Origin: a filamentous cyanobacterium CCT1
GTDB lineage: Bacteria; Cyanobacteriota; Cyanobacteriia; Phormidesmidales; Phormidesmidaceae
Length of the DNA: 64,000 nt
Direction of reading: 5' to 3'
Assembly (NCBI GenBank): GCA_003017855.1
Contig: PYER01000002.1
Location: forward strand, 1-64,000
Shown: in pieces, positions 1 to 64,000 of the stretch
Numbering within the stretch: position 1 is the stretch's first letter
Layout: each line of letters starts with the position of its first letter
Program-made: the position numbers and the translations under genes
The notes under the pieces: generated by a model
What the model saw: the letters and a program-made list of their open reading frames with translations, nothing else
Databases searched by the model: none
Told to the model about the DNA's origin: nothing

Positions 1-144
1 GTTGGGCTAGCTCCATGCAGAACAGGTTATCTCAGTCTTTCCCCTAACCCTAATTTTTAGTCTTGACGCTGCACTAGGTTGGATCTGCTGAGGTAATGGG
101 CATTCCGATCTAGACTGGAACCACAAGAGGAGGGGACATACCCA

Positions 145-1410
145 ATGACCGACATTCCTCAACCGGGCCACCCACCCATGGAGTGGGCTAACGCTGTGTC
201 TACCTGTCCTTCCCTGGAAGGGGCTGTTAAGGAGGTAGTCGAGCAGCTCCAGGGGCGCTTGACGGCGGCCCCTGACCTGGGGCTGGTGTTTATTTCGTCC
301 TCGTTTACCAGTGAATTTGCCCGGCTGTTGCCCCTGCTGCAAAGCCTGCTGCCGATACCCGCCCTGGTCGGATGCAGCGGCGGCGGTATTGTCGGTACCA
401 GCGCCCAGGGCCGGCCCCAGGAACTTGAAAATACCCCTGCCCTCAGCCTGACTGTGGCCAAACTGCCGGGGGTATCGGTGCGGAGTTTTCATGTGTCGAG
501 CGATGACCTGCCCGATCTTGACAGCCCACCCGGGGCCTGGTCAGAGCTGATTGGGGTCGATCCAGCGCAAAACCCGCAGTTTATTCTGATGGCCGATCCC
601 TTTTCATCGGGCGTCAATGACCTGCTGCAGGGGCTAGATTTTGCCTACCTCAGCGGGGTAAAGATTGGCGGACTGGCCGGCATAGATGGATTTAGTCGCC
701 ACAGCGGGCTATTTTGCGATCGCACCCTATATAGCGAAGGCGTGGTTGGAGTTGCCCTCTCGGGGCCTTTGGTACTTGATACCATTGTGGCGCAGGGGTG
801 CCGGCCCATTGGCCCTGTCTACCGGGTAGACAAAGCTGAGCGCAACATTTTGCTGACCCTGAATACCGCCGATGGCGACGACCCCCGTCCGCCCCTAGAC
901 CTCCTGCAAGACCTGTTTGACACCCTATCGGAAAGCGATCGCAAGCTGGCCCAGAGTTCTCTCTTTATTGGCATTGCCCAGGACAGCTTTAAGCTCACCC
1001 TCGACCAGGGCGATTTTTTGATTCGCACTCTGCTGGGGGTTGACCCCAAAATGGGCGCGATCGCAGTGGGCGATCGGCTGCGCCCCGGCCAGCGAGTGCA
1101 GTTTCACCTGCGCGACGCCCATACCTCCGCGATCGATCTCGAAAACCTGCTGCAGCGCTACCAGCGCCAGGTCTCGGCCTCGACCACAGCCGCCGGAGCG
1201 CTCATGTTTGCCTGCGCTGGGCGAGGCGAAGGGCTCTACGACCAGGCCAACTTTGACTCCAGCCTATTCGCTCAATACCTGCCGGGGCTGCCCCTGGGCG
1301 GCTTTTTCTGCGGCGGCGAAATTGGCCCCGTAGGGCAGACCACGTTTCTGCACGGCTTTACGTCGGTCTTTGGCATTTGCCGCCAGCCGTCGTCGGAAGC
1401 GGAGGGGTAG
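145..1410 (+). CDS. FIST N/C-domain sensory protein
   Basis: A 421-residue soluble protein with the FIST_N then FIST_C layout. Residues about 45-215 hold the FIST_N core, with a VGCSGGGIVG turn near residue 75 and an IGGLAG segment near 175. The C-terminal third (GALMFACAGRG, LPLGGFFCGGEIGPV) is typical of FIST_C. FIST domains are thought to bind small ligands, perhaps amino acids, and usually sit beside or within signalling proteins. No kinase, GGDEF or chemoreceptor domain is attached and no signalling gene adjoins it, so its partner is unknown. An AGAGGAGG-like ribosome site precedes the ATG. The family call is firm; the ligand is not known. Confidence 0.85.
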   Translation: MTDIPQPGHPPMEWANAVSTCPSLEGAVKEVVEQLQGRLTAAPDLGLVFISSSFTSEFARLLPLLQSLLPIPALVGCSGGGIVGTSAQGRPQELENTPALSLTVAKLPGVSVRSFHVSSDDLPDLDSPPGAWSELIGVDPAQNPQFILMADPFSSGVNDLLQGLDFAYLSGVKIGGLAGIDGFSRHSGLFCDRTLYSEGVVGVALSGPLVLDTIVAQGCRPIGPVYRVDKAERNILLTLNTADGDDPRPPLDLLQDLFDTLSESDRKLAQSSLFIGIAQDSFKLTLDQGDFLIRTLLGVDPKMGAIAVGDRLRPGQRVQFHLRDAHTSAIDLENLLQRYQRQVSASTTAAGALMFACAGRGEGLYDQANFDSSLFAQYLPGLPLGGFFCGGEIGPVGQTTFLHGFTSVFGICRQPSSEAEG

Positions 1411-1479
1411 TGAGGTGAGGAAGATAAGGGAGATGAGGGAATATAGGCACGGAGCGGCCTCCCGTAGAGTTAGCGAGGA

Positions 1480-1530
1480 GTGCAAAATTCAAAATTGAGA
1501 ATTCAAAATTTTGCACTTTGAATTTTGCAC
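1480..1530. repeat. AT-rich inverted repeat between convergent genes
   Basis: Perfect 14-bp arms at 1480-1493 and 1517-1530 (GTGCAAAATTCAAA and its complement) lie between two convergent genes. The 1411-1567 gap also has CT-rich runs (1540-1600) and tandem TTTGCAC words. Similar AAAATTCAAAAT words recur near 7035-7065, so this is a dispersed low-complexity repeat. It could work as a bidirectional terminator, but no T-run follows either arm closely. Confidence 0.55.
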
Positions 1531-1567
1531 TTTGCACTCCCCCTTCCTCATTTCCTCACCTTCCTCA

Positions 1568-2500
1568 TCACCTCATCCTCCTCATTTCCTCACCGCCTCC
1601 CAGCTCCGGCGCTGGCGTCACCCCCCGTACCGTCAGCGTGTAGGTCACAGCGCTGGTGCCAATGCCCTGCCAGCCGGTTATAAACCCGCCTTCGTCTAGC
1701 ACGGGCCGATGCTGGGGAGTGGTTACGGCGGCGTAGTAAACTCCTGCAGTAGGTAGAGGTATGTTGTCTAGCTGGGGTTGCAGCACTGAGGTGGTGCGGG
1801 CTTCACCCAGCAGTTTGCCCTGGGTGTCAAATAAGAAGAGGAGGGCACTGTCGTCGGTGTAAAGTATCCCTGGCCGCTGCTGAATGACGTCCAGGTCCAG
1901 GCTGGCGGTATCACCCTCAGCGCCCAGAAAAGCGTACACGTCTACGTAACGGCTCACAGCGCCTGTGGATACACCACTGCCGCTGCGGGTGTTGATGCGT
2001 CGAGCCTCGGCCAGCGGGTCCAGCGGGGTGTCGGCGCTGACGCCCAGCCCGGCCTGCCAGAAAGCTTCTAGCTGTCGAATCGTTTGGTCAGGGATGAGGG
2101 TAGAGCTACTGAGGCCTACGCGGGACGCGGCAGCCCGCTCGAACTGCAGGGGTCGCCCGCTGTAGCCAGGCAAGCCAAACCCCTCCAGCACCGGCTGGCA
2201 GGCGTCAATATTGGTCACAACCGCCTGATTTTGGCGCAAAACCTGCATTTGGCGACGCAGAATTACCAGTTCGGCCTGGGTCTTAATCGGCAGGTCGGGC
2301 ACCTTTTCCAGGTCGCCAGCCCGGGCGATCGCGCTATCCCAGTCGCTCAGGCACACCGCCAGTTGCAGCGACGATCGCAGAATAGCCGTGGATTGAGCCT
2401 GAACGGGAACCGCTGCCACTAGGGCCAGCCCCAGCACAATGGGCAACGCATCCCAAAACCGACCGATTGCCGACAGGCGTATCCATGACCCAACTTTCAT
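1568..2500 (-). CDS. Secreted protein with PPC-like (pre-peptidase C-terminal) domain
   Basis: A 310-residue protein with an N-terminal hydrophobic segment (residues about 17-35) ending in VQAQS, a plausible signal peptide. Residues about 40-120 are helical and unassigned. Residues about 195-295 read as a beta-sandwich of the PPC type: DVYAFLGAEGD, DSALLFLFD, then AGVYYAAVTT, the usual order for this family. PPC domains normally accompany secreted enzymes, but no catalytic domain is present, so this is probably a periplasmic or surface binding protein. It lies 33 bp downstream of the dipeptidase gene on the same strand and may share its transcript. Confidence 0.6.
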   Translation of the reverse strand: MKVGSWIRLSAIGRFWDALPIVLGLALVAAVPVQAQSTAILRSSLQLAVCLSDWDSAIARAGDLEKVPDLPIKTQAELVILRRQMQVLRQNQAVVTNIDACQPVLEGFGLPGYSGRPLQFERAAASRVGLSSSTLIPDQTIRQLEAFWQAGLGVSADTPLDPLAEARRINTRSGSGVSTGAVSRYVDVYAFLGAEGDTASLDLDVIQQRPGILYTDDSALLFLFDTQGKLLGEARTTSVLQPQLDNIPLPTAGVYYAAVTTPQHRPVLDEGGFITGWQGIGTSAVTYTLTVRGVTPAPELGGGEEMRRMR

Positions 2501-2533
2501 TACCGTTGCCTCCTCAAAGCCTACCCGGTGGTA

Positions 2534-3259
2534 TCACTGTACCCACAAGTCTACCGAGGCTCGCCCATAGTGAGCGAAAAAGTCTTCGCAGCCGGTTTCT
2601 TGCCGCCGCTGCCAGGCCCAGAGCTGATCCCCCAGCGAAAAATGCCACCACTCGTTGGGGTGGCGGCGAAACCCGGCTGCTTCCATCACCTGATTGAGCA
2701 GCGTGCGGTGGGCATGAAACTGCTGCTCCGTCGAGATAGGGCTGGCGGCGAAATGGTCGGGGTGCGATCGCGGCGAAACCTCATCAATGGGCGATCCCAT
2801 ATTCACCGCTGCTCCGTCTGTGTCCAAGAGGGTCACATCCAGCGCCGCCCCGGTGCTGTGGGGTGGGGGTGTTACCGGGTCATCGCTGGGCACGGCCCAA
2901 AACTGAATTACTTCGGTCATCACCGCCTCTCGCTGGTCGGCAGTGATGGTCTCGGCCACCCAGCCTCGGGCCTGCACCCGTTCTAAAAAGGTGCGCTCCA
3001 CCATAAACCGCTGCACCGCCAGGGGGCGAAAGGCGTCAAAGACCTGAATGCGCCAGCCCGGATACTGCTGGTGAAGACAGTCTTGAGCCTGCAGTAGGGC
3101 GGCTAACACACCCGCTCGCAGGTAGTAGGGCGACTGGTGGCCGTAGGGTGCCCCCAATACCTGATAGGGGTGGGGCTGGACTAGAGATATGCGATCGCTC
3201 TCAATGGGTACCAGCGGTTCGCCACAGTCGCAGATAGGAATGGCCTGGTAGGGTTTCAT
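2534..3259 (-). CDS. D-alanyl-D-alanine dipeptidase (VanX/DdpX family, M15D)
   Basis: A 241-residue zinc peptidase of family M15D. The metal-binding motif is PHSTGAALDVTLLD (residues about 129-142), matching SxHxxGxAxD, and EWWHFSL near residue 208 supplies the catalytic Glu and third His ligand. Enzymes of this family hydrolyse D-Ala-D-Ala, in cell-wall recycling or nutrition as well as in vancomycin resistance. No vanA/vanH genes are nearby, so a housekeeping or turnover role is more likely. No clear signal peptide is visible, pointing to the cytoplasm. It sits 29 bp after the small Cys-rich reading frame that is coupled to the LysR gene. Confidence 0.85.
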   Translation of the reverse strand: MKPYQAIPICDCGEPLVPIESDRISLVQPHPYQVLGAPYGHQSPYYLRAGVLAALLQAQDCLHQQYPGWRIQVFDAFRPLAVQRFMVERTFLERVQARGWVAETITADQREAVMTEVIQFWAVPSDDPVTPPPHSTGAALDVTLLDTDGAAVNMGSPIDEVSPRSHPDHFAASPISTEQQFHAHRTLLNQVMEAAGFRRHPNEWWHFSLGDQLWAWQRRQETGCEDFFAHYGRASVDLWVQ

Positions 3260-3288
3260 AGTGCTCTTTGGCTCAACACCGCAAAGGA

Positions 3289-3411
3289 TTATGGCAGATT
3301 TGACCGGTGCAGATGGCGATCGCGGCGCTCAAAGCGATCGAAGCTGTCCTCAAGACGTGCGCAGCGAGTCATCTCGGCCATAACTTGGCCGCCGCAGTCG
3401 CAACAGGTCAT
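3289..3411 (-). CDS. 40-residue Cys-rich small protein coupled to LysR gene
   Basis: A short frame whose ATG overlaps the LysR stop codon in an ATGA arrangement (3408-3411), suggesting translational coupling. The product begins MTCCDCGGQV, continues to a fourth Cys near residue 17 (TRCARL), and ends in an Arg/Asp/His-rich tail. The Cys spacing resembles half of a zinc ribbon. No homologue is recognised. Support is the exact stop-start overlap, the Cys pattern and the 29-bp gap to the dipeptidase gene. It could still be a chance frame. A metal- or oxyanion-responsive role next to the chromate locus would be inference only. Confidence 0.45.
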   Translation of the reverse strand: MTCCDCGGQVMAEMTRCARLEDSFDRFERRDRHLHRSNLP

Positions 3412-4337
3412 ATTTTTGCGCTAAAACCGTTCCGAACATAGTCCAGAAATACCGCTGCTCCTGGAGACAGGCATTTCCCTTTCAGGTAGACCAGGTGCCA
3501 CTGTTTCCTCAGCGAAAATTCTGCAATGGGCAAAATAGCCAGGTCAGTTTCAAGGTCTGTGCGAGACAGCTCTGACGCAGGCAGCACCGCAATTCCTAGC
3601 CCAGCTCGAATGCTGGCCTTGATGGCTTCACTACTGCTCATCTCCAATCGTCTACGAACCTCGATTGCCTGAGCCGTAAAAAAATCTTCCAGCATTTGGC
3701 GACTGGCTGAGCCTGGCTCGTTCAAAATCCATGACTCCTGGGTTAGCTGCTGCGGCGTAACCACCGCCTGCCCTGCGAGGGGATGCTGCTGATGCGCCAC
3801 AATATGCAGCGGTACGTCTATACAGGGCAATACCTCAATCCCGTTCAAAGCTGGCGGCAGGCTAAAAAAGTAAATGTCGTCTTCATTGTTTTGCAGTCGC
3901 TCCAGCAGCTGATGATGATCCCCAATGTGCATCGACAGCTCTAAGCCTGGGTAGCGGTCCATAAACGGTTTGAGCTGCTGAACCAGGGCCGTTTTGCCGG
4001 TTTCAACCGTAGCGACTTTGACAATGCCTTGCTCTAACCCCTGAAACGCCACCAGCGCTTCATCTAGGGTCGAGAGCTGGCCCAAAACCTGGCGGCAGGT
4101 GGTCAGCAGGGCTTCGCCTGCCCTCGTCAGATAAAGCTTTTTGCTAACGGTCTCAAACAGGGGTAGGCCAATCGTTTTAGCCAGCTGCTTGACCTGAATC
4201 GAAACCGTGGGCTGAGTCAAATACAGCTCTTCGGCTGCCTTTGTATAGCTGCCGTGGCGAGCAACCGCCTCAAAAACCTCCATTTGATGGAGGGTAATTC
4301 CCCTGGTGTTGGGCAGTTGCTGATTCATAGCAGACAA
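3408..4337 (-). CDS. LysR-family transcriptional regulator (CbbR/CmpR-like)
   Basis: A 309-residue LysR regulator. The winged HTH covers residues about 13-72 (LHQMEVFEAVARHGSYTKAAEEL, TQPTVSIQVKQL), followed by the linker helix and a periplasmic-binding-like effector domain (residues about 95-300). The N-terminus resembles the CbbR/CmpR/NdhR subgroup of cyanobacteria. It is divergent from the chromate transporter gene, and the 116-125-bp region between them holds two inverted repeats suited to a LysR dimer. This suggests it controls itself and the transporter. The effector is unknown; an alternative ATG three codons in cannot be excluded. Confidence 0.85.
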   Translation of the reverse strand: MSAMNQQLPNTRGITLHQMEVFEAVARHGSYTKAAEELYLTQPTVSIQVKQLAKTIGLPLFETVSKKLYLTRAGEALLTTCRQVLGQLSTLDEALVAFQGLEQGIVKVATVETGKTALVQQLKPFMDRYPGLELSMHIGDHHQLLERLQNNEDDIYFFSLPPALNGIEVLPCIDVPLHIVAHQQHPLAGQAVVTPQQLTQESWILNEPGSASRQMLEDFFTAQAIEVRRRLEMSSSEAIKASIRAGLGIAVLPASELSRTDLETDLAILPIAEFSLRKQWHLVYLKGKCLSPGAAVFLDYVRNGFSAKI

Positions 4338-4361
4338 TGCGCAGTAGAAATACCTACCGAG

Positions 4362-4385
4362 TTTAGCAACATCAATGTTGTTAAA
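4362..4385. promoter_or_regulatory. Candidate LysR operator 1
   Basis: Near-perfect palindrome with 11-bp arms: TTTAGCAACAT, CA, ATGTTGTTAAA (one mismatch). It lies 25 bp upstream of the LysR start and about 78 bp upstream of the chromate transporter start. The T-N11-A pattern expected of LysR binding sites is present inside it. Position suits autoregulation plus divergent control. Confidence 0.5.
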
Positions 4386-4404
4386 GCAAGAAAATGTGTT
4401 GCTT
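4384..4404. promoter_or_regulatory. Candidate LysR operator 2
   Basis: Second inverted repeat, AAGCAA and TTGCTT separated by 9 bases, abutting the first site on the transporter side. Paired recognition and activation sites in this arrangement are usual for LysR regulators. Confidence 0.35.
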
Positions 4405-4462
4405 GATATAGGATTTCGCGCTCGAATCTCGCTACGTTGGCTTCAGCATTGTTGTGTTTTCC

Positions 4463-5722
4463 ATGAACCAGCCGCCCAATCTAGACCCTGTAGCTGTAGA
4501 ACCACCCTCAGAAGCGCTATCGGCCCGACTGAAGGAGCTAGCGCTGCTCTTCCTAAAGCTGGGGGCAATCGGCTTTGGTGGTCCGCAGGCTCACATCGCC
4601 ATGATCCACGATGAGGCCGTGGCGCGGCGCGGCTGGTTTGAAGAAGACCAGTTTATTGAAGGAGTGGCGATCTGCGAAATGCTGCCCGGCCCCGCTTCAA
4701 CTCAAATGGGCCTCTACACGGGCTATCTGCGAGCGGGTCAGCTGGGGGCGCTGGTGGCGGGGCTGTGCTTTATTGCTCCAGCCTTTGTCATCCTGGTAGT
4801 ACTGTCCTGGGCCTACTTTCGATTCCAGGGGGTGCCCCAAATTGAAGATTTGTTCCTCGGCATTTCGCCAGTGGTGATTGCCATTATTTTGGGCTTTTGC
4901 TGGAAGCTGAGCAAAAAGGTGATCAAAGACTGGCAGGGGGTGGCGATCGCCCTTGCCGTCCTGCTGCTCTCCCTCGTATTTCGCGTCAATGTGCTGCTGC
5001 TGTTTGTGCTGGCGGGTGTAGCGGGGCTCGTGGTCTATCGACCCGCCTCCTCCAGCGGGCGATCCAGCGCCTGGCTGGCCCCACTGCTGCCAATCACCCA
5101 AAGCGGGCTCACTCTTTTGACTACCGTACCAGGGGAAACCTTGGCCGTCTCTAGCTTTTGGGGCCTAGACCGAATTCAGGACTACGCCCTGCCCCTGTTT
5201 ACCTTTTTCCTCAGAACCGGAGCGTTTATCTTTGGCGGCGGCCTGGTGATCATTCCGCTTCTAGAGTCTGCGGTAGTTGACGACTTTCAGTGGATGACCC
5301 GCAGCGAATTTCTCGACGGTGTGGCCCTGGGGTCGCTGACACCCGGCCCAGTGGTAATCACGGCCGCCTTTGTGGGATTCAAGGTGGCTGGGGCGCTGGG
5401 CGCGTTGGTCGCCACCGTGGCAATTTTCACCCCGTCGTTTTTGTTCATTATGTTTGCCTCGCCCTTCTTGCTGCGGCTGCGGCAAAACCTCTGGGTCAAG
5501 AGCGCTCTCAAGGGCGTCATGCCAGCGGCCCTGGGGGCGATCGCCGCCGCCGCCATTCCCCTGGCCGCCGCGGCGCTGATTCAGCCCACCCTGCCCCGGA
5601 CGGTCGTTGCTTTTACGGTGGGTCTTGCTGCTCTGGTGGCCCTGGTGCGCTTTCGTCGGCCGACCTGGCAACTGGTGCCCGCTGGGGCGATCGCGGGGCT
5701 GCTGGCCGGAGCGGTGGTGTAG
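4463..5722 (+). CDS. chrA: Chromate transporter, ChrA (CHR) family
   Basis: A 419-residue inner-membrane protein with two CHR halves. The first carries FGGPQAHIAMIHDE and CEMLPGPASTQ (residues about 40-85). The second carries FGGGLVIIPLLE and GSLTPGPVVITAAFVGF (residues about 260-305). Each half has about five hydrophobic segments, the long bidomain form. ChrA proteins export chromate, and some members transport sulfate-like anions. An in-frame GTG nine bases upstream (4454) is an alternative start; neither has a clear ribosome site. The divergent LysR gene probably regulates it. Confidence 0.9.
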   Translation: MNQPPNLDPVAVEPPSEALSARLKELALLFLKLGAIGFGGPQAHIAMIHDEAVARRGWFEEDQFIEGVAICEMLPGPASTQMGLYTGYLRAGQLGALVAGLCFIAPAFVILVVLSWAYFRFQGVPQIEDLFLGISPVVIAIILGFCWKLSKKVIKDWQGVAIALAVLLLSLVFRVNVLLLFVLAGVAGLVVYRPASSSGRSSAWLAPLLPITQSGLTLLTTVPGETLAVSSFWGLDRIQDYALPLFTFFLRTGAFIFGGGLVIIPLLESAVVDDFQWMTRSEFLDGVALGSLTPGPVVITAAFVGFKVAGALGALVATVAIFTPSFLFIMFASPFLLRLRQNLWVKSALKGVMPAALGAIAAAAIPLAAAALIQPTLPRTVVAFTVGLAALVALVRFRRPTWQLVPAGAIAGLLAGAVV

Positions 5723-5793
5723 GCTGCACCGTTCAGGAGGTAACGAGTCTGTGAATATTCTAGATTCGATTGCTTGGAGGTAACGGATGGTGG

Positions 5794-6372
5794 TTAAGCG
5801 CTGAAGATACCTTGGTAGAGATCGTTGAGCGCTAGCTCAACGGGTAATGACGAGATCTGCACGCGGGTGTCTAGACCGCTGTATTCGGTAAACAACCACT
5901 GATGCTCCGATTGCTTTACATACTGTTCTACGTGAGGTCTGTATTGATCGATCAGCAAGTATTCTTGCAGCGTTGCCAACGTGCGATAGGCCTCAAACTT
6001 GTCGCCTCGGTCATATTTTTCGGTAGAGTCTGACAAAACCTCTGCCAGCAACAACGGATTGGTGACCGTATCTTTTCTGCCGGGCTTGAGTTCTACCGGA
6101 TCGGCGGTCACCATACCGTCGGGATAGGTATAGATGTTCATAGCCGGAATCCATAGACGTTGATCGGTAATAAACAAACTGTAGGGTTTTCCTCGCAGAG
6201 CAAACCAGAGCAAGGCATTGAGCGCACTGGCAATTTTGTTGTGCTCAGGGGTTCCCCCAGTCATTGGTATGATTGCTCCGTGGCGGTATTCATGGCGAAT
6301 ATCAGACTCTACCTCTAGAGTCAGATACTCGTCTGCGGTGTAGGTTTTGAGTGAACTAGACGCCAGGGTCAT
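5794..6372 (-). CDS. Uma2-family (DUF820) PD-(D/E)XK nuclease-like protein
   Basis: A 192-residue DUF820/Uma2 protein. The family opens with the YTADEYLTLE segment. The putative nuclease core is YPDGMVTADP (residues about 82-91), then LLAEVLSDSTEKYDRGDKFEAY (about 105-126) and LQEYLLID (about 134-141), matching the D...ExL...K order. These proteins occur in many copies in cyanobacteria and their biological role is unproven. It neighbours a broken gene of another small cyanobacterial family and a dispersed repeat, so this is a repeat-rich accessory spot. Confidence 0.8.
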   Translation of the reverse strand: MTLASSSLKTYTADEYLTLEVESDIRHEYRHGAIIPMTGGTPEHNKIASALNALLWFALRGKPYSLFITDQRLWIPAMNIYTYPDGMVTADPVELKPGRKDTVTNPLLLAEVLSDSTEKYDRGDKFEAYRTLATLQEYLLIDQYRPHVEQYVKQSEHQWLFTEYSGLDTRVQISSLPVELALNDLYQGIFSA

Positions 6373-6465
6373 GGTAGGTTGAGGCCGGTCGAGGTTTAGA
6401 GGCTATTCCCCAGTTTATACCGCTGCTTTCAGCCTGCATTATTCGGGAGGCGACTAAACGGCTCG

Positions 6466-6538
6466 CCATTCCCGCGTAAGCAGGAACCCATTCGAAAGCC
6501 AGTTGTCAAAGCTGGATTCCCGTACTTAGGGGAATGAC
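6466..6538. repeat. REP-like dispersed repeat with inverted ends
   Basis: The ends CATTCCC (6467-6473) and GGGAATG (6530-6536) are inverted, with further inner pairing (CAGGAACCCA against TGGATTCCCG). The pattern resembles the common ATTCCCGC..GCGGGAAT palindromic repeats scattered in many bacterial genomes. It fills most of the gap between the Uma2 gene and the pseudogene. Just downstream are short GACGAGTT direct repeats (6549-6575). Confidence 0.5.
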
Positions 6539-6576
6539 AGCCAATGATTGACGAGTTGACGAGTTAACGAGCTGCT

Positions 6577-6992
6577 ATGGCGACTCAACAAATTACTATT
6601 GAGCTACCAGAGCCGGTGATGCGTCAACTAATGCGTATTGCAGCGAATCCATCGAGGCGCTGGTGGACCAGAGCGTGCTGAGCAATCTACCACCCTCTAC
6701 AGACAATGCTCCTACAGAGTTTCAAGCCGATCTACTGGCTATGCAAACGCTGAGCGTTGAAGAACTGTATGCGATCGCCCAAGCCCAAACCGAACAAGCA
6801 CAGCACAAACGCCACACCAAACTGCTGCAAAAAAAGAAGTCGAGCTACTCACCCTCGAAGAACGCCAAGAACTCTCTGCTATCAGACAATCTGCCGATCA
6901 TCTGATGCTCCGTAAAGCCTACGCCTGGTCGCTGCTTCGCTGGCGAGGCCAAAAAAAATCCTACCCTGGCAGATTTGCCCATTCTAGTATGA
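6577..6992 (+). pseudogene. Broken small cyanobacterial gene (three frameshifts)
   Basis: The reading starts in one frame at 6577 (MATQQITIELPEPVMRQLMRIA). It shifts near 6640 to a second frame (SIEALVDQSVLSNLPPS... to about 6830), shifts at a run of A near 6830 to a third (KEVELLTLEERQELSAIRQ... LRKAYAWSLLRWRG), and shifts again at an A8 run near 6955 to end PTLADLPILV, stop at 6990-6992. Put together these form one continuous small protein of a kind common in cyanobacteria, often near Uma2 or toxin-antitoxin genes. Two shifts fall in A homopolymers, so sequencing error is possible, but the first does not. The 80-residue frame at 6663-6905 is only the middle piece. Confidence 0.7.
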
Positions 6993-7067
6993 GCACTGCT
7001 GGAAGTCTGCGACGGTTGATGGTCACAGCTCTCCCGCCAAAATTCAAAATCTAAAATCCAAAATTCC

Positions 7068-7766
7068 CTAGGTTGTCACCATTCCATGCTCCAGCGCAAA
7101 CCGCACCAGCTCCGTGCGGCTGTTGGTGCCGGTCTTGCTAAACAGGCGGCTGACGTACTTCTCGACGTTGCGAACGCTGGTGTCGAGGCGGCTGGCGATT
7201 TCTTTGTTCATCAGCCCCTCGGCGACCAGGTCGAGCACGCTCTGCTCGCGGGGGGTAAGGTCGATGCGAATATCGGAGGCCACCTTAGCGATGCCGCCCT
7301 TCTGGCTCAGCATCGCTTTGATTTCTTCAATCTGGCGGGCCATGACGGCGATGTCGGGGATGTCGCCCGAGTCTGGAGTTTGAGCGGCGCGGCGACCGAT
7401 CAGGTTGCTGACCACCGCCACCAGTTCTTCGGGGTCAAAGGGCTTGGAGAGGTAGGCGTCGCAGCCCGAGTTGTAGCCCTGGATGCGATCGCTGGTCATG
7501 CCCCGCGCCGTCAAAAACAGCACCGGCAGCCCCTTAAAGCGCACATCGTCGCGCACCTGGGCCAAAAAGGCGTAGCCATCTACCTGGGGCATCATGATGT
7601 CGGAGATCAGCACGTCGGGGGTTTCCTGCTGGAGCAAATCCCAGCCTTCTTTGGCGTTGCTGGCGGCCCGCACGGTAAAGCCGCTGTCTTCTAGGTAGGC
7701 CTGCACCGCCTCCCGTAGACCGGGCTCGTCGTCTACCAGTAGAATATTTCCGGCTTGATCAGACAT
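7068..7766 (-). CDS. NarL/LuxR-type response regulator (Ycf29-like)
   Basis: A 232-residue protein with a receiver domain (residues about 7-122) and a C-terminal LuxR-type HTH (about 168-228). The receiver has the acidic pair VDDE, the phosphoacceptor Asp in DVLISDIMMP (near residue 55), the T in FLTARG and the K in SKPFDP. The HTH reads LTPREQSVLDLVAEGLMNKEIASRL with a matching recognition helix. The receiver is very close to the plastid/cyanobacterial Ycf29 type. No histidine kinase gene adjoins it. The gene is monocistronic here and divergent from a small membrane protein gene. Confidence 0.85.
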   Translation of the reverse strand: MSDQAGNILLVDDEPGLREAVQAYLEDSGFTVRAASNAKEGWDLLQQETPDVLISDIMMPQVDGYAFLAQVRDDVRFKGLPVLFLTARGMTSDRIQGYNSGCDAYLSKPFDPEELVAVVSNLIGRRAAQTPDSGDIPDIAVMARQIEEIKAMLSQKGGIAKVASDIRIDLTPREQSVLDLVAEGLMNKEIASRLDTSVRNVEKYVSRLFSKTGTNSRTELVRFALEHGMVTT

Positions 7767-7862
7767 AACACTGTCCCAGATGACCTATTAATGCTCACTT
7801 TAACCCGTAATTGAGAGGCCGGAAGCGGTTCAGCCCCAGAAGGTAGCCAGAAGGCACACAGA

Positions 7863-8267
7863 ATGCAAAACCTGCTGTTTTATTTGGGCTTTGCCACCCT
7901 CATGGCCCACGAACTCGACGCCATGACCCAGGCCGAGTGGCGACTGCTGTTTGTGCTGCGCCGTTTGCCCGACGCTACCGCTGAAGTGGCCTTTGTACTG
8001 GTGCACATTCCTCTGGTGGCGGGGCTGCTGTGGTTAACTAACAGCGACACTCCAGAAATCAAGCGCTGGTCAAGGCTGGCGATCGCTGCTTTCCTCGCCA
8101 TTCATGCCGCTCTGCATAAGCGGCTCGACCATCATCCCCTTTACAGCTTCGATTCGGCTCTTTCTATGGGCTTAATTTACGGCGGTGGCTTGCTGGGCTT
8201 GCTCTATCTGGGGATTGTTTTCGCGAGCAGGCTGAGACAGTCCACGTCAGCTCAAAGCGAGATGTAG
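7863..8267 (+). CDS. Small membrane protein, DUF6713-like
   Basis: A 134-residue protein with four hydrophobic segments (residues about 3-20, 40-60, 70-88 and 100-122). It contains HELDAMTQAEWR near residue 16 and HKRLDHHPLYSFDSALS near 88, giving several conserved His and Asp residues that could bind a metal. The family looks like the DUF6713 group of uncharacterised membrane proteins. It is separated from the response regulator gene by 96 bp, divergently. Function unknown. Confidence 0.6.
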   Translation: MQNLLFYLGFATLMAHELDAMTQAEWRLLFVLRRLPDATAEVAFVLVHIPLVAGLLWLTNSDTPEIKRWSRLAIAAFLAIHAALHKRLDHHPLYSFDSALSMGLIYGGGLLGLLYLGIVFASRLRQSTSAQSEM

Positions 8268-8411
8268 CCACCCTGCTCTGACCGGGTCACATTCGAGTCC
8301 TTAGTTCCAAACCGGTCCTCTTTACAAACTTAAATTATCGATCGACTACCATTGAAGACAGACCCCTCCAGGCCAAGGGCGGCTTGGGTTAGCGATCGCA
8401 GGAGTGTTGAT

Positions 8412-9398
8412 ATGGACGGGTCATTTCCCCAGGGCCTGCTAAAGAGCGAGTTGCTCAACCAGCTGGCCATTAACCTAGACACCGCCGAAACGGTTGGCCC
8501 CATTACCGAAGTTTGGGTCAACAGCCGCACCCATCAGGTACAGGGCATTGGCTGTAGTGCCGGTGGGCTATTACTCCATCGCCAGAGTCGGCGGTTTCTC
8601 TGGTCTCAAATCGGCGCGATGGGGCGCGACGGGGTGGTGGTTAAAGCAGGGGCGCAGATCGAGTCGATCGACGAGCAGCTGCAAGACTGCCTACCCCTGG
8701 GCACGGTTGAACTGTGGTCTGACCACGGCGATCGCATGGGCCAGCTCACCGACTATCGCTTCGACCCGGCTACGGGCAACATTGTGCAATACCTGTTCAT
8801 TCCGGAGGAAACCAGCGGCCTGGCTCCTGGGCACTACGCCCTGGACCCCATCGGCGTGATCAGCACGGGCCGCCGCCGCATGATGGCCGAAGATACGGCT
8901 CTGCGCCACGCTCCGCTAGTTCAGGCTGGTCTGCCCCAGCCGCCAGAGCCACCGCCACCGCGATCGCCCTTTGACCGCATTCCCCTCGATCGCCTGTCGA
9001 TGGATCGAGTCCCCGACCCCCGTCAAGGCTGGGAGGCCGCCGTTAAGACAACGCGCCAGGCCCAGCAGCAGGTCAGCGATCGCTTCCAGGACCAGCGCCA
9101 AAAGCTAGGGGCCGAAGCTCAAGATCGCCGCCAAAAGCTCCAGGCCGAGGCCCAAGATAAGCTGGGCGGCCTGCTGGGCAACGTCAAAAAGCGGACTCGT
9201 CACCTGCGCAACCAGCTGCGCGAAGCCGTTACCGATGCCACGGCCGGGTTGCCCTCCGGGCCCAACCTGCGCGACGACAATGTGCCTACCATTGACGTCA
9301 ACGCCATGGAACTCTGGCCCGAGGACGATTTCCCCTCAGAACGCCCGGGCGATCGCCCTCCCGATCATCACCCCGACCGACGGCCTCCTCGCCGCTAG
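8412..9398 (+). CDS. PRC-barrel domain protein
   Basis: A 328-residue protein from the ATG at 8412, which has an AGGAG site eight bases upstream; an in-frame TTG at 8352 is less likely. Residues about 10-85 and 95-160 form two PRC-barrel-like units (VGPITEVWVNSRTHQVQGIG; MGQLTDYRFDPATGNIVQYLF). Residues about 185-215 are Pro-rich, followed by a charged helical stretch with repeats of the form DxRQKLxAEAQD (about 225-275), probably coiled coil. The tail is Asp/Pro/Arg-rich. PRC-barrels occur in photosynthetic reaction-centre H subunits and RNA-processing proteins; the role here is unknown. Confidence 0.7.
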   Translation: MDGSFPQGLLKSELLNQLAINLDTAETVGPITEVWVNSRTHQVQGIGCSAGGLLLHRQSRRFLWSQIGAMGRDGVVVKAGAQIESIDEQLQDCLPLGTVELWSDHGDRMGQLTDYRFDPATGNIVQYLFIPEETSGLAPGHYALDPIGVISTGRRRMMAEDTALRHAPLVQAGLPQPPEPPPPRSPFDRIPLDRLSMDRVPDPRQGWEAAVKTTRQAQQQVSDRFQDQRQKLGAEAQDRRQKLQAEAQDKLGGLLGNVKKRTRHLRNQLREAVTDATAGLPSGPNLRDDNVPTIDVNAMELWPEDDFPSERPGDRPPDHHPDRRPPRR

Positions 9399-9404
9399 AA
9401 CGGG

Positions 9405-9713
9405 CTACAGGTCGCGCTGGTAGTCGGCGATCGCCTCCAGCAGATCGGCCTTGCTCGCGGCTGGAACCAGATCGGCCAGGGTCACCGTTTTTTGGCCGCC
9501 GCCAATCGCTACGGGAGTACCGGCCAGAATATCGGTCACGGCCGCGTCGGTCACCTTATCCCCTACCACCAGCGGGTAGAGCTTTTCGGCCAGCGGTGTG
9601 TGCAGTTTGGCGTCGCGCAGATACAGGTGCCACTTAGCGACATCGAGGTATACGTTATCGCCAATGGCTGCGGCGAGGGCTTCAATGGCCCGGGCGGTAG
9701 ACGCATCAGACAT
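9405..9713 (-). CDS. DUF3181 family protein
   Basis: A 102-residue soluble protein that opens with an Ala-rich helix (ARAIEALAAAIGDNVYLDVAKWHLYL) and matches the DUF3181 family found in cyanobacteria. It ends 7 bp from the stop of the convergent PRC-barrel gene. Its start lies 2 bp from the end of the 2TM-domain gene, so the two are probably cotranscribed. No function is established. Confidence 0.75.
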   Translation of the reverse strand: MSDASTARAIEALAAAIGDNVYLDVAKWHLYLRDAKLHTPLAEKLYPLVVGDKVTDAAVTDILAGTPVAIGGGQKTVTLADLVPAASKADLLEAIADYQRDL

Positions 9714-9715
9714 AA

Positions 9716-9997
9716 TTACTCTCCATTGGGGTCAGGGTTAGCCGAGGGAGACAGCGGCACGGGGGAATAGTCTGCGATCGCAAAGATATAGACGGCCTGG
9801 CCTACCAGCAGGGGCAGCCAGGTCAGGGTTACTTTAGCGACCCAGGGAACCCAGTTGGGGTCTAGGGTATGAAAAAACCACAGCCCAGAATTCACAGCAG
9901 TAAACGCCGCTACGTGCACCGCAAAGTTAATGCGGTCTTCTAACTTGCGGTAGGCAGGATCTTCTCGGGTGGGTTTACGGGGCCAACGGGGCGGCAT
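9716..9997 (-). CDS. 2TM domain small membrane protein
   Basis: A 93-residue protein. A basic N-terminus and the DPAYRKLEDRINFAVHVAAF motif (residues about 13-32) lead into two membrane segments (about 27-45 and 52-75), the 2TM-domain pattern. It is the first gene of a two-gene unit with the DUF3181 gene. Function unknown. Confidence 0.7.
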   Translation of the reverse strand: MPPRWPRKPTREDPAYRKLEDRINFAVHVAAFTAVNSGLWFFHTLDPNWVPWVAKVTLTWLPLLVGQAVYIFAIADYSPVPLSPSANPDPNGE

Positions 9998-10027
9998 AGG
10001 CCAACTTTTGCATTCAAAGCTACACCT

Positions 10028-10576
10028 TCATTCTAAGGGTGCAGGGGCTAAAGAAGTTGGGGCTAAAGGCGACCCGACCATACCCCACTGGCCAATGTAG
10101 GCGTATATGGCCAGAGCGGCCGCCGTTTGCACATTCAGCGACTGCACCACCCCGTACTGAGGAATCATCACCACCTGATCACAAGCCGCCGCTACGGCAG
10201 CAGGAATGCCCGTCAGTTCTCGCCCCAATACCAGCACCGCCCGCTCCGGAAAACGCAGATCAGTTAAGGGCACGGCCTGGGGCTGAAGATCGAGCGCGAT
10301 CGGGGTGTAGCCCCGCTGTCGCTGCTGGTTTAACCACTGGGGCAGGTTCGCAGCCGCGCATTCAGCTAGGGGCTGCCACTGATGGGTCGCCACCGCTCCC
10401 TGGCGAAACTTGCGGTCCTGGGCCAGCTTCAGGTCGCTCAGCACCAGCGCCTCCAGCCGAAAGGCTTCGGCAGTGCGGCAGAGCATACCCAGATTGATCG
10501 GATTTTCCACCAGGGTGGCGCACACCATCAGCGCGTGGCGGGGCAAATTGAGGTAATGGGTACGAACTGGCGCCAT
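10028..10576 (-). CDS. TrmH/SpoU-family RNA 2'-O-methyltransferase
   Basis: A 182-residue SPOUT methyltransferase. All three SpoU motifs are visible: motif 1 NPINLGMLCRTAEAF (residues about 25-39), motif 2 VLVLGRELTGI (about 113-123) and motif 3 VMIPQYGVVQSLNVQTAAALAIY (about 134-156), which forms the SAM-binding trefoil knot. There is no added RNA-binding domain, as in the short TrmL/TrmH-like enzymes. The substrate, tRNA or rRNA, cannot be told from sequence. Confidence 0.8.
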   Translation of the reverse strand: MAPVRTHYLNLPRHALMVCATLVENPINLGMLCRTAEAFRLEALVLSDLKLAQDRKFRQGAVATHQWQPLAECAAANLPQWLNQQRQRGYTPIALDLQPQAVPLTDLRFPERAVLVLGRELTGIPAAVAAACDQVVMIPQYGVVQSLNVQTAAALAIYAYIGQWGMVGSPLAPTSLAPAPLE

Positions 10577-10642
10577 ACAAAAGACGATGCGCAGATACCG
10601 GCACAGAAGATACCGAAACAGCCGCCCCCAAAAAGTAAATAA

Positions 10643-10670
10643 CCCGCCCCGCCTAGACAGGCAGCGCGGG
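10643..10670 (-). terminator. Candidate terminator after DUF3386 gene
   Basis: On the minus strand, downstream of the DUF3386 stop, a hairpin forms with outer CCCGC/GCGGG and inner GCCT/AGGC pairs, followed by a T-rich tract (GTTATTTACTTTTT). It would separate that gene from the methyltransferase gene. Confidence 0.4.
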
Positions 10671-10703
10671 CCAGGGAGCGTTACAGGTCCAGCAGCTGGG
10701 CGC

Positions 10704-11366
10704 TTAGGCCTCTAGCAAAGCAATGTTAGAGAATACAAACTCCTGCGAGTCTTCCTGCATTTCGGTGCCGTTCTCAATCGTGGTCTCAATGGCGCGGCGA
10801 GAGAGAATGTAGTAGCCGCCCACCTCGGTATACTCGTCTTCAAAGTCGCTGAGGCCGCCCTTTTGCTCGCCCGTTTTGGGGTCGTGGTAGACCGAGTCGT
10901 AGCGGTGAGACAGGTAGCCCGCCCCAGTATCGTGGCTGCTGTAGGTGTGAATGGTGACAACCACGCCGTGAATGTGGCGGTGCACCATTGAGACCTCGTT
11001 GTTTTTGATCTGGTAGCGATCGCCCTCGGCTTTGCCACCCATGAGAATCTCTACCGAGCCATCGGGCAGGGTTTCGCCGTAGCTAAAGGTGTTGTTGCCG
11101 TGGGTGTCTTCAAACCCGCGCCGAACTCGGTGAATGGAGACCTCAAACAGCTGGCCATGGACCGCTTTTTGAGCCGCCTCATCGGCGATGCCCGTCACTT
11201 CGAGCTTGAGGTCAGCGCTGACCTTGACCTGGCCCGTGTGGCTTTGGCCATTGTGGGTAAAGCTGACATCAGCCATATAGCCAGGAAAGGCCGCATCCCA
11301 GGTGTAGCGGTTTTCGTAGGCCGCCCGAAAAAAGTCCCGTGCGGCGAGTTGAGTTCCAACCATCAA
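10704..11366 (-). CDS. DUF3386 family protein
   Basis: A 220-residue soluble protein matching the cyanobacterial DUF3386 family: an N-terminal ARDFFRAAYENRYTWD segment, a central region of alternating beta strands, and a conserved H-rich stretch (MVHRHIHGVVVTIHTYSSHDTG, residues about 129-150). No catalytic motif is recognised. It is monocistronic, with a probable terminator downstream. Function unknown. Confidence 0.75.
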   Translation of the reverse strand: MMVGTQLAARDFFRAAYENRYTWDAAFPGYMADVSFTHNGQSHTGQVKVSADLKLEVTGIADEAAQKAVHGQLFEVSIHRVRRGFEDTHGNNTFSYGETLPDGSVEILMGGKAEGDRYQIKNNEVSMVHRHIHGVVVTIHTYSSHDTGAGYLSHRYDSVYHDPKTGEQKGGLSDFEDEYTEVGGYYILSRRAIETTIENGTEMQEDSQEFVFSNIALLEA

Positions 11367-11469
11367 AAAATCTCCCGGTGAATGTCGGTCGGCAACAGCA
11401 GGGAGCTATTGCACGAGGGCTTCTCTAGCATACCGATTCTAGCCTTCCACCGCCTGCCCCTGAACCTAA

Positions 11470-11642
11470 TCAGGGCAACGTCCCATGACGCTGGCGCGTC
11501 ACTCCAAACGATGAAAAGGCTCACAGCCTTTCCCTGAGCGGAGTCGTAGGCTTTGCCGCCCCAAAGGGGCTAGGGAACGGGCTTTCTCCCTTCGGGAGTT
11601 TCACGAACGACTCCGCTCAGCCCTCGGTTATTTTCAGGGCAA
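11470..11642. mobile_element. Non-autonomous dispersed element, copy 1
   Basis: A 173-bp unit bounded by 9-bp direct repeats TCAGGGCAA (11470-11478 and 11634-11642). It has no coding capacity. It starts CGTCCCATGACGCT, contains the 13-bp inverted pair CTGAGCGGAGTCG (11534-11546) and CGACTCCGCTCAG (11608-11620), plus a small CTCCC/GGGAG hairpin, and ends CCCTCGGTTATTT. A second copy lies at 59908-60108, flanked by a different direct repeat, which suggests mobilisation with target duplication. No transposase is in the window. Confidence 0.6.
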
Positions 11643-12047
11643 TTGGGCCTACACCTCAGAGTCCGCCAAACAATGTAGCCTGGTTTACAGCTTGATTAAA
11701 AGTGCTTTCCTTAAGATAGAAATCCCGAACTTCCATTTAGGTCCGATGCGGCCGAGGATTTTGCTGGCAGACAAGCCTTACAGGCCCCTTTTGGCTGTCT
11801 TTTTCCACAGGCGCTTGTGTAGCAACGTTTTTGTGGTAGGCGCTTAAACCCTTGCTCAGCCTGATCTTTTGACGGCATACCCAGTCTTAACATGCTAGAT
11901 CAGCACGTTATCCACAGATTTTTTTGCGTCTGTGGATAACGTGTGATGTCCAGGCAGTAGATAAGGTGCGATCGCTTTCAACTAACATCTAAACGCAACT
12001 TATTCAAACGCGAAGCTTAGACAAGTCTGTCGTCAGTATTGGCTTAA
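11643..12047. other. 405-bp region without convincing gene, with DnaA boxes
   Basis: No supported coding sequence. A 60-residue minus-strand frame at 11711-11893 is low-complexity and has no recognised relatives. The region carries three DnaA-box-like nonamers: TTTTCCACA (11801-11809), TTATCCACA (11908-11916) and the inverted TGTGGATAA (11931-11939). It also carries a HIP1 site near 11969. Confidence 0.5.
11904..11943. repeat. 15-bp-arm palindrome containing two inverted DnaA boxes
   Basis: Perfect inverted repeat, arms 11904-11918 and 11929-11943 (CACGTTATCCACAGA and its complement), with a 10-base T-rich loop. Each arm contains a consensus DnaA box (TTATCCACA). It could be a DnaA-binding or titration site, or the stem of a transcript. 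The dnaA and dnaN genes are not in the window, so it is not shown to be the origin. Confidence 0.6.
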
Positions 12048-13508
12048 TCATGGCGCTTCCACAATGGGTAGAGTCTCAGCACTGAGCTTTACGTATTCAT
12101 CTACGGCCAAAAATAGATCGCTGAGCTGGGTCACCGTAGTGAACGGGTTTAGCAGTACCGCTTTCAGCCACCGCTGTCCCCGAAACACTGGCAGCGACAA
12201 AAACGTATGGTGCTGGTTTAGCAAATACCGTTGCAGGTCAGCATTCCAGCTGTCCCACTGGTCGGGCGGTAGGGCCGCTGGACAGCCCCGAAAGCAGATC
12301 AGGTTCATGTCTGGATCGCTCGCCAGCTCTAGCCAGGGCCGCTGCCGCACCTGGGCTACAAAGTGATCCGTAAGGGCATAGCTGGCATCGACCAGTTCGG
12401 CGCAGCCCACTTTGCCCAGGTGGGCCAGAGTTAACCACAGTTTCAGTATGTCGGTGTGGCGGGTGCCCTGCACCGAAAGTTCGCCCAGGTTGGCCCAGTC
12501 GGCTTCGGTATTCATGTAGGGGGCCGAGACTCGAAAGTGGCTGTGCAGCAGGCTCAGATCGCGAAACAGCACCGAGGCGCAGGTTTTGGTGACGTACAGC
12601 CATTTTTGCGGATTGAATGTGACCGAATTGGCCTGCTCAATGCCCGTCAGTCGGTAGCGGTGGGTGGGTGAGAATGCGATCGCGCCGCCGTAGGCCGCAT
12701 CCACATGCAACCACAGGCCGTAGGCCTGGGCGATGCGGGCAATTTCTGGTAAGGGGTCGATGTTGCCCGTCACCGTTGTCCCTGCCGTCGCCACCACCGC
12801 AAAGGGCTTGTGCCCCTGGGCGATCGCGCCCTGAATCTTGGCCTCCAAAATGCCAATATCCATCTGGCCTTTGGTGTTGGCCGGTATCGGCACCACCCCA
12901 TTCAGCCCCAGGCCCAGCAGCATGCCCGCCTTCTGAATCGAGGTGTGGGCCAGCTCTGAGGCAAAGATCACGGGCGGCGGCCCACCGGCTAGCCCCTCGT
13001 ATAAACTGCCGAGCTGGACATTGCGAGCCACCGTCAGAGCTTGCAGATTGGCCAGCGTACCGCCGCTCGTCAGCAGCCCGCCCGCCCTTTCGCCCAAACC
13101 AAACAGCTGGGCGATCTCTGCCAGCAGCAAAGGCTCCAGCCGCGACAGAGCCGGAGACATTTCAACGCTCAGCATGTTGTTGTTGAGCGCCGCCGCCACC
13201 CAGTCACCAACGATAGAAGCCGTACTGGGCAGCGGGTCCATATGGCCCATATAGCCGGGGTGAGACGGGTTCATCGACTGGGCCATCAGATTGCCCAGCG
13301 CGTCGAGCAGGGGCGCGATCGCCATCGGCTGTTCAGGAATCCCTTGAAAAGGAATGCCTTGAACCGATGGCAGCGGCACGTGGTCACTGGCCCCAGCCAG
13401 ATAGTCGAGAATTTGCGCCGCCACCTGCTGAAACACGGCCTCAATGGCTGCTCGATTGTGGCCCTGGGGGTCAACAAAGGCATCGGCGGACAGAGCAAGA
13501 AAAGCCAA
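12048..13508 (-). CDS. PLP-dependent group II amino-acid decarboxylase
   Basis: A 486-residue fold-type I decarboxylase of the aromatic-L-amino-acid/glutamate decarboxylase family. Residues about 140-150 hold the cofactor region GGLLTSGGTLANLQAL. HVDAAYGGA (about 268-276) carries the PLP-pairing Asp, and NPQKWLYVTKTCASVLFRD (about 302-320) carries the Schiff-base Lys. The N-terminal PSHPGYMGHMDPLPS segment is typical. Substrate cannot be assigned; related enzymes act on tyrosine, tryptophan, aspartate or diaminobutyrate. It appears monocistronic and is preceded by a HIP1-containing gap. Confidence 0.85.
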   Translation of the reverse strand: MAFLALSADAFVDPQGHNRAAIEAVFQQVAAQILDYLAGASDHVPLPSVQGIPFQGIPEQPMAIAPLLDALGNLMAQSMNPSHPGYMGHMDPLPSTASIVGDWVAAALNNNMLSVEMSPALSRLEPLLLAEIAQLFGLGERAGGLLTSGGTLANLQALTVARNVQLGSLYEGLAGGPPPVIFASELAHTSIQKAGMLLGLGLNGVVPIPANTKGQMDIGILEAKIQGAIAQGHKPFAVVATAGTTVTGNIDPLPEIARIAQAYGLWLHVDAAYGGAIAFSPTHRYRLTGIEQANSVTFNPQKWLYVTKTCASVLFRDLSLLHSHFRVSAPYMNTEADWANLGELSVQGTRHTDILKLWLTLAHLGKVGCAELVDASYALTDHFVAQVRQRPWLELASDPDMNLICFRGCPAALPPDQWDSWNADLQRYLLNQHHTFLSLPVFRGQRWLKAVLLNPFTTVTQLSDLFLAVDEYVKLSAETLPIVEAP

Positions 13509-13636
13509 CGTGCACCTCTAGCGGGGGAACATGGCTTAATTATCTCGCTAATGCGACCTGACCGAGGCGATCGCACGACGCAAAGTAACCCTGCAAAGCA
13601 CCCCTCGGTCTTTCCGATCGTTTGGCTCTCGGCGCT

Positions 13637-14410
13637 CTAAAGGGGCTGAATCAAGATCGGCGACGACAGATGTTCCTGAGGCGCCTCGGCCCTCTCTTGG
13701 GTAATGGCGATCGCCCGCACCAGGCTCGGATCGCGACGGTACACCGGGGGCAGATCAATAGGTTGGGTTACATTGCCCTGCTCATCGACGGTAAACACCG
13801 TCGTCAGAATGGCGTTCTTTTGGTCTACGGTGGCCGGGGCATTGGGGTCTAGCACCGTCCACAGCACATACACGCTGCCCGGCTCCAGCGGCGGCAAGTT
13901 TTCTACCGTTAGCGAACCCGCCAGGGTATTAGGATTGAGCACCACCTGGGCCTGCCCTGAGGTGGCGTCATCGGGCGAGCTCAGGGCAACCGTGAGGGTT
14001 TCGTCGCGACCGGCTCGCTCAAGCTGCAGCGTGCGCCACAGCAACAGATTGCTGAGACTCAACCCCGCTATCAGAGCCATGGCGGCGGCCCAGGCTAGCT
14101 GCCACCGCCGCGATCGCCGAACTGGTTCAGACGCCAATTCACCCGCGATTGCGGCCGCCGACGGTTGAGCTGCAGCCACCTTGCCACTAGCTGCCCCTAG
14201 CACGGCCTGCCTCAGGTGAGCCGGAGGAGAAACCGGATCGCCATCATAGGCTACCTCCAGGGCCTGCTGCATCTGGTCGATGTCCCGTTGCAGGCTAGGG
14301 TCAGCCGCCAGCAGGCGGGCCAGGGTCGCCGACTCCTCCGGGCTGAGGTCGTAGAGAACGTAGCCAGCCAGCAGGTTCTGTAGTTGTTCGGGTGAAATAG
14401 ACCCGGTCAT
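13637..14410 (-). CDS. Anti-sigma factor, RskA-like
   Basis: A 257-residue single-pass membrane protein. The cytosolic N-terminus (residues about 1-80: LLAGYVLYDLSPEE, LLAADPSLQRDIDQM) resembles the anti-sigma-K N-terminal domain. A membrane helix follows at about 104-125 (LAWAAAMALIAGLSLSNLLLW). The exported part is an RskA/anti-sigma-K C-terminal domain with GSLTVENLPPLEPGSVYVLWTVLD. No zinc-binding HxxxCxxC is present. It begins 4 bp after the sigma factor stop, so the two are cotranscribed and almost certainly act as a pair. Confidence 0.8.
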   Translation of the reverse strand: MTGSISPEQLQNLLAGYVLYDLSPEESATLARLLAADPSLQRDIDQMQQALEVAYDGDPVSPPAHLRQAVLGAASGKVAAAQPSAAAIAGELASEPVRRSRRWQLAWAAAMALIAGLSLSNLLLWRTLQLERAGRDETLTVALSSPDDATSGQAQVVLNPNTLAGSLTVENLPPLEPGSVYVLWTVLDPNAPATVDQKNAILTTVFTVDEQGNVTQPIDLPPVYRRDPSLVRAIAITQERAEAPQEHLSSPILIQPL

Positions 14411-14414
14411 AGTA

Positions 14415-15065
14415 CTAGTTACCCCAGCGATCTTGGAGAATTTGCCGGAGCTTAAGCAGCCCTCGGCGAGAGTGAGTCTTGACGGTACCTAAGGGAGTGT
14501 CGAGCTGCTCAGCAATGGTGGCTTGGGATAGACCTTCATAGTAGGCCAGCCGCAGAATTTGCTGCTGGTTAGCCGAGAGCTGAGCCAGCGCCGCCCTCAC
14601 CTCTTCGGAGCGTTCGGCTTGGGCCAGGGCATCGGCCGGGGTAGGGGTAGGGGGCTGATCACTGGCCTGGAGCCGAGCCATAGAATCGCGGGCCGACTGA
14701 CGCGATCGCAGTCGGTCTATGGCCCGCGATCGCGTCAAAATGGCCAGATAGGTACGAAACGAGCCGCGCTGCGGGTCGTAGGCCGTCGATTGGGCCAGCT
14801 TGACGAAGATGTCCTGGGTCAGGTCCTCTGCCTCCTGGGCCTGGCCTAATACCTTGAGCGCTATTCCATAAACCAGCCCGCTGTGGCGATCGTACAGCGT
14901 TCCCAGGGCGCTGGTCTGCCCGGCCTTCAGGGCCAACCACAGGTCTGCATCGCTCAGCGTTCCGGCATTTGTCGAGGTCTGTTGTTCGAAGTCCATATTC
15001 GCCGAAGGCTCAGACACTAGCCTCGCCGTCTCGGTTGCCCTGAGGCGAAGATGTACCACAGTCAT
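14415..15065 (-). CDS. ECF-type RNA polymerase sigma factor
   Basis: A 216-residue sigma-70 family protein. Region 2 spans residues about 46-115 (LYDRHSGLVYGIALKVLGQAQEAEDLTQDIFVKL, then FRTYLAILTRSRAIDRLRSR). Region 4 spans about 150-208 (LSANQQQILRLAYYEGLSQATIAEQLDTPLGTVKTHSRRGLLKLR). It lacks regions 1 and 3, hence ECF. A TATAGA box lies immediately before the first ATG (15068-15073), so the true start may be the ATG at 14996 if that box is the -10. It precedes its anti-sigma gene and follows the CHRD protein gene, a plausible target. Confidence 0.85.
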   Translation of the reverse strand: MTVVHLRLRATETARLVSEPSANMDFEQQTSTNAGTLSDADLWLALKAGQTSALGTLYDRHSGLVYGIALKVLGQAQEAEDLTQDIFVKLAQSTAYDPQRGSFRTYLAILTRSRAIDRLRSRQSARDSMARLQASDQPPTPTPADALAQAERSEEVRAALAQLSANQQQILRLAYYEGLSQATIAEQLDTPLGTVKTHSRRGLLKLRQILQDRWGN

Positions 15066-15154
15066 TTTCTATACAATGCCATGATTTGTGTCTATTGCCA
15101 TCCCATCGAGCAGCTGCCACAGCCGCCACCCGATAGGACAGCCGGCAATGGAGC

Positions 15155-15805
15155 CTAGGCGGGCATCAGAATGCCGCGCAGCTCGCCGCCTCGATTGCGG
15201 GTAGTGTGCAGATCGATATACAGCATGCCGTTTTGCAGAGCCTGAAGCTGTTCAGGGGTAAGGGTGTAGTCGCCCATAGCGCTGCCGCCCCGCCCGGTGT
15301 CGTCCATGGTCACGTCCAGGGCATACTGAAACGGCCCATTTTCGCTGGGGCTACCTCGATGGACATGGAAGGCTGAGGTGATGTTGGGGTTGGGGGGATC
15401 TACCGGATCGCTGCCGTAGTCGCGCATAGCGCTCGTCAGTTCTCGAAAGCTGCCTCGCACCACCAGGCGATCGCCCGCCAGCGCCGCCCCAACTACCCCA
15501 CGGGCGTCGGTCATCGGCGAATTGGGCACCACATTCTGAGGGCTGAGCATCGCCACGTAGGTAACGATGGAGCTACTAGAAGTCCCCTGGGCCAGCAGCG
15601 GTGCCGTTGCCGCCACCAGGTTGGCGTCAATTTGTGCGCCTAGGGCCAAGCTGCCCGAGGTTGGTGCGGTCACCGCCATCCTCGAGGCCGTCAGGGGCGA
15701 TTGAGCCAACACCCGGCCCACCATCGGAGAATATAGGAGAACCACGAAAAGGCAAGTCACCAGGACGATGAAGCTATTCCGCAGGTTTTTTCGTTCAGTA
15801 AACAT
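15155..15805 (-). CDS. Secreted CHRD-domain protein
   Basis: A 216-residue protein from the ATG at 15805; an upstream in-frame TTG at 15820 is weaker. An N-terminal hydrophobic segment (residues about 13-33) ending near VLAQS is a signal peptide or anchor. Residues about 85-215 form a CHRD domain: VTYVAMLSPQNVVP, a central FHVHRG, GPFQYALDV, and the closing YIDLHTTRNRGGELRGILMPA. CHRD domains were described in the BMP antagonist chordin and occur in many secreted bacterial proteins. It lies 89 bp upstream of the sigma/anti-sigma pair on the same strand. Confidence 0.8.
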   Translation of the reverse strand: MFTERKNLRNSFIVLVTCLFVVLLYSPMVGRVLAQSPLTASRMAVTAPTSGSLALGAQIDANLVAATAPLLAQGTSSSSIVTYVAMLSPQNVVPNSPMTDARGVVGAALAGDRLVVRGSFRELTSAMRDYGSDPVDPPNPNITSAFHVHRGSPSENGPFQYALDVTMDDTGRGGSAMGDYTLTPEQLQALQNGMLYIDLHTTRNRGGELRGILMPA

Positions 15806-16031
15806 AGTGCTTTCATCCAACAGATTATTTGATGTCCCTGCAGGTAGAGACTCACATCTAGTACGTCAACCGTTCTCATCTGGATGCGAATACCTCAATA
15901 CAGATCACAATGCACAGGCGGCAAGAGCCAGGTGCAGTACCGATGGGGGATCGCCTCAGCGCCCCTAAACCCTTTCAGAAGCAGGCCAAAGGCGCTATAT
16001 GTGAAATACTCCCTAGCCCTGGCTGCGCCGC

Positions 16032-17087
16032 ATGAAGCTTTTCTGTCAACCCTTCACCGTCCACAAGCGCGTACCGCTTACCATCAGTCGCGGCACCACG
16101 GCTCAGTCCACCAACCTCTGGCTTAGGCTCAGCGCCGAGGGAATCGAAGGCTGGGGAGAAGCGGCCCCGTTTTCGATTGGCACTCACCAGCAGACCCTAG
16201 AGATGTTGCAAGCCGATGTGGTCCGCCTGCAGCAGGCGTTAGAGCCGTTCCATCCCTTTGATCGCCAGGCAATAGAAGCCGTTGTAGTCGAGCTATCCAT
16301 TCACTCCGCCAGTCGCGCCGCCCTGGATGTGTCCCTGTGGGACTGGTGCGGTAAGGCTACCAGGCAGCCAGTCTGGCGGCTGCTGGGGCTAGACCTGAGC
16401 CAAATTCAGCCCACCTCGGTAACCGTCGGTATTTCATCGCCTGAGGCCGCCCAGCAGCGATCGCAGGATTGGCTACAGCAAACCTCAGCCCGCGCCCTTA
16501 AGCTAAAGCTGGGTAGCCCCAGCGGCATCGAGGCCGATCGCGCCATGTTTCAGGCCGTCTACGACCACGTCCCCGCCAGCGTCAGCCTCAGCGTCGATGC
16601 CAACGGCGGCTGGACGCTGGAGGAGGCAAAGGCCATGGCGGCATGGCTGGGCGATCGCCGCGTTACCCACCTCGAACAACCCCTGCCGGTAAGCCAGAAT
16701 GCCGATTTAGCAGAGCTCAGGCAGCACTCGCCCATTCCGGTCTTTGTGGACGAAAGCTGCTTTAGCAGCTCAGATATTCCCTACCTAGCGAATTTAGTGG
16801 ATGGCATTAACATTAAGCTTATGAAAGCAGGCGGACTCAGCGAAGTACTCAGGATGATCCACACCGCCCGGGCCTGCGGGCTGCAGATCATGTTTGGCTG
16901 CTACTCCGACAGCAGCCTGGCCAATGGCGCAATGGCACAGCTTTCGCCCCTGGCCCACTACCTCGATCTCGACAGCCACCTCAACCTGCGCGACGATCCC
17001 TTCACCGGCCTCACGCTGGTCGAGGGTCGCCTGCTGCCCTCCCATCAACCTGGACTTGGACTCAGCCATGTACCTCAAGCCCGATAG
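16032..17087 (+). CDS. Enolase-superfamily dipeptide epimerase / N-acyl-amino-acid racemase (DgcA-like)
   Basis: A 351-residue muconate-lactonizing-type enolase-superfamily enzyme. The base pair KxK is Lys157 and Lys159 (ALKLKL). The three metal ligands are Asp189 (VDANGG), Glu215 (LEQP) and Asp240 (VDES). The partner lysine lies in NIKLMKAGG (Lys265). This is the L-Ala-D/L-Glu epimerase subgroup. Its stop overlaps the start of a DUF1611 gene by 20 bp. In some marine bacteria this pair (DgcA-DgcN) converts D-glutamate to L-glutamate through N-acetyl intermediates. Dipeptide epimerisation in murein recycling is the alternative. Confidence 0.85.
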   Translation: MKLFCQPFTVHKRVPLTISRGTTAQSTNLWLRLSAEGIEGWGEAAPFSIGTHQQTLEMLQADVVRLQQALEPFHPFDRQAIEAVVVELSIHSASRAALDVSLWDWCGKATRQPVWRLLGLDLSQIQPTSVTVGISSPEAAQQRSQDWLQQTSARALKLKLGSPSGIEADRAMFQAVYDHVPASVSLSVDANGGWTLEEAKAMAAWLGDRRVTHLEQPLPVSQNADLAELRQHSPIPVFVDESCFSSSDIPYLANLVDGINIKLMKAGGLSEVLRMIHTARACGLQIMFGCYSDSSLANGAMAQLSPLAHYLDLDSHLNLRDDPFTGLTLVEGRLLPSHQPGLGLSHVPQAR

Positions 17088-18111
17088 CCGTATCGCCCTG
17101 CTCATGCACCAGGGCACCCAGAGCACGATGGGCAAAACGGGGCTGGCTCTGCTGCGCTTCAGCCAGTCGCCGATTGTAGCCGTGATCGATTACCAGGCGG
17201 CGGGGCGATCGCTGGTTGAGCTAACCGGCATCAATAAACCAATTCCCGTAGTTGAGTCGCTGACAGAAGCGCTTACCTTCACCCCAGACGTGCTCACTAT
17301 CGGCATTGCCCCGTCCGGCGGTAAGCTGCCCGAGGCCTGGTTCCAGGAGATCGAGCAGGCCGTCAAAGCGGGTTTAAGCATCGTCAACGGGCTGCACACA
17401 CCCATGGCCGACCATCCAGCCCTTCAGCCCTGGCTCAGACCGAACCAGTGGATCTGGGATGTGCGGAAAGAGCCCGAGGGCCTCACCGTAGGCAGTGGCC
17501 AGGCCAGTCAGCTAGCCTGCAAGCGCATCTTGACCGTAGGCACCGACATGTCTGTTGGCAAAATGTCTGCCACTCTTGAACTGCATCGCGCCTGTTTGCG
17601 GCGCGGGCTGCGCTCTAAGCTCATTGCCACCGGACAAACCAACCTCATGCTGGGGGATGACGGCGTGCCCCTAGACGCCATTCGAGTTGACTTTGCATCG
17701 GGTGCAGTTGAGCAGCAGGTCATGCGCTACGGCCCCGAGTACGACTTTATTTTTGTAGAGGGGCAGGGGTCGTTGCTCAACCCGGCTTCAACCGCAACGC
17801 TGCCGCTGCTGAGGGGCACACAGCCAACCCATTTGGTGCTGGTCCATCGGGCGGGGCAGAGCCATATTCACAACTTTCCCACCGTTAAAATTCCCGATCT
17901 CCCCAATGTGGTAGCGCTGTATGAGCAGGTGACCACAGCAGCGGGGGCGTTTTACCCGGCTAAGGTGGTCGCGATCGCTCTTAACACCGGCCACCTCACC
18001 GCTGCCGAGGCCGAAGCCGCGGTGCAGGACGTTGAAGCCCAAACAAAACTGCCCTGTGCAGACATCTTCCGTACAGGGGCCGAAAAACTATTGGCGCCAA
18101 TTCTAATTTAG
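17068..18111 (+). CDS. DUF1611 family P-loop protein (DgcN-like)
   Basis: A 347-residue protein from the ATG at 17068; upstream codons in this frame are antiparallel readings of the epimerase gene and do not fit the family. Residues about 1-140 form a Rossmann-like domain. The C-terminal P-loop domain starts with VGTDMSVGKMSATLEL (about 158-173), a GxxxxGKM Walker A, followed by FIFVEGQGSLLNP. DUF1611 includes DgcN, reported as the acetyltransferase acting before DgcA in D-glutamate catabolism. The 20-bp overlap implies cotranslation. Its stop lies 6 bp from the convergent infA stop. Confidence 0.75.
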   Translation: MYLKPDSRIALLMHQGTQSTMGKTGLALLRFSQSPIVAVIDYQAAGRSLVELTGINKPIPVVESLTEALTFTPDVLTIGIAPSGGKLPEAWFQEIEQAVKAGLSIVNGLHTPMADHPALQPWLRPNQWIWDVRKEPEGLTVGSGQASQLACKRILTVGTDMSVGKMSATLELHRACLRRGLRSKLIATGQTNLMLGDDGVPLDAIRVDFASGAVEQQVMRYGPEYDFIFVEGQGSLLNPASTATLPLLRGTQPTHLVLVHRAGQSHIHNFPTVKIPDLPNVVALYEQVTTAAGAFYPAKVVAIALNTGHLTAAEAEAAVQDVEAQTKLPCADIFRTGAEKLLAPILI

Positions 18112-18117
18112 GCTAGG

Positions 18118-18342
18118 CTACTTTTTGCGAAGGCGGTAGGTAATGCGCCCCTTGGTCAAGTCGTAGGGGGTAAGCTCTACCTTGACGCGATCGCCGGGCA
18201 AAATCTTGATGTAGTTACGACGAATTTTCCCTGAAATGTGGGCCAACACGTTGAACCCATTATCCAAATCAACCCGAAACATGGCGTTCGGCAACGATTC
18301 GGTAATGGTACCCTCCATTTCAATTAGGTCTTGCTTAGACAA
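18118..18342 (-). CDS. infA: Translation initiation factor IF-1
   Basis: A 74-residue S1-type OB-fold protein of standard length and sequence ([54 protein letters not shown]). It occupies the 30S A site during initiation. It is the last gene of the minus-strand ribosomal cluster. In most cyanobacteria the next gene is rpmJ; here the neighbour is the convergent DUF1611 gene, with no room for an own terminator. Confidence 0.97.
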
Positions 18343-18397
18343 ACTGACTTCTCCCTAAATGCAAATTACCGACTGAACTCTAGCATAACCCCAGCAA

Positions 18398-18952
18398 CTA
18401 CTCGATTACCAGGCGCTTAAGGTCGGCGTGTACGGCCTCCATGGTCTGATTTCCGTCCACCGACACCAGCTGCTGACGGCTGCGATAAAACTCAATCAGC
18501 GGCTCCGTTTGCTGACGGTAAACCTCAAGTCGGTTCAAAATCACCGACTCCTCGTCATCCTTGCGGCCTCGCTGCAGCAGCCGAGCCACAATCACATCAT
18601 CCTCAACATCTAGATTAATAACGAAGTCGGCCGGCTGTTCAATCTGCTCCAGCAGCTTCTGCAAAAATTCGGCCTGGGGCACATTGCGGGGAAAGCCGTC
18701 CAGCAGCCACCCTTTCTGGGCATCGTCTTGAGCCAGTCGCTCCTCAATCAAATCGAGGATCAGCTCATCGGGCACGAGTTCCCCAGCGCTCATGTAGTGA
18801 TCGGCCTTCTGACCTAGCTCACTTCCTGCGGCCACCGCCGATCGCAAAATGTCCCCGGTAGAAATGTGAGGAACCTCACAATCTTTGGCTAGCAGTGCAG
18901 CCTGAGTGCCCTTGCCTGCCCCCGGTGGTCCTAGAAAAATAAGTCGCGTCAC
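18398..18952 (-). CDS. adk: Adenylate kinase
   Basis: A 184-residue kinase that interconverts AMP plus ATP with two ADP. The P-loop is GPPGAGKGTQA (residues about 7-17), the NMP-binding ISTGDILR follows at about 30, and LLDGFPRN at about 83. It is the short form without the zinc LID insertion, as usual in cyanobacteria. The start is a GTG that overlaps the secY stop by one base (TAGTG), so translation is coupled. Confidence 0.95.
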   Translation of the reverse strand: MTRLIFLGPPGAGKGTQAALLAKDCEVPHISTGDILRSAVAAGSELGQKADHYMSAGELVPDELILDLIEERLAQDDAQKGWLLDGFPRNVPQAEFLQKLLEQIEQPADFVINLDVEDDVIVARLLQRGRKDDEESVILNRLEVYRQQTEPLIEFYRSRQQLVSVDGNQTMEAVHADLKRLVIE

Positions 18953-20265
18953 TACTGTTTCACCATTCCTTCGTAGCGCTGGGAAATCACGTAGGTCTGG
19001 ATCTGCTTGGCAGTGTCAATGGCAACCCCGACCAAGATCAGGAGTGAGGTAGCACCAAAACCGCGAAAGGTTTGTACCCGGGTCAGGCTCTCAACAGCGC
19101 TAGGCACAACCGCCACCATTCCCAAGAAAATAGCACCCAGGAAGGTTAAGCGATTCAGGATACGGCTGATGTACTCAGTGGTAGCCTTGCCGGGGCGAAT
19201 GCCAGGAATGCTGGCTCCCATTTTCTTCAGGTTACGGGAAACATCGTCGGGGTTCATCACCAGCGACGAGTAGAAGTAGCTGAAGAAGAGGATTAGCACC
19301 AGGTACAGCGAAACGTAGAACCAGGAGGTCGGGTTCAGGTAGTTGTTCACAAACTGACCGAACGCTGGATTAGACACGTACTGGGTTAGCGAAATGGGCA
19401 GCACCAGTACCGCAGAGGCAAAGATAATCGGCATTACACCGCCCTGGTTGAGCCGCAGGGGCAAATAGTTGCTCTGCTCTAGATACAGCTTGCGACCCAC
19501 CTGGCGGCGAGCAGAGATAATTGGAATCCGGCGAGTGCCCTCTTGGACAAAGACAATGCCGACAATCATGGCCAAGAAGGCCAGCATGAGAATAATGACG
19601 CCGCCAACTAGGCCGCGATCGCCACTTTGAGCCAGCTCAATGGTCTGGCCCAAAGAGCGAGGCAGGGTCGACACAATGTTGAGGAAAATCAGCAGCGAAG
19701 CACCATTACCAATGCCGCGCTCGGTGATGAGTTCACCCACCCACATTACAAACATTGAGCCTGCGGTCAGAGCAATTACCGTTTGAGCAACAAAGGCCGG
19801 GCCTGGAACTTCCGCAAACTGGTACAGCAAAAAGGACGACAGCAGCGTGCTCTGTAGAATGGCCCAGCCTAGAGCCACGTAGCGAGTGATCTGAGAAATC
19901 TTGCGCCGTCCAGCCTCGCCCTCATTCTTCTGGAGGTCTTCCAACTGAGGCAGTGCGGCTGTTAGCAGCTGCATGATGATTGAGGCATTGATGAAGGGCA
20001 AAATCCCCAGGGCAAAGATACCCAGGGCAGACAGACCGCCGCCCACAAAGATATCTAAGAAACCCACAAAACCTGCCAGACTTCCCGACTGAATTGATGC
20101 GGCAAAAGCCTGCCGATCAATGCCCGGAACCGGAATAAAAATTCCCAGCCTGACCAATACCAGCAGACCCAGGGTTACCAGCAGACGACTGCGCAGGCCA
20201 GCGGCCTGCGCCATCTGCATAAACGTTTCCTGCGCGCTGGGATTTTTACCCCGACTTACGACCAT
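18952..20265 (-). CDS. secY: Preprotein translocase subunit SecY
   Basis: A 437-residue ten-helix translocon channel protein. The start chosen is the ATG at 20265 (MVVSRGKNPSAQETFMQMA), which matches the family; the longer frame adds 17 unrelated residues. Characteristic segments are GIFIPVPGID in the first helix, the FINASIIMQLL plug region, and the long cytoplasmic loop PDDVSRNLKKMGASIPGIRPG near residue 330. It lies between rplO and adk as in most bacterial spc operons. Confidence 0.95.
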   Translation of the reverse strand: MVVSRGKNPSAQETFMQMAQAAGLRSRLLVTLGLLVLVRLGIFIPVPGIDRQAFAASIQSGSLAGFVGFLDIFVGGGLSALGIFALGILPFINASIIMQLLTAALPQLEDLQKNEGEAGRRKISQITRYVALGWAILQSTLLSSFLLYQFAEVPGPAFVAQTVIALTAGSMFVMWVGELITERGIGNGASLLIFLNIVSTLPRSLGQTIELAQSGDRGLVGGVIILMLAFLAMIVGIVFVQEGTRRIPIISARRQVGRKLYLEQSNYLPLRLNQGGVMPIIFASAVLVLPISLTQYVSNPAFGQFVNNYLNPTSWFYVSLYLVLILFFSYFYSSLVMNPDDVSRNLKKMGASIPGIRPGKATTEYISRILNRLTFLGAIFLGMVAVVPSAVESLTRVQTFRGFGATSLLILVGVAIDTAKQIQTYVISQRYEGMVKQ

Positions 20266-20370
20266 GCAACAATACCTCAGCCCTACGTTTAGCAATACAT
20301 TTATGGCAGCTGGCACCTATAGACGCTATAGATACCCTCCCTCAGTCTAAGGGATAGGAGAACCATCGCG

Positions 20371-20817
20371 CTATGCGGCCACTTCGCAGGTGCCGCCAGC
20401 TTGCTCAATCTTCTCTTTGGCCGATTTGGTAAATGCGGCAGCCTTAACGTTTAGCGCTACGCTCAAGTCACCGTCACCCAGCACCTTTAGAGGACCATCG
20501 TTAGTGGTCAGAATGCCGGCTTCTAACAGCGACTCAAGGGATACATCTGTACCCGCTGTCAGATCGGCCAAACCTTTTATGTTGATGATGGTGTATTCCT
20601 TCTGGTTGACCAGGGGAAAGTGCTTAAGTTTGGGAATACGGCGGTAGAGAGGCATTTGACCACCTTCAAAGCCGGGTCGAGTACCGCTACCCGATCGCGA
20701 TTTTTGGCCCCGCATACCGAAGCCGCAGCTAGCTCCCTGCCCGGCCGAAATACCGCGACCAACGCGGCGACGGCGGTGCTTAGAACCTGCTTGGGGTTGT
20801 GCGTCGTTGATTCTCAT
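20371..20817 (-). CDS. rplO: 50S ribosomal protein L15
   Basis: A 148-residue protein with the Gly/Arg-rich N-terminal extension ([28 protein letters not shown]) that threads into 23S rRNA, and a C-terminal alpha/beta domain ending [13 protein letters not shown]. Standard length and position between rpsE and secY. A 105-bp gap follows before secY. Confidence 0.97.
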
Positions 20818-20853
20818 GGCTGAGGAAAATAAAAACAGCGATACCGAAAGGAC

Positions 20854-21375
20854 TTAAACGTACAGATTTTCGACCGGAATATCCCGCTCTTCAGCTACAT
20901 CAGCGAAGGTTCGCAGAGAGGCCAGGGCATCTGCAGCGGCCCGGGCGTTGTTGAGGGGGTTGTTAGACCCCAGCTGCTTGGCCAATACATTGCGAACCCC
21001 GGCCAGCTCCAGTACAGTGCGTACGGCACCACCGGCAATTACTCCAGTACCGGGGGCAGCCGGACGCATGAATACCTTTGCGCCACCGCCAATCCCATTA
21101 GAGGGATGGGGAATGGAGTAGGAGCGGGTTAGGGGCACATCGACTAGGTGCTTTTTGCCATCGGCTACGCCTTTCTTCACGGCGCCGATCACATCCCCGG
21201 CTTTGCCAACGCCAACGCCAACCTGGCCCTTCTCATTACCAACCACAACAATGGCCCGGAAGCTGAGCTTTTTACCCCCCTTCACAACCTTAGTGACGCG
21301 ACGAATTTGAACGACGCGCTCTTGCCAGTCGGTTTTTTTCTCTTTAGTACGCGCTTCTTTACGACGGTTTGCCAT
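20854..21375 (-). CDS. rpsE: 30S ribosomal protein S5
   Basis: A 173-residue protein with the double-stranded-RNA-binding-like N-terminal domain ([27 protein letters not shown]) and the C-terminal domain ([29 protein letters not shown]). It takes part in decoding fidelity and mRNA unwinding at the 30S entry channel. Follows rplR and precedes rplO. Confidence 0.97.
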
Positions 21376-21444
21376 GCCTTTCCCCAGCCTTGTTTACATC
21401 AAGCAGAATTAGGTGTTTTCGGATCTTAACTAGCGTTTTAAGTC

Positions 21445-21804
21445 TTAGAGGCTCAAGCCAGCTTCCCGAGCCGCATCGGCCAGAGCTGCCACTCGACCGT
21501 GGTAAAGCTTGCCGCCCCGGTCAAAAACAACCTGAGTGATGCCAGCCTTCAGTGCTCGCTCAGCCACCAGTTTACCAACGACGGCAGCAGAGTCCTGAGT
21601 CGCGCCCGTTTCATCCTTCAAAACATCTGGCTCAACAGTCGATGCGGCCACCAGCGTGTGGTGAATCGTATCGTCGATGATTTGAGCATAGATATGCTGG
21701 TTCGAGCGAAATACGGCCAGACGGGGCCGTTCAGGGGTGCCAAACACGCGGCGACGGATGCGGGCGTGACGGCGACGAGTTAATTCTTTACGACTTGCTT
21801 TCAT
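21445..21804 (-). CDS. rplR: 50S ribosomal protein L18
   Basis: A 119-residue 5S-rRNA-binding protein with a basic N-terminus ([41 protein letters not shown]) and the conserved ending [26 protein letters not shown]. Three bases separate it from the rplF stop, so the pair is tightly cotranscribed. Confidence 0.97.
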
Positions 21805-21807
21805 GGC

Positions 21808-22347
21808 TTACTTCTTCCCTGACTTACCGGCCTTACGTCTGACCTGCTCACCGGCGTAGCGCACGCCCTTACCTTTATAGGGTTCAGGAGGACGGCTCGC
21901 CCGAATGCTGGCCGCAATGTTGCCGACCAACTCTTTATCAATACCGCTGACAACCACGTTGGTGTTGTTCTCCACCGCGAACTCAATACCCGCTGGGGGT
22001 TCAAATACCACAGGATGGCTATACCCCAAGCTGAGGTTTAAGTTGCGGCCCTGTACCTGGGCCCGGTAGCCAATGCCCTGAATTTCCAGACGCTTCTGGT
22101 AACCGTTGGAAACCCCTTCAACCATGTTAGCCACCAGGGTGCGGCAAAGCCCATGACGCTCACGGGCCAGCCGCGAGTCATCTTTGCGGTTTACCAGCAC
22201 GGTGTCACCGTCTTGAACTACTACGACACCGCTGGGCAAGGTGCGAGATAGCTCGCCCTTAGGCCCTTTAACCTGAACATCCTGCCCGTCAATCGTGATT
22301 GACACCTTAGCCGGGACTGGAATTGGCCGTTTGCCAATACGTGACAT
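21808..22347 (-). CDS. rplF: 50S ribosomal protein L6
   Basis: A 179-residue protein with two repeated L6 domains and the signature [24 protein letters not shown] near the C-terminus, located by the sarcin-ricin loop and factor-binding site. Its start follows the rpsH stop after about 100 bp, the longest gap in this part of the cluster. Confidence 0.97.
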
Positions 22348-22446
22348 GATGCAAAACTCCTAAATCCTTAGCACTCGATAACGCCCTAAATAGCTAACGG
22401 TAGGAGATGGCAACGGTTCGCCGCAGCCCCTACCTGACCAGCCTGA

Positions 22447-22848
22447 CTACCAGACATAGCAAAGCACTTCACCACCAATCCCCTGACGGCGAGCATCGCG
22501 GTCCGTCATGATGCCGCTGGAGGTAGAAACAATGGCAATGCCGATACCGCCCAGCACCCGAGGCAGCTCTTTCCGGTTGGAATACACGCGCAGACCGGGC
22601 TTGCTAACGCGGGTGAGATTACGAATGATGGGCTGACGAGTTTTGCCCTTGTACTTGAGGGCAACCACTAGCTGAGGCCGTTCTTCAACGGTGGTCTCAG
22701 AGTAATCAGTGATGAAGCCTTCCTCCTTCAGTACCTTGGCAATACTCCGGGTCATCCGGGTAGAAGGAATGCCCACGGTTTGGTGCCGCGCTAGATTCGC
22801 ATTCCTAATGCGAGTCAACATATCCGCAATTGTGTCGTTAGCAGCCAT
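22447..22848 (-). CDS. rpsH: 30S ribosomal protein S8
   Basis: A 133-residue primary 16S-rRNA-binding protein: [18 protein letters not shown] at the N-terminus and the [24 protein letters not shown] ending. rpsN (S14), which lies between rplE and rpsH in many bacteria, is absent here as in other cyanobacteria. Confidence 0.97.
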
Positions 22849-22874
22849 AGTTCTAGTACGCGTATAAACCTGTG

Positions 22875-23420
22875 TTAGTTGTCACGGAACGGCATACCCA
22901 ATTCCTTGAGTAGCGCTCGGCCTTCTTCGTCGGTGCTGGCGGTGGTCACAATGGTGATGTCCATACCGCGAATCTGATCAATGCTGTCGTAGTTAATTTC
23001 AGGAAAGATTAGCTGCTCCCGCAGACCCAGGGTGTAATTGCCGCGCCCGTCGAAGCTTTTAGGGCTGATACCGCGAAAGTCGCGAATCCGGGGCAGGGTC
23101 AGGTTGATAAGACGATTTAGAAAGGCATACATGCGATCGGAGCGTAGGGTTACCATGATCCCCACAGGCATGCCCTGGCGAATTTTGAACCCCGCGATCG
23201 CCTTCTTCGCACGGGTCACCACAGGGCGTTGACCCGTGATCAGGGCTAGCTCACTCAGGGAGGATTCCAGTGCCTTAGCATTTTGAGAGGCTTCACCAAG
23301 TCCTCGGTTAACCGTCACCTTGACAACTTTAGGCACCTGGTGGATGTTTTCGTACTTAAACTGCTCCATCAGTTTAGGTACGACTGTGTCTTTGTATAGG
23401 GTCTTGAGCTGGTCGGTCAT
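22875..23420 (-). CDS. rplE: 50S ribosomal protein L5
   Basis: A 181-residue 5S-rRNA and P-site-tRNA-contacting protein, with [21 protein letters not shown], the basic [18 protein letters not shown] loop and the closing [24 protein letters not shown]. Standard length; 26 bp before rpsH. Confidence 0.97.
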
Positions 23421-23482
23421 GGGTCGTTTCTTCTACTTTCCTGGGCTTGGTCAGGACTAGATTTTTAGAGTCAGCTAGGGGC

Positions 23483-23830
23483 CTAGTCGATAATTTCTCC
23501 GGTCTTTTTCAGCATCCGCACCTTACGCCCGTCTTCGGTAAAGGTGTAGGCAATTCGACTGGCTACTTTCTCTTTTTCGGAGTACAGCATGACGTTAGAG
23601 CTGTGGATAGGAGCCTCTTGGGTCACAATTTGTCCCGATTCTCCTTCCTGCTGAGGCTTGACGTGCTTGGTGCGAATGTTGACGCCCTGCACAATCACCT
23701 GACTGGTTTTGGGGATAACACTGAGGATTTCACCGACCTTGCCGCGATCGCGCCCGGCAATCACCTGAACCGTATCTCCCTTGCGTACGTGAACTTTATG
23801 GCGTACGGGTGTCTTAGATGTTGTTGCCAT
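23483..23830 (-). CDS. rplX: 50S ribosomal protein L24
   Basis: A 115-residue assembly-initiator protein containing a KOW motif ([38 protein letters not shown]). Its ATG overlaps the rplN stop by one base (TAATG), consistent with coupled translation. Confidence 0.97.
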
Positions 23831-24195
23831 TAGAGAACCTCCGGTGCCAGCGACACAATCTTGGTAAAGTTCTTGTCGCGCAGTTCACGGGCAACCGGGC
23901 CAAACACACGGGTACCCTTAGGATTGCCGTCCTGGTTGATGATCACAGCCGCATTGTCATCAAAACGAATGCTCATACCACTGCTGCGGCGCAAGCCCTT
24001 CTTGGTGCGCACGACGACGGCCCGCACTACATCCGATTTTTTGACACCCATGTTGGGTAGGGCATCCTTGACCACGGCGATGATTACATCCCCGACACCG
24101 GCATAGCGACGATTGCCGCCCAGCACGCGGATGCACATGAGCTTCCGAGCGCCGCTGTTATCTGCCACGTTTAAGTACGATTCTTGCTGAATCAC
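23830..24195 (-). CDS. rplN: 50S ribosomal protein L14
   Basis: A 121-residue beta-barrel protein at the subunit interface: [19 protein letters not shown] at the N-terminus and [24 protein letters not shown] at the end. One base overlap with rplX. Confidence 0.97.
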
Positions 24196-24204
24196 AATCT
24201 CCCC

Positions 24205-24465
24205 CTATGCGTCTGCCGCGCGATTAACAATGTCAGCCACCACCCAGCGCTTGGTTCGGCTCAGGGGACGAGTCTCAAGAATCCGCACCTGATCGCCTTC
24301 CTGGCACGTATTTTCCTCGTCGTGGGCCTTGTAGCGCTTAGTTCGCACCACAATCTTGCCGTACTTAGGATGGGACGTCCGACTCTCCACAGCAACCACG
24401 ACGGTTTTATCCATCTTGTTGCTGACTACCATCCCCACTCGTTCTTTAACCGCCATCTGCTTCAC
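24205..24465 (-). CDS. rpsQ: 30S ribosomal protein S17
   Basis: An 86-residue OB-fold 16S-rRNA-binding protein with [19 protein letters not shown] and the [18 protein letters not shown] signature. It lies 7 bp after rpmC and 9 bp before rplN. Confidence 0.97.
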
Positions 24466-24472
24466 CTATTCC

Positions 24473-24745
24473 CTACACTGATACCGATTCTGTTGTGGCC
24501 GCTGCCGCTGCGTTGGCCTGGGCCACCACCTCTTCTTCTAGGGCGGCTAGCTGACGCTCCCGCTGAACCGTCATCAGCTGAGCCAGGCGATGACGAGCGT
24601 GCTTAAACTGGTGGTTTTGCTTATCTAGCTGCCGGGTAGCCTTTTGAAAGCGCAGTTGAAACAGCTCACGCTTGGTATCGGCGATCGCGCTCAGCAGCTC
24701 CTCATCACTAAGACCGCGGGCGTCTTTAATCTTTGAGAGTGCCAT
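24473..24745 (-). CDS. rpmC: 50S ribosomal protein L29
   Basis: A 90-residue helical hairpin protein near the polypeptide exit. The L29 core ([53 protein letters not shown]) ends around residue 66. About 24 further residues form an Ala/Glu/Thr-rich acidic tail not needed by the family, so this is longer than the usual 60-70 residues. Confidence 0.95.
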
Positions 24746-24748
24746 TGC

Positions 24749-25168
24749 CTATGCCTCCTTACTGTCACGCGCGATGAACTTGGTCTTGAAGGGCAGCTTG
24801 AAGGCGGCAAGTCGCATAGCCTCGCGGGCAGTCGCTTCGGGCACACCGGCAATCTCAAAGACGACGCGACCTGGCTTCACCACAGCAACCCAATACTCCG
24901 GGTTACCCTTACCTGAACCCATCCGGGTCTCTGCCGGACGCATGGTCACAGGCTTATCGGGGAAAACGCGAATCCAGATTTTGCCGCCCCGTCGGACGTA
25001 GCGGGTCATCGCTCGACGAGCGGCCTCAATCTGGCGAGAGGTCAACCAGCAGGGCTCAGTAGCCTGGAGAGCAAAATCGCCAAAGTTGATATCGCTGCCC
25101 CGCTGAGCCATTCCGCGCATACGCCCGCGGTGCTGCTTGCGAAATTTAGTTCGTTTTGGACTAAGCAT
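24749..25168 (-). CDS. rplP: 50S ribosomal protein L16
   Basis: A 139-residue protein next to the peptidyl-transferase centre and A-site tRNA elbow. It opens [19 protein letters not shown] and has [34 protein letters not shown]. Only 3 bp separate it from rpmC. Confidence 0.97.
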
Positions 25169-25240
25169 GGATCGGCACTCGTGAAGTCACAGGTCAAAAG
25201 CAATCAAAAATTGGGGCAATCGAAGAAACGCGGAATGGCT

Positions 25241-25972
25241 CTAGTCTTCGTTAGAGCGGTCTTCAAACTGCTGACGTCGCCGGGGCTGACGTCGCCGAGG
25301 CTGAGCATTGGGGGCCGCCGGAGCCTCTTCCTGTCCAGGAATGATCTCGCCCTTAAAAATCCACACCTTGACACCCAAAATGCCGTAGGTCGTTTGGGCC
25401 GTGGTGTAGGCGTAGTCAACGTCAGCCCGCAGGGTGTGAAGAGGCACTCGACCCTCGCGAGTCCATTCAGTACGAGCGATTTCAGCGCCATTTAAGCGAC
25501 CGCTCACCTGAATCTTGATACCCTCAACCCCAGCTCGCTGAGCCCGCTGAATCGCCTGGCGAACCACTCGACGGAACGAAACCCGGCGCTCTAGCTGCTG
25601 GATGATGTACTCCGCTACCAGAGCGGCATCGGCATCAACCCGATTCACCTCGACCACGTTGACGCGAATTTGACGGCTGGGATCTTTGAGCAGCTTTTGC
25701 ACGCCCACGCGCAGGGCTTCAATACCTGCACCGCCGCGACCTACGACCACCCCAGGGCGGGCCGTTCGCACTTCAAGATCAATCTGGTCAGCCTTGCGCT
25801 CAATACGAATATCGGCAATGCCAGCATTGCTCAAGGTCTTCTGAACGTACTCACGAATGCGGTAGTCCTCCTGGAGCAGATCGGGATAGCGAGTTCCCTC
25901 TGCAAACCAGCGAGAGCGGTGATCTTGAACTACACCAAGGCGAAACCCGGTTGGATGAATCTTGTGTCCCAC
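25241..25972 (-). CDS. rpsC: 30S ribosomal protein S3
   Basis: A 243-residue protein with the KH domain ([23 protein letters not shown], residues about 73-95) and the C-terminal S3 domain ([23 protein letters not shown]). The last roughly 30 residues are Pro/Arg/Gln-rich and variable. It lines the mRNA entry tunnel. Confidence 0.97.
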
Positions 25973-26044
25973 GAACTAACCCTCTGGAAATAGGTGCTTA
26001 AACAACTGGTGTTTGAACGGCGGTATCAATCTGGCGAAGACTCG

Positions 26045-26401
26045 CTATTCGACAGCCGGAGCTACGGCAATGGTGATGTGACAGGTTGGCTTACGAATCT
26101 GGTAGGCTCGCCCCTGCGCTCGAGGACGAAACCGCTTCAGGGCTGGACCAGCATCGGCAAACGCTTCGCTGACGATTAGACCAGCGGGGTCCAGTCCGTT
26201 GTTGTGCTCAGCATTGGCAACCGCCGAACGCAGCACTTTAATGATCGGCTCACAGGCTTTGTAGGGCATAAACTCTAGGATGATGAGCGCATCCCGATAG
26301 CTCTTGCCGCGAATCTGATCGAGCACTCTTCGCACCTTTCGGGGCGACATGCGCACGTAGCGAGCCACCGCTTTAACCTGCTCTGAGGTATCTACAGCCA
26401 T
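26045..26401 (-). CDS. rplV: 50S ribosomal protein L22
   Basis: A 118-residue protein lining the exit tunnel, with [30 protein letters not shown] and the C-terminal hairpin [22 protein letters not shown]. About 24 bp downstream of rpsS. Confidence 0.97.
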
Positions 26402-26425
26402 TTCTCCAGTTCCTCTACCTAATAC

Positions 26426-26704
26426 CTAACGACGAGCTTTCTTATCGGTCTTAGCGTGGCCGCGAAAGGTTCGCGTGGGGGCAAATTCGCCCAGTTTGTG
26501 GCCCACCATCTGCTCAGTGACATAGACAGGCACATGCTGACGGCCGTTGTGCACCGCAATGGTGTGACCAATCATCTGGGGCAAAATTGTCGATGCCCGT
26601 GACCAGGTTTTGATCACCTGCTTATCACCCTTGGTGTTGAGGGCTTCAATTTTAGAAAGCAGGTGATCGGCCACAAAAGGACCTTTTTTCAATGAGCGAG
26701 ACAT
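26426..26704 (-). CDS. rpsS: 30S ribosomal protein S19
   Basis: A 92-residue head protein: [16 protein letters not shown] start, [25 protein letters not shown] core and [12 protein letters not shown] end. Standard length and position between rplB and rplV. Confidence 0.97.
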
Positions 26705-26769
26705 GATGCTTCAGCGCCAATAACAATTCAAGAAACAGCCAACCGAGACAGAATATTTGCAGGCAATGC

Positions 26770-27633
26770 CTAGGCGTTACGACCGCCACGACCCCGCTTA
26801 GAGACGCGACGGCGACGACGCACCACGTACTTGTCGCTGTCTTTGTTCTTCTTGCGGGTCTTGTAGCCCAGGGCAGGCTTACCCCAGGGTGTAACAGGGC
26901 CAGAACGACCAATGGGAGCCCGGCCTTCACCGCCACCGTGGGGGTGATCCACTGGGTTCATAACGCTGCCGCGCACCTCGGGACGGCGACCCAGCCAGCG
27001 TTTGCGACCCGCCTTGCCCAGGCTGACGTTGCGCACATCGGCGTTGCCCACCTGACCAATAGTGGCGTAGCACTCCCGGCGCACCATGCGCACCTCGGTG
27101 GAGGGCAGCTTGAGGGTCACATAGTCGCCTTCTTTGGCCACTACCTGAGCCCCGGCTCCGGCGGAGCGCACCATTTGGCCGCCCTTCCCGGCCTGCATCT
27201 CGACGTTGTGAACCGTCGTACCCAGAGGAATCTTGTAGAGAGGCAGGGCGTTGCCCACCTCTAGGGGCGCATCCGGCCCAGAGATTACCGTGCTGCCAAC
27301 GGCTAGCCCACCGGGGGCCAGGATATAGCGCTTCTCGCCGTCTTCGTAGTGAAGCAGAGAGATGCGGGCATTGCGGTTGGGGTCGTACTCAATGGAGGCG
27401 ACCTTGGCGGGAACGCCCAGCTTGTCGCGACGGAAGTCAACGACGCGGTACAGACGCTTGTGGCCACCGCCACGGTGACGACAGGTGATTACCCCACGAT
27501 TGTTGCGTCCCTTGGGACGATGCTTCGACTTGGTCAACGACTTTTCAGGTTCGCTGCGGGTGATCTCGGCAAACTCGGAAACGGTTCGCTCACGAGTACC
27601 AGGGGTATAGGGTCGGTAGGAACGGATGCCCAT
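26770..27633 (-). CDS. rplB: 50S ribosomal protein L2
   Basis: A 287-residue protein essential for peptidyl-transferase assembly. Signature segments are [19 protein letters not shown] (residues about 53-71) and the C-terminal [16 protein letters not shown], whose His region approaches the catalytic centre. Standard length; follows rplW. Confidence 0.97.
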
Positions 27634-27697
27634 GGGATTACTTGCTGGCTACACGGCTAAAGGTCGGACTAGTGAAAACCTCAGTTCTGTCAACCCG

Positions 27698-28003
27698 TTA
27701 GAGGTCGGGGAAGAGGGGGATAGAATCGCCAGCGGCCAGGGTGACCACAGAGCGCTTGTAGTGGGGGCGGTGCCCAACAAAACGACCCATCCGGCGCTTT
27801 TTCTTGGGAGGGTTGTAGGTATTGACCGCAACCACTTTGACATCAAACAGCTCTTCGATCGCCGCCTTGATCTGCAGCTTGTTGGCGCGGGGGTCAACTT
27901 CGAAGACGTATTGGTTGTTCTCCAGCAGGAGCGTAGCTTTTTCGGTTACCAGGGGCCGACGGATTAGATCAGCCAAAGATGGGGTGTTTGCGGCATTAAT
28001 CAC
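27698..28003 (-). CDS. rplW: 50S ribosomal protein L23
   Basis: A 101-residue exit-tunnel protein and docking site for signal recognition particle and trigger factor. I set the start at the GTG (28003) giving [24 protein letters not shown]. An AGGAGG site lies the right distance upstream, inside the end of rplD, and this overlaps the rplD stop by 8 bp. The longer frame to 28027 adds eight residues not typical of the family and would bury the ribosome site in coding sequence. Confidence 0.93.
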
Positions 28004-28628
28004 TGTAAACCTCCTGGATGGCCTCAAGGGCTGGGGATGTAATTACGAGATGGTCGGCGTTGAGCAAATCATGAACATTGAGGTTGGCAGCGGTAATTAG
28101 CTTCACGTTCTCAATGTTGCGAGCCGACAGATAAACTAGCTCCTGCCGTTCGGCAATTACCAGCAAAATTTTGGCGTTCGGGTCAATGCCCCAGCGATCG
28201 ATCGCATTGAGTAGTTCGCGAGTTTTGGGCCGTGAAAACTTTTCCTCAAACCCTTCAACCACTACCAAATCATCAATTCGGCTTTGAAGAACAGTACGTA
28301 GGGCAAGTCGCCGCTCTTTGCGGTTCATCTTGACGCTGTAATCACGGGGCTTGGGGCCAAAAATTACGCCGCCCCCACGCCATAGAGGAGAGCGATTAGA
28401 CCCGGCGCGAGCCCGGCCCGTTCCTTTTTGCCGCCAGGGCTTGCGACCACCACCCCTAACCTCAGCGCGGGTTTTGGTAGAAGCCGTGCCCTGGCGGGCA
28501 TTGTTCATCTGCCGCACGAGGGCACGATGGACGATGTGAGAGGCAGATTCTTCTTTGGCAACCTGAAGATCTAGGGATGCCGTACCTGCCTCTTCGCCCT
28601 CCCAGTTTTTTACAACGCACTCAACCAT
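27996..28628 (-). CDS. rplD: 50S ribosomal protein L4
   Basis: A 210-residue protein with the extended tunnel-reaching loop ([40 protein letters not shown]). In Escherichia coli L4 also represses its own operon at the mRNA leader; whether that happens here is not known. Overlaps rplW by 8 bp. Confidence 0.97.
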
Positions 28629-28696
28629 TGTCTGAACCTATCCCTTAAAAAGCTTTGAATGCCTAAAGGCCCGAACTGCCTGCCACCTGCTGAGGT

Positions 28697-29332
28697 CTAA
28701 GCCTTAACCCATTGAGCTGGGGCAATGCTCAGCAACCCACCGGGCTTGCCGGGGATAGCGCCTTTGATCAACAGCAGGTTGCGATCGCTGTCTACCCGCA
28801 CCACCTGCAGCTTGCGGATGGTCACCTTGCTGTTGCCGTACTGACCAGCCATGCGCTTACCGGGGTAGATTCGGCCAGGGGTAGTACCAGCCCCAGTCGA
28901 ACCAGGCAGGCGATGGTTTTTAGAACCGTGAGCCATCGGACCACGACGGAAGTTGTGGCGCTTTTGATAGCCAGCAAAGCCGCGACCCATGCTTTTTCCG
29001 GTGACATCCACCAGCTGACCAGCGGTAAAGGTTTCGGCGGTGACCGTTTGCCCCAGCTCAAAGCTATCGGCAGCATCTACCCGGTACTCTTTCAGGTGAC
29101 GCAGGGGAGCGCTGCTAGAACGAGCCAGGTGGCCCAGCTCGGGCTTGTTCAGCGCCTTCTCAGCGACCTCATCAAAACCGAGCTGAATGGCCGCATAGCC
29201 GTCGGTATCTGAAGTTTTGATTTGGGTAACAACGCAAGGACCAGCCTGCACCACCGTTACGGGGATGGCATTACCTGCCTCATCGAATATCTGGGTCATG
29301 CCCAGTTTTTTGCCGAGAATACCGACTGCCAC
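28697..29332 (-). CDS. rplC: 50S ribosomal protein L3
   Basis: A 211-residue protein opening [20 protein letters not shown] and containing the long loop [45 protein letters not shown] that reaches the peptidyl-transferase centre. It is the first gene of the minus-strand cluster; rpsJ is absent upstream, as usual in cyanobacteria where it follows tuf. It is preceded by a roughly 300-base leader with hairpins. Confidence 0.97.
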
Positions 29333-29362
29333 AGCCCTGTCTCCCTATTAACACACTACGAA

Positions 29363-29398
29363 ATGCGCAGGACTCTCTAAGCTGAGAGCTTTGCGCAT
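29363..29398 (-). promoter_or_regulatory. Leader hairpin upstream of rplC
   Basis: Outer arms ATGCGCA (29363-29369) and TGCGCAT (29392-29398) enclose inner CTCTC/GAGAG arms. It lies 31 bases before the rplC start codon. The position suits leader-based autoregulation of the ribosomal operon, but no known L4- or L3-binding motif is identified. Confidence 0.4.
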
Positions 29399-29636
29399 CT
29401 ACAACGACATCGACTTTTGAACACCCCACACTGGAGAAACTCACCGGGGTGAGTGCTACCGACACAAGCCGGTCACGATTCAAAAGAAAACTAGCTTGCT
29501 CTGATGGACCTGCCTTGACTCAGACTTCGCGGTCAAAACCGCAAACACCAGCGGTGGTGCGGCATTAGAGCTGCTAAATGCCAGGACTTGGGTAACTCAT
29601 TGAGCCACTCAGTATCCTTTTTGTCGGCGATTTACC

Positions 29637-29665
29637 ATATTACAGTCCTAATCTGGATATGTCTA
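29637..29665 (-). promoter_or_regulatory. Candidate promoter of the rplC-infA cluster
   Basis: On the minus strand, TAGACA (-35, 29660-29665) is followed after exactly 17 bases by TAATAT (-10, 29637-29642). The predicted transcript starts near 29630, giving a leader of about 300 bases. It is the best sigma-70-like pair in this gap. Confidence 0.45.
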
Positions 29666-29806
29666 CAGTTTTTCTCTAAAAAGTTTTCTGGCCACAGAAA
29701 TTCCTCTAGACAGTGGACAAATTGAAACGGTAGGGACCCTGTGGCTGCCGCTACTCTGCCCTGGACACAGTACAATGACACCTGTATTGTTTGGCCGAGG
29801 GCAACT

Positions 29807-30274
29807 ATGGCGCTGCTAACAACGGGTAAACCCTTCATTAAAGACTTGGAGAGTAGCGGTGCGATCGCCGTGCGCATGCCCCTGGAAGGTGGGTTCGAAG
29901 GCCGCTACGAGCGCCGCCTTAAGGCCACGGGCTACGAAACGATGAAGCTGACCGCCCGTGGCCTTGGGGATCTATCGTCCTACTTGACGGCTGTTCATGG
30001 CGTCCGCCCGCCCCACCTGGGCAAAAAAACGCTGGGTAGCAGTGCGGCGGTAGGCTACACGTATTTTATTCCCCCCATGCTGACCTATCGTTTAGAGTCG
30101 ATGTCTGCCAAGGCCAAGGGCATGGTGCTCTGGCTGATTGAAGGGCATATCCTGTCGCGCCAGGAGCTGTCTTACCTGGTGAACCTACCTACCATTGAGC
30201 CTCGGGTTAAGGTGGTAGTTGAAGTCGGTGGCGATCGCTACTTCAGCTGGGAGCCGCTGGCCAATTTGATTTAG
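29807..30274 (+). CDS. ndhN: NAD(P)H-quinone oxidoreductase subunit N
   Basis: A 155-residue subunit of the cyanobacterial NDH-1 complex, which carries out respiratory and photosystem I cyclic electron flow. The start is the ATG at 29807 (MALLTTGKPFIKDLE), preceded by GAGGG; the longer frame adds 22 unrelated residues. Conserved segments are EGGFEGRYERRL, LTARGLGDLSSYLTAVHGVRPPHLGKK and EPRVKVVVEVGGDRYFSWEPL. NdhN is a peripheral subunit on the cytoplasmic side. It is followed by ldpA, as in other cyanobacteria. Confidence 0.95.
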   Translation: MALLTTGKPFIKDLESSGAIAVRMPLEGGFEGRYERRLKATGYETMKLTARGLGDLSSYLTAVHGVRPPHLGKKTLGSSAAVGYTYFIPPMLTYRLESMSAKAKGMVLWLIEGHILSRQELSYLVNLPTIEPRVKVVVEVGGDRYFSWEPLANLI

Positions 30275-30459
30275 CTCTGAGCTCTAGCCTCAAGCCGGCC
30301 TGCTACGCTTAAGGTATTCCATCTAAATAAACTTCCCCTTTGAGGCTGCAAATCCGGCCCGTTGGATCTAATGCTGTAAGGCTCTTGATGAGGATTTAGC
30401 TGGATTACCCTTAAACTGCTTGAGAAAAGCTGGACTGCCCCTGTCGGGACTTGCCCTGC

Positions 30460-31764
30460 ATGGATACTGAAACCGCCCCTGGGACTGCTGCCGGGAGCTG
30501 CGCCGTAGAAAACCTATTGCCATCTCCCTACCAATCGCTTCAGGTGGGGAACTGGGTCAAGCTGATCTGCGGTGCCAGCTACCAGGACATGCCAACCGTG
30601 CGGCGTTTGGCTATGCTCTACGCTTTGGCAGGGGTTGATTGCATTGACGTAGCTGCTGATGGGGCTGTAGTAGCCGCTGCCCGCCAGGGACTGGAGGATG
30701 CGGTGTGGTTGGCCCAGCGCTTGGGCGATCGCAGATCTGCGTTGGAAAACTGCGGCCTGCCCTGGCTCATGGTTAGCCTCAACGATAGCGAAGACCCCCA
30801 TTTTCGCAAAGCCTACTTTGATGCGGCCCATTGCCCGCCCGACTGCGATCGCCCCTGCGAAACCGTTTGCCCCACTGCCGCCATTCAGTTCCAAGCACCC
30901 AGTTGTGGCGGGGTTAAGCCAGAGCTCTGCTACGGCTGCGGTCGCTGCATCGCCGTCTGCCCACTAAACGCCATTGAAGCACGGTCTCATCACGCTAGGC
31001 CAGAGGCGTTTCCCAAAGAGCAGCTGGGCCAGATTGATGCTGTTGAAATTCATACTCAGACCGGACATCAGGCTCAGTTTGAGCAGCTCTGGCAGCGGCT
31101 TCAGCCCTGGCGACCTCACCTAAAGCTAATCTCCATCAGCTGCCCTGATCATGCTCAGGTGGTGCCCTATCTGCAAGCCCTTTACAGTATCATGGCTCCC
31201 CTAGAGGTGCCACTCATCTGGCAGACCGATGGCCGCCCGATGAGCGGTGACCTGGGGAAGGGCACGACCCACGCTGCCATTCGCCTAGCCCAAAAAATTC
31301 TACAGGCTGGCTTACCGGGCTATGTGCAACCCGCTGGCGGCACCAATGGCTACACTGTAAGTAAGTTGCTCGATTTTGGCTTGATAAACAACCCGCCTTC
31401 TGCCTCTTCCCTAAACTTTCACCCTAGCGGTTTGGCATCTCCCCAGAGCGGCGGGATGGCCAACTACGATTCAGTCTTACTTCGCAACACAATCTCAGGC
31501 ATTGCCTACGGTAGCTATGGGCGATCGCAGGTGTTACCGCTGCTCGATGCCATTGACCACGAACTTCAGCCCTGGTTAGGAAACGCTTCTCTAAACCAGT
31601 CTTCTAGCGGTCAATGGGACGACGACTCTGAGTCTGACGCAGCCCCCGTTGCCCCTTGGCAGCGGCTTGATGACAGTGCCCTGGGCCAAGGGTTGGTGCT
31701 AGCCCAGCAGCTAGTGGGCCAACTCAAGACGGATAGACATTTTTTACCAGCACGGTATGGTTAG
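30460..31764 (+). CDS. ldpA: Light-dependent period protein LdpA (iron-sulfur, circadian input)
   Basis: A 434-residue protein from the ATG at 30460. Residues about 130-180 hold two [4Fe-4S] ferredoxin motifs: CPPDCDRPCETVCP and CYGCGRCIAVCP. The N-terminal part (GNWVKLICGASYQDMPTVRRLAMLYALAGVDCIDVAAD) matches LdpA of Synechococcus elongatus, a redox-sensing component that tunes the period of the Kai clock to light. The C-terminal third has a low-complexity spacer. Its end overlaps the next gene by 8 bp, so it is cotranscribed with the R3H ATPase. Confidence 0.9.
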   Translation: MDTETAPGTAAGSCAVENLLPSPYQSLQVGNWVKLICGASYQDMPTVRRLAMLYALAGVDCIDVAADGAVVAAARQGLEDAVWLAQRLGDRRSALENCGLPWLMVSLNDSEDPHFRKAYFDAAHCPPDCDRPCETVCPTAAIQFQAPSCGGVKPELCYGCGRCIAVCPLNAIEARSHHARPEAFPKEQLGQIDAVEIHTQTGHQAQFEQLWQRLQPWRPHLKLISISCPDHAQVVPYLQALYSIMAPLEVPLIWQTDGRPMSGDLGKGTTHAAIRLAQKILQAGLPGYVQPAGGTNGYTVSKLLDFGLINNPPSASSLNFHPSGLASPQSGGMANYDSVLLRNTISGIAYGSYGRSQVLPLLDAIDHELQPWLGNASLNQSSSGQWDDDSESDAAPVAPWQRLDDSALGQGLVLAQQLVGQLKTDRHFLPARYG

Positions 31765-33658
31765 CTATAGCGACAATGACCGCGTAAGTTACGAAACACA
31801 CGACAAATTGGGCAACAATGCCCCTGCTAAAAGCCCCGCTAACGACATTTTTGCTACTCATCATCGCACCGTGGACTTTTTACCCACCGAACCTGAAGGG
31901 ACAGCCACTCACCAGCCTGCCCCTGCCCAAGCCCCCCCTATCGATGACTTAGACCAGCTCCTGAGCATTTTGCCGCCTGCGATTCGTCTGCGGCTGACCC
32001 AGCACCCCCAGCGCCAAAGCCTAATTGAGGTCATTTTGGACCTGGGTCGCCTGCCCGAGGCCCGGTTTTACAACAGCGTCGAATACTTGTCTGAAGAACC
32101 CGTCACCCACGTTGACCTGGACCACTGCATCAAGCGAGTGGGCACCTTTGGCGGCGATAACCGGGCTGGCATCGAAAAAACTCTGCACCGAATTAGCGCC
32201 ATCCGCAACCGTTCTGGCGAAGTGATAGGCCTCACCTGCCGCGTGGGTCGGGCCATCTTCGGCACCATTGGCATGATTCGCGATCTGGTCGAAACCGGTC
32301 GATCCATTCTCATGCTGGGTCGGCCTGGCGTCGGCAAAACCACTGCCCTGCGAGAGATTGCCCGCGTTTTGGCCGATGACCTGCAAAAGCGGGTGGTCAT
32401 CATCGACACCTCCAACGAAATCGCTGGGGATGGCGATATTCCTCACCCGGCCATCGGTCGGGCGCGACGCATGCAGGTGGCCCGCCCCGAAGAGCAGCAC
32501 CGGGTGATGATTGAAGCAGTGGAAAACCACATGCCTGAAGTCATCGTCATCGACGAAATTGGCACCGAGCTAGAGGCACTGGCCGCTCGCACGATCGCTG
32601 AGCGTGGCGTGCAGCTCGTTGGCACTGCCCACGGCAATCGGCTCGAAAACCTGATTAAAAACCCCACGCTCTCAGATCTGATTGGCGGTATTCAATCGGT
32701 CACCCTGGGGGATGAGGAAGCCCGCCGCCGGGGCAGCCAAAAAAGCGTGCTGGAGCGCAAAGCGCCACCTACCTTTGACATTGCGGTAGAAATGCTGGAG
32801 CGCCAGCGCTGGGCTGTTCATGACGATGTGACGGTCACCATAGATAACTTGCTGCGGGGGCGCCAGCCGGGGCTACAAATTCGCACCGTTGATGAGAACC
32901 AGAAGGTGGTGATCACTCACGAACTGCCGAGTTCAGGCCGAGAGGTCGCCAAGCCCTCGCGCTCGGGCTTGGGCTGGCGAGCGGCAGGGCAAATGGTGCC
33001 GCCTACGAGCAGCTCCGCTGTGGCTCAGCGCACCTTAGGCAAGAGCAGTAATGTTCGTCCCCTGGGGCAGGTATTTAATCCCGAACCGACTACAGACCCC
33101 ATGTTCGCCCATCTGCTAGATACGGTCGATGACGGCGATATTGTCGGTCCCAACGGGGAAGATGCTATGCGTCTCTACCCCTACGGCCTCAGCCGTCACC
33201 AGCTAGAGCGGGTGATTCAGACCCTGCACATGCCGGTGGTGGTCACCAAAGACCTGGATAACGCGGATGCGGTGCTGGCGCTGCGATCGCATGCCAAGGC
33301 TCAGGCCAAGCTCAAGCATATGGCCCAGGGGCGGCAAATTCCCATTCATCTGGTCAAGTCCAACAGCATTCCTCAGATTACCCGCGCCCTACAGCGGCTG
33401 CTGGATATGGACGACAACCCTGCCGCTGTAGATCTGGAACTATTTAGCCACAATGGCGGTGATGATGAGCTGGAAGCCTTAGAAGAAGCTCGCCTGGCGG
33501 TGGAGCAAATCGTGATTCCGAAGGGACAGCCGGTGGAGCTACTGCCGCGATCGGCCCGCATTCGCAAAATGCAGCACGAGCTGGCTGAACACTACCGGCT
33601 TAAGTCTCTCAGCTGCGGCGAAGAACCCAACCGACGGCTGCGCATTTATCCTGCCTAA
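31757..33658 (+). CDS. AAA ATPase with R3H domain (Ycf45/SpoIIIAA-like)
   Basis: A 633-residue protein. The ATPase core resembles SpoIIIAA/Ycf45: Walker A GRPGVGKTTALREIA (near residue 190), VVIIDTSNEIAGDGDIPHPAIGRARRM, Walker B EVIVIDEIGTELEA and VQLVGTAHGNRLENLIKNP. After a variable linker (about 400-440) comes YPYGLSRHQLERVIQTL. The C-terminal R3H single-stranded nucleic-acid-binding domain has the PRSARIRKMQHELAEHYRLKSLSCGEEPNRRLRIYP signature. The substrate is unknown. ATG overlaps the ldpA stop by 8 bp. Confidence 0.85.
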   Translation: MVSYSDNDRVSYETHDKLGNNAPAKSPANDIFATHHRTVDFLPTEPEGTATHQPAPAQAPPIDDLDQLLSILPPAIRLRLTQHPQRQSLIEVILDLGRLPEARFYNSVEYLSEEPVTHVDLDHCIKRVGTFGGDNRAGIEKTLHRISAIRNRSGEVIGLTCRVGRAIFGTIGMIRDLVETGRSILMLGRPGVGKTTALREIARVLADDLQKRVVIIDTSNEIAGDGDIPHPAIGRARRMQVARPEEQHRVMIEAVENHMPEVIVIDEIGTELEALAARTIAERGVQLVGTAHGNRLENLIKNPTLSDLIGGIQSVTLGDEEARRRGSQKSVLERKAPPTFDIAVEMLERQRWAVHDDVTVTIDNLLRGRQPGLQIRTVDENQKVVITHELPSSGREVAKPSRSGLGWRAAGQMVPPTSSSAVAQRTLGKSSNVRPLGQVFNPEPTTDPMFAHLLDTVDDGDIVGPNGEDAMRLYPYGLSRHQLERVIQTLHMPVVVTKDLDNADAVLALRSHAKAQAKLKHMAQGRQIPIHLVKSNSIPQITRALQRLLDMDDNPAAVDLELFSHNGGDDELEALEEARLAVEQIVIPKGQPVELLPRSARIRKMQHELAEHYRLKSLSCGEEPNRRLRIYPA

Positions 33659-33809
33659 GGCAGAGCGTCTCACGCTCAACCCGAAATACTATGACCCCAG
33701 TGCGCTATAGAATAAGAGCACCGAAATGACACCAGCGCAGTCCTAGTGCAGGATTTTATGCCTATCCTTCGGGGCCTGTCGTTCGGCCTAAACTCTTTCA
33801 AAGAAGCCT

Positions 33810-34211
33810 ATGAAACCTTTAATTGCTCGTCTTTTTGCCCTGATACTGGTGGCCGTTATCGGTCTGACAGGGTGCAGTGCAGGCACCAGCGGCAGGCTCA
33901 CTGGCGACTACCGTCAGGACACGCTGATGCTGGTAGATAGCCTCAGAAACTCGATCGCGCTGCCTAACGACGATCCGGCAAAACTTGAGGCTCAAGCCGA
34001 GGCCAAGGCCATCATCAGTGACTTTGCCTCTCGCTATCGTCGAGATGCTTCAGTCGCTAACCTCAGCTCGTTCACCACCATGCGGACTGCGCTAAATGCG
34101 ATCGCAGGGCATTACAGCAGTTACCCAAATCGTCCCCTGCCCGAAAAGCTCAAAACTCGAGTCGAGCAAGAACTTAAACAGGTAGAATCCGCTCTCAACC
34201 GAGGGGCCTAA
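33810..34211 (+). CDS. psb27: Photosystem II assembly lipoprotein Psb27
   Basis: A 133-residue lumenal lipoprotein. Signal peptide with lipobox LTGC (Cys near residue 22), then the four-helix Psb27 fold: GDYRQDTLMLVDSLRNSIALP, AEAKAIISDFASRYRRD, FTTMRTALNAIAGHYSSYPNRPLPEKLKTRVEQEL. Psb27 binds CP43 and keeps the oxygen-evolving site open during photosystem II assembly and repair. It ends in a strong intrinsic terminator. Confidence 0.93.
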   Translation: MKPLIARLFALILVAVIGLTGCSAGTSGRLTGDYRQDTLMLVDSLRNSIALPNDDPAKLEAQAEAKAIISDFASRYRRDASVANLSSFTTMRTALNAIAGHYSSYPNRPLPEKLKTRVEQELKQVESALNRGA

Positions 34212-34242
34212 AAAACCTTTAAGCAAACCGATGAGTCAGCTG

Positions 34243-34268
34243 AAACCGCCCGCAGGCGGTTTCTTTTT
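34243..34268 (+). terminator. Intrinsic terminator of psb27
   Basis: Perfect 8-bp stem AAACCGCC / GGCGGTTT with a CGCA tetraloop and a following CTTTTT tract, 31 bases past the psb27 stop. It marks the end of the ndhN-ldpA-R3H-psb27 segment. Confidence 0.85.
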
Positions 34269-34335
34269 GCCTCTATCGTCATTCGCGCCCTCACACCCAG
34301 TCAGCGGCACCCACAGCCTGAGGCAAAATTAGTGA

Positions 34336-34364
34336 TTGACGGGTTAGCATCAGTTTGCTAGCAT
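34336..34364 (+). promoter_or_regulatory. Candidate promoter of rpmJ and the alpha operon
   Basis: TTGACG (34336-34341), a 17-base spacer and TAGCAT (34359-34364), 31 bases before the rpmJ start. It would let rpmJ-rpsM-rpsK-rpoA be transcribed independently of the rest of the ribosomal cluster, which now lies on the other strand. Confidence 0.5.
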
Positions 34365-34394
34365 AGCAATTCTGTAGTAAAGTGCGAGTTGGAC

Positions 34395-34508
34395 ATGAAA
34401 GTCCGTGCGTCTGTGCGCAAGATGTGTGATAAGTGCCGTGTCATCCGCCGCCGCGGTCGGGTCATGGTGATTTGTTCAAACCCTAAGCATAAGCAACGGC
34501 AAGGGTAA
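34395..34508 (+). CDS. rpmJ: 50S ribosomal protein L36
   Basis: A 37-residue zinc-ribbon protein, complete from ATG to [23 protein letters not shown] with the CxxC pair, then [11 protein letters not shown] giving the third Cys and the His ligand. This is the zinc-binding form. In most cyanobacteria it follows infA; here it opens the plus-strand cluster alone. The 202 bases between it and rpsM contain no further gene. Confidence 0.97.
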
Positions 34509-34710
34509 CGGTACGGTAGCTCTTTTCCGCTGACAAAAGGCTAACGCGCCGAATAGTGATTGAGCAAAAGTAGACGAGCAAGCTAGTTTAAGTAAGTTGC
34601 TTCTTAGTTAGGTAAGGCTTTCTGGGTCTGGGCAGTCGCCCAAGTTAAGTTACTGGGTAGCCGCTATCAGGTTGTTTGGTTGAAACCAAGTATTAGGGGA
34701 GATAGTTAAG

Positions 34711-35094
34711 GTGGCACGGATAGCAGGCGTGGACCTACCACGCGACAAACGAGTTGAAATTGGCTTGACCTATATCTACGGTATCGGCCTCACCCGCTCT
34801 AAGGAGATCCTGGCTAAAACTGGGGTCGATCCTGACGTGCGCGTCAAAGACTTGACGGATAGCGATGTAGCCAAGCTGCGCGACTCTGTCGAAAGCGATT
34901 ACCAGGTAGAAGGTGATCTTCGGCGGCTTGAAAATATGAATATCAAGCGCCTCATGGATATCGGCTCCTACCGAGGTCGGCGGCATCGGGCAGGGCTGCC
35001 GGTGCGGGGGCAACGTACCCGCACTAATTCTCGCACCCGCCGAGGCGGCACTCGTCGCACCGTTGCTGGTAAGAAGAAAGCCCCACGGAAGTAG
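34711..35094 (+). CDS. rpsM: 30S ribosomal protein S13
   Basis: A 127-residue head protein starting at GTG ([34 protein letters not shown]) with a GGGGAGA ribosome site. The H2TH motif and the basic tail [24 protein letters not shown] contact 16S rRNA and the P-site tRNA. Followed by a 176-bp gap. Confidence 0.97.
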
Positions 35095-35149
35095 AGTTAG
35101 TTCTACTTCTTAAACCCCCAGCTACTATTGGAGGGTTGAGGTATGAAAG

Positions 35150-35175
35150 CTCGCTGACTTTGGTGGCGAGTTTTT
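35150..35175 (+). terminator. Weak attenuator-like hairpin between rpsM and rpsK
   Basis: A short stem CTCGC / GCGAG with an 11-base loop followed by TTTTT. Five pairs make a weak terminator at best; it may reduce rather than stop transcription into rpsK-rpoA. Confidence 0.25.
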
Positions 35176-35270
35176 CCGACTGTTTAGCGGTGCTTGCCCA
35201 TCTCAACTGTTCACCGACAGTAACGCAATCTAAATCTAAGTTTCCTTGAATTGAGTTTAGTGACAACGCT

Positions 35271-35663
35271 ATGGCCAAACCAACCCGAAAGACCGGACCT
35301 CGCAAGAGTAAAAAGAATGTTCCAAGTGGGGTCGCCCACATCCGCTCAACCTTTAACAACACCATTGTGACCATCACCGATCAGTCAGGGGAAGCTATCT
35401 CCTGGGCTTCGGCAGGGTCTAGCGGGTTCAAGGGAGCTAAGAAGGGCACGCCTTTTGCAGCTCAAACGGCAGCCGATGGCGCGGCCCGACGCGCTATGGA
35501 TCAGGGCATGCGCCAGATTGAAGTTATGGTAAGTGGCCCCGGAGCCGGACGCGAAACCGCCATTCGCGCCCTGCAGGGAGCAGGCTTAGAAATTACGCTT
35601 ATTCGCGACGTCACTCCTATTCCCCACAACGGTTGCCGGCCACCCAAGCGCCGTCGAGTCTAA
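35271..35663 (+). CDS. rpsK: 30S ribosomal protein S11
   Basis: A 130-residue platform protein with [46 protein letters not shown] and the terminal [16 protein letters not shown], the standard ending. Precedes rpoA. Confidence 0.97.
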
Positions 35664-35738
35664 GCGCTAGATATAGGCATATAAGAATGCAGCTCCATCG
35701 GTGGACAGGGTATTGCGAGGTTTAAGGGAGACAGGATT

Positions 35739-36686
35739 TTGGCACAGTTTCATGTTGATTGCGTAGAGTCTGTCGTTGAAAGCGACCAGAGTCAGTACGG
35801 TCGGTTTGTAATCGAACCCCTGGAGCGTAGCCAGGGGACCACAGTGGGCAACGCCCTGCGGCGAGTGCTGCTCTCTAACCTTGAGGGCATTGCGATTACG
35901 GCCGTCAGAATTGCTGGCGCCACCCATGAGTTCTCCACTATTGTTGGCGTTCGGGAAGACGTCCTCGACATTCTCCTGAACATGAAGGAGATTGTTCTGC
36001 GGAGCTACTCCAGTCAGCCTCAAATCGGTCGTCTGCTGGTGCAGGGGCCGGCCCGAGTCACCGCTGGGCACTTTGAGCTGCCCTCGGAAGTGGAAGTCGT
36101 AAACCCCGAGCAGTATGTGGCGACTGTTGCCGATGGCCACACCCTGGAAATGGAGTTCAGAATTGAGCGAGGCCAGGGATACCGGGCTGTAGAGCGCAGC
36201 AAGGATGATGTTACGGCGCTAGACTTCATTCAGATCGACTCTGTTTTTATGCCGGTCAAAAAGGTCAACTACACCGTGGAAGAGGTAGTTGTATCTGGCT
36301 CCATGCAGCGTGATCAGCTGATTATGGACATCTGGACCAACGGCAGTATCACGCCTCAGCAGGCGATGAGCCAGGCCGCCGACATTTTGGTCAGTCTTTT
36401 TGTCCCCCTAAAAGACGTCACCCTTGAGCCTAAGTTTGACGAAGAGGTGAAGGAAGAAGACCCGAACAATCAAATTCCCATCGAGGAGCTACGGCTTTCG
36501 GTGCGGGCCTACAACTGCCTGAAGCGCGCTCAGATCAACTCGGTGGCAGACTTGCTGGACTTCAGCCAGGAAGACCTGCTGGAGATCAAGAACTTTGGCC
36601 AAAAGTCTGCTGAAGAGGTTATCGAGGCTCTCCAGGAGCGTTTGGGGATTACTCTGCCTTTAGAAAAGGCTTCGAAAACGGCTTGA
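35739..36686 (+). CDS. rpoA: RNA polymerase alpha subunit
   Basis: A 315-residue subunit that scaffolds polymerase assembly. The N-terminal domain (RFVIEPLERSQGTTVGNALRRVLLSNLEG) dimerises. The C-terminal domain (IEELRLSVRAYNCLKRAQINSVADLLDFSQEDLLEIKNFGQKSAEEVIEAL) contacts UP elements and activators. The start is a TTG (MAQFHVDCVES), the only start matching the family N-terminus, with a GGGAGA site upstream. Confidence 0.97.
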   Translation: MAQFHVDCVESVVESDQSQYGRFVIEPLERSQGTTVGNALRRVLLSNLEGIAITAVRIAGATHEFSTIVGVREDVLDILLNMKEIVLRSYSSQPQIGRLLVQGPARVTAGHFELPSEVEVVNPEQYVATVADGHTLEMEFRIERGQGYRAVERSKDDVTALDFIQIDSVFMPVKKVNYTVEEVVVSGSMQRDQLIMDIWTNGSITPQQAMSQAADILVSLFVPLKDVTLEPKFDEEVKEEDPNNQIPIEELRLSVRAYNCLKRAQINSVADLLDFSQEDLLEIKNFGQKSAEEVIEALQERLGITLPLEKASKTA

Positions 36687-36772
36687 TAGCAGGGGTGAGT
36701 TAGGGGTCACCTTAGCATCTCTGCAGTTTTCCTGCACAGCTTTAATTTTGTTGTTCATCTGAGTTCAGTACC

Positions 36773-37123
36773 ATGCGTCACCGTTGTCGCGTTCATCAAC
36801 TTGGGAAGCCTGCAGACCAGCGTAAAGCTCTGCTGCGCTCCCTGACCACGGAGCTAATCCGTCACGGTCGAATCACGACCACCAAAGCCCGGGCTAGAGC
36901 GGTCCGCGAAGAGGCTGACCGCATGATTACCCTAGCCAAGGATGGTTCGCTCTCGGCCCGTCGGCAGGCTCTGGGCTACATTTATGACAAACAGCTCGTT
37001 CATGCCCTGTTTGGTCAAGCGGCTGAGCGCTACGGCGACCGCAACGGTGGCTATACCCGCATTGTTAAAACCGTTCGCCGTCGCGGCGACAACTCCGAAA
37101 TGGCCATCATTGAGCTGACCTAG
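36773..37123 (+). CDS. rplQ: 50S ribosomal protein L17
   Basis: A 116-residue exit-region protein: [42 protein letters not shown] and the ending [12 protein letters not shown]. Follows rpoA after 86 bp, standard alpha-operon order. Confidence 0.97.
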
Positions 37124-37199
37124 GCATTTCCTAGCACTTGCCCAGATCACCTGCTTCGTCTGCTAGTTTCCCGTTCTTGTCCCTCCCTGTCCGTGCCCC

Positions 37200-38072
37200 A
37201 TGGAGAAGTCATCACCCATACAGCGCAGTCTGGAGAGCCAGTCCGCCGAGTTTGCCCAGGCAACTCAGCGGATTGCGCTGGTGGTGCAGTACGTGGGCAC
37301 TCATCTGCATGGTTGGCAGTGGCAGCCCAATGCTCGTACGGTACAGGGCGAGATCGAGGCCGCGATTCGTTCGGTGTTGGGTTATGACGTGCGCCTCAAC
37401 GGCGCAGGGCGCACCGATACTGGTGTGCACGCGGCAGCCCAGGTGGCTCATTTTGATGCACCGGGTTTCATGCCAGCCCATCGCTGGGCCGATGTGCTCA
37501 ATGCCCGTCTGCCCGATGATGTTTTGATTCGGGCGTCAGCGGCGGTACCCGATACCTGGCATGCCCAGTTTTCGGCCTGCTGGCGACGCTATCGCTACAC
37601 CCTTTATACTGGGCAGCGACCCAACCTGTTTGTTCGCCCCTTCGTGTGGCACTATTACCATCAGTATTTGGACCAGGGCAAAATCCAAACGGCGCTGGAT
37701 GCCATGGTTGGCCACCACGATATGACCGCTTTCCACCGAGCGCGATCGGGCAAAAGCCACTCCTGGGTAGACTTACAAGTCGCTGAATGCCGCCGTCGAG
37801 ACACCTTTCTGACTGTCGAGCTTCAGGCCAAGGGTTTTTTGTATGGCATGGTGCGATTGATCATGGGGCTACTCGTCAAGGTTGGCAGCGGCAAACTTAG
37901 CCCGACAGAGTTTGGCCATCTTTGGCAGCAGCGTCAGCGTCACCGAGTTAGATACGCCGCCCCGGCTAAGGGGTTGTGTTTACTGCGAGTCGGCTACGAC
38001 CATAACCCCTTTACTCCAGAGGTCTGGTTTGATGCTCAGCCTCACTTTTTCTGGGGAGCAGCGGCAGCCTGA
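37200..38072 (+). CDS. truA: tRNA pseudouridine synthase A (positions 38-40)
   Basis: A 290-residue enzyme making pseudouridine at positions 38-40 of the tRNA anticodon arm. The catalytic Asp lies in LNGAGRTDTGVHAAAQ (Asp near residue 73). Other TruA segments are ALVVQYVGTHLHGWQWQP, RRYRYTLY and FLYGMVRLIMGLLVKVGSGKLS. It lies between rplQ and rplM, the usual cyanobacterial order. Confidence 0.95.
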   Translation: MEKSSPIQRSLESQSAEFAQATQRIALVVQYVGTHLHGWQWQPNARTVQGEIEAAIRSVLGYDVRLNGAGRTDTGVHAAAQVAHFDAPGFMPAHRWADVLNARLPDDVLIRASAAVPDTWHAQFSACWRRYRYTLYTGQRPNLFVRPFVWHYYHQYLDQGKIQTALDAMVGHHDMTAFHRARSGKSHSWVDLQVAECRRRDTFLTVELQAKGFLYGMVRLIMGLLVKVGSGKLSPTEFGHLWQQRQRHRVRYAAPAKGLCLLRVGYDHNPFTPEVWFDAQPHFFWGAAAA

Positions 38073-38144
38073 GGCTGGTTAAGGTTTTTCGATTGTTTGT
38101 TTCATTACTGTGGTTCACCCAAAAAGGAAGGCAGCTCAAGCGCT

Positions 38145-38603
38145 ATGACTACTAAGACCTACATTCCTCCCCACGATTCTTTACAGAAACAGTGGCACGT
38201 GATCGACGCTGAGGGTCAGCGCCTGGGGCGGCTGGCCACTGAAATAGCCACTATTCTGCGCGGCAAAAACAAGCCCACCTTTACTCCCCACATGGATACG
38301 GGTGATTTCGTTATTGTGGTGAATGCTGAGAAAGTTGCGGTGACCGGTCGTAAGGCCAGCACCAAGCTCTATCGACGCCACTCCGGTCGTCCCGGGGGTA
38401 TGAAAGTAGAAACCTTCGACAAACTTCAGGCCCGCATTCCTGAGCGCATTATTGAGCAGGCGGTGAAGGGTATGCTGCCGAAAAATTCTCTGGGTCGCAA
38501 GCAGTTCACCAAGCTCAAGGTATACGCCGGGCCAGAGCATCCTCATCAGGCTCAAAGCCCTGAAGTTCATGTTGTCAATACTATTCCTGGAGAAGCGAAA
38601 TAA
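38145..38603 (+). CDS. rplM: 50S ribosomal protein L13
   Basis: A 152-residue early-assembly protein. The start is the ATG at 38145 ([24 protein letters not shown]); the longer frame from 38097 adds 16 atypical residues. Conserved [43 protein letters not shown]. Its stop shares one base with the rpsI start (TAATG). Confidence 0.96.
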
Positions 38604-39016
38604 TGCAGGCCACTGATCAATCTCAACAGGCTGTGTACTGGGGAACCGGTCGCCGTAAAACCTCTATTGCCCGAGTGCGGTTAGTGCCTGGCAATGGTCA
38701 GCTGATTATCAACAAGCGCCCCGGCGATGACTACTTGCAGTTCAACCCTGCCTACCTAAACGCCACCAAGGCCCCCCTCGAGGTGTTAGGTCTGGAAAAC
38801 TCCTACGATGTTCTGGTGAACGTCAAGGGAGGTGGGTTGACGGGCCAAGCTGATGCGATTCGTCTTGGGGTAGCTCGAGCGCTGTGTGAGCTCGACCCGG
38901 AAAACCGTAAGCCGCTGAAAGTTGAGGGGTATCTTACCCGTGACCCCCGGGCCAAGGAACGCCGCAAGTACGGTCTGAAGAAGGCTCGTAAGGCTCCTCA
39001 GTTCTCCAAGCGTTAA
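38603..39016 (+). CDS. rpsI: 30S ribosomal protein S9
   Basis: A 137-residue protein whose C-terminal tail ([13 protein letters not shown]) reaches the P-site tRNA. Also [31 protein letters not shown] and [17 protein letters not shown]. Coupled to rplM by a one-base overlap. Confidence 0.97.
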
Positions 39017-39132
39017 GGTTTTGGAGCTGGATTTGTTGGCTACGATCTAAGAGTGTTCGGCGAAACCTCTAAATCTAGATCTAGGCTAGAGCTCGTTTCT
39101 TTTTTGTTGATGTTGTTGTTGTAACCATTACC

Positions 39133-39381
39133 ATGGCAAAGTCTGACATTCACCCCACCTGGTATCCCGAGGCCAAGGTGTTCTGTGACGGCAAAGAAAT
39201 TATGACCGTGGGCTCCACCAAGCCTGAGCTGCACGTGGACGTCTGGTCTGGAAACCATCCTTTCTACACCGGCACCCAGAAAATCATTGATACCGAGGGC
39301 CGAGTTGAGCGCTTTATGCGTAAATACGGCATGACCGATACGTCAGCTGCCGCTAGCGATAAGGCTGCCGACAACGATTAG
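39133..39381 (+). CDS. rpmE: 50S ribosomal protein L31
   Basis: An 82-residue bridging protein. It opens MAKSDIHPTWYPEAKVFCDGKEIMTVGSTKPELHVDVWSGNHPFYTG. It has one Cys only, so it is the zinc-independent (C-minus) type. 116 bp follow rpsI; prfA follows after 60 bp. Confidence 0.95.
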   Translation: MAKSDIHPTWYPEAKVFCDGKEIMTVGSTKPELHVDVWSGNHPFYTGTQKIIDTEGRVERFMRKYGMTDTSAAASDKAADND

Positions 39382-39408
39382 CGCATTCTGCTGTAGCACT
39401 TAGAGTAG

Positions 39409-40545
<1,137 letters not shown>

Positions 40546-40567
40546 GTGCTAGCCTGAGTAGGTTGTG

Positions 40568-40589
40568 CTGGCCTGGCAGGCCAGTCTTT
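40568..40589 (+). terminator. Candidate terminator after prfA
   Basis: A 7-bp stem CTGGCCT / AGGCCAG with a three-base loop and a TCTTT tail, 23 bases past the prfA stop and 23 before the nuclease start. The tail is short, so read-through is likely. Confidence 0.4.
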
Positions 40590-40611
40590 GGCGGTTACCT
40601 GAGGAAAGCGG

Positions 40612-41907
40612 ATGGCTAAATTTCTCCACATTGCCGATATTCACCTCGGGTTTGACCGCTACGACACCCCAGAGCGCACCAAGGACTTTTTTCGCGCTCT
40701 ACAGACGGTGCTGGAGCGCTATGCGATTGAAGAAAAGGTTGATTTTGTGGCGATCGCGGGCGATCTGTTCGAGCATCGCAATATCAAGCCCGCCACCCTC
40801 AACCAGGCTCAGATCTGCCTCCAGGCGCTGAAGGATGCCGAGATTCCGGTGCTGGCGATCGAGGGCAACCACGACAATCGCCCTTACGGCACCCGCACCA
40901 GCTGGCTCAAGTACCTGGCCGAGTGGGATTTGCTCAAGCTGCTGGAGCCCAACGACGGAGCCGATGCCGAAAATCGCCTGCCCCCCTGGGACGAAGCTAC
41001 TCGCTCGGGGGCCTACATTGACTTGCCCTGCGGGGTGCGCATCGTGGGCTCCAACTGGTACGGTGCTACCGCTCCCCGCGCGATTGAGCTGCTGTCGGGA
41101 GCCATTCGAGAGCTGCCTGCTGGCCCCGACTACACTGTTCTGCTGTTTCACCACGGCTTGGAGGGGCAGATTGCTCGCTACGCCGGGGCGCTGCGTTACA
41201 GCGAACTGCTGCCCCTCAAAGAGGCTGGGGTAGACTACCTGGCCCTGGGCCACATTCACAAGAATTACACGGCTGAGGGCTGGGTGTTTAACCCCGGCTC
41301 ACTGGAGGCGAACAACGTAGAAGAAAGCCGTTTCCATCGGGGAGCTTACCTGGTAGAGCTGTCGCCCCAGGGCATTGACGCACAGCTGCAAACCGACTAC
41401 TTTCAGCGCCCCATCGTGCGGCTGGAGCTGGTAGCAAAAGGTCACGAGAGCCTGGACGGGCTGACCCAGATGGCGCTGGACAGGGCGATCGCGGCCGCTG
41501 CTGAGCACCAGGGTGACACGGCCCCTATTTTAGAGCTGAAGATTACGGGCCAGGTGGGTTTCGATCGCCTGGAACTGGACACGCGCCGTCTTCAGGAGAG
41601 CATCAAAGCGGCCAGCAATGCGCTGGTCGTCCTCGTCAAATACGATGTAGAAGATGTAGCCTACCAGACGCCTCTGAGCGAAGGCCAAAACCGCGCCGAA
41701 ATTGAGCAGTCTATTTTTGAGGACATGCTCACGGCCCACCGCGACTACAAGACTCGGGCTCCAGAGCTGGCTCGTGGGTTGACTGACCTCAAAGATCGTC
41801 AGCTAGCTGGAGCTGATGAGCTCGATCTCTATGGTTTAGTAGAAACTCTATTGGGTCTCGATGAGGCGATCGCCGCGCCACAGCCTCAAGTCGCATCCCA
41901 GGAATAA
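40612..41907 (+). CDS. SbcD/Mre11-like DNA repair exonuclease
   Basis: A 431-residue metallophosphoesterase. All five motifs are present: IADIHLGFDRYD (residues about 6-17), AGDLFEHRN (about 47), GNHDN (about 84), FHHGLEG (about 181) and LGHIHKNY (about 212), then FNPGSLEANN. Mre11/SbcD enzymes bind two manganese ions and process double-strand breaks or hairpins with an SbcC/Rad50 ATPase. No sbcC gene is adjacent, so the partner must be elsewhere. The C-terminal 150 residues are helical and family-specific. Confidence 0.85.
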   Translation: MAKFLHIADIHLGFDRYDTPERTKDFFRALQTVLERYAIEEKVDFVAIAGDLFEHRNIKPATLNQAQICLQALKDAEIPVLAIEGNHDNRPYGTRTSWLKYLAEWDLLKLLEPNDGADAENRLPPWDEATRSGAYIDLPCGVRIVGSNWYGATAPRAIELLSGAIRELPAGPDYTVLLFHHGLEGQIARYAGALRYSELLPLKEAGVDYLALGHIHKNYTAEGWVFNPGSLEANNVEESRFHRGAYLVELSPQGIDAQLQTDYFQRPIVRLELVAKGHESLDGLTQMALDRAIAAAAEHQGDTAPILELKITGQVGFDRLELDTRRLQESIKAASNALVVLVKYDVEDVAYQTPLSEGQNRAEIEQSIFEDMLTAHRDYKTRAPELARGLTDLKDRQLAGADELDLYGLVETLLGLDEAIAAPQPQVASQE

Positions 41908-41937
41908 GCTTCAGGGCACCCTGCCCCAGTTTGTGAG

Positions 41938-42699
41938 TTACATAAACCAAATGGTGAGAAAGTGTCGCTGCTGCCAAATCATAGCCACACCGCTGACAGC
42001 TACAAAGGCAAAAACCAGCTGCCGAAACTGCTGGGCGGACAGTTTCGCCAGCACCTGCTTACCCAACCAGTTGGCCGGTATGGCCCCTAACCCAATCACT
42101 AACCCGTAGGCTAGGTACTCCCCACTCAGACTGCCAAAAGCGGCATAGGCCAGCAGCTTAACGAGATGTAGCACGGCCTTGTTGAAGGCTTTAGTCGCCA
42201 CCATGGCTTCTTTTTCTAACCCATAGTTGAGATACAGCGGGTTCATAATTGGGCCGGTGCTGCCAATCAGTGCAGAGCCAATGGCGTTGATCAAAGACAG
42301 CGGCAAAAAATACCAGGCCTGAATCGTGAAACAGTTTTCTTTGGCAGGCAGCAGGTAGTTAACGACCATGACCAGCAGCCCCGCGCCCAGCAAGAGCTGT
42401 AGGCCCTCAGCGTGAATTTGAGTTAGCCCATAGGAGCCAAGGAGAGCGCCTATAGTGGCACCCGGCACGTACCATGCGGTTACGTTCCAGTCGATATCAT
42501 CCCAAAATACCAATCCCCGCTGCGCATTCCCGATCAGCAGCCCGGTGGTAATAACGGGGGCTACGGCCTGCGTACCCAGCAGCAGCGAAATCATAGGAAT
42601 TAGAATGAACGGGCTACCGCCTCCCGCCAGCATGCTGAGAAACCAGGCCAGAAAACTGGCCACAAATAAGCTCAAGGCGATCATAGGTTGCGGCAACAC
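41938..42699 (-). CDS. TSUP-family permease (TauE/SafE-like)
   Basis: A 253-residue membrane protein with about eight hydrophobic segments in two repeats. It has GGGSPFILIPMISLLLGTQAVAPVITTGLLIGNAQR (residues about 26-61) and a related second-half motif GLGAIPANWLGKQVL (near 211). TSUP members export or import sulfite, sulfoacetate and related anions. The substrate is not shown. It is convergent with the exonuclease gene, 30 bp apart. Confidence 0.8.
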   Translation of the reverse strand: MLPQPMIALSLFVASFLAWFLSMLAGGGSPFILIPMISLLLGTQAVAPVITTGLLIGNAQRGLVFWDDIDWNVTAWYVPGATIGALLGSYGLTQIHAEGLQLLLGAGLLVMVVNYLLPAKENCFTIQAWYFLPLSLINAIGSALIGSTGPIMNPLYLNYGLEKEAMVATKAFNKAVLHLVKLLAYAAFGSLSGEYLAYGLVIGLGAIPANWLGKQVLAKLSAQQFRQLVFAFVAVSGVAMIWQQRHFLTIWFM

Positions 42700-42996
42700 T
42701 GTGACTAAGATTTTAGTCTAGGGAGACAACAATGCTGTGCAGTAAGCGCGTCTTGCCCATGCTCAAACCCAACAGTTTGATGGCAAAGTCCGGGCAAACA
42801 AAAATAGATCGCAACTACAGCGCTGGCCAGTGCGCTGAGGACAGTAAGGACTGTCTGTAGCTAAACCTGGAACAGTGAACTGGCGCATAGCTCTCGCCCA
42901 CAGACCAGCACCGACGTCTTAACCGTCGTGGCGACGGCTATAGTTGTGTATGCTCAACCTTTTCTCCTCCTGCTTTTCTAGTATTGATAGCGGCGT
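42700..42996. other. 297-bp divergent gap, nothing convincing
   Basis: Between the TSUP permease and the M48-like gene. I see no reading frame with family features, no strong palindrome and no clear promoter pair in it; only ordinary mixed sequence. Confidence 0.4.
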
Positions 42997-45534
42997 ATGG
43001 CGCAGCCCATAGACTCCAATTCTTCAGCCTCTGGCTCTAAGCGTGCCGGTAAACCGTCGGTTGAGGCCTTTTACCAGCAGGCGATCGCAGCTTTTAAGGC
43101 CCAAGACTATGACCAAGCTTTGGCCCAATTTCAGCGCCTAGAACAGCTCCCAACAACATCGCCCTACTATCTCAAAGCTCTGATGGGCCGAGTGCGCGTT
43201 CACCAGCGTCTTGGCCAGGATGATCAGGTCAAACGACTCTGTCACAAGCTGCTCGACAGCCCTTCACCCCAGGTTCAGCAGTGGGCTCAGCAGGTTTTGA
43301 ACCCGTCTCAATCGACCGCGATCGCTACTGATCCAAACGCTAGTACCCCAAACGCTGAGCCGCCAGCTACCGCTGGGGCAGATTTGAGTGGCTTCGTCCC
43401 CTTAGACAATGCCAAGAACTTGTCGCAGCGGCCCGCCGCCCCCCAGACGCTGACGCCTGCTCCCACCGAGCGGCCCGTTAAACCAGCTCAGCCCGCGCCC
43501 CAGGACGTTGCTGATTCGACGCAGTCTACACCGGTTCAGGACGCTTCGGAACCTGAGGTGCGATCGCTGTTTCACTATCAACAGCTCAATCAGCAGCCTG
43601 ACGCCGAGCCCAAAGATACGCAGACAAAGCCGGTCGGAGATTTCCCTTCAGCGTCCCCACGACCCACACCAGTAGAGTCTGCTGTACCGGAGCCAACCGC
43701 GCTGCCGTCTAGGCCCCAGCAAGTTCGACCCCAGCGCCAGGTGCCCTTACCGAAGCGCCTCCTGGCCCTGTGGCTGGGCCAGGGGCTAACGGCGATCGCC
43801 TTGATCTGGGTGATCAACTGGGCCTTTCATTTCACCTTAAGAACCGTAGATGGACTGCTGCGCTGGGTACGCTGGCCCGTTCAGCTCAGCCTGCCTGGAG
43901 CTTATCAGACCTATACGATTTGGATCGTTATCGGGCTGGTGCTGCTGGCACTGGCTAGCCCCTGGCTGATGGATCTGGCGCTAGCGGCCTGGTACCGTCA
44001 GCGCTCCCTATCTATTCGTCAGCTGCAAACCTATAGCCCTGCCACGCTGCGCCTGCTGCGGCAGGTGTGCCGTCAGCAGGGGTGGCCAATGCCAGAGCTA
44101 AGGCTAATTGCCGACCCGGCGCCCCTGTGCTTTAGCTACGGCTGGCTGCCTCGCAATACCCGAATTGTGGTCAGCCAGGGGCTTCTAGACCGGATGTCAG
44201 ATCAGACTCTGACCACGTTCTACAGTTACGAACTGGTCCGGACGGTCAACGGCAGCTTGCCGGTGCTCTCAGCCGTTGGGCTGTCGCTGCTGCTGCTGCA
44301 TACGGGGTACTACTGGCTGGCTCAGAGGGCAGATGCTCTCAGCCAGCCGATGCTCCGGGGCCTGCTGGGCAGCGGCGCAGGTCTTTTCTATGGTCTATTT
44401 TGGCTGCTGCGACAGGCTGTACTGTGGCTATCGCGGTTGTGCTGTCGCTGGGGCGATCGCCGCGTTGTAGCCCTAACCCAGCAGCCCGATCGGGGCATTG
44501 AGGTCATAGTGGAGGCGACTGCTGCGATCGCAACCTACCTGCAACAGCACGGCACCCTGCATCCGCTCCACACTAGCCTGGAGGTACTGATGCCCGTCAG
44601 CAGCCGTCAATCGATTACACCAGGTCGGCTGCTGGCCACTTCAGAAGGCGCCTCAAAGGGCGTTGGCCCTGAGGGGCCGGTCTCCGACCATCGCGCGGCC
44701 ATTTTTAGCACCCTTTTAGCTGTAGATGGGCTTAACCCCTATCGCCAGTGGCTGCGGGTCAATGCTTCCCACGAACCGCTGGGCGAGCGACTGCTCTGGC
44801 TCCATCAGCAGGCCCTCCTGCGAGGTCAACCTGGCCTTCCTCTCGAATCCGGTGCACCTCAGCGAGCTCCCTCAACCACTATGTCACTTCCCCTGCTGCT
44901 GCTGCAAAAAGGCCCTCTGGCAGGCCTAGTAGCTGGCGGCAGCTTGGCTATGGGCCTGTGGTTTATAGGAGGAGTTGTCAACCGGCTAGGTTGGCAGCAC
45001 CTGAGCTGGCTCTACCAAGACCCCAGCATTTTGATCGGCGGGCTGTGGCTAGGGTTGGGGTTAGGCCTGCTGCTGCGCATAAACGTGCTTTTTCCTGAGT
45101 CTGGCCAATCGCCAGCCAGTCGGCCACCAGAGGAAACGGTCGCCAGCCTGCTGCTGCACCCTGCACCATTGCCGGTACAGGGACAGCCGGTCACGCTACG
45201 GGGCAAGCTGCGAGGCTTGCCCGGGGCCGGTAACTGGGGCTGTCAGGACCTTTACTTAGATGATGAATCAGGCCTGGTAAAGCTAGTTAACCCTGTGCCA
45301 CTGGGGACTTTACAGGGCTTGCTTCAGCCTCAAACCCATCCAGCCGGTTGGGTAGATCGGATGGTTACCGTCACCGGCTGGAGCCGCTACGGTGGTGGCC
45401 TGCTTTGGGTAGATATTGACGAGGTAAAAACCGATCAGCGCCATAGCTTCTCAGCCTATGGACCCATTTGGGCTACCACAATCAGCATTGTCAGCAGCGG
45501 CATTGGCATTTTGACCATTCTTAGAGGCGGTTAG
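42997..45534 (+). CDS. Large M48-like membrane protein lacking HExxH, with OB-like C-terminus
   Basis: An 845-residue protein. Residues about 20-105 resemble TPR helices (AFYQQAIAAFKAQDYDQALAQFQRL). Residues about 110-250 form a Pro/Gln-rich linker, followed by two membrane helices (about 258-325). Residues about 340-440 look like an M48 peptidase N-terminal part (LRLLRQVCRQQGWPMPELRLI, FSYGWLPRNTRIVVSQGLLD), but the place of the zinc motif HExxH reads YELVRT. Two more membrane helices lie near 645-690. Residues about 715-815 look like an OB-type domain. Probably a catalytically dead paralogue; function unknown. Confidence 0.6.
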   Translation: MAQPIDSNSSASGSKRAGKPSVEAFYQQAIAAFKAQDYDQALAQFQRLEQLPTTSPYYLKALMGRVRVHQRLGQDDQVKRLCHKLLDSPSPQVQQWAQQVLNPSQSTAIATDPNASTPNAEPPATAGADLSGFVPLDNAKNLSQRPAAPQTLTPAPTERPVKPAQPAPQDVADSTQSTPVQDASEPEVRSLFHYQQLNQQPDAEPKDTQTKPVGDFPSASPRPTPVESAVPEPTALPSRPQQVRPQRQVPLPKRLLALWLGQGLTAIALIWVINWAFHFTLRTVDGLLRWVRWPVQLSLPGAYQTYTIWIVIGLVLLALASPWLMDLALAAWYRQRSLSIRQLQTYSPATLRLLRQVCRQQGWPMPELRLIADPAPLCFSYGWLPRNTRIVVSQGLLDRMSDQTLTTFYSYELVRTVNGSLPVLSAVGLSLLLLHTGYYWLAQRADALSQPMLRGLLGSGAGLFYGLFWLLRQAVLWLSRLCCRWGDRRVVALTQQPDRGIEVIVEATAAIATYLQQHGTLHPLHTSLEVLMPVSSRQSITPGRLLATSEGASKGVGPEGPVSDHRAAIFSTLLAVDGLNPYRQWLRVNASHEPLGERLLWLHQQALLRGQPGLPLESGAPQRAPSTTMSLPLLLLQKGPLAGLVAGGSLAMGLWFIGGVVNRLGWQHLSWLYQDPSILIGGLWLGLGLGLLLRINVLFPESGQSPASRPPEETVASLLLHPAPLPVQGQPVTLRGKLRGLPGAGNWGCQDLYLDDESGLVKLVNPVPLGTLQGLLQPQTHPAGWVDRMVTVTGWSRYGGGLLWVDIDEVKTDQRHSFSAYGPIWATTISIVSSGIGILTILRGG

Positions 45535-45553
45535 CGGTTGATGTAAAGCAATG

Positions 45554-45582
45554 TTGCAACAAGCTGCTGTCGGTGTTACATT
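45554..45582 (+). promoter_or_regulatory. Candidate core promoter of the sRNA
   Basis: TTGCAA (45554-45559), a 17-base spacer and TACATT (45577-45582), each 4/6 to consensus. The HLR1 repeat overlaps the -10 box, a placement that would favour repression by bound RpaB in low light. Confidence 0.4.
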
Positions 45583-45592
45583 AATTTACAGA
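45575..45592 (+). promoter_or_regulatory. HLR1-type element (RpaB binding site)
   Basis: GTTACATT, AA, TTTACAGA: two direct repeats of (G/T)TTACA(A/T)(A/T) separated by two bases, failing only in the last two positions. HLR1 is the known binding sequence of the high-light regulator RpaB at psbA, hli, photosystem I and psrR1 promoters. It is the only such pair I noticed in the window. Confidence 0.6.
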
Positions 45593-45706
45593 AACACATG
45601 CCTGGGTTCCCTGGCCGCTTAAAGAGTTGGCTTCGGGGTTTGTTAGGTATTGGGTTCTCCTACTCTCAACACAGCAAACAAACCAGCCCTTCTCGGCTGG
45701 TTTTTA
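45590..45706 (+). ncRNA. Candidate high-light sRNA (PsrR1-like)
   Basis: A transcription unit of about 117 bases bounded by the HLR1-overlapped promoter and an intrinsic terminator: stem AACCAGCC / GGCTGGTT (45681-45688, 45695-45702) with a CTTCTC loop and TTTTT. Upstream of the terminator is a CU-rich stretch GGTTCTCCTACTCTC (about 45652-45666) that could pair with ribosome sites. The architecture matches PsrR1 (SyR1), a conserved cyanobacterial sRNA that represses photosystem I and phycobilisome genes in high light. Identity is inferred from architecture, not alignment. The 37-codon frame inside has no family features. Confidence 0.5.
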
Positions 45707-46229
45707 TTTAAAGGCTTAATCTGAGCCAGTAATTTAGCCAAGCAAGGGGCATATACCGTGTTACCTTGATAAGTGGTGTAGTCGGTTGGTACAACTCTGG
45801 CTTTCTGAAAGGTAAGATGCTCAACGTTGTCCAATAGGTTGAAAATGATTCTCTCTTGGGAGAGATGACTGAATCTGGACGGCTTTTATAATGCTTGAGC
45901 TATTTTCTGTAAGGCTCCTTGTTGGGGCGAAATGAGGCCGGTGCTGTGCTGTTTCTGCGATCGCTTTAGGCTGTGTTTAGGTGCTAACGACTGGTAGTGT
46001 ATCTAGGCGGGTTTCAGAGCCAGAATTTGTTAAGCTATTGAAAGACTTAACGCTTGACATTTTGATGCGACCTGATTGGTACTTTTAGGTCAGAGTCTGC
46101 AATCTTAATAATAGTTGGTTAAATTGGCGGCACTGTAGGCAGGTAGCGGTTGGCCTAAAGCTCAAACTTGATTCGGCAAGGTTATCGATCTCGATTCATT
46201 TGCCTTTTAGAACACCAGAGGTATCTTAA

Positions 46230-46670
46230 ATGTCAATTCGCCTTTATGTTGGCAATCTTTCTAAAGACTTAGAACGGCAGGAGTTTGAAAGCGCTTTTGC
46301 TGACTTCAACGCCGATTTAGTATCCGTAAAGCTCATCGCCGACAAGAAAACCGGGAAATGTCGCGGGTTTGGGTTTGTCACCGTCAAGACCGACGAAAAG
46401 GCCGATGAGATTGTTGAGAAGCTGAATGGTCAGGTGTTAGCCGATATGCCCCTCAAGATTGAGAAGGCCCTGCCCCGCACTAAGCCTGAGGGCGAAGCAG
46501 ACGCGCGTCCCAGTGGCGAAGCTGGCAGCAAGCGCTCCGGTAAGGGTGGCGCTCGTAAAGCTACACCAGCAGCGACTACCAGCAGTGGTGCCGTCCAACC
46601 CGATCCACGCTGGGCGGGTGAGCTGGAGAAGCTCAAGCAGATGCTGGCTGCTCAAACTACCTCGAGCTAG
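46230..46670 (+). CDS. RRM-type RNA-binding protein
   Basis: A 146-residue cyanobacterial Rbp-type protein. One RRM covers residues about 3-82, with RNP2 LYVGNL and RNP1 KCRGFGFV. After it comes a basic Gly/Ser/Ala linker (GSKRSGKGGARKATPA), then a short helical tail. These proteins bind RNA, some respond to cold and some help mRNAs reach thylakoids. The tail differs from the short Gly-rich Rbp forms. Ends at a good terminator. Confidence 0.88.
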   Translation: MSIRLYVGNLSKDLERQEFESAFADFNADLVSVKLIADKKTGKCRGFGFVTVKTDEKADEIVEKLNGQVLADMPLKIEKALPRTKPEGEADARPSGEAGSKRSGKGGARKATPAATTSSGAVQPDPRWAGELEKLKQMLAAQTTSS

Positions 46671-46702
46671 GTAAACAGATTTCAACTTCATAAGCTTAGA
46701 CA

Positions 46703-46739
46703 GGCCGTAGAGATGTATCGCTCTGCGGCCTTTGCTTTG
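46703..46739 (+). terminator. Intrinsic terminator of the RRM gene
   Basis: A 10-bp stem GGCCGTAGAG / CTCTGCGGCC (one G-U pair) with an 8-base loop and a T-rich tail TTTGCTTTGTTT, 33 bases past the stop codon. Confidence 0.75.
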
Positions 46740-46862
46740 TTTGAAGCCCGGTTGCAATGGCTCGACACATCAGCGATGGCTGAGAGACTCAGCAGTAGAG
46801 CGCTACCTGGCATACGGGCGTTTCAACCCAGCCAATGGGTGTTTCACCTTGAAAACCTTAAG

Positions 46863-47318
46863 TCAGCAGCGATTTTTTAGGGTTTCAGCTACTTGCTTAA
46901 GGCGACGTAGCTGAGCGGCCATATCGCGTTTTGTCCAATCGGCGGCAAACCAGTTGAATCCAGCTTGCACCACTGGATTAGAAATTTCAAATTCAAACCG
47001 ATTGAGCAGGCTTGTACCGGCTGCGTCGGGGCTGCATTCCCAGCGATCGCGACCGTTAAAAAATCCCTGAAATGACCACACTATAAGCCCTGGCGCTCGC
47101 TCAACTACCGTACTGATGAGGGTGGGTTGCTTAAAGGGCAGCTGAATCAGAAACCGGCTTTGGGCGCCGACATCGGTACTCCAGTCTCCGATCGGTTCAC
47201 AGCGGAGGGCAGGGTTTAGCCAGCGATGCATCAGCTCTAGCCGAGTCAGGCATTGCTCGACGTCGGTAGCGCTAGCGCGCACCGAAATACTGTGTTCAAA
47301 CACGTGATGGGTAGACAT
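46863..47318 (-). CDS. SRPBCC (START-like) family protein
   Basis: A 151-residue protein with the polyketide-cyclase/START-like pattern: FEHSISVRASATDVEQCLTRLELMHRWLNPALRCEPIG at the N-terminus, a beta-strand core, FQGFFNGRDRWECSPDAAGTSLLNRFEFEI, and the long C-terminal helix. Such folds bind hydrophobic ligands. Cyanobacterial relatives are uncharacterised. Divergent from the mechanosensitive-type gene. Confidence 0.75.
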   Translation of the reverse strand: MSTHHVFEHSISVRASATDVEQCLTRLELMHRWLNPALRCEPIGDWSTDVGAQSRFLIQLPFKQPTLISTVVERAPGLIVWSFQGFFNGRDRWECSPDAAGTSLLNRFEFEISNPVVQAGFNWFAADWTKRDMAAQLRRLKQVAETLKNRC

Positions 47319-47553
47319 CCTGACGGTCTCCTGAGAGAATCAGCCCGGGTGGCGGTATAGGAACATTTCCCTGGCGATAGCTAGCGTACCGAACCTTGAC
47401 GGTTTTATGTCTCTAGGCTGACGCGCTGGCCTGCTTGCTCAACTATGCTTGCGTGGGCGGTTTGTCTCCTGTAGTGAATAGCCACTGTCGCGATCGCGCA
47501 AGCTGCCCCCATGCACGATGCTCTTTAACAGCACGCTCTCATCTACAAGGATC

Positions 47554-49227
47554 ATGATTGATTTTTTCTCATTAACGCTGCTCCAGGTGTCACAGCCTGG
47601 GGCTGAACCGGACTATAGCGAGCCCTTGGCTAATCCGGTAACCTCTCCCAACCGCTTTGTGGAGGAAGCCACTGCAAGGTTGGGACAGTTTTTACCCAGC
47701 CTGCTCGGGGCGATCGCGGTGCTGCTGCTGGGCTGGCTGATCGCGACCCTGGTGGCGCTGGCCGTACGCAAGCTGCTGCGCAGTACAAACCTAGACGATC
47801 GATTGGCCAACTGGGCTATGGGCCGCCCGTCTGATAGCCCGGTACAGGTTGAGAAGTGGGTCTCAACGGTGGTGTACTGGGTTATTTTTCTATTCGCCAT
47901 CATAGCAGCGTTAAACGTTCTCAACCTGGCCGGAGTATCGGCGCCATTAAACAACTTCTTAGACCAGATCTTCCTCTACCTGCCCCGTATTGGTGGAGCG
48001 TTGCTGCTGCTGGGGGTAGCCTGGCTGACCGCAACGCTGGTGCGAACGCTGGTTGTCAACGGCCTGGGGCGGTTTAATCTAGACGATCGCCTGGCGGAGC
48101 AAACCGGCGTAGAGCGGGGCAGCAGCCCAATCGTTCTGAACGAAACCATCGGCAACGTGCTGTACTGGTTTATTCTGCTGCTGTTTATTCCGCTGATCTT
48201 AGGCACCCTGCAGCTGCCGGGCCTGCTCGCTCCGGTAGAAGGCTTGATCAACTCCTTCCTGCAGGCTATTCCTCGGATTGTGACCGCGGCTATTGTGCTC
48301 GCCATTGGCTGGGTGATTGCCCGCATTGTGCGCGGCGTAGTGACCAATTTGCTGCTGGCCGCCGGGGCTGACCAGCTGGGCCGCCGTCTGGGGCTGCAAT
48401 CGACCAGTTCGACTACAACCGGCAGTATGTCTCTGTCGAGCCTGGCGGGTACCGTAGCCTACGTGCTGGTGCTGATACCAGCCGTGGTAGCCGCCCTGAA
48501 CGAACTCGATATCGAAGCCATTTCGGCTCCTGCCGTTTTGATGCTGGAGCAGGTGCTTGCCGCCATTCCCCAGATCATTATGGCTGGCGTGGTGATCGCC
48601 GCTGCCTACTTTGTCGGGCGCTTTGTGGCCGACCTGGTTACCAGCCTGCTGCGCGGGGCAGGGTTTGACAACATTATGGGCGCGCTGGGGCTGCCAGAAC
48701 TCAACCTGGGCACCCGAGCAACAACTGTACAGCCCGGCCTCGATGCCGAGGGTCGCCCGATCGCATCTGTGCAGACCCCTGGTCCAACCCCCTCAGAGCT
48801 AGTCGGCATTCTCGCCCTGGTTGGGGTTGTGCTGTTTGGCGTAGTGACGGCCACGGAGATTCTCAACTTTGCCGGACTCACCGATATGGTGCGCGCCATT
48901 CTGCGGATTGGGGCGCGGGTGCTGAGCGGTGTCGTGGTGTTTGCGATTGGTCTCTACCTGGCTAACCTAGCCTTTCGTCTGGTCAATTCGATGGGGTCTG
49001 GCCAGGCCAGAATATTGGCCCAGGCGGCTCGCATTGCCATTTTGATTTTCGTGGGCGCGATGGCCCTGCAGCAAATGGGAGTGGCCCCCGATATTGTCAA
49101 CCTCGCCTTTGGGCTGCTGCTGGGGGCGATCGCAGTGGCGATTGCGATCGCCTTTGGCCTGGGTGGACGCGATGTCGCGGCCAACGAGCTGCGAGAGTGG
49201 CTGGTCTCCTTTAAGCAGCGCCAGTAG
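47554..49227 (+). CDS. Five-repeat mechanosensitive-channel-like membrane protein
   Basis: About 557 residues from the ATG at 47554 (AAGG just upstream); an ATG at 47518 is the alternative. It holds five related units, each with an amphipathic and a hydrophobic helix, of the conserved-TM-helix type (PF05552): near LPSLLGAIAVLLLGWLIA, LPRIGGALLLLGVAWLTA, IPRIVTAAIVLAIGWVIA, IPQIIMAGVVIAAAYFVG and ILRIGARVLSGVVVFAIG. Two are followed by a (N/F)LDDRL(A) motif. The MscS pore-lining beta domain is not visible. So it belongs with channel-like proteins, but ion conduction is not certain. Confidence 0.75.
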   Translation: MIDFFSLTLLQVSQPGAEPDYSEPLANPVTSPNRFVEEATARLGQFLPSLLGAIAVLLLGWLIATLVALAVRKLLRSTNLDDRLANWAMGRPSDSPVQVEKWVSTVVYWVIFLFAIIAALNVLNLAGVSAPLNNFLDQIFLYLPRIGGALLLLGVAWLTATLVRTLVVNGLGRFNLDDRLAEQTGVERGSSPIVLNETIGNVLYWFILLLFIPLILGTLQLPGLLAPVEGLINSFLQAIPRIVTAAIVLAIGWVIARIVRGVVTNLLLAAGADQLGRRLGLQSTSSTTTGSMSLSSLAGTVAYVLVLIPAVVAALNELDIEAISAPAVLMLEQVLAAIPQIIMAGVVIAAAYFVGRFVADLVTSLLRGAGFDNIMGALGLPELNLGTRATTVQPGLDAEGRPIASVQTPGPTPSELVGILALVGVVLFGVVTATEILNFAGLTDMVRAILRIGARVLSGVVVFAIGLYLANLAFRLVNSMGSGQARILAQAARIAILIFVGAMALQQMGVAPDIVNLAFGLLLGAIAVAIAIAFGLGGRDVAANELREWLVSFKQRQ

Positions 49228-49246
49228 CTGTAGCGGCCAACTCAAC

Positions 49247-49283
49247 CGCATCAGGCCGGGGACTGGGTCTCCGACCTGATGCG
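49247..49283 (+). repeat. Strong hairpin after the channel-like gene
   Basis: Arms CGCATCAGG and CCTGATGCG (9 bp) enclose a second stem CGGGGAC / GTCTCCG with a 3-base loop. There is no T-run, so if it ends transcription it is not a classic terminator. It covers the first possible ATG (49279) of the next frame, supporting the internal start. Confidence 0.55.
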
Positions 49284-49353
49284 CGTTAATATGGTTAACT
49301 CGGGCTTAACAATCGAGTTTTTAGGCCACCACCATGCAGCACAAGAGGCACCT

Positions 49354-49590
49354 ATGGACGGCAAAGACTGGGCGAGCTATATCGAAGCTACCGACGGACT
49401 TTCCAAGCCCTGGCTGCTAATTCAATGGCGGCTTCAGCTCCTGCAGGAGCAGCGCCCACAGCTGGACCCTGAAACCTATGCCGCCGAGCTAGCCACGCTC
49501 CACCAGGCGCTGATGGATCTGGGCGAATGGTGGCAGGGGCAGGAGGAGGCCGTATTTGGAGCCGGGGAGTCGTCTTCAGGGGAGGCCTGA
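49354..49590 (+). CDS. Small cyanobacterial protein of unknown function
   Basis: 78 residues from the ATG at 49354, which has AGAGG upstream; the ATG at 49279 lies inside a hairpin. The sequence is mostly helical: YIEATDGLSKPWLLIQWRLQLLQEQRPQLDPETYAAELATLHQALMDLGEWW, with an acidic Gly/Ser tail. No family recognised. It ends 2 bp before the polyphosphate kinase start, so the two are cotranscribed. Confidence 0.65.
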   Translation: MDGKDWASYIEATDGLSKPWLLIQWRLQLLQEQRPQLDPETYAAELATLHQALMDLGEWWQGQEEAVFGAGESSSGEA

Positions 49591-49592
49591 CA

Positions 49593-51854
49593 ATGGCTAC
49601 CACAGAACGTCACAGCGGCGAACGTCACAGCAATAAAGCTGTCCCTAACCTCAGCGCCCCCCAGTACTACCTCAGCCGCGAGCTGAGCTGGCTTGAGTTC
49701 AATCGTCGCGTGCTCCACGAAGCGCTTGACGATCGCACCCCGCTGCTGGAAGCGCTAAAGTTCTTGGCCATTTTTAGCTCCAACCTGGACGAGTATTTTA
49801 TGGTGCGGGTGGCAGCTCTCAAGCAGCAGATTGAGGCCCAGGTCAGTAAGCGATCGCCCGACGGACTCTCCGCCGAGGAGCACCTCAGCGCCATCAGTGC
49901 CGCCCTGCGCCCCATGGTCGAAAATCAGCACGAGTCGTTTACCCACCGTCTGCGGCAGCAGATGGCCGCTCAGGGGATTTGGCTGCTTGACCACGCCGAT
50001 CTTACCGAGACCCAGCAGATTTACTGCCGCGACTACTTCGACGAGCAAATTTTTCCGGTTCTAACTCCGCTAGCGGTCGATCCGGGTCACCCCTTTCCCT
50101 ATATTTCCAATCTCAGCCTGAACCTGGCGGTGGTGGTAGAAGATCCCCGTACCCAGCAAATGCACTTTGCTCGGGTCAAAGTGCCCCGGGTACTGCCTCG
50201 ATTCATTCGGTTGCCCAATTCTGAGGCCCAGGCCCCCAAAGCTCAAGACCCTGATCCTCAAGACTTAGAGGATCGTCCCTGTCACTGGCTGGGGGTGCCC
50301 CTGGAGCAGGTGATTGCCGCCAACCTGACTACGCTGTTTCCCGGCATGGTGGTGCAGGAACACTACGGCTTTCGCATCACCCGTAACGCCGACCTGGCTG
50401 TTGAAGAGGACGAAGCCGACGATCTCATGCTGGCGATCGAGCAAGAGCTGCGCAAGCGCCGCCGCGGCGGGTCAGCGGTGCGGATGGAAATTCAGCGGGA
50501 CACCCCCGGGCCGGTTCGGGCCATGCTGATGGAAGAGCTGGCTCTGGCTGAAACCGACGTCTACGACATTGACGGGCTGATTAGTTTAGGCGATCTAATG
50601 ACCTTTATGGCCCTGCCTCTGCCCGACCTCAAAGCCCCTGTCTGGACAGCCACGGTTCCCCCAGCCATCGAAAGCCTGAGCCCCCCCCGAGTAGACGCTG
50701 ACGATACAACCCTGGAGACCGCCGAAGACCTGTTCTCGCTGCTGCGGCGGCAGGATCAGCTGATGCACCACCCCTACCATTCTTTTTCAGCCACCGTACA
50801 GCGGTTTATTACCCAGGCGGCCCACGACCCGCAGGTACTGGCGATTAAAATGACGCTGTACCGTACCTCGGGCGATTCTCCCATTGTCAACTCCCTGATT
50901 TCTGCGGCCGAAAACGGCAAGCAGGTCACGGTTCTGGTTGAAATCAAAGCTCGCTTCGATGAAGAAAACAACATCAACTGGGCCCGCAAGCTGGAGCAGT
51001 CGGGCGTACACGTGGTCTACGGGCTGGTGGGGCTTAAAACCCACTGCAAAGTGACCCTCGTCGTGCGGCGCGAGGGACAGCAGATTCGGCGTTATTATCA
51101 CGTGGGCACCGGCAACTACAATCCCAAAACCGCCCGCCTCTACACCGATCTGGGCCTGCTCAGCGCCCGAGATGACGTCGGAGCCGATATTTCTGACCTG
51201 TTTAACTACTTGACAGGCTACTCGCGCCAGCAGGTCTATCGCCAGCTGCTGGTGGCCCCCCTCACCCTGCGCCAGCGGCTAGTGGAACTCATCGAGCAGG
51301 AAATTTCCCTACAGGCCAAAGGGAAAGGCGGACGCATTATCGCCAAAATGAACTCGCTGGTCGATCCCGACCTGATTGCTCTGCTCTACCGGGCATCCCA
51401 GGCCGGCGTAGTCATCGATCTCATCATCCGAGGCATCTGCTGCCTGCGGCCTGGGGTGCCAGGGATCAGCGACAATATCCGAGTCATCAGTATCGTCGGG
51501 CAGTTTTTAGAACATTCCCGCATTATTTACTTTCAAAATGGCGGCAAGGAAATTTTCCTGCTGGGCAGCGCCGACTTGATGCCGCGCAACCTCGATCGCC
51601 GGGTCGAGGTCATGGTGCCCATTGCTGAGCCTGTCCTCCGTAAAGAACTCAAGGCCATTTTGACCCTCTGCCTGGAAGACAACCGCCAGGCCTGGGACAT
51701 GGCCGCTGACGGCAGCTACCACCAGCGCCGTCCCCAGGAAGGAGAGGCAACACGCAGCGCCCAAAACCAGCTGATGGAGATGGCCAGCGGTTCCTCAGCG
51801 GGGCGAGCGACTCCAGCGAAACACCAGCGCGCCAAGTCCCGCAAGCAGCGTTAG
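49593..51854 (+). CDS. ppk1: Polyphosphate kinase 1
   Basis: 753 residues from the ATG at 49593 (GGAGG site upstream). It makes polyphosphate from ATP reversibly. N-terminal domain: YLSRELSWLEFNRRVLHEA. The catalytic domains include the phosphorylated His in YYHVGTGNYNPKTARLYTDLGLLSA (near residue 510), KTHCKVTLVVRR with the second His, and ADLMPRNLDRRVEVMVP. The C-terminal roughly 50 residues are basic, and the last 60 bp overlap the convergent CPBP gene. Confidence 0.95.
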   Translation: MATTERHSGERHSNKAVPNLSAPQYYLSRELSWLEFNRRVLHEALDDRTPLLEALKFLAIFSSNLDEYFMVRVAALKQQIEAQVSKRSPDGLSAEEHLSAISAALRPMVENQHESFTHRLRQQMAAQGIWLLDHADLTETQQIYCRDYFDEQIFPVLTPLAVDPGHPFPYISNLSLNLAVVVEDPRTQQMHFARVKVPRVLPRFIRLPNSEAQAPKAQDPDPQDLEDRPCHWLGVPLEQVIAANLTTLFPGMVVQEHYGFRITRNADLAVEEDEADDLMLAIEQELRKRRRGGSAVRMEIQRDTPGPVRAMLMEELALAETDVYDIDGLISLGDLMTFMALPLPDLKAPVWTATVPPAIESLSPPRVDADDTTLETAEDLFSLLRRQDQLMHHPYHSFSATVQRFITQAAHDPQVLAIKMTLYRTSGDSPIVNSLISAAENGKQVTVLVEIKARFDEENNINWARKLEQSGVHVVYGLVGLKTHCKVTLVVRREGQQIRRYYHVGTGNYNPKTARLYTDLGLLSARDDVGADISDLFNYLTGYSRQQVYRQLLVAPLTLRQRLVELIEQEISLQAKGKGGRIIAKMNSLVDPDLIALLYRASQAGVVIDLIIRGICCLRPGVPGISDNIRVISIVGQFLEHSRIIYFQNGGKEIFLLGSADLMPRNLDRRVEVMVPIAEPVLRKELKAILTLCLEDNRQAWDMAADGSYHQRRPQEGEATRSAQNQLMEMASGSSAGRATPAKHQRAKSRKQR

Positions 51855-52652
51855 CCCCAGCAATCCGGCCAGGGGGTTGCCATCGAGGCCGGTCACCCAG
51901 GCGGGCACTGTGCCTGTGGGCTGCAGCAGGTTGCCCACTTCCAGCAGGTAATAGCCCCACACCAGTCCGGCGTGCAGGCCGACCGGGTGCCCCAAACCCG
52001 TTTTACCAGGGCCAACCGGAATTCGTCTGGCCCACCCCAGCACCAGGCCCAGCAGCAGCAGCCCCACAAACTGGGGCAGCAGCGCCAGGATGGCGTCAAG
52101 GGGTTTAATAAAGTGGGCGATCGCAAAAATCAAGCTGGTTGCACCCAGGGCGACCGCAGGCACCCAGCCCTGCTCTAGCTCCCGCAGCAGCCAGCCGCGA
52201 AACAGCACTTCCTCTGACCAGCCCACGGCGGTAGCAGCTAAAGCCCCCACCAGGCCAATCTGAAGCAGATTTAGCCCCTGCGCCCTGGCGGGATCAAGGG
52301 CGGCCCACCCTAAGAGCAGCTGCGCGATCGCCAGCACCGCAATACTCAACGCCCCAATCGTGGCTCCGATCGCCATCCCCTGAGCGAGTTCTCGACGTCC
52401 CGCAAACCCTATCTTGATCCAGGGATAGGGCTCGCCGCGCACCTGTCGCTCCCAGCGGGGCAGCACCACCAAAAAAATAAGGTAGAGCAGGGCCGTCGGG
52501 AATAGGTCACCGCCGGGCAGGGCTTCTCGACCGGCCAGCCAGTAGAGCGGTAGCGCCAGGGGCAGCCAGATCACCACCACAATCAGCAAAAAGATCAGCA
52601 CCCGTCCCAGGGGCGGAAAGCCAGCTAGCTTAGGCCAGGGCCACTTATTCAT
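51795..52652 (-). CDS. CPBP-family intramembrane metalloprotease
   Basis: A 285-residue membrane protein with about eight helices. The CPBP (Rce1-like/Abi) motifs are visible: SEEVLFRGWLLREL (EExxxR, near residue 146), LIFAIAHF (FxxxH, near 173) and GLHAGLVWG (near 231). Substrates are unknown; plant and cyanobacterial relatives are linked to membrane-protein processing. Its last 60 bp lie antisense to the 3' end of ppk1. Its start overlaps the clpS stop by 8 bp. Confidence 0.85.
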   Translation of the reverse strand: MNKWPWPKLAGFPPLGRVLIFLLIVVVIWLPLALPLYWLAGREALPGGDLFPTALLYLIFLVVLPRWERQVRGEPYPWIKIGFAGRRELAQGMAIGATIGALSIAVLAIAQLLLGWAALDPARAQGLNLLQIGLVGALAATAVGWSEEVLFRGWLLRELEQGWVPAVALGATSLIFAIAHFIKPLDAILALLPQFVGLLLLGLVLGWARRIPVGPGKTGLGHPVGLHAGLVWGYYLLEVGNLLQPTGTVPAWVTGLDGNPLAGLLGLTLLAGLGALVFRWSRSPR

Positions 52653-52932
52653 CCGGTTCGATCGTGCTGCTCAGACCCAGGTTGCACAGCCCTTCGCTAT
52701 AAAACTCGGCGTGCTCCATAGCGCAGGTGATGACTAGAGCGACCCCAGCGGTGTGAGCCTGCATCATAATATCGACCGCCTGGGGCATGGTCAGGCTGGG
52801 CACTACCTTGATCAGCGATTCAACCACGTATTCCATTGAGTTGAAGTCGTCATTGTGAAGCAACACCCGGTAGCGGGGAGCAGGTTTTTTAATCGTGGAC
52901 GTGGTTGTCCGCTCGATGGTCTCAACTGACAC
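52645..52932 (-). CDS. clpS: ATP-dependent Clp protease adaptor ClpS
   Basis: A 95-residue adaptor that delivers N-degron substrates to ClpCP in cyanobacteria. Motifs: PRYRVLLHNDDFNSMEYVVESLIKVVPSLT and MMQAHTAGVALVITCAMEHAEFYSEGL. The start is GTG with an AGAGG site. It overlaps the CPBP gene by 8 bp. Cyanobacteria commonly carry two clpS genes; which one this is cannot be told. Confidence 0.93.
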   Translation of the reverse strand: MSVETIERTTTSTIKKPAPRYRVLLHNDDFNSMEYVVESLIKVVPSLTMPQAVDIMMQAHTAGVALVITCAMEHAEFYSEGLCNLGLSSTIEPDE

Positions 52933-53363
52933 AGCAACACCTCTTTGCCTACTTCAAAGGGCCTATTCAAAGCGCCTGATGGCAGGAGCTTGATATAAGG
53001 GCAAGTGGAGAAGACCCGTTAACAGCATCTCGTCTCTGGCTAATCCCACCCTCATCATAAAACTTCACGATGGCTTTGGCATGGTACTGGGGATGAACCA
53101 GACCAAATCTATAGCCATCACCAGAATGGTTAAGCCCATCTTCATACTGTATTAAATACTGTACTGAGGTTGCCTACCGCTGCCGGTTGGTCGTCCATGT
53201 ATCGGTTGTCCGGTCCGCGACCAGGGGTTAGCTCAGGTAATCTCGCCAATGCTGTCGGGGTAGCGCAGTGGCTACCATAGAGCAGCAGACAGCCGCCGCG
53301 ATCGCTCTGACCTCCCGCGACGGCTCTCACGTAAACCCACGCACGAGCGACCCCTGTTGAGCT
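52933..53363. other. 431-bp region, nothing convincing
   Basis: Upstream of clpS (minus) and of the next plus-strand gene. The only long frame (53142-53387, minus) has no family features. I see no strong hairpin or tandem repeat; a HIP1-type CGCGATCGC lies at 53297. Confidence 0.4.
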
Positions 53364-53753
53364 ATGACATCCCTGGTTGCAGGCCAAATCGTATTTTTAG
53401 AGTGCCGCCAGACTCGCCTCTACGCCGAGGTGATTCAGGTGTTGGAATCTCGGCTCACGGGCTGGATACGGCCGCTAGCCCTGGTCAACGAGACCGAGAT
53501 CATCCCCCTGGGCACAGCCCTCGGCACCACGGCCCCCGACCTCAATCAGGCCGCTGTACCAGATATGCTCTGGCCCCTGGAGCAGCTGCAGCCCGCCCTG
53601 GATACTGAGGTTATTCCTCTGCTGGCGACGCTGTCTGCGAAGGACTCAGCTCCAGGTTACGTGTCCAATCCTGACGGCGAAGCAATGAGCATCGGTGAAT
53701 TTGTGCGATCGCTGTGGGCCGACCGTCAAGCGACGGCGAACTCGTCGGACTAG
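53364..53753 (+). CDS. Conserved cyanobacterial protein of unknown function
   Basis: A 129-residue protein. The first 50 residues (MTSLVAGQIVFLECRQTRLYAEVIQVLESRLTGWIRPLALV) look like a small beta-barrel, resembling proteins found throughout cyanobacteria. The C-terminal half is Pro/Ala-rich with DMLWPLEQLQPALDTEVIPLL and ends in a helix (FVRSLWADRQ). No enzymatic motif. Confidence is for being a real gene. Confidence 0.65.
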   Translation: MTSLVAGQIVFLECRQTRLYAEVIQVLESRLTGWIRPLALVNETEIIPLGTALGTTAPDLNQAAVPDMLWPLEQLQPALDTEVIPLLATLSAKDSAPGYVSNPDGEAMSIGEFVRSLWADRQATANSSD

Positions 53754-53930
53754 GGGTTGCTCAAAATCGTTCCAAAGCCGCCCGCCTCAAAGATCCGTAA
53801 AAATCCGGATAGATCTTGTGAAGCTTTTACAAAGATGAATGAACCGCCGACAGGAAACCGGAAAAGTGCCCTGACAATGCTAACAGTCGGGTCAGGCTCG
53901 GCATCCCTAGCGCTTCAGTCTTTGTTTGAT

Positions 53931-54164
53931 CTAGCCAGATACTGGCTGCTGCACAGGTTCGCCATAGACGCTCAGCCCTGGAACCAGGCGAATGCGGCCT
54001 TCGTCCATTTCGTACATAAGGAGTTCTAACGCTTCGGAGTCACCAATCGGCAAGTATCCAAGCCGAGTCAGTTCTGAGTTGATGCCCTGCTCAATCTCAG
54101 GGGTCAGTAGCCCGCTGTGGAGGGCTTGCTCTACCAGTCGACGAATGGAAAACGTGGGGGTCAT
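53931..54164 (-). CDS. Small conserved cyanobacterial protein
   Basis: A 77-residue protein: FSIRRLVEQALHSGLLTPEIEQGINSELTRLGYLP, then EALELLMYEMDEGRIRLVPG. The helical start and the EMDEGRI segment are shared by many short cyanobacterial proteins of unknown role. It is divergent from the STAS gene, and two CRP-like sites lie 84-121 bp upstream of its start. Confidence 0.65.
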   Translation of the reverse strand: MTPTFSIRRLVEQALHSGLLTPEIEQGINSELTRLGYLPIGDSEALELLMYEMDEGRIRLVPGLSVYGEPVQQPVSG

Positions 54165-54247
54165 GAACCATCACCTGAGCGTGACTTGATTACTGACTAT
54201 TGTCGGCCTTTGGCCTCAGCTAGCCAGTGACCAGGTCCTCCAAAACT

Positions 54248-54263
54248 TGTGAAATCTACCACA
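54248..54263. promoter_or_regulatory. CRP-like site 1
   Basis: TGTGA, six bases, CCACA: one mismatch to the TGTGA-N6-TCACA consensus bound by CRP and by cyanobacterial SyCRP1. Confidence 0.4.
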
Positions 54264-54269
54264 AGGAAT

Positions 54270-54285
54270 CGTGATCCAAATCACA
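54270..54285. promoter_or_regulatory. CRP-like site 2
   Basis: CGTGA, six bases, TCACA: one mismatch to the same consensus. Centre-to-centre distance from site 1 is 22 bp, two helical turns, so two dimers could bind the same face. Confidence 0.45.
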
Positions 54286-54428
54286 AAAGAATTCATCCCT
54301 TGGAGATATGTTCAGTAGATTCACGTAGGTATTTACTTAACAAGGTCTGAATCTATATCAAGTTACGGCCAACAAGGCAATGGAAAATGACCAGGTTCAA
54401 GTAATTCCGATTACCTTCTTAAAGTAGC

Positions 54429-54457
54429 TTGACGGCTTTAATAGTTTTTAACATTAT
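54429..54457 (+). promoter_or_regulatory. Candidate promoter of the STAS gene
   Basis: TTGACG (54429-54434), 17-base spacer, CATTAT (54452-54457). The predicted start of transcription is close to the GGAG ribosome site of the ATG at 54480. Confidence 0.4.
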
Positions 54458-54479
54458 CCAAATCTGGAGTGTACCCAGT

Positions 54480-54809
54480 ATGCAGACGATGACTAAAGAA
54501 ATGGCTATTTTTCAAGCTCAGGGCTCCCTGAATGCCTCTAACGCCCACGAATTCCACACGTCTCTCATGCAGAACATTCAGTCTGACCTGGCGAGCGGAC
54601 TATTTGTGGACATGAGCCAGGTCGAGTCTCTCGACAGCGCCGGGTTGATCTCCCTGGTATCGGCGCTCAAGCATGCCCGGCAGCTGCAAAAGCGCCTGTG
54701 CCTGTGCTCGGTGCCGCCCACTATCCGCATCGTGTTTGAGCTGACCCAGCTCGACCGCGCCTTTGAAATGGTGGATGAACTACCTCAGTTTGTGCCTGCG
54801 GCAGCCTAA
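54480..54809 (+). CDS. STAS-domain anti-sigma-factor antagonist-like protein
   Basis: 109 residues from the ATG at 54480 (GGAG upstream); the longer frame reads through the promoter. It is a single STAS domain: QAQGSLNASNAHEFHTSLMQNI, then FVDMSQVESLDSAGLISLVSALKHA with the phosphorylatable Ser in DSAG (near residue 54), and the LTQLDRAFEMVDE end. Such proteins act in partner-switching with serine kinases and phosphatases. None is adjacent, so its partner is unknown. Confidence 0.85.
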   Translation: MQTMTKEMAIFQAQGSLNASNAHEFHTSLMQNIQSDLASGLFVDMSQVESLDSAGLISLVSALKHARQLQKRLCLCSVPPTIRIVFELTQLDRAFEMVDELPQFVPAAA

Positions 54810-54886
54810 AACCCGATTCTGACAGAGCCTACCCTTCGCCCGCTATAGTATGGAGGTCATACTGTGAGCGTTGGGGCAGCTAGGTT

Positions 54887-57520
54887 GTGTCTGTATCAGT
54901 TAATACATTGGTTGCGGCAGATGTCTCTCGGCCAGGTCGCTACCTGGGCAATGAGTTGGGCGCTGTTCACAAACCCTGGAATCAGGCTGCAGTCCGCTGG
55001 GTGTTAACCTACCCCGAGGTCTACGAGGTTGGGGCGTCTAACCTGGGCCACATTATTCTCTACAGCATCTTAAATGCCCAGCCCAGGCAGCTTTGCGATC
55101 GCGCCTACCTACCCGCCGCTGACCTGGCCGCCAAGCTCAAGGAAACCGAAACGCCGCTGTTTGCCGTCGAATCGCAGCGATCGCTGACTGATTTCGACAT
55201 TTTGGGCTTTAGCCTCAGCTACGAGCTAGGGGCTACCAACATTCTCGAAATGCTCTCCCTGGCGGGTATTCCCCTGACTTGGCAGGAGCGCAGTCAGGCC
55301 GGGAGCTTTGCCGTAGAGGCGGGCTCCTGGCCTTTGGTTTTTGCCGGTGGGCAGACCGCTACCTCCAACCCCGAACCCTACGCCGACTTTTTTGACTTTG
55401 TCGCCCTCGGCGATGGCGAAGAGCTGCTGCCCGAAATTGCCCTGGTAATTGAGGAGGGCAAAGCCGCTGGCCTCAGTCGCGAAGCCCTGCTGCTCGATCT
55501 GGCCCAGGTGCCGGGGGTGTACGTGCCCCGGTTTTACACTATGGCGGACGACGGCTCGGTGCACCCCAACCGACCCGACGTGCCTGCCCGAGTGCTGCGC
55601 CGAGTGGCGACCCCAATCCCCGCCTATGCCATGGGCCTGGTGCCCTACGTCGAAACGGTGCACGATCGCCTGACAGTCGAAATTCGCCGGGGCTGCACCC
55701 GGGGCTGCCGCTTCTGCCAACCGGGTATGCTCACCCGCCCGGCCCGCGATGTGGAGCCGGAGGCGGTGGTCGATGCGATCGAGACCGGCATGCGCAAAAC
55801 CGGCTACAACGAGTTTTCGCTGCTGTCGCTGAGCTGCTCCGACTATTTGGCCCTGCCAGCGGTGGGGGTAGAGGTCAAAAACCGGCTCAAAGACGAGAAT
55901 ATTTCGCTGTCGCTGCCCAGCCAGCGGGTCGATCGCTTTGATGAAAATATCGCCAATATCATCGGCGGCACCCGCCTCACCGGGCTGACCTTTGCCCCTG
56001 AGGCGGGCACCCAGCGGATGCGCGACATCATTAATAAAGGACTGACCAACGAAGAACTGCTGCGCGGCATCAAAACCGCCCACGAGCAGGGCTGGAGCCG
56101 GGTCAAGCTCTACTTTATGATTGGCCTGCCCGGCGAAACCGACGTCGACGTGCTGGGCATTGCCGAAACCGTGCGCTGGCTGCGCCAGGCCTGCAACCTT
56201 CAGGGGCGGCGGCCTTTGTCCTTCAATATCACTATTTCCAACTTCACCCCCAAGCCCCACACTCCGTTTCAGTGGCACTCGGTGTCAACGGAGGAGTTTT
56301 TGCGCAAGCAGCGGCTGCTGCGGGAGGAGTTTAGGGGCCTGCGCTGGGCCAAGGTCAACTTTACCGACGTACGAATTTCAGCCATGGAGGACTTTGTCGG
56401 TCGGGGCGATCGCCGCCTCGGCACCGTGGTGCGCCGCGCCTGGGAACTGGGGGCCGGCATGGACAGCTGGTGGGAAAGCCTGGAGACCGCATTTAACGCC
56501 TGGACCCAGGCGATCGACGAAGCCGGACTGACCCTGAAATATCGTCAGGTTGACCAGGGTGAGTGGAATGTGATGGACACCGCTGAGGGGGCCAGCAGCC
56601 TGGATGACCCCCTGCCCTGGGATCACCTCGATACGGGCATCGATAAAACCTGGCTCAAAGAAGACCTGCACCGCGCCCTGGCCGCGGCCACGGTACCCGA
56701 CTGCTCCTTTGAGGGCTGCAGCCACTGCGGCGTGTGCGGCCCCGACTTTGGTCACAACATTGTGGTAACGCCGCCGCCCATTCCAGCCTTTGCGGGGCAC
56801 AGCCAGCCCAGCCCTGAGCGGGTGCAGCGCCTGCGAGTTACCCTGGGCAAGCTCGGCTCGATGGCGCTGCTGGGCCACCTCGATCTGGTGCGCCTGTTCG
56901 ATCGCGCCCTGCGCCGGGCCGGGTTGCCGATTGCCTTTACCGGCGGCTTTCACCCTGGGCCACGGCTGTCGCCCGCCAATGCGCTACCGCTGGGAGCTAC
57001 CAGCAGCGGCGAGGTGGTCGATTTTGAGCTGACCCGGGCGAGCGCCCCGGCCGACTTTATGCAGCAGCTGGCTGCCCAGCTGCCGCCCGAAATTCCCCTC
57101 TACGACATTGCTGAGGTGCCCCTCGATGAACCCTCAGCCACCAAGCGGTTGGACCGAGCCGAATACTACCTGCGGCTCACCCCAGAGCACGACCATTCCG
57201 CTCCGTGGAGCGGGTGGATCGACGGGGTGATGGCCATGGAAGAATTTCTGTGGGAGAAGAAAACGAAGTCGGGCAAAACCCAGATGGTGAACCTGCGGGA
57301 ACGTCTGCACGAGCTGGCGCTGGTGTCAGCCGAACAACCGCTGCCGCCAGGGCTAGAATATGCTCAGGGAGAATACGGAGTTTGGCTGAGGGCAGTCGGT
57401 AACTGTCGCAACGACGGGAACCTGCTGCGCCCGGAGCAAGTCGTCACCCTAGTAGAGCAGGTGGCGGGCCAGCCCATAGGCCTACAGCACGTGCATCGCA
57501 GCCGCTTAATCTTTAGCTAG
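54887..57520 (+). CDS. B12-binding-like radical SAM protein fused to DUF2344 (TIGR03960/TIGR03936)
   Basis: An 877-residue fusion starting at GTG. Residues about 40-190 form the cobalamin-binding-like domain. The radical SAM core begins at Cys270, Cys274, Cys277 (GCTRGCRFCQPG) and runs to about 500. A Cys cluster follows (CSFEGCSHCGVCG, near residue 605). The C-terminal roughly 230 residues match DUF2344/TIGR03936 (RVTLGKLGSMALLGHLDLVRLFDRALRRAGLPIAFTGGFHPGPRLS). The reaction is unknown. In many cyanobacteria the next gene is rne (ribonuclease E); here it is an exported protein gene. Confidence 0.85.
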   Translation: MSVSVNTLVAADVSRPGRYLGNELGAVHKPWNQAAVRWVLTYPEVYEVGASNLGHIILYSILNAQPRQLCDRAYLPAADLAAKLKETETPLFAVESQRSLTDFDILGFSLSYELGATNILEMLSLAGIPLTWQERSQAGSFAVEAGSWPLVFAGGQTATSNPEPYADFFDFVALGDGEELLPEIALVIEEGKAAGLSREALLLDLAQVPGVYVPRFYTMADDGSVHPNRPDVPARVLRRVATPIPAYAMGLVPYVETVHDRLTVEIRRGCTRGCRFCQPGMLTRPARDVEPEAVVDAIETGMRKTGYNEFSLLSLSCSDYLALPAVGVEVKNRLKDENISLSLPSQRVDRFDENIANIIGGTRLTGLTFAPEAGTQRMRDIINKGLTNEELLRGIKTAHEQGWSRVKLYFMIGLPGETDVDVLGIAETVRWLRQACNLQGRRPLSFNITISNFTPKPHTPFQWHSVSTEEFLRKQRLLREEFRGLRWAKVNFTDVRISAMEDFVGRGDRRLGTVVRRAWELGAGMDSWWESLETAFNAWTQAIDEAGLTLKYRQVDQGEWNVMDTAEGASSLDDPLPWDHLDTGIDKTWLKEDLHRALAAATVPDCSFEGCSHCGVCGPDFGHNIVVTPPPIPAFAGHSQPSPERVQRLRVTLGKLGSMALLGHLDLVRLFDRALRRAGLPIAFTGGFHPGPRLSPANALPLGATSSGEVVDFELTRASAPADFMQQLAAQLPPEIPLYDIAEVPLDEPSATKRLDRAEYYLRLTPEHDHSAPWSGWIDGVMAMEEFLWEKKTKSGKTQMVNLRERLHELALVSAEQPLPPGLEYAQGEYGVWLRAVGNCRNDGNLLRPEQVVTLVEQVAGQPIGLQHVHRSRLIFS

Positions 57521-57543
57521 GGCAACCCTGAAAGGGCGAGATC

Positions 57544-58404
57544 ATGGACAGAGAGACAGGCGATTCATCAGCAGCGGGGCAATTCTCAGGACAGGGTCTG
57601 GGACTAGATCAGAGACAGGGCCGTGCTCAGACCAGCCGCTGGCGGCGCAGACTGCGGCCAGGACGGCGGGTCATGCTCGCGATCGCAGGCGCAAGTCTCC
57701 TTATAACCGCACCACACGCAGTTGAGGCTCAGCCAAACTGCCCCAGCGAGATGCTGACGCCCTACTGGCCTGAGCGATCGCCTCAGCTGCAGCAGACCTT
57801 CTGTGAACTGCTGATGTTTCCTACGGCAACGCTGCCCAACAGTGAAGCCTTTACCGATCGCATTGTCGATGGGTCGCTATCGAGCGATAGCCGCCGCGCT
57901 TCTGCCGACACCATGACTCTGCCCAGCCTGTGGTGGAACCGCGACTCGCTGACCTCGCACCTGGGCGGTCGTCGTCTGGTAGACTCCTGGATCTCGTACC
58001 AGGTCAAAGACTCGGGTACGACCGTCATCGATGTGGTGATCAACCCGCAGATCTGGTCGATCTTGACCTACAACGAGCGCTATGCGGTGCTCAACCAGTT
58101 TGGCACTACCGCCCGTGACTTTGGCTACAACCTGCGCTTCTTCCAGGGCAATTCTCGCAACTACCGCATGATGGGCCTTTATGCCTGCGACTTTGTCAAT
58201 CAGCCCGCCGCGCCCCTGCCCTCATCTCAAGCCTTAGACGACAACGTTCAAACCTGCTCGGCCAACCTGGATGCGGGGTTGATTGTGCTGCTTCAGCGCA
58301 ATTTGCTGGCCGAGAGTGAGCGCCGCCAGCAGGCGGCCCAAGCCGCAGCGGCTGAGAGCAGTCTACAAAGTACCGAGGTAACGTCATCGCCGAGTGCTAA
58401 CTAG
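57544..58404 (+). CDS. Exported cyanobacterial protein of unknown function
   Basis: A 286-residue protein. A polar, Arg-rich N-terminus (residues about 1-43) precedes a hydrophobic segment (VMLAIAGASLLITAPHAVEAQPN), probably a long signal peptide cut near residue 63. The mature part has conserved Trp and Cys residues (CPSEMLTPYWPERSPQL, LPSLWWNRDSL, NERYAVLNQFGTTARDFGYNLRFFQGN, YACDF) and an Ala/Gln-rich tail. It lies 23 bp downstream of the radical SAM gene, likely the same transcript. No function recognised. Confidence 0.65.
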   Translation: MDRETGDSSAAGQFSGQGLGLDQRQGRAQTSRWRRRLRPGRRVMLAIAGASLLITAPHAVEAQPNCPSEMLTPYWPERSPQLQQTFCELLMFPTATLPNSEAFTDRIVDGSLSSDSRRASADTMTLPSLWWNRDSLTSHLGGRRLVDSWISYQVKDSGTTVIDVVINPQIWSILTYNERYAVLNQFGTTARDFGYNLRFFQGNSRNYRMMGLYACDFVNQPAAPLPSSQALDDNVQTCSANLDAGLIVLLQRNLLAESERRQQAAQAAAAESSLQSTEVTSSPSAN

Positions 58405-58585
58405 CCCGGCATCCCTGACTCTCGTTCCAAGCACTGGAATGCTTGTTGGAGGCTATGCTTCCTAAAATGAGCGGCAGAGCTGCAAGACTGAGATGTCCAG
58501 GCAGAGCTAGGGCACCAGGGTGGGGCTGTCTCTAGATACTGTATTGGTTGCTCTAGCCTAGATTAAAGTCGACCAGGGTGGGTGC

Positions 58586-59716
58586 TTAGCTGCGCAGGCT
58601 TTGCCACAGCTGGCTGTAGCGGTCTTCGGCGGCGGCGCTGAGGGGCAGCAAAAACTCGCTCTGGTCAGCTACGTCGGGGGCTAGCGCCAGGGCGGGCGGC
58701 GTTTGCAGCGGCTCGGGAAGCTGCGATCGCTCGATTCCCCACAGCCGGGTCGAGGTGCCCTGGCCAAAGATGGCGAGCTGCATGGCAAAGTCGTCATCCA
58801 GACAAAAGTCGAGCCAATTGAGGGCGGTGGATGCAGCCTGCTCTGAGGCCGTCGCGATCGCCTGGGGGCGCACCCAAAGCTGGGCGCTGAGCAGCGTACC
58901 CTCGGGCGGTACGGCCACCGCCAGATTACGGTACTGCTTCAGCAGGGGGAGCGCATCATCGGACCAGACCACAGCGGCGGTGGCATCGCCAATCAGCAGC
59001 ATTTCGAGGTAGTGGTCAGAGTCGTAGACGCGCACCTGATTGTGCAAATCGGCCAGAAAGGGTTCTAAGCCCTCGACAGCTGACGGGTCTTCGGTGTTGG
59101 CCGAAGCGCTCAGCGCCTTTTGGGCCAGCCCCAGCACCAGGCGAGGGTGGTTGGGCAGCACCAACCGTCGCCTGAGTTCGGGGCGCAGCAGATCGGCCCA
59201 GGTGGTGAGTGGGGCGCTGCCGCGGGGAAGGCGATCGCGATCGTACAGCACCACCAAATGGCTCCAGCGGTAGGGCACCGCCCAAACGCTGCCGTCGGGG
59301 CTGGGCCTTCCTTCGGCACTGCGGCGCACCAGCTCGGGCCACACCGCCGCTAGCTCATCCCAGTGGGTGAGGGCTGAGACCTCTAGCGGCTGCACCAGCT
59401 CCTGGCGAATGGCTGGGGCCAGCCAGTAGTCGGCCAAACTTACCCAGTCGGCCCTTGACGCAGCTTCCTCGTCTTCCGTTTGGCCGTGCCACTGCTGCAG
59501 CAGCGCGTACAGCTGCACCAGCGAGTCTTCGGGGGTGACGGCAATGTTGCTGCCCTGGGGCAACTGCTGAAAGGCATTGAGCAGCTGAGCCGGTACAGCA
59601 TTGGCCAACATCGCCAACCGCAGGCTAGGGCCTGATACGCGCTGGCACCCGGCTAGCAGGGTCGTGACGGTCAACCCGCCCGCACCCGCTAAAAAGCTGC
59701 GACGATTCATGAGCAT
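58586..59716 (-). CDS. Extracellular solute-binding lipoprotein with Tat motif
   Basis: 376 residues from the ATG at 59716, with GAGGGG upstream; an ATG at 59761 is possible but has a poor site. The N-terminus MLMNRRSFLAGAGGLTVTTLLAGC combines a twin-arginine motif with a lipobox, so it is a Tat-exported lipoprotein. The rest is a type II periplasmic binding fold resembling spermidine/putrescine or iron binding proteins (WAVPYRWSHLVVLYDRDRL; AAVVWSDDALPLLKQYRNLAVAVPPEGTLL). No permease or ATPase gene is nearby. Ligand unknown. Confidence 0.8.
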   Translation of the reverse strand: MLMNRRSFLAGAGGLTVTTLLAGCQRVSGPSLRLAMLANAVPAQLLNAFQQLPQGSNIAVTPEDSLVQLYALLQQWHGQTEDEEAASRADWVSLADYWLAPAIRQELVQPLEVSALTHWDELAAVWPELVRRSAEGRPSPDGSVWAVPYRWSHLVVLYDRDRLPRGSAPLTTWADLLRPELRRRLVLPNHPRLVLGLAQKALSASANTEDPSAVEGLEPFLADLHNQVRVYDSDHYLEMLLIGDATAAVVWSDDALPLLKQYRNLAVAVPPEGTLLSAQLWVRPQAIATASEQAASTALNWLDFCLDDDFAMQLAIFGQGTSTRLWGIERSQLPEPLQTPPALALAPDVADQSEFLLPLSAAAEDRYSQLWQSLRS

Positions 59717-59778
59717 TTGCCCCTCAGCTTCCCTCTCCGGGGGAGAATACTGATCAACCATAGCGCTTTAGGACGTCC

Positions 59779-59895
59779 ATGAAAGCTGTTCGAGATATTG
59801 TCAGTGTCTCTATCACCATCATTTTGGTGTCATTTATTGGCCTCAGCCTGGCTCGGCTGGTGTACTTCTTTCTCCACAGCCAGCAACTCATTTAG
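59779..59895 (+). CDS. 38-residue single-pass membrane protein
   Basis: A complete short frame with an AGGA site five bases before the ATG. The product has a short basic start (MKAVRDIV), one long hydrophobic segment (residues about 8-33: VSVSITIILVSFIGLSLARLVYFF) and a polar end HSQQLI. The length and single helix recall the small photosystem and cytochrome-complex subunits, but it matches none I know. It is divergent from the binding-protein gene, 62 bp away. Confidence 0.55.
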   Translation: MKAVRDIVSVSITIILVSFIGLSLARLVYFFLHSQQLI

Positions 59896-59907
59896 AGCTT
59901 TGTATTT

Positions 59908-60108
59908 AGAGCAACGTCCCATGACGCTGTCGCGCCACTCCAAACGATAAAAACACTTCAAACCGATCCCTGAGCGGAGTCGTTTGTTCTGTGGACAGGC
60001 TTCGCCAACGCGCTAGCGTCTCCCGTAGGGAGAAAGGGATCGGGCTTTCTCCCTACGGGAGACCTTTCACGAACGACTCCGCTCAGCCCTCGGTTATTTT
60101 CAGAGCAA
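59908..60108. mobile_element. Non-autonomous dispersed element, copy 2
   Basis: A 201-bp copy of the element at 11470-11642, flanked by the direct repeat AGAGCAA (59908-59914, 60102-60108). It shares CGTCCCATGACGCTG at the left, the inverted pair CTGAGCGGAGTCG (59970-59982) / CGACTCCGCTCAG (60074-60086), and CCCTCGGTTATTTT at the right. It differs in the middle, which carries 19-bp perfect inverted arms (60018-60036, 60045-60063). It ends 4 bp before the GTG of the dehydratase gene. Confidence 0.6.
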
Positions 60109-60112
60109 TGCT

Positions 60113-61072
60113 GTGACATCCCTCTTATTTCCCATCCTGGATGATGTGAAGGCGGCTCGCGATCGCATCACCCCCTACATTCGCCACACGCCGCTGGTGC
60201 CCGCGATCGCCCTCAAGCAGACTATCCCCGGCTGCCCTGACCTGTGGCTCAAGCTCGACTGCCTGCAGGTGACTGGTTCTTTTAAGGCCAGGGGCGCGGT
60301 GAATACGCTCAAAAGCCTCTCTGACGCTGAGCTACAGCGGGGCATTATCACGGCGTCGGGGGGTAACCACGGGCTGGCCGTAGCCTACGCTGGTTGGCTG
60401 GCCCAGGTGCCCGCCACCATTTACCTGGGTCGCAACGTACCCGCCGCCAAGGCAGAACGGCTGCGCCAGTGGGGAGCCCAGGTGGTATTTGAGGGCAACG
60501 ACTGGGATGACGCCAACCGTGCCGCTATGGCCGTCGCTAAAACCCAGGGGCTGACCTACATTCATCCCTTCGACGACCCGCGCGTGATGGCCGGGCAGGG
60601 TACTTTGGCCCTGGAGATTTTGGCCGACCTGTCCCAGGTGGATACGCTGCTGGTGGCGATCGGCGGCGGCGGGTTGATTGCGGGCGTCAGCCTGGCAGCG
60701 AAGGCGCTCAAGCCCGAGATTCGCATTGTCGGCATTGAGCCGGTGGGCGCACCCACGCTTAAAACCAGCGTTGAGGCCGGCTACATTGTTGAGCTAGAGG
60801 CTACCCCCACTTTGGCCAACACCCTCGCCCCACGAAAGACAGAGGCCCTGAACTTTGAGATTATTCGCCGCTGTGTAGACTCGTTTGTGCTGGTCAGCGA
60901 CGAGGCGATGACTGAGGCCTGCCGCTGGCTGTGGTTTGAGCTGGGCATTGCGGCAGAACTGAGCGGGGGCGCGGCGATCGCGGCCCTGATGACCAACCAG
61001 TATCAGCCACAGCCCGGCGAAGTCGTCTGCGCTCTGATCTGCGGTGCTGGAACAGCGGGGTTAGACGGTTAA
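60113..61072 (+). CDS. Threonine/serine dehydratase-like PLP enzyme
   Basis: A 319-residue fold-type II PLP enzyme. The Schiff-base Lys is in TGSFKARGAVN (Lys near residue 57), followed by SGGNHGLAVAYAG and the phosphate-binding GGGGLIAGV (near 183). The sequence is close to catabolic threonine dehydratase and serine racemase; there is no C-terminal ACT domain, so it is not the biosynthetic IlvA. Start GTG; the ribosome site would lie in the right end of the dispersed element (AGAGCAAT), which is poor. Confidence 0.85.
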   Translation: MTSLLFPILDDVKAARDRITPYIRHTPLVPAIALKQTIPGCPDLWLKLDCLQVTGSFKARGAVNTLKSLSDAELQRGIITASGGNHGLAVAYAGWLAQVPATIYLGRNVPAAKAERLRQWGAQVVFEGNDWDDANRAAMAVAKTQGLTYIHPFDDPRVMAGQGTLALEILADLSQVDTLLVAIGGGGLIAGVSLAAKALKPEIRIVGIEPVGAPTLKTSVEAGYIVELEATPTLANTLAPRKTEALNFEIIRRCVDSFVLVSDEAMTEACRWLWFELGIAAELSGGAAIAALMTNQYQPQPGEVVCALICGAGTAGLDG

Positions 61073-61118
61073 GCAGCCCAGGAATGTAATCATTTAGCGT
61101 CTTGGGATAACGCTACAA

Positions 61119-61574
61119 CTATGCTTCTCCAGCAAGCTCCAGTGCCTTGCGCACGATCGCCTCTGAAATTCTAAAATCGGCCTGCAAGAGAGCGTCGAGA
61201 GTAGGCTTGATTTGCGCGATCGCGCCCAGCTGCTTGGCGCGCAATAATACACCAACCGTTCCCATCAAATGGAGGCCAAGCCGTTTAGCCAAACGGCGAG
61301 CTTTTTGGTCATCTAGAACTGTGATGACGTCACCATCTAGCTCAAGCGCAAGGGCGATCGCCTCGGCCTCCCCATCGTCAACCTCTGCCTGAAGCACTTT
61401 GACAAGGCTTTTATTGTTCACCACTTGAACATTTAGCCAATCTGCTTCTAAACCAACCTCCTGGCGCACTGCCTCAGGAATCAGGATGACCGAAAAGACC
61501 TGAGGGAGGATATCTAGTTGCTGAATGCGCTCTAGTCCAATCAGACAACTGCTGTCAAACACAGCACGGTTCAC
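61119..61574 (-). CDS. DUF3368 PIN-like toxin of a toxin-antitoxin pair
   Basis: A 151-residue PIN-like protein: AVFDSSCLIGLERI (first acidic residue), EVDDGEAEAIALALELDGDVITVLDDQKARRLAKRLGL (central acidic cluster), GTVGVLLRAKQLG. DUF3368 proteins pair with UPF0175 antitoxins and are predicted nucleases. Its ATG overlaps the antitoxin stop by 4 bp (ATGA), the typical coupling. Confidence 0.85.
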   Translation of the reverse strand: MNRAVFDSSCLIGLERIQQLDILPQVFSVILIPEAVRQEVGLEADWLNVQVVNNKSLVKVLQAEVDDGEAEAIALALELDGDVITVLDDQKARRLAKRLGLHLMGTVGVLLRAKQLGAIAQIKPTLDALLQADFRISEAIVRKALELAGEA

Positions 61575-61789
61575 AATGCTATCTCTTGCTCAAGCTCTTC
61601 AGCGGGGTAGTTGATGACAGGAACGCTCATTTTACCGAGCAGTTCAATATAAGTTCGCTTTGAGTAGCCTGCCAGCTTTGCCGCTTGCCCTAGAGAAAGT
61701 TTGCCTGTCTCAAATAACTTGATGGACATCATCAAGGTAGCTTCTTCAGGAGAAACGTTTAGCGGTAGTTCAACAGTCAGCACATTCAT
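61571..61789 (-). CDS. UPF0175 family antitoxin
   Basis: A 72-residue antitoxin with VELPLNVSPEEATLMMSIKLFETGKLSLGQAAKLAGYSKRTYIELLGKMSVPVINYP, the UPF0175 helix-turn-helix. First gene of the pair; expected to neutralise the DUF3368 product and repress the operon. Confidence 0.88.
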   Translation of the reverse strand: MNVLTVELPLNVSPEEATLMMSIKLFETGKLSLGQAAKLAGYSKRTYIELLGKMSVPVINYPAEELEQEIAL

Positions 61790-61864
61790 AGGGTTAGCCC
61801 AGCCATAGGCAGATTTAGGTTAAGCGTAACTCACGACTATCAACAGTAGACAGTTCCCGCCCGC

Positions 61865-62155
61865 TCAAGCCACAACTGGGCCAAGGGTGGATGAAATGCG
61901 CATGGCCAGCTCGGTCAGGTTGTCGCTGTCGGTGCAGAACTGCTCCGCGTGGGAACGGGGCACCCCCGCTTCTACCAAATATTCCACCAGCAGATTAAAC
62001 AGCATGTCTTCGGCGAGTTCGCGCTGGTCGGCCCAGCCCTGCCGGTAGTGCAGATACTCCTGGCAGCGCAGGGCCAGATCGTGATAGGTGGCATCGCTGG
62101 TTAAAAACTGAAGGCTGCTGACAATCATGGCGACCTCAGAGTGCAGGTTAGCCAT
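61865..62155 (-). CDS. Small cyanobacterial protein of unknown function
   Basis: A 96-residue helical protein: LHSEVAMIVSSLQFLTSDATYHDLALRCQEYLHYRQGWADQRELAEDMLFNLLVEYLVEAGVP. No catalytic motif or family name recognised. It is 37 bp downstream of the DUF938 gene on the same strand, possibly cotranscribed. Confidence 0.6.
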   Translation of the reverse strand: MANLHSEVAMIVSSLQFLTSDATYHDLALRCQEYLHYRQGWADQRELAEDMLFNLLVEYLVEAGVPRSHAEQFCTDSDNLTELAMRISSTLGPVVA

Positions 62156-62192
62156 AGTCTAACGAAACAGCCTTGACGAAGCGGTTATGGCG

Positions 62193-62855
62193 CTAACCGA
62201 TCGCTCTGAACACCACCGAAAGGTTGTTGGCAGGCATCGCGATGGTCTCGACCAGCGCCAGATTGTGCACCTTGGCGGCGGCGACCACCGCGTCTAAATC
62301 GCGCACGCCCCACTCCGGGTTTTGGGCCTGCAGGCTGGTGTCAAAGGCCGCGTTGCTGGGGGCGGTGTGCTGTCCGTTTTGTTTGTAGGGGCCGTAGAGG
62401 TACAAAATGCCGCCCGGCGGCAAAATTCGCCCCGCTCCGGCCAGCAGCCCCAGGCAGGCTGCCCAGGGCGCAATGTGAATCATATTGATGTTGACCAGGG
62501 CGGTGATCGGGTGCTGCTGCAGGTCTGGCTCGGGTCGCAAATCTTTAAAGTTCCCAGATTCGACGGGCCATAGGGGCGCCGCCGCGTCTAACGCCAGGGG
62601 CGCGTGCAGGTTGGCGGCGGGGGCCACCTCCCGCCAGGCGGCGATGCTGGCTCGGGCACCGGGGTCGAGGTCGGAGGGCAACCACTGCCGGGGAGCCAAA
62701 TGCGGCGCAAAGTACACGGCGTGCTCTCCGGTGCCGCTCGATACTTCGAGGACGGTGCCAGTCGGGGGCAGCACGCGCTGAAGTACGGCCAGAATAGGCT
62801 CGCGGTTGCGCTCAGTGGCGGGGGCGTAGCGACGAGCATCGAAAGAGGTTGACAT
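62193..62855 (-). CDS. DUF938 SAM-dependent methyltransferase-like protein
   Basis: 220 residues from the ATG at 62855 (MSTSFDARRYAPATERNREPILAVLQRVLP); the frame upstream does not fit the family. SAM motif I is VLEVSSGTGEHAVYFAPHLA (near residue 37), and the DUF938 signature continues with WLPSDLDPGARASIAAW and NINMIHIAPWAACLGLLAGAGRILPPGGILYLYGPYK. Substrate unknown; no good ribosome site is seen. Confidence 0.85.
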   Translation of the reverse strand: MSTSFDARRYAPATERNREPILAVLQRVLPPTGTVLEVSSGTGEHAVYFAPHLAPRQWLPSDLDPGARASIAAWREVAPAANLHAPLALDAAAPLWPVESGNFKDLRPEPDLQQHPITALVNINMIHIAPWAACLGLLAGAGRILPPGGILYLYGPYKQNGQHTAPSNAAFDTSLQAQNPEWGVRDLDAVVAAAKVHNLALVETIAMPANNLSVVFRAIG

Positions 62856-63136
62856 GCCAGTTTTGGAGGGTGAACTTGGACGAATGGTATGCCAATCGCT
62901 GAGGCTGGTGCCCAATTGACTGACAAAAATCCTAAAACTTTGTCGCTTCGTGAGCAGTGCTTGTTTCCAGGATTCACCTGGAACTGTCCTTAAAGTGGCT
63001 ATGTCAGCCTGTAAAAGGCGGAGCCTTCTCTTATCCATTCCAGGGCAGAGCCGTGGAACGAGCTTAAAGCTCTGGAATGTTCTAACGGTCCTGGTGATGG
63101 CTAAGTAGGGTGGCCAAATTAAACTCAGCTTGAGTT

Positions 63137-63230
63137 TTAGAGTTTTCTCCCTCCGGGAGACACTTCGTGAACGACTCCGCTCAACCCTCTACCCAGTAAC
63201 AGATCGAGCATTGAGCGGAGTCGAAATGCG
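63137..63230. repeat. Partial copy of the dispersed element
   Basis: Shares TTTCTCCC..CGGGAGA, CTTCGTGAACGACTCCGCTCA and the inverted 13-bp arms (CGACTCCGCTCAA at 63172-63184 and TTGAGCGGAGTCG at 63211-63223) with the two full copies, but lacks both ends. The loop between the arms is 26 bases. Confidence 0.5.
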
Positions 63231-63274
63231 TCTTATAGATAAGCAGACCTACTTACTTATAACTATTGCTTCAA

Positions 63275-63655
63275 TCAACCAGGACTATCTTCCTCTACCA
63301 CGGGGGGCTTTTGGCGGCTGGATCGCTTGCGCTTAGATGCTTTGGTGTAGCCAATGGCCTGAATTTCGTCGCTGTTTGGCCCAAACTGCCCCAGAACTGA
63401 CTGCTTCATGGCCAAAACGGCGTTGTGAAAGGCCCACTCCGCCTCGCGGGCGCGATCGCGACCAGCTCTTAATGTCGCTTCCATCAGAACTTCGTCCTGT
63501 TGGCTCTGCCGCATGGCCTGGTAAGCCTGCTGCAAGGTATGATACGACGCCTCTGGCCGCATGGGCGCGTAGTTAGCGATCGCTGCCAAACTGTTTAAGG
63601 CCTGAATATCTTGAGCAATGCGCTTGGGCGCGAGGCGGCGGGTTATGTCGGTCAT
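63275..63655 (-). CDS. Small cyanobacterial protein of unknown function
   Basis: 126 residues from the ATG at 63655 (MTDITRRLAPKRIAQDIQALNSLAAIANYAP); 11 more residues upstream are possible. Mostly helical with a coiled-coil-like middle (YHTLQQAYQAMRQSQQDEVLMEATLRAGRDRAREAEWAFHNAVLAMKQSVLG) and a very basic tail (KASKRKRSSRQK). No family recognised. Confidence 0.6.
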   Translation of the reverse strand: MTDITRRLAPKRIAQDIQALNSLAAIANYAPMRPEASYHTLQQAYQAMRQSQQDEVLMEATLRAGRDRAREAEWAFHNAVLAMKQSVLGQFGPNSDEIQAIGYTKASKRKRSSRQKPPVVEEDSPG

Positions 63656-64000
63656 GGCGGCTGGGGTGGGTGAGTGGAGATGGGGCAAAATGCACGCCGA
63701 TAGCCCGGTGCTGTCTCGCCTAGATTCACAATGCCCAATTGATTAGGCCTTCGCCCAGAGGCGAACTGGATTGCGACAGCTGAAAATAGCACTATGGGCG
63801 ATCGCAATGCCATTGCAGCCCATGACAACGCCGTTGTAACGGGTGACAACAGCGTTGCAGGCATGAGAACTGAATTGTGACGTAGAGCAATAGCGTTGTG
63901 AGGATGACGAATTGGGTTTGCGATCGCGACAACGCTATTGCCAGGCCAAACAACGGCCCTAGCGCTAGAGCCAGGGCTCTACGGACACCGCAGGTAAAGC
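63656..64000. other. Terminal 345 bp, degenerate 20-21-bp repeats, no firm gene
   Basis: Contains the repeat array at 63805-63950. The only frames are a weak minus-strand 70-codon frame (63652-63864) and a 28-codon plus-strand frame (63794-63880). I do not support a gene here. Confidence 0.4.
63805..63950 (+). repeat. Degenerate tandem repeat, unit about 21 bp
   Basis: Units of the form CAA-N5-TTG recur at 63805, 63826 and 63847 (exactly 21 apart), then degenerate at about 63867, 63888 and near 63940. A plus-strand reading from 63794 gives seven-residue repeats (RNAIAAH, DNAVVTG, DNSVAG) until a stop at 63878. Looks like a decayed remnant of a beta-roll-type repeat gene. Confidence 0.45.

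Follow-up and report, generated by a model that had tools for sequence, protein, structure and literature searches.

Yfr1, a short sRNA of cyanobacteria whose CUCCU-type core is unpaired, is not known to be under HLR1 control. Where HLR1 overlaps the -38 to +23 region of a promoter, RpaB acts as a repressor, and it is released in high light (PMC13421787). The Synechocystis sRNA PsrR1 forms a 22-nt pairing with psaL that spans the ribosome site and the start codon, and it recruits RNase E (PMC10989914). ApcZ, also from Synechocystis, is described as an antenna sRNA derived from the 3′ end of an mRNA (PMC8136909). Within a 64-kb stretch of DNA from the filamentous cyanobacterium CCT1 (the window), we describe a gene, apparently single-copy, that very probably encodes a trans-acting sRNA and represents a divergent PsrR1, controlled by RpaB through HLR1, made in high light, and blocking target leaders by pairing in two parts. 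Sequence comparison establishes the conservation of the locus, the layout of its promoter and terminator, and its complementarity to target leaders with the distribution of that complementarity over the phylogeny; from these we infer transcription, light response, RpaB binding and a repressive effect.

Promoter, transcript and conservation of the locus

The HLR1 direct repeat GTTACATTAATTTACAGA departs from the consensus KTTACAWW-N2-KTTACAWW at one position and overlaps the -10-like element TACATT (Table 1). All other sites in the window show three or more mismatches; by our own estimate, about 0.07 sites with at most one mismatch are expected by chance per 64-kb window. The -35 TTGC, the HLR1 region, the core and the terminator are conserved in same-genus loci, and variants of the repeat such as GTTACCTTTCTTAACAG are found in other genera. 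In one sub-clade of the genus Nodosilinea (L010, L011, L013, L015 and similar loci), GTTAAG replaces GTTACA as the first repeat, a substitution that may weaken RpaB control in that part of the genus.

Table 1. Positions of the predicted sRNA gene elements and flanking genes in the window
Feature	Position	Strand	Basis
Upstream neighbour, 845-aa protein, no Pfam match	42997..45534	+	conserved synteny
-35-like element TTGCAA	45554..45559	+	sequence; TTGC invariant in 25 same-genus loci
HLR1 direct repeat GTTACATTAATTTACAGA (predicted RpaB site), overlapping the -10 and predicted start site	45575..45592	+	consensus match; conserved in relatives
-10-like element TACATT, 17-nt spacer	45577..45582	+	sequence; TAnnnT retained in same-genus relatives
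Predicted sRNA transcript, about 117-119 nt, putative start site	45590..45708	+	promoter and terminator positions; covariance model R1
5′ stem-loop region, invariant CCU paired with AGGU(A), loop part length-variable	45598..45650	+	fold
26-nt core GGTTCTCCTACTCTCAACACAGCAAA	45653..45678	+	22-nt stretch exact in 59/62 family genomes
Seed 1 GGTTCTCC (5′ half), PsrR1-type anti-Shine-Dalgarno core	45653..45660	+	Rfam PsrR1 alignment; alignment with canonical PsrR1
Seed 2 CAACACAGCAAA (3′ half), lineage-specific, predicted to pair with TTTGCTGTG of target leaders	45667..45678	+	duplex and leader comparison
Intrinsic terminator, stem 45680-45703 and T tract	45680..45710	+	both-sided pair changes across family
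Downstream neighbour, RRM RNA-binding protein	46230..46670	+	PF00076; conserved synteny

From the start site to the core, the predicted RNA varies in sequence and length among same-genus loci; changes in the 5′ stem-loop are mostly one-sided and covariation there is weak. The terminator, a 9-bp stem followed by a U-tract, has both-sided changes in four of its five scored pairs across the family. The CU-rich core between them is mostly unpaired in the predicted fold. Its 22-nt stretch GTTCTCCTACTCTCAACACAGC is matched exactly in 59 of 62 sampled genomes of the family that contains Nodosilinea (G062 has a one-base insertion in the core) and was not found exactly in 328 sampled genomes of other families. 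Allowing up to three mismatches gave nine matches in those 328 genomes, every one at three mismatches; the three that we inspected had neither HLR1 nor terminator and were rejected.

Two other readings of this region can be weighed at this point. A 37-aa ORF (45598-45711) begins right behind the predicted start site, and the three closest relatives keep it open, which fits an HLR1-driven small-protein gene like the light-induced SliP4; in most of 25 relatives, however, either the start codon or the frame is lost, with no change in the RNA core. With neither start codon nor frame conserved, we dropped this reading, which we consider highly improbable. The RRM gene at 46230 lies on the same strand in conserved synteny, as would be the case if the RNA were a leader or attenuator of that gene and not a free sRNA, but the conserved terminator, with its both-sided pair changes, stops the predicted transcript about 520 nt before the RRM start, and the core is complementary to leaders of other genes; there is very little chance that this alternative is correct. 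The layout agrees with an earlier note on this DNA, which had described a near-perfect HLR1 pair over a -10 box, about 117 bases without a credible gene (we found no conserved ORF), a CU-rich single-stranded-looking stretch, here conserved across the family, and a strong intrinsic terminator.

In a first search, each of the 24 same-genus genomes gave one match to the locus, always at the syntenic position; named relatives that carry it include Nodosilinea nodulosa PCC 7104, Nodosilinea sp. LEGE 06152, Tildeniella torsiva and others. Covariance model R1 recovered the locus in 61 of 65 genomes of the family, nearly always as a single copy, with two additional low-scoring matches, both without the promoter layout; in the own genome the model finds one locus. 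A lack of conservation in related genomes was among the outcomes that the earlier note would have taken as refuting its proposal; these counts show the opposite. The gene order of upstream protein, sRNA and RRM gene is kept in all family genera checked. Judged by eye, the upstream protein appears to be a degenerate M48-type membrane protein without the metal-binding motif. In each family genus that was checked, the RRM gene follows the sRNA directly on its 3′ side.

Relation to canonical PsrR1

The Rfam model of PsrR1 (RF02701) aligns with the locus over the full model, placing AUUGGGUUCUCCUAC of the window against AUUGAGUUCUCCUAC of the model. The locus is not a formal member of this Rfam family, because it scores only 14.3 bits against a gathering cut-off of 42. 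An Rfam scan at gathering level gave no match within the window, and a genome-wide RF02701 search of its own genome, whose strict filters also missed this locus, gave none. A search with RF02701 over 59 relatives was discarded as too noisy, with weak matches also present in 11 control genomes.

A pattern scan recovered canonical PsrR1 in other lineages, at 74.2 bits (L170) and at 63.5 bits (L199, from the unicellular cyanobacterium SU2). The conserved PsrR1 core GUUCUCCUA is identical in the window and in both of these genes, in which an HLR1 of the form GTTACAT...TTTACAT is separated from GTTCTCCTA by a similar distance; when the window is aligned with them, HLR1, GTTCTCCTA and a downstream terminator are retained. 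Two genomes of another family, G261 (MAG J069; L176/L301) and G058 (L300), contain a bridging form (around position 1500) in which HLR1 is followed, in this order, by CGTTCTCCTA, about 14 nt of spacer, CCAACACAGCGAA and a GCCAGCC terminator. This form has GTTCTCCTA in common with PsrR1, and it has CCAACACAGC (the 3′ half) and the terminator in common with the window family. HLR1 and GTTCTCCTA are invariant when the window, canonical and bridging forms are aligned. RF02701 does not recognise the bridging-form loci where it was tried (L176, L195). A scan for HLR1 plus TCTCCTA with long gaps was set aside; it returned mostly chance matches, and the control count was comparable.

The main rival to divergent orthology is convergence, in which a non-homologous HLR1-driven sRNA, with an anti-Shine-Dalgarno CUCC core that resembles PsrR1 by chance, came to fill the role of PsrR1 and replaced it in this family. 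The RF02701 score under the cut-off would fit such a history, as would the lack of synteny between the locus and canonical PsrR1 loci, and a CUCCU-type core, given that it matches Shine-Dalgarno sites, is a recurrent feature of unrelated sRNAs. Canonical PsrR1 loci differ in their neighbours and share no synteny among themselves either; we dropped synteny as an uninformative test of orthology. Nine identical core bases, an HLR1-to-core-to-terminator order as in verified PsrR1 genes, and the bridging forms in G261 and G058 all argue against convergence, which we regard as unlikely. We class the locus as a previously undescribed two-seed form of PsrR1, most likely a divergent ortholog. The earlier note had proposed a resemblance to PsrR1 by architecture only; to this are now added the GUUCUCCUA core alignment, the HLR1 position, the bridging forms and the predicted targets described below. 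A lack of similarity between the CU-rich core and PsrR1, which that note had listed as refuting, is contradicted by the alignment with GUUCUCCUA; in the covariance-model comparison that it had suggested, the score stays below the Rfam cut-off.

Predicted targets and a two-seed mechanism

In its own genome, the leaders of psaL, cpcA, apcF and psbU carry TGCTGTG...GGAGA sites that match the core (gene names, including those of the antenna genes, are from Pfam hits and our own reading of protein starts). Three of these, psaL, cpcA and apcF, were expected beforehand from the PsrR1 literature. The psaL leader CATTTGCTGTGACCTTATTTGAGTTGGAGAAACCCCCTATG carries a two-part complement of the core (-25.5 kcal/mol), and the pairing is found in 17 of 19 family genomes (16/18 strong, plus the own genome). 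When the 26-nt core is paired with the psaL leaders of 18 family genomes, the duplex energies have a mean z of -4.4 against dinucleotide shuffles; the psaL duplex of G060, whose first block holds 15 consecutive pairs, comes to -38.4 kcal/mol. About 25 psaL leaders of other families, a few of them at contig edges with an uncertain start, gave -4 to -18, with TGCTGTG in none. The psaL site is absent in G044 and G047 although the core is present, and neither the sRNA nor the psaL site was detected in G067. In G045 (L309), a near-complete genome, the psaL leader has the strong complement ACGTTGAGTTTGGAGAACC, yet no sRNA locus was detected.

The two-part design of psaL recurs in cpcA (TCGCTGTG...AAGGAGAACC; -25.1, z -5.2 in the own genome) and apcF (TGCTGTTTG...GTGAGAGTTGGGAGAAACC; -29.1, z -6.0), both in the own genome and in N. 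nodulosa; the cpcA site is missing in G060 and G066. The psbU leader gives -25.6 kcal/mol, and a pattern scan found psbU (AAATGCTGTG...GGTAGGAGA) with a conserved TGCTGTG...GGTAGGAGA site in three same-genus genomes (L265, L268, L262, near position 1500). These sites make psbU a possible photosystem II target, with weaker evidence than for psaL, cpcA and apcF because the pattern itself was the search criterion that brought it up. Among the 209 start regions scored in the own genome, these predicted targets are well separated from the others. The top four rows belong to apcF, psbU and cpcA (the last with two choices of start), and inside the window no start does better than -21.6. In a sliding scan along the sRNA, the best-pairing segments are those over the core. 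The psaL, psaJ and cpc leaders had been put forward for target prediction: psaL and cpcA have the predicted sites, psaJ has a 9-bp first-seed match only (z -1.2), and cpcB, like apcA and apcB, yielded no site in its leader. The earlier interpretation contained neither a second seed specific to the lineage nor psbU among the expected targets.

We propose that in low light RpaB bound to HLR1 would cover the -10 element and the start site and so repress the sRNA gene; in high light RpaB would leave, allowing synthesis of a transcript of about 117 nt. Its exposed core would then pair in two parts with the psaL, cpcA, apcF and psbU leaders, and weakly with psaJ. One part, GGUUCUCC, would lie over the Shine-Dalgarno stretch GGAGAA(C)C; the other, CACAGCAAA, in the 3′ half CAACACAGCAAA that we predict to act as a second seed, would pair with UUUGCUGUG about 10-25 nt upstream. 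Because the first seed would lie over the Shine-Dalgarno stretch with the second anchored upstream, a block of translation is the expected primary effect of pairing; recruitment of RNase E is possible, by analogy with Synechocystis only. The sRNA is probably switched on by strong light, and we predict that in Nodosilinea-type cyanobacteria its invariant 24-base core would keep photosystem and light-antenna proteins from being produced.

We lean towards an evolutionary account in which a single family of cyanobacteria remodelled its PsrR1: the RNA gained a second seed that has since stayed fixed, the psaL, cpcA, apcF and psbU leaders acquired UUUGCUGUG sites, a bipartite code replaced single-block pairing, and a photosystem II subunit joined the regulon. 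The locus would extend the RpaB-PsrR1 feed-forward loop to a large lineage of filamentous cyanobacteria not recognised by the reference model. It also offers a clean case in which a lineage-specific second pairing site is common to an sRNA and to several of its predicted target leaders, so that the rewiring of sRNA regulons becomes testable by comparing one-seed with two-seed families.

Comparison with known sRNAs

The closest described system is PsrR1 (SyR1, RF02701), which has in common with this locus the HLR1 promoter over the start site, the GUUCUCCUA core, a downstream terminator, psaL, cpcA and apcF as targets (predicted here), and a comparable length (about 117 nt here, 131 nt for PsrR1). 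In Synechocystis, the pairing of PsrR1 with psaL is a single 22-nt block that includes two mismatches and extends over the start codon (PMC10989914); the pairing predicted here has two parts and lies 5′ of the start codon. The locus also adds the invariant second seed CUCAACACAGCAAA after the core, does not have the PsrR1 consensus upstream of the core, stays under the Rfam cut-off, and has psbU as an additional predicted target. An unpaired CUCCU-type core is found in Yfr1 as well; the core sequences differ, and Rfam scans of the locus gave no Yfr1 match. Like ApcZ (PMC8136909), this would be an sRNA acting on light harvesting; ApcZ derives from an mRNA 3′ end, whereas for this locus an independent promoter is predicted.
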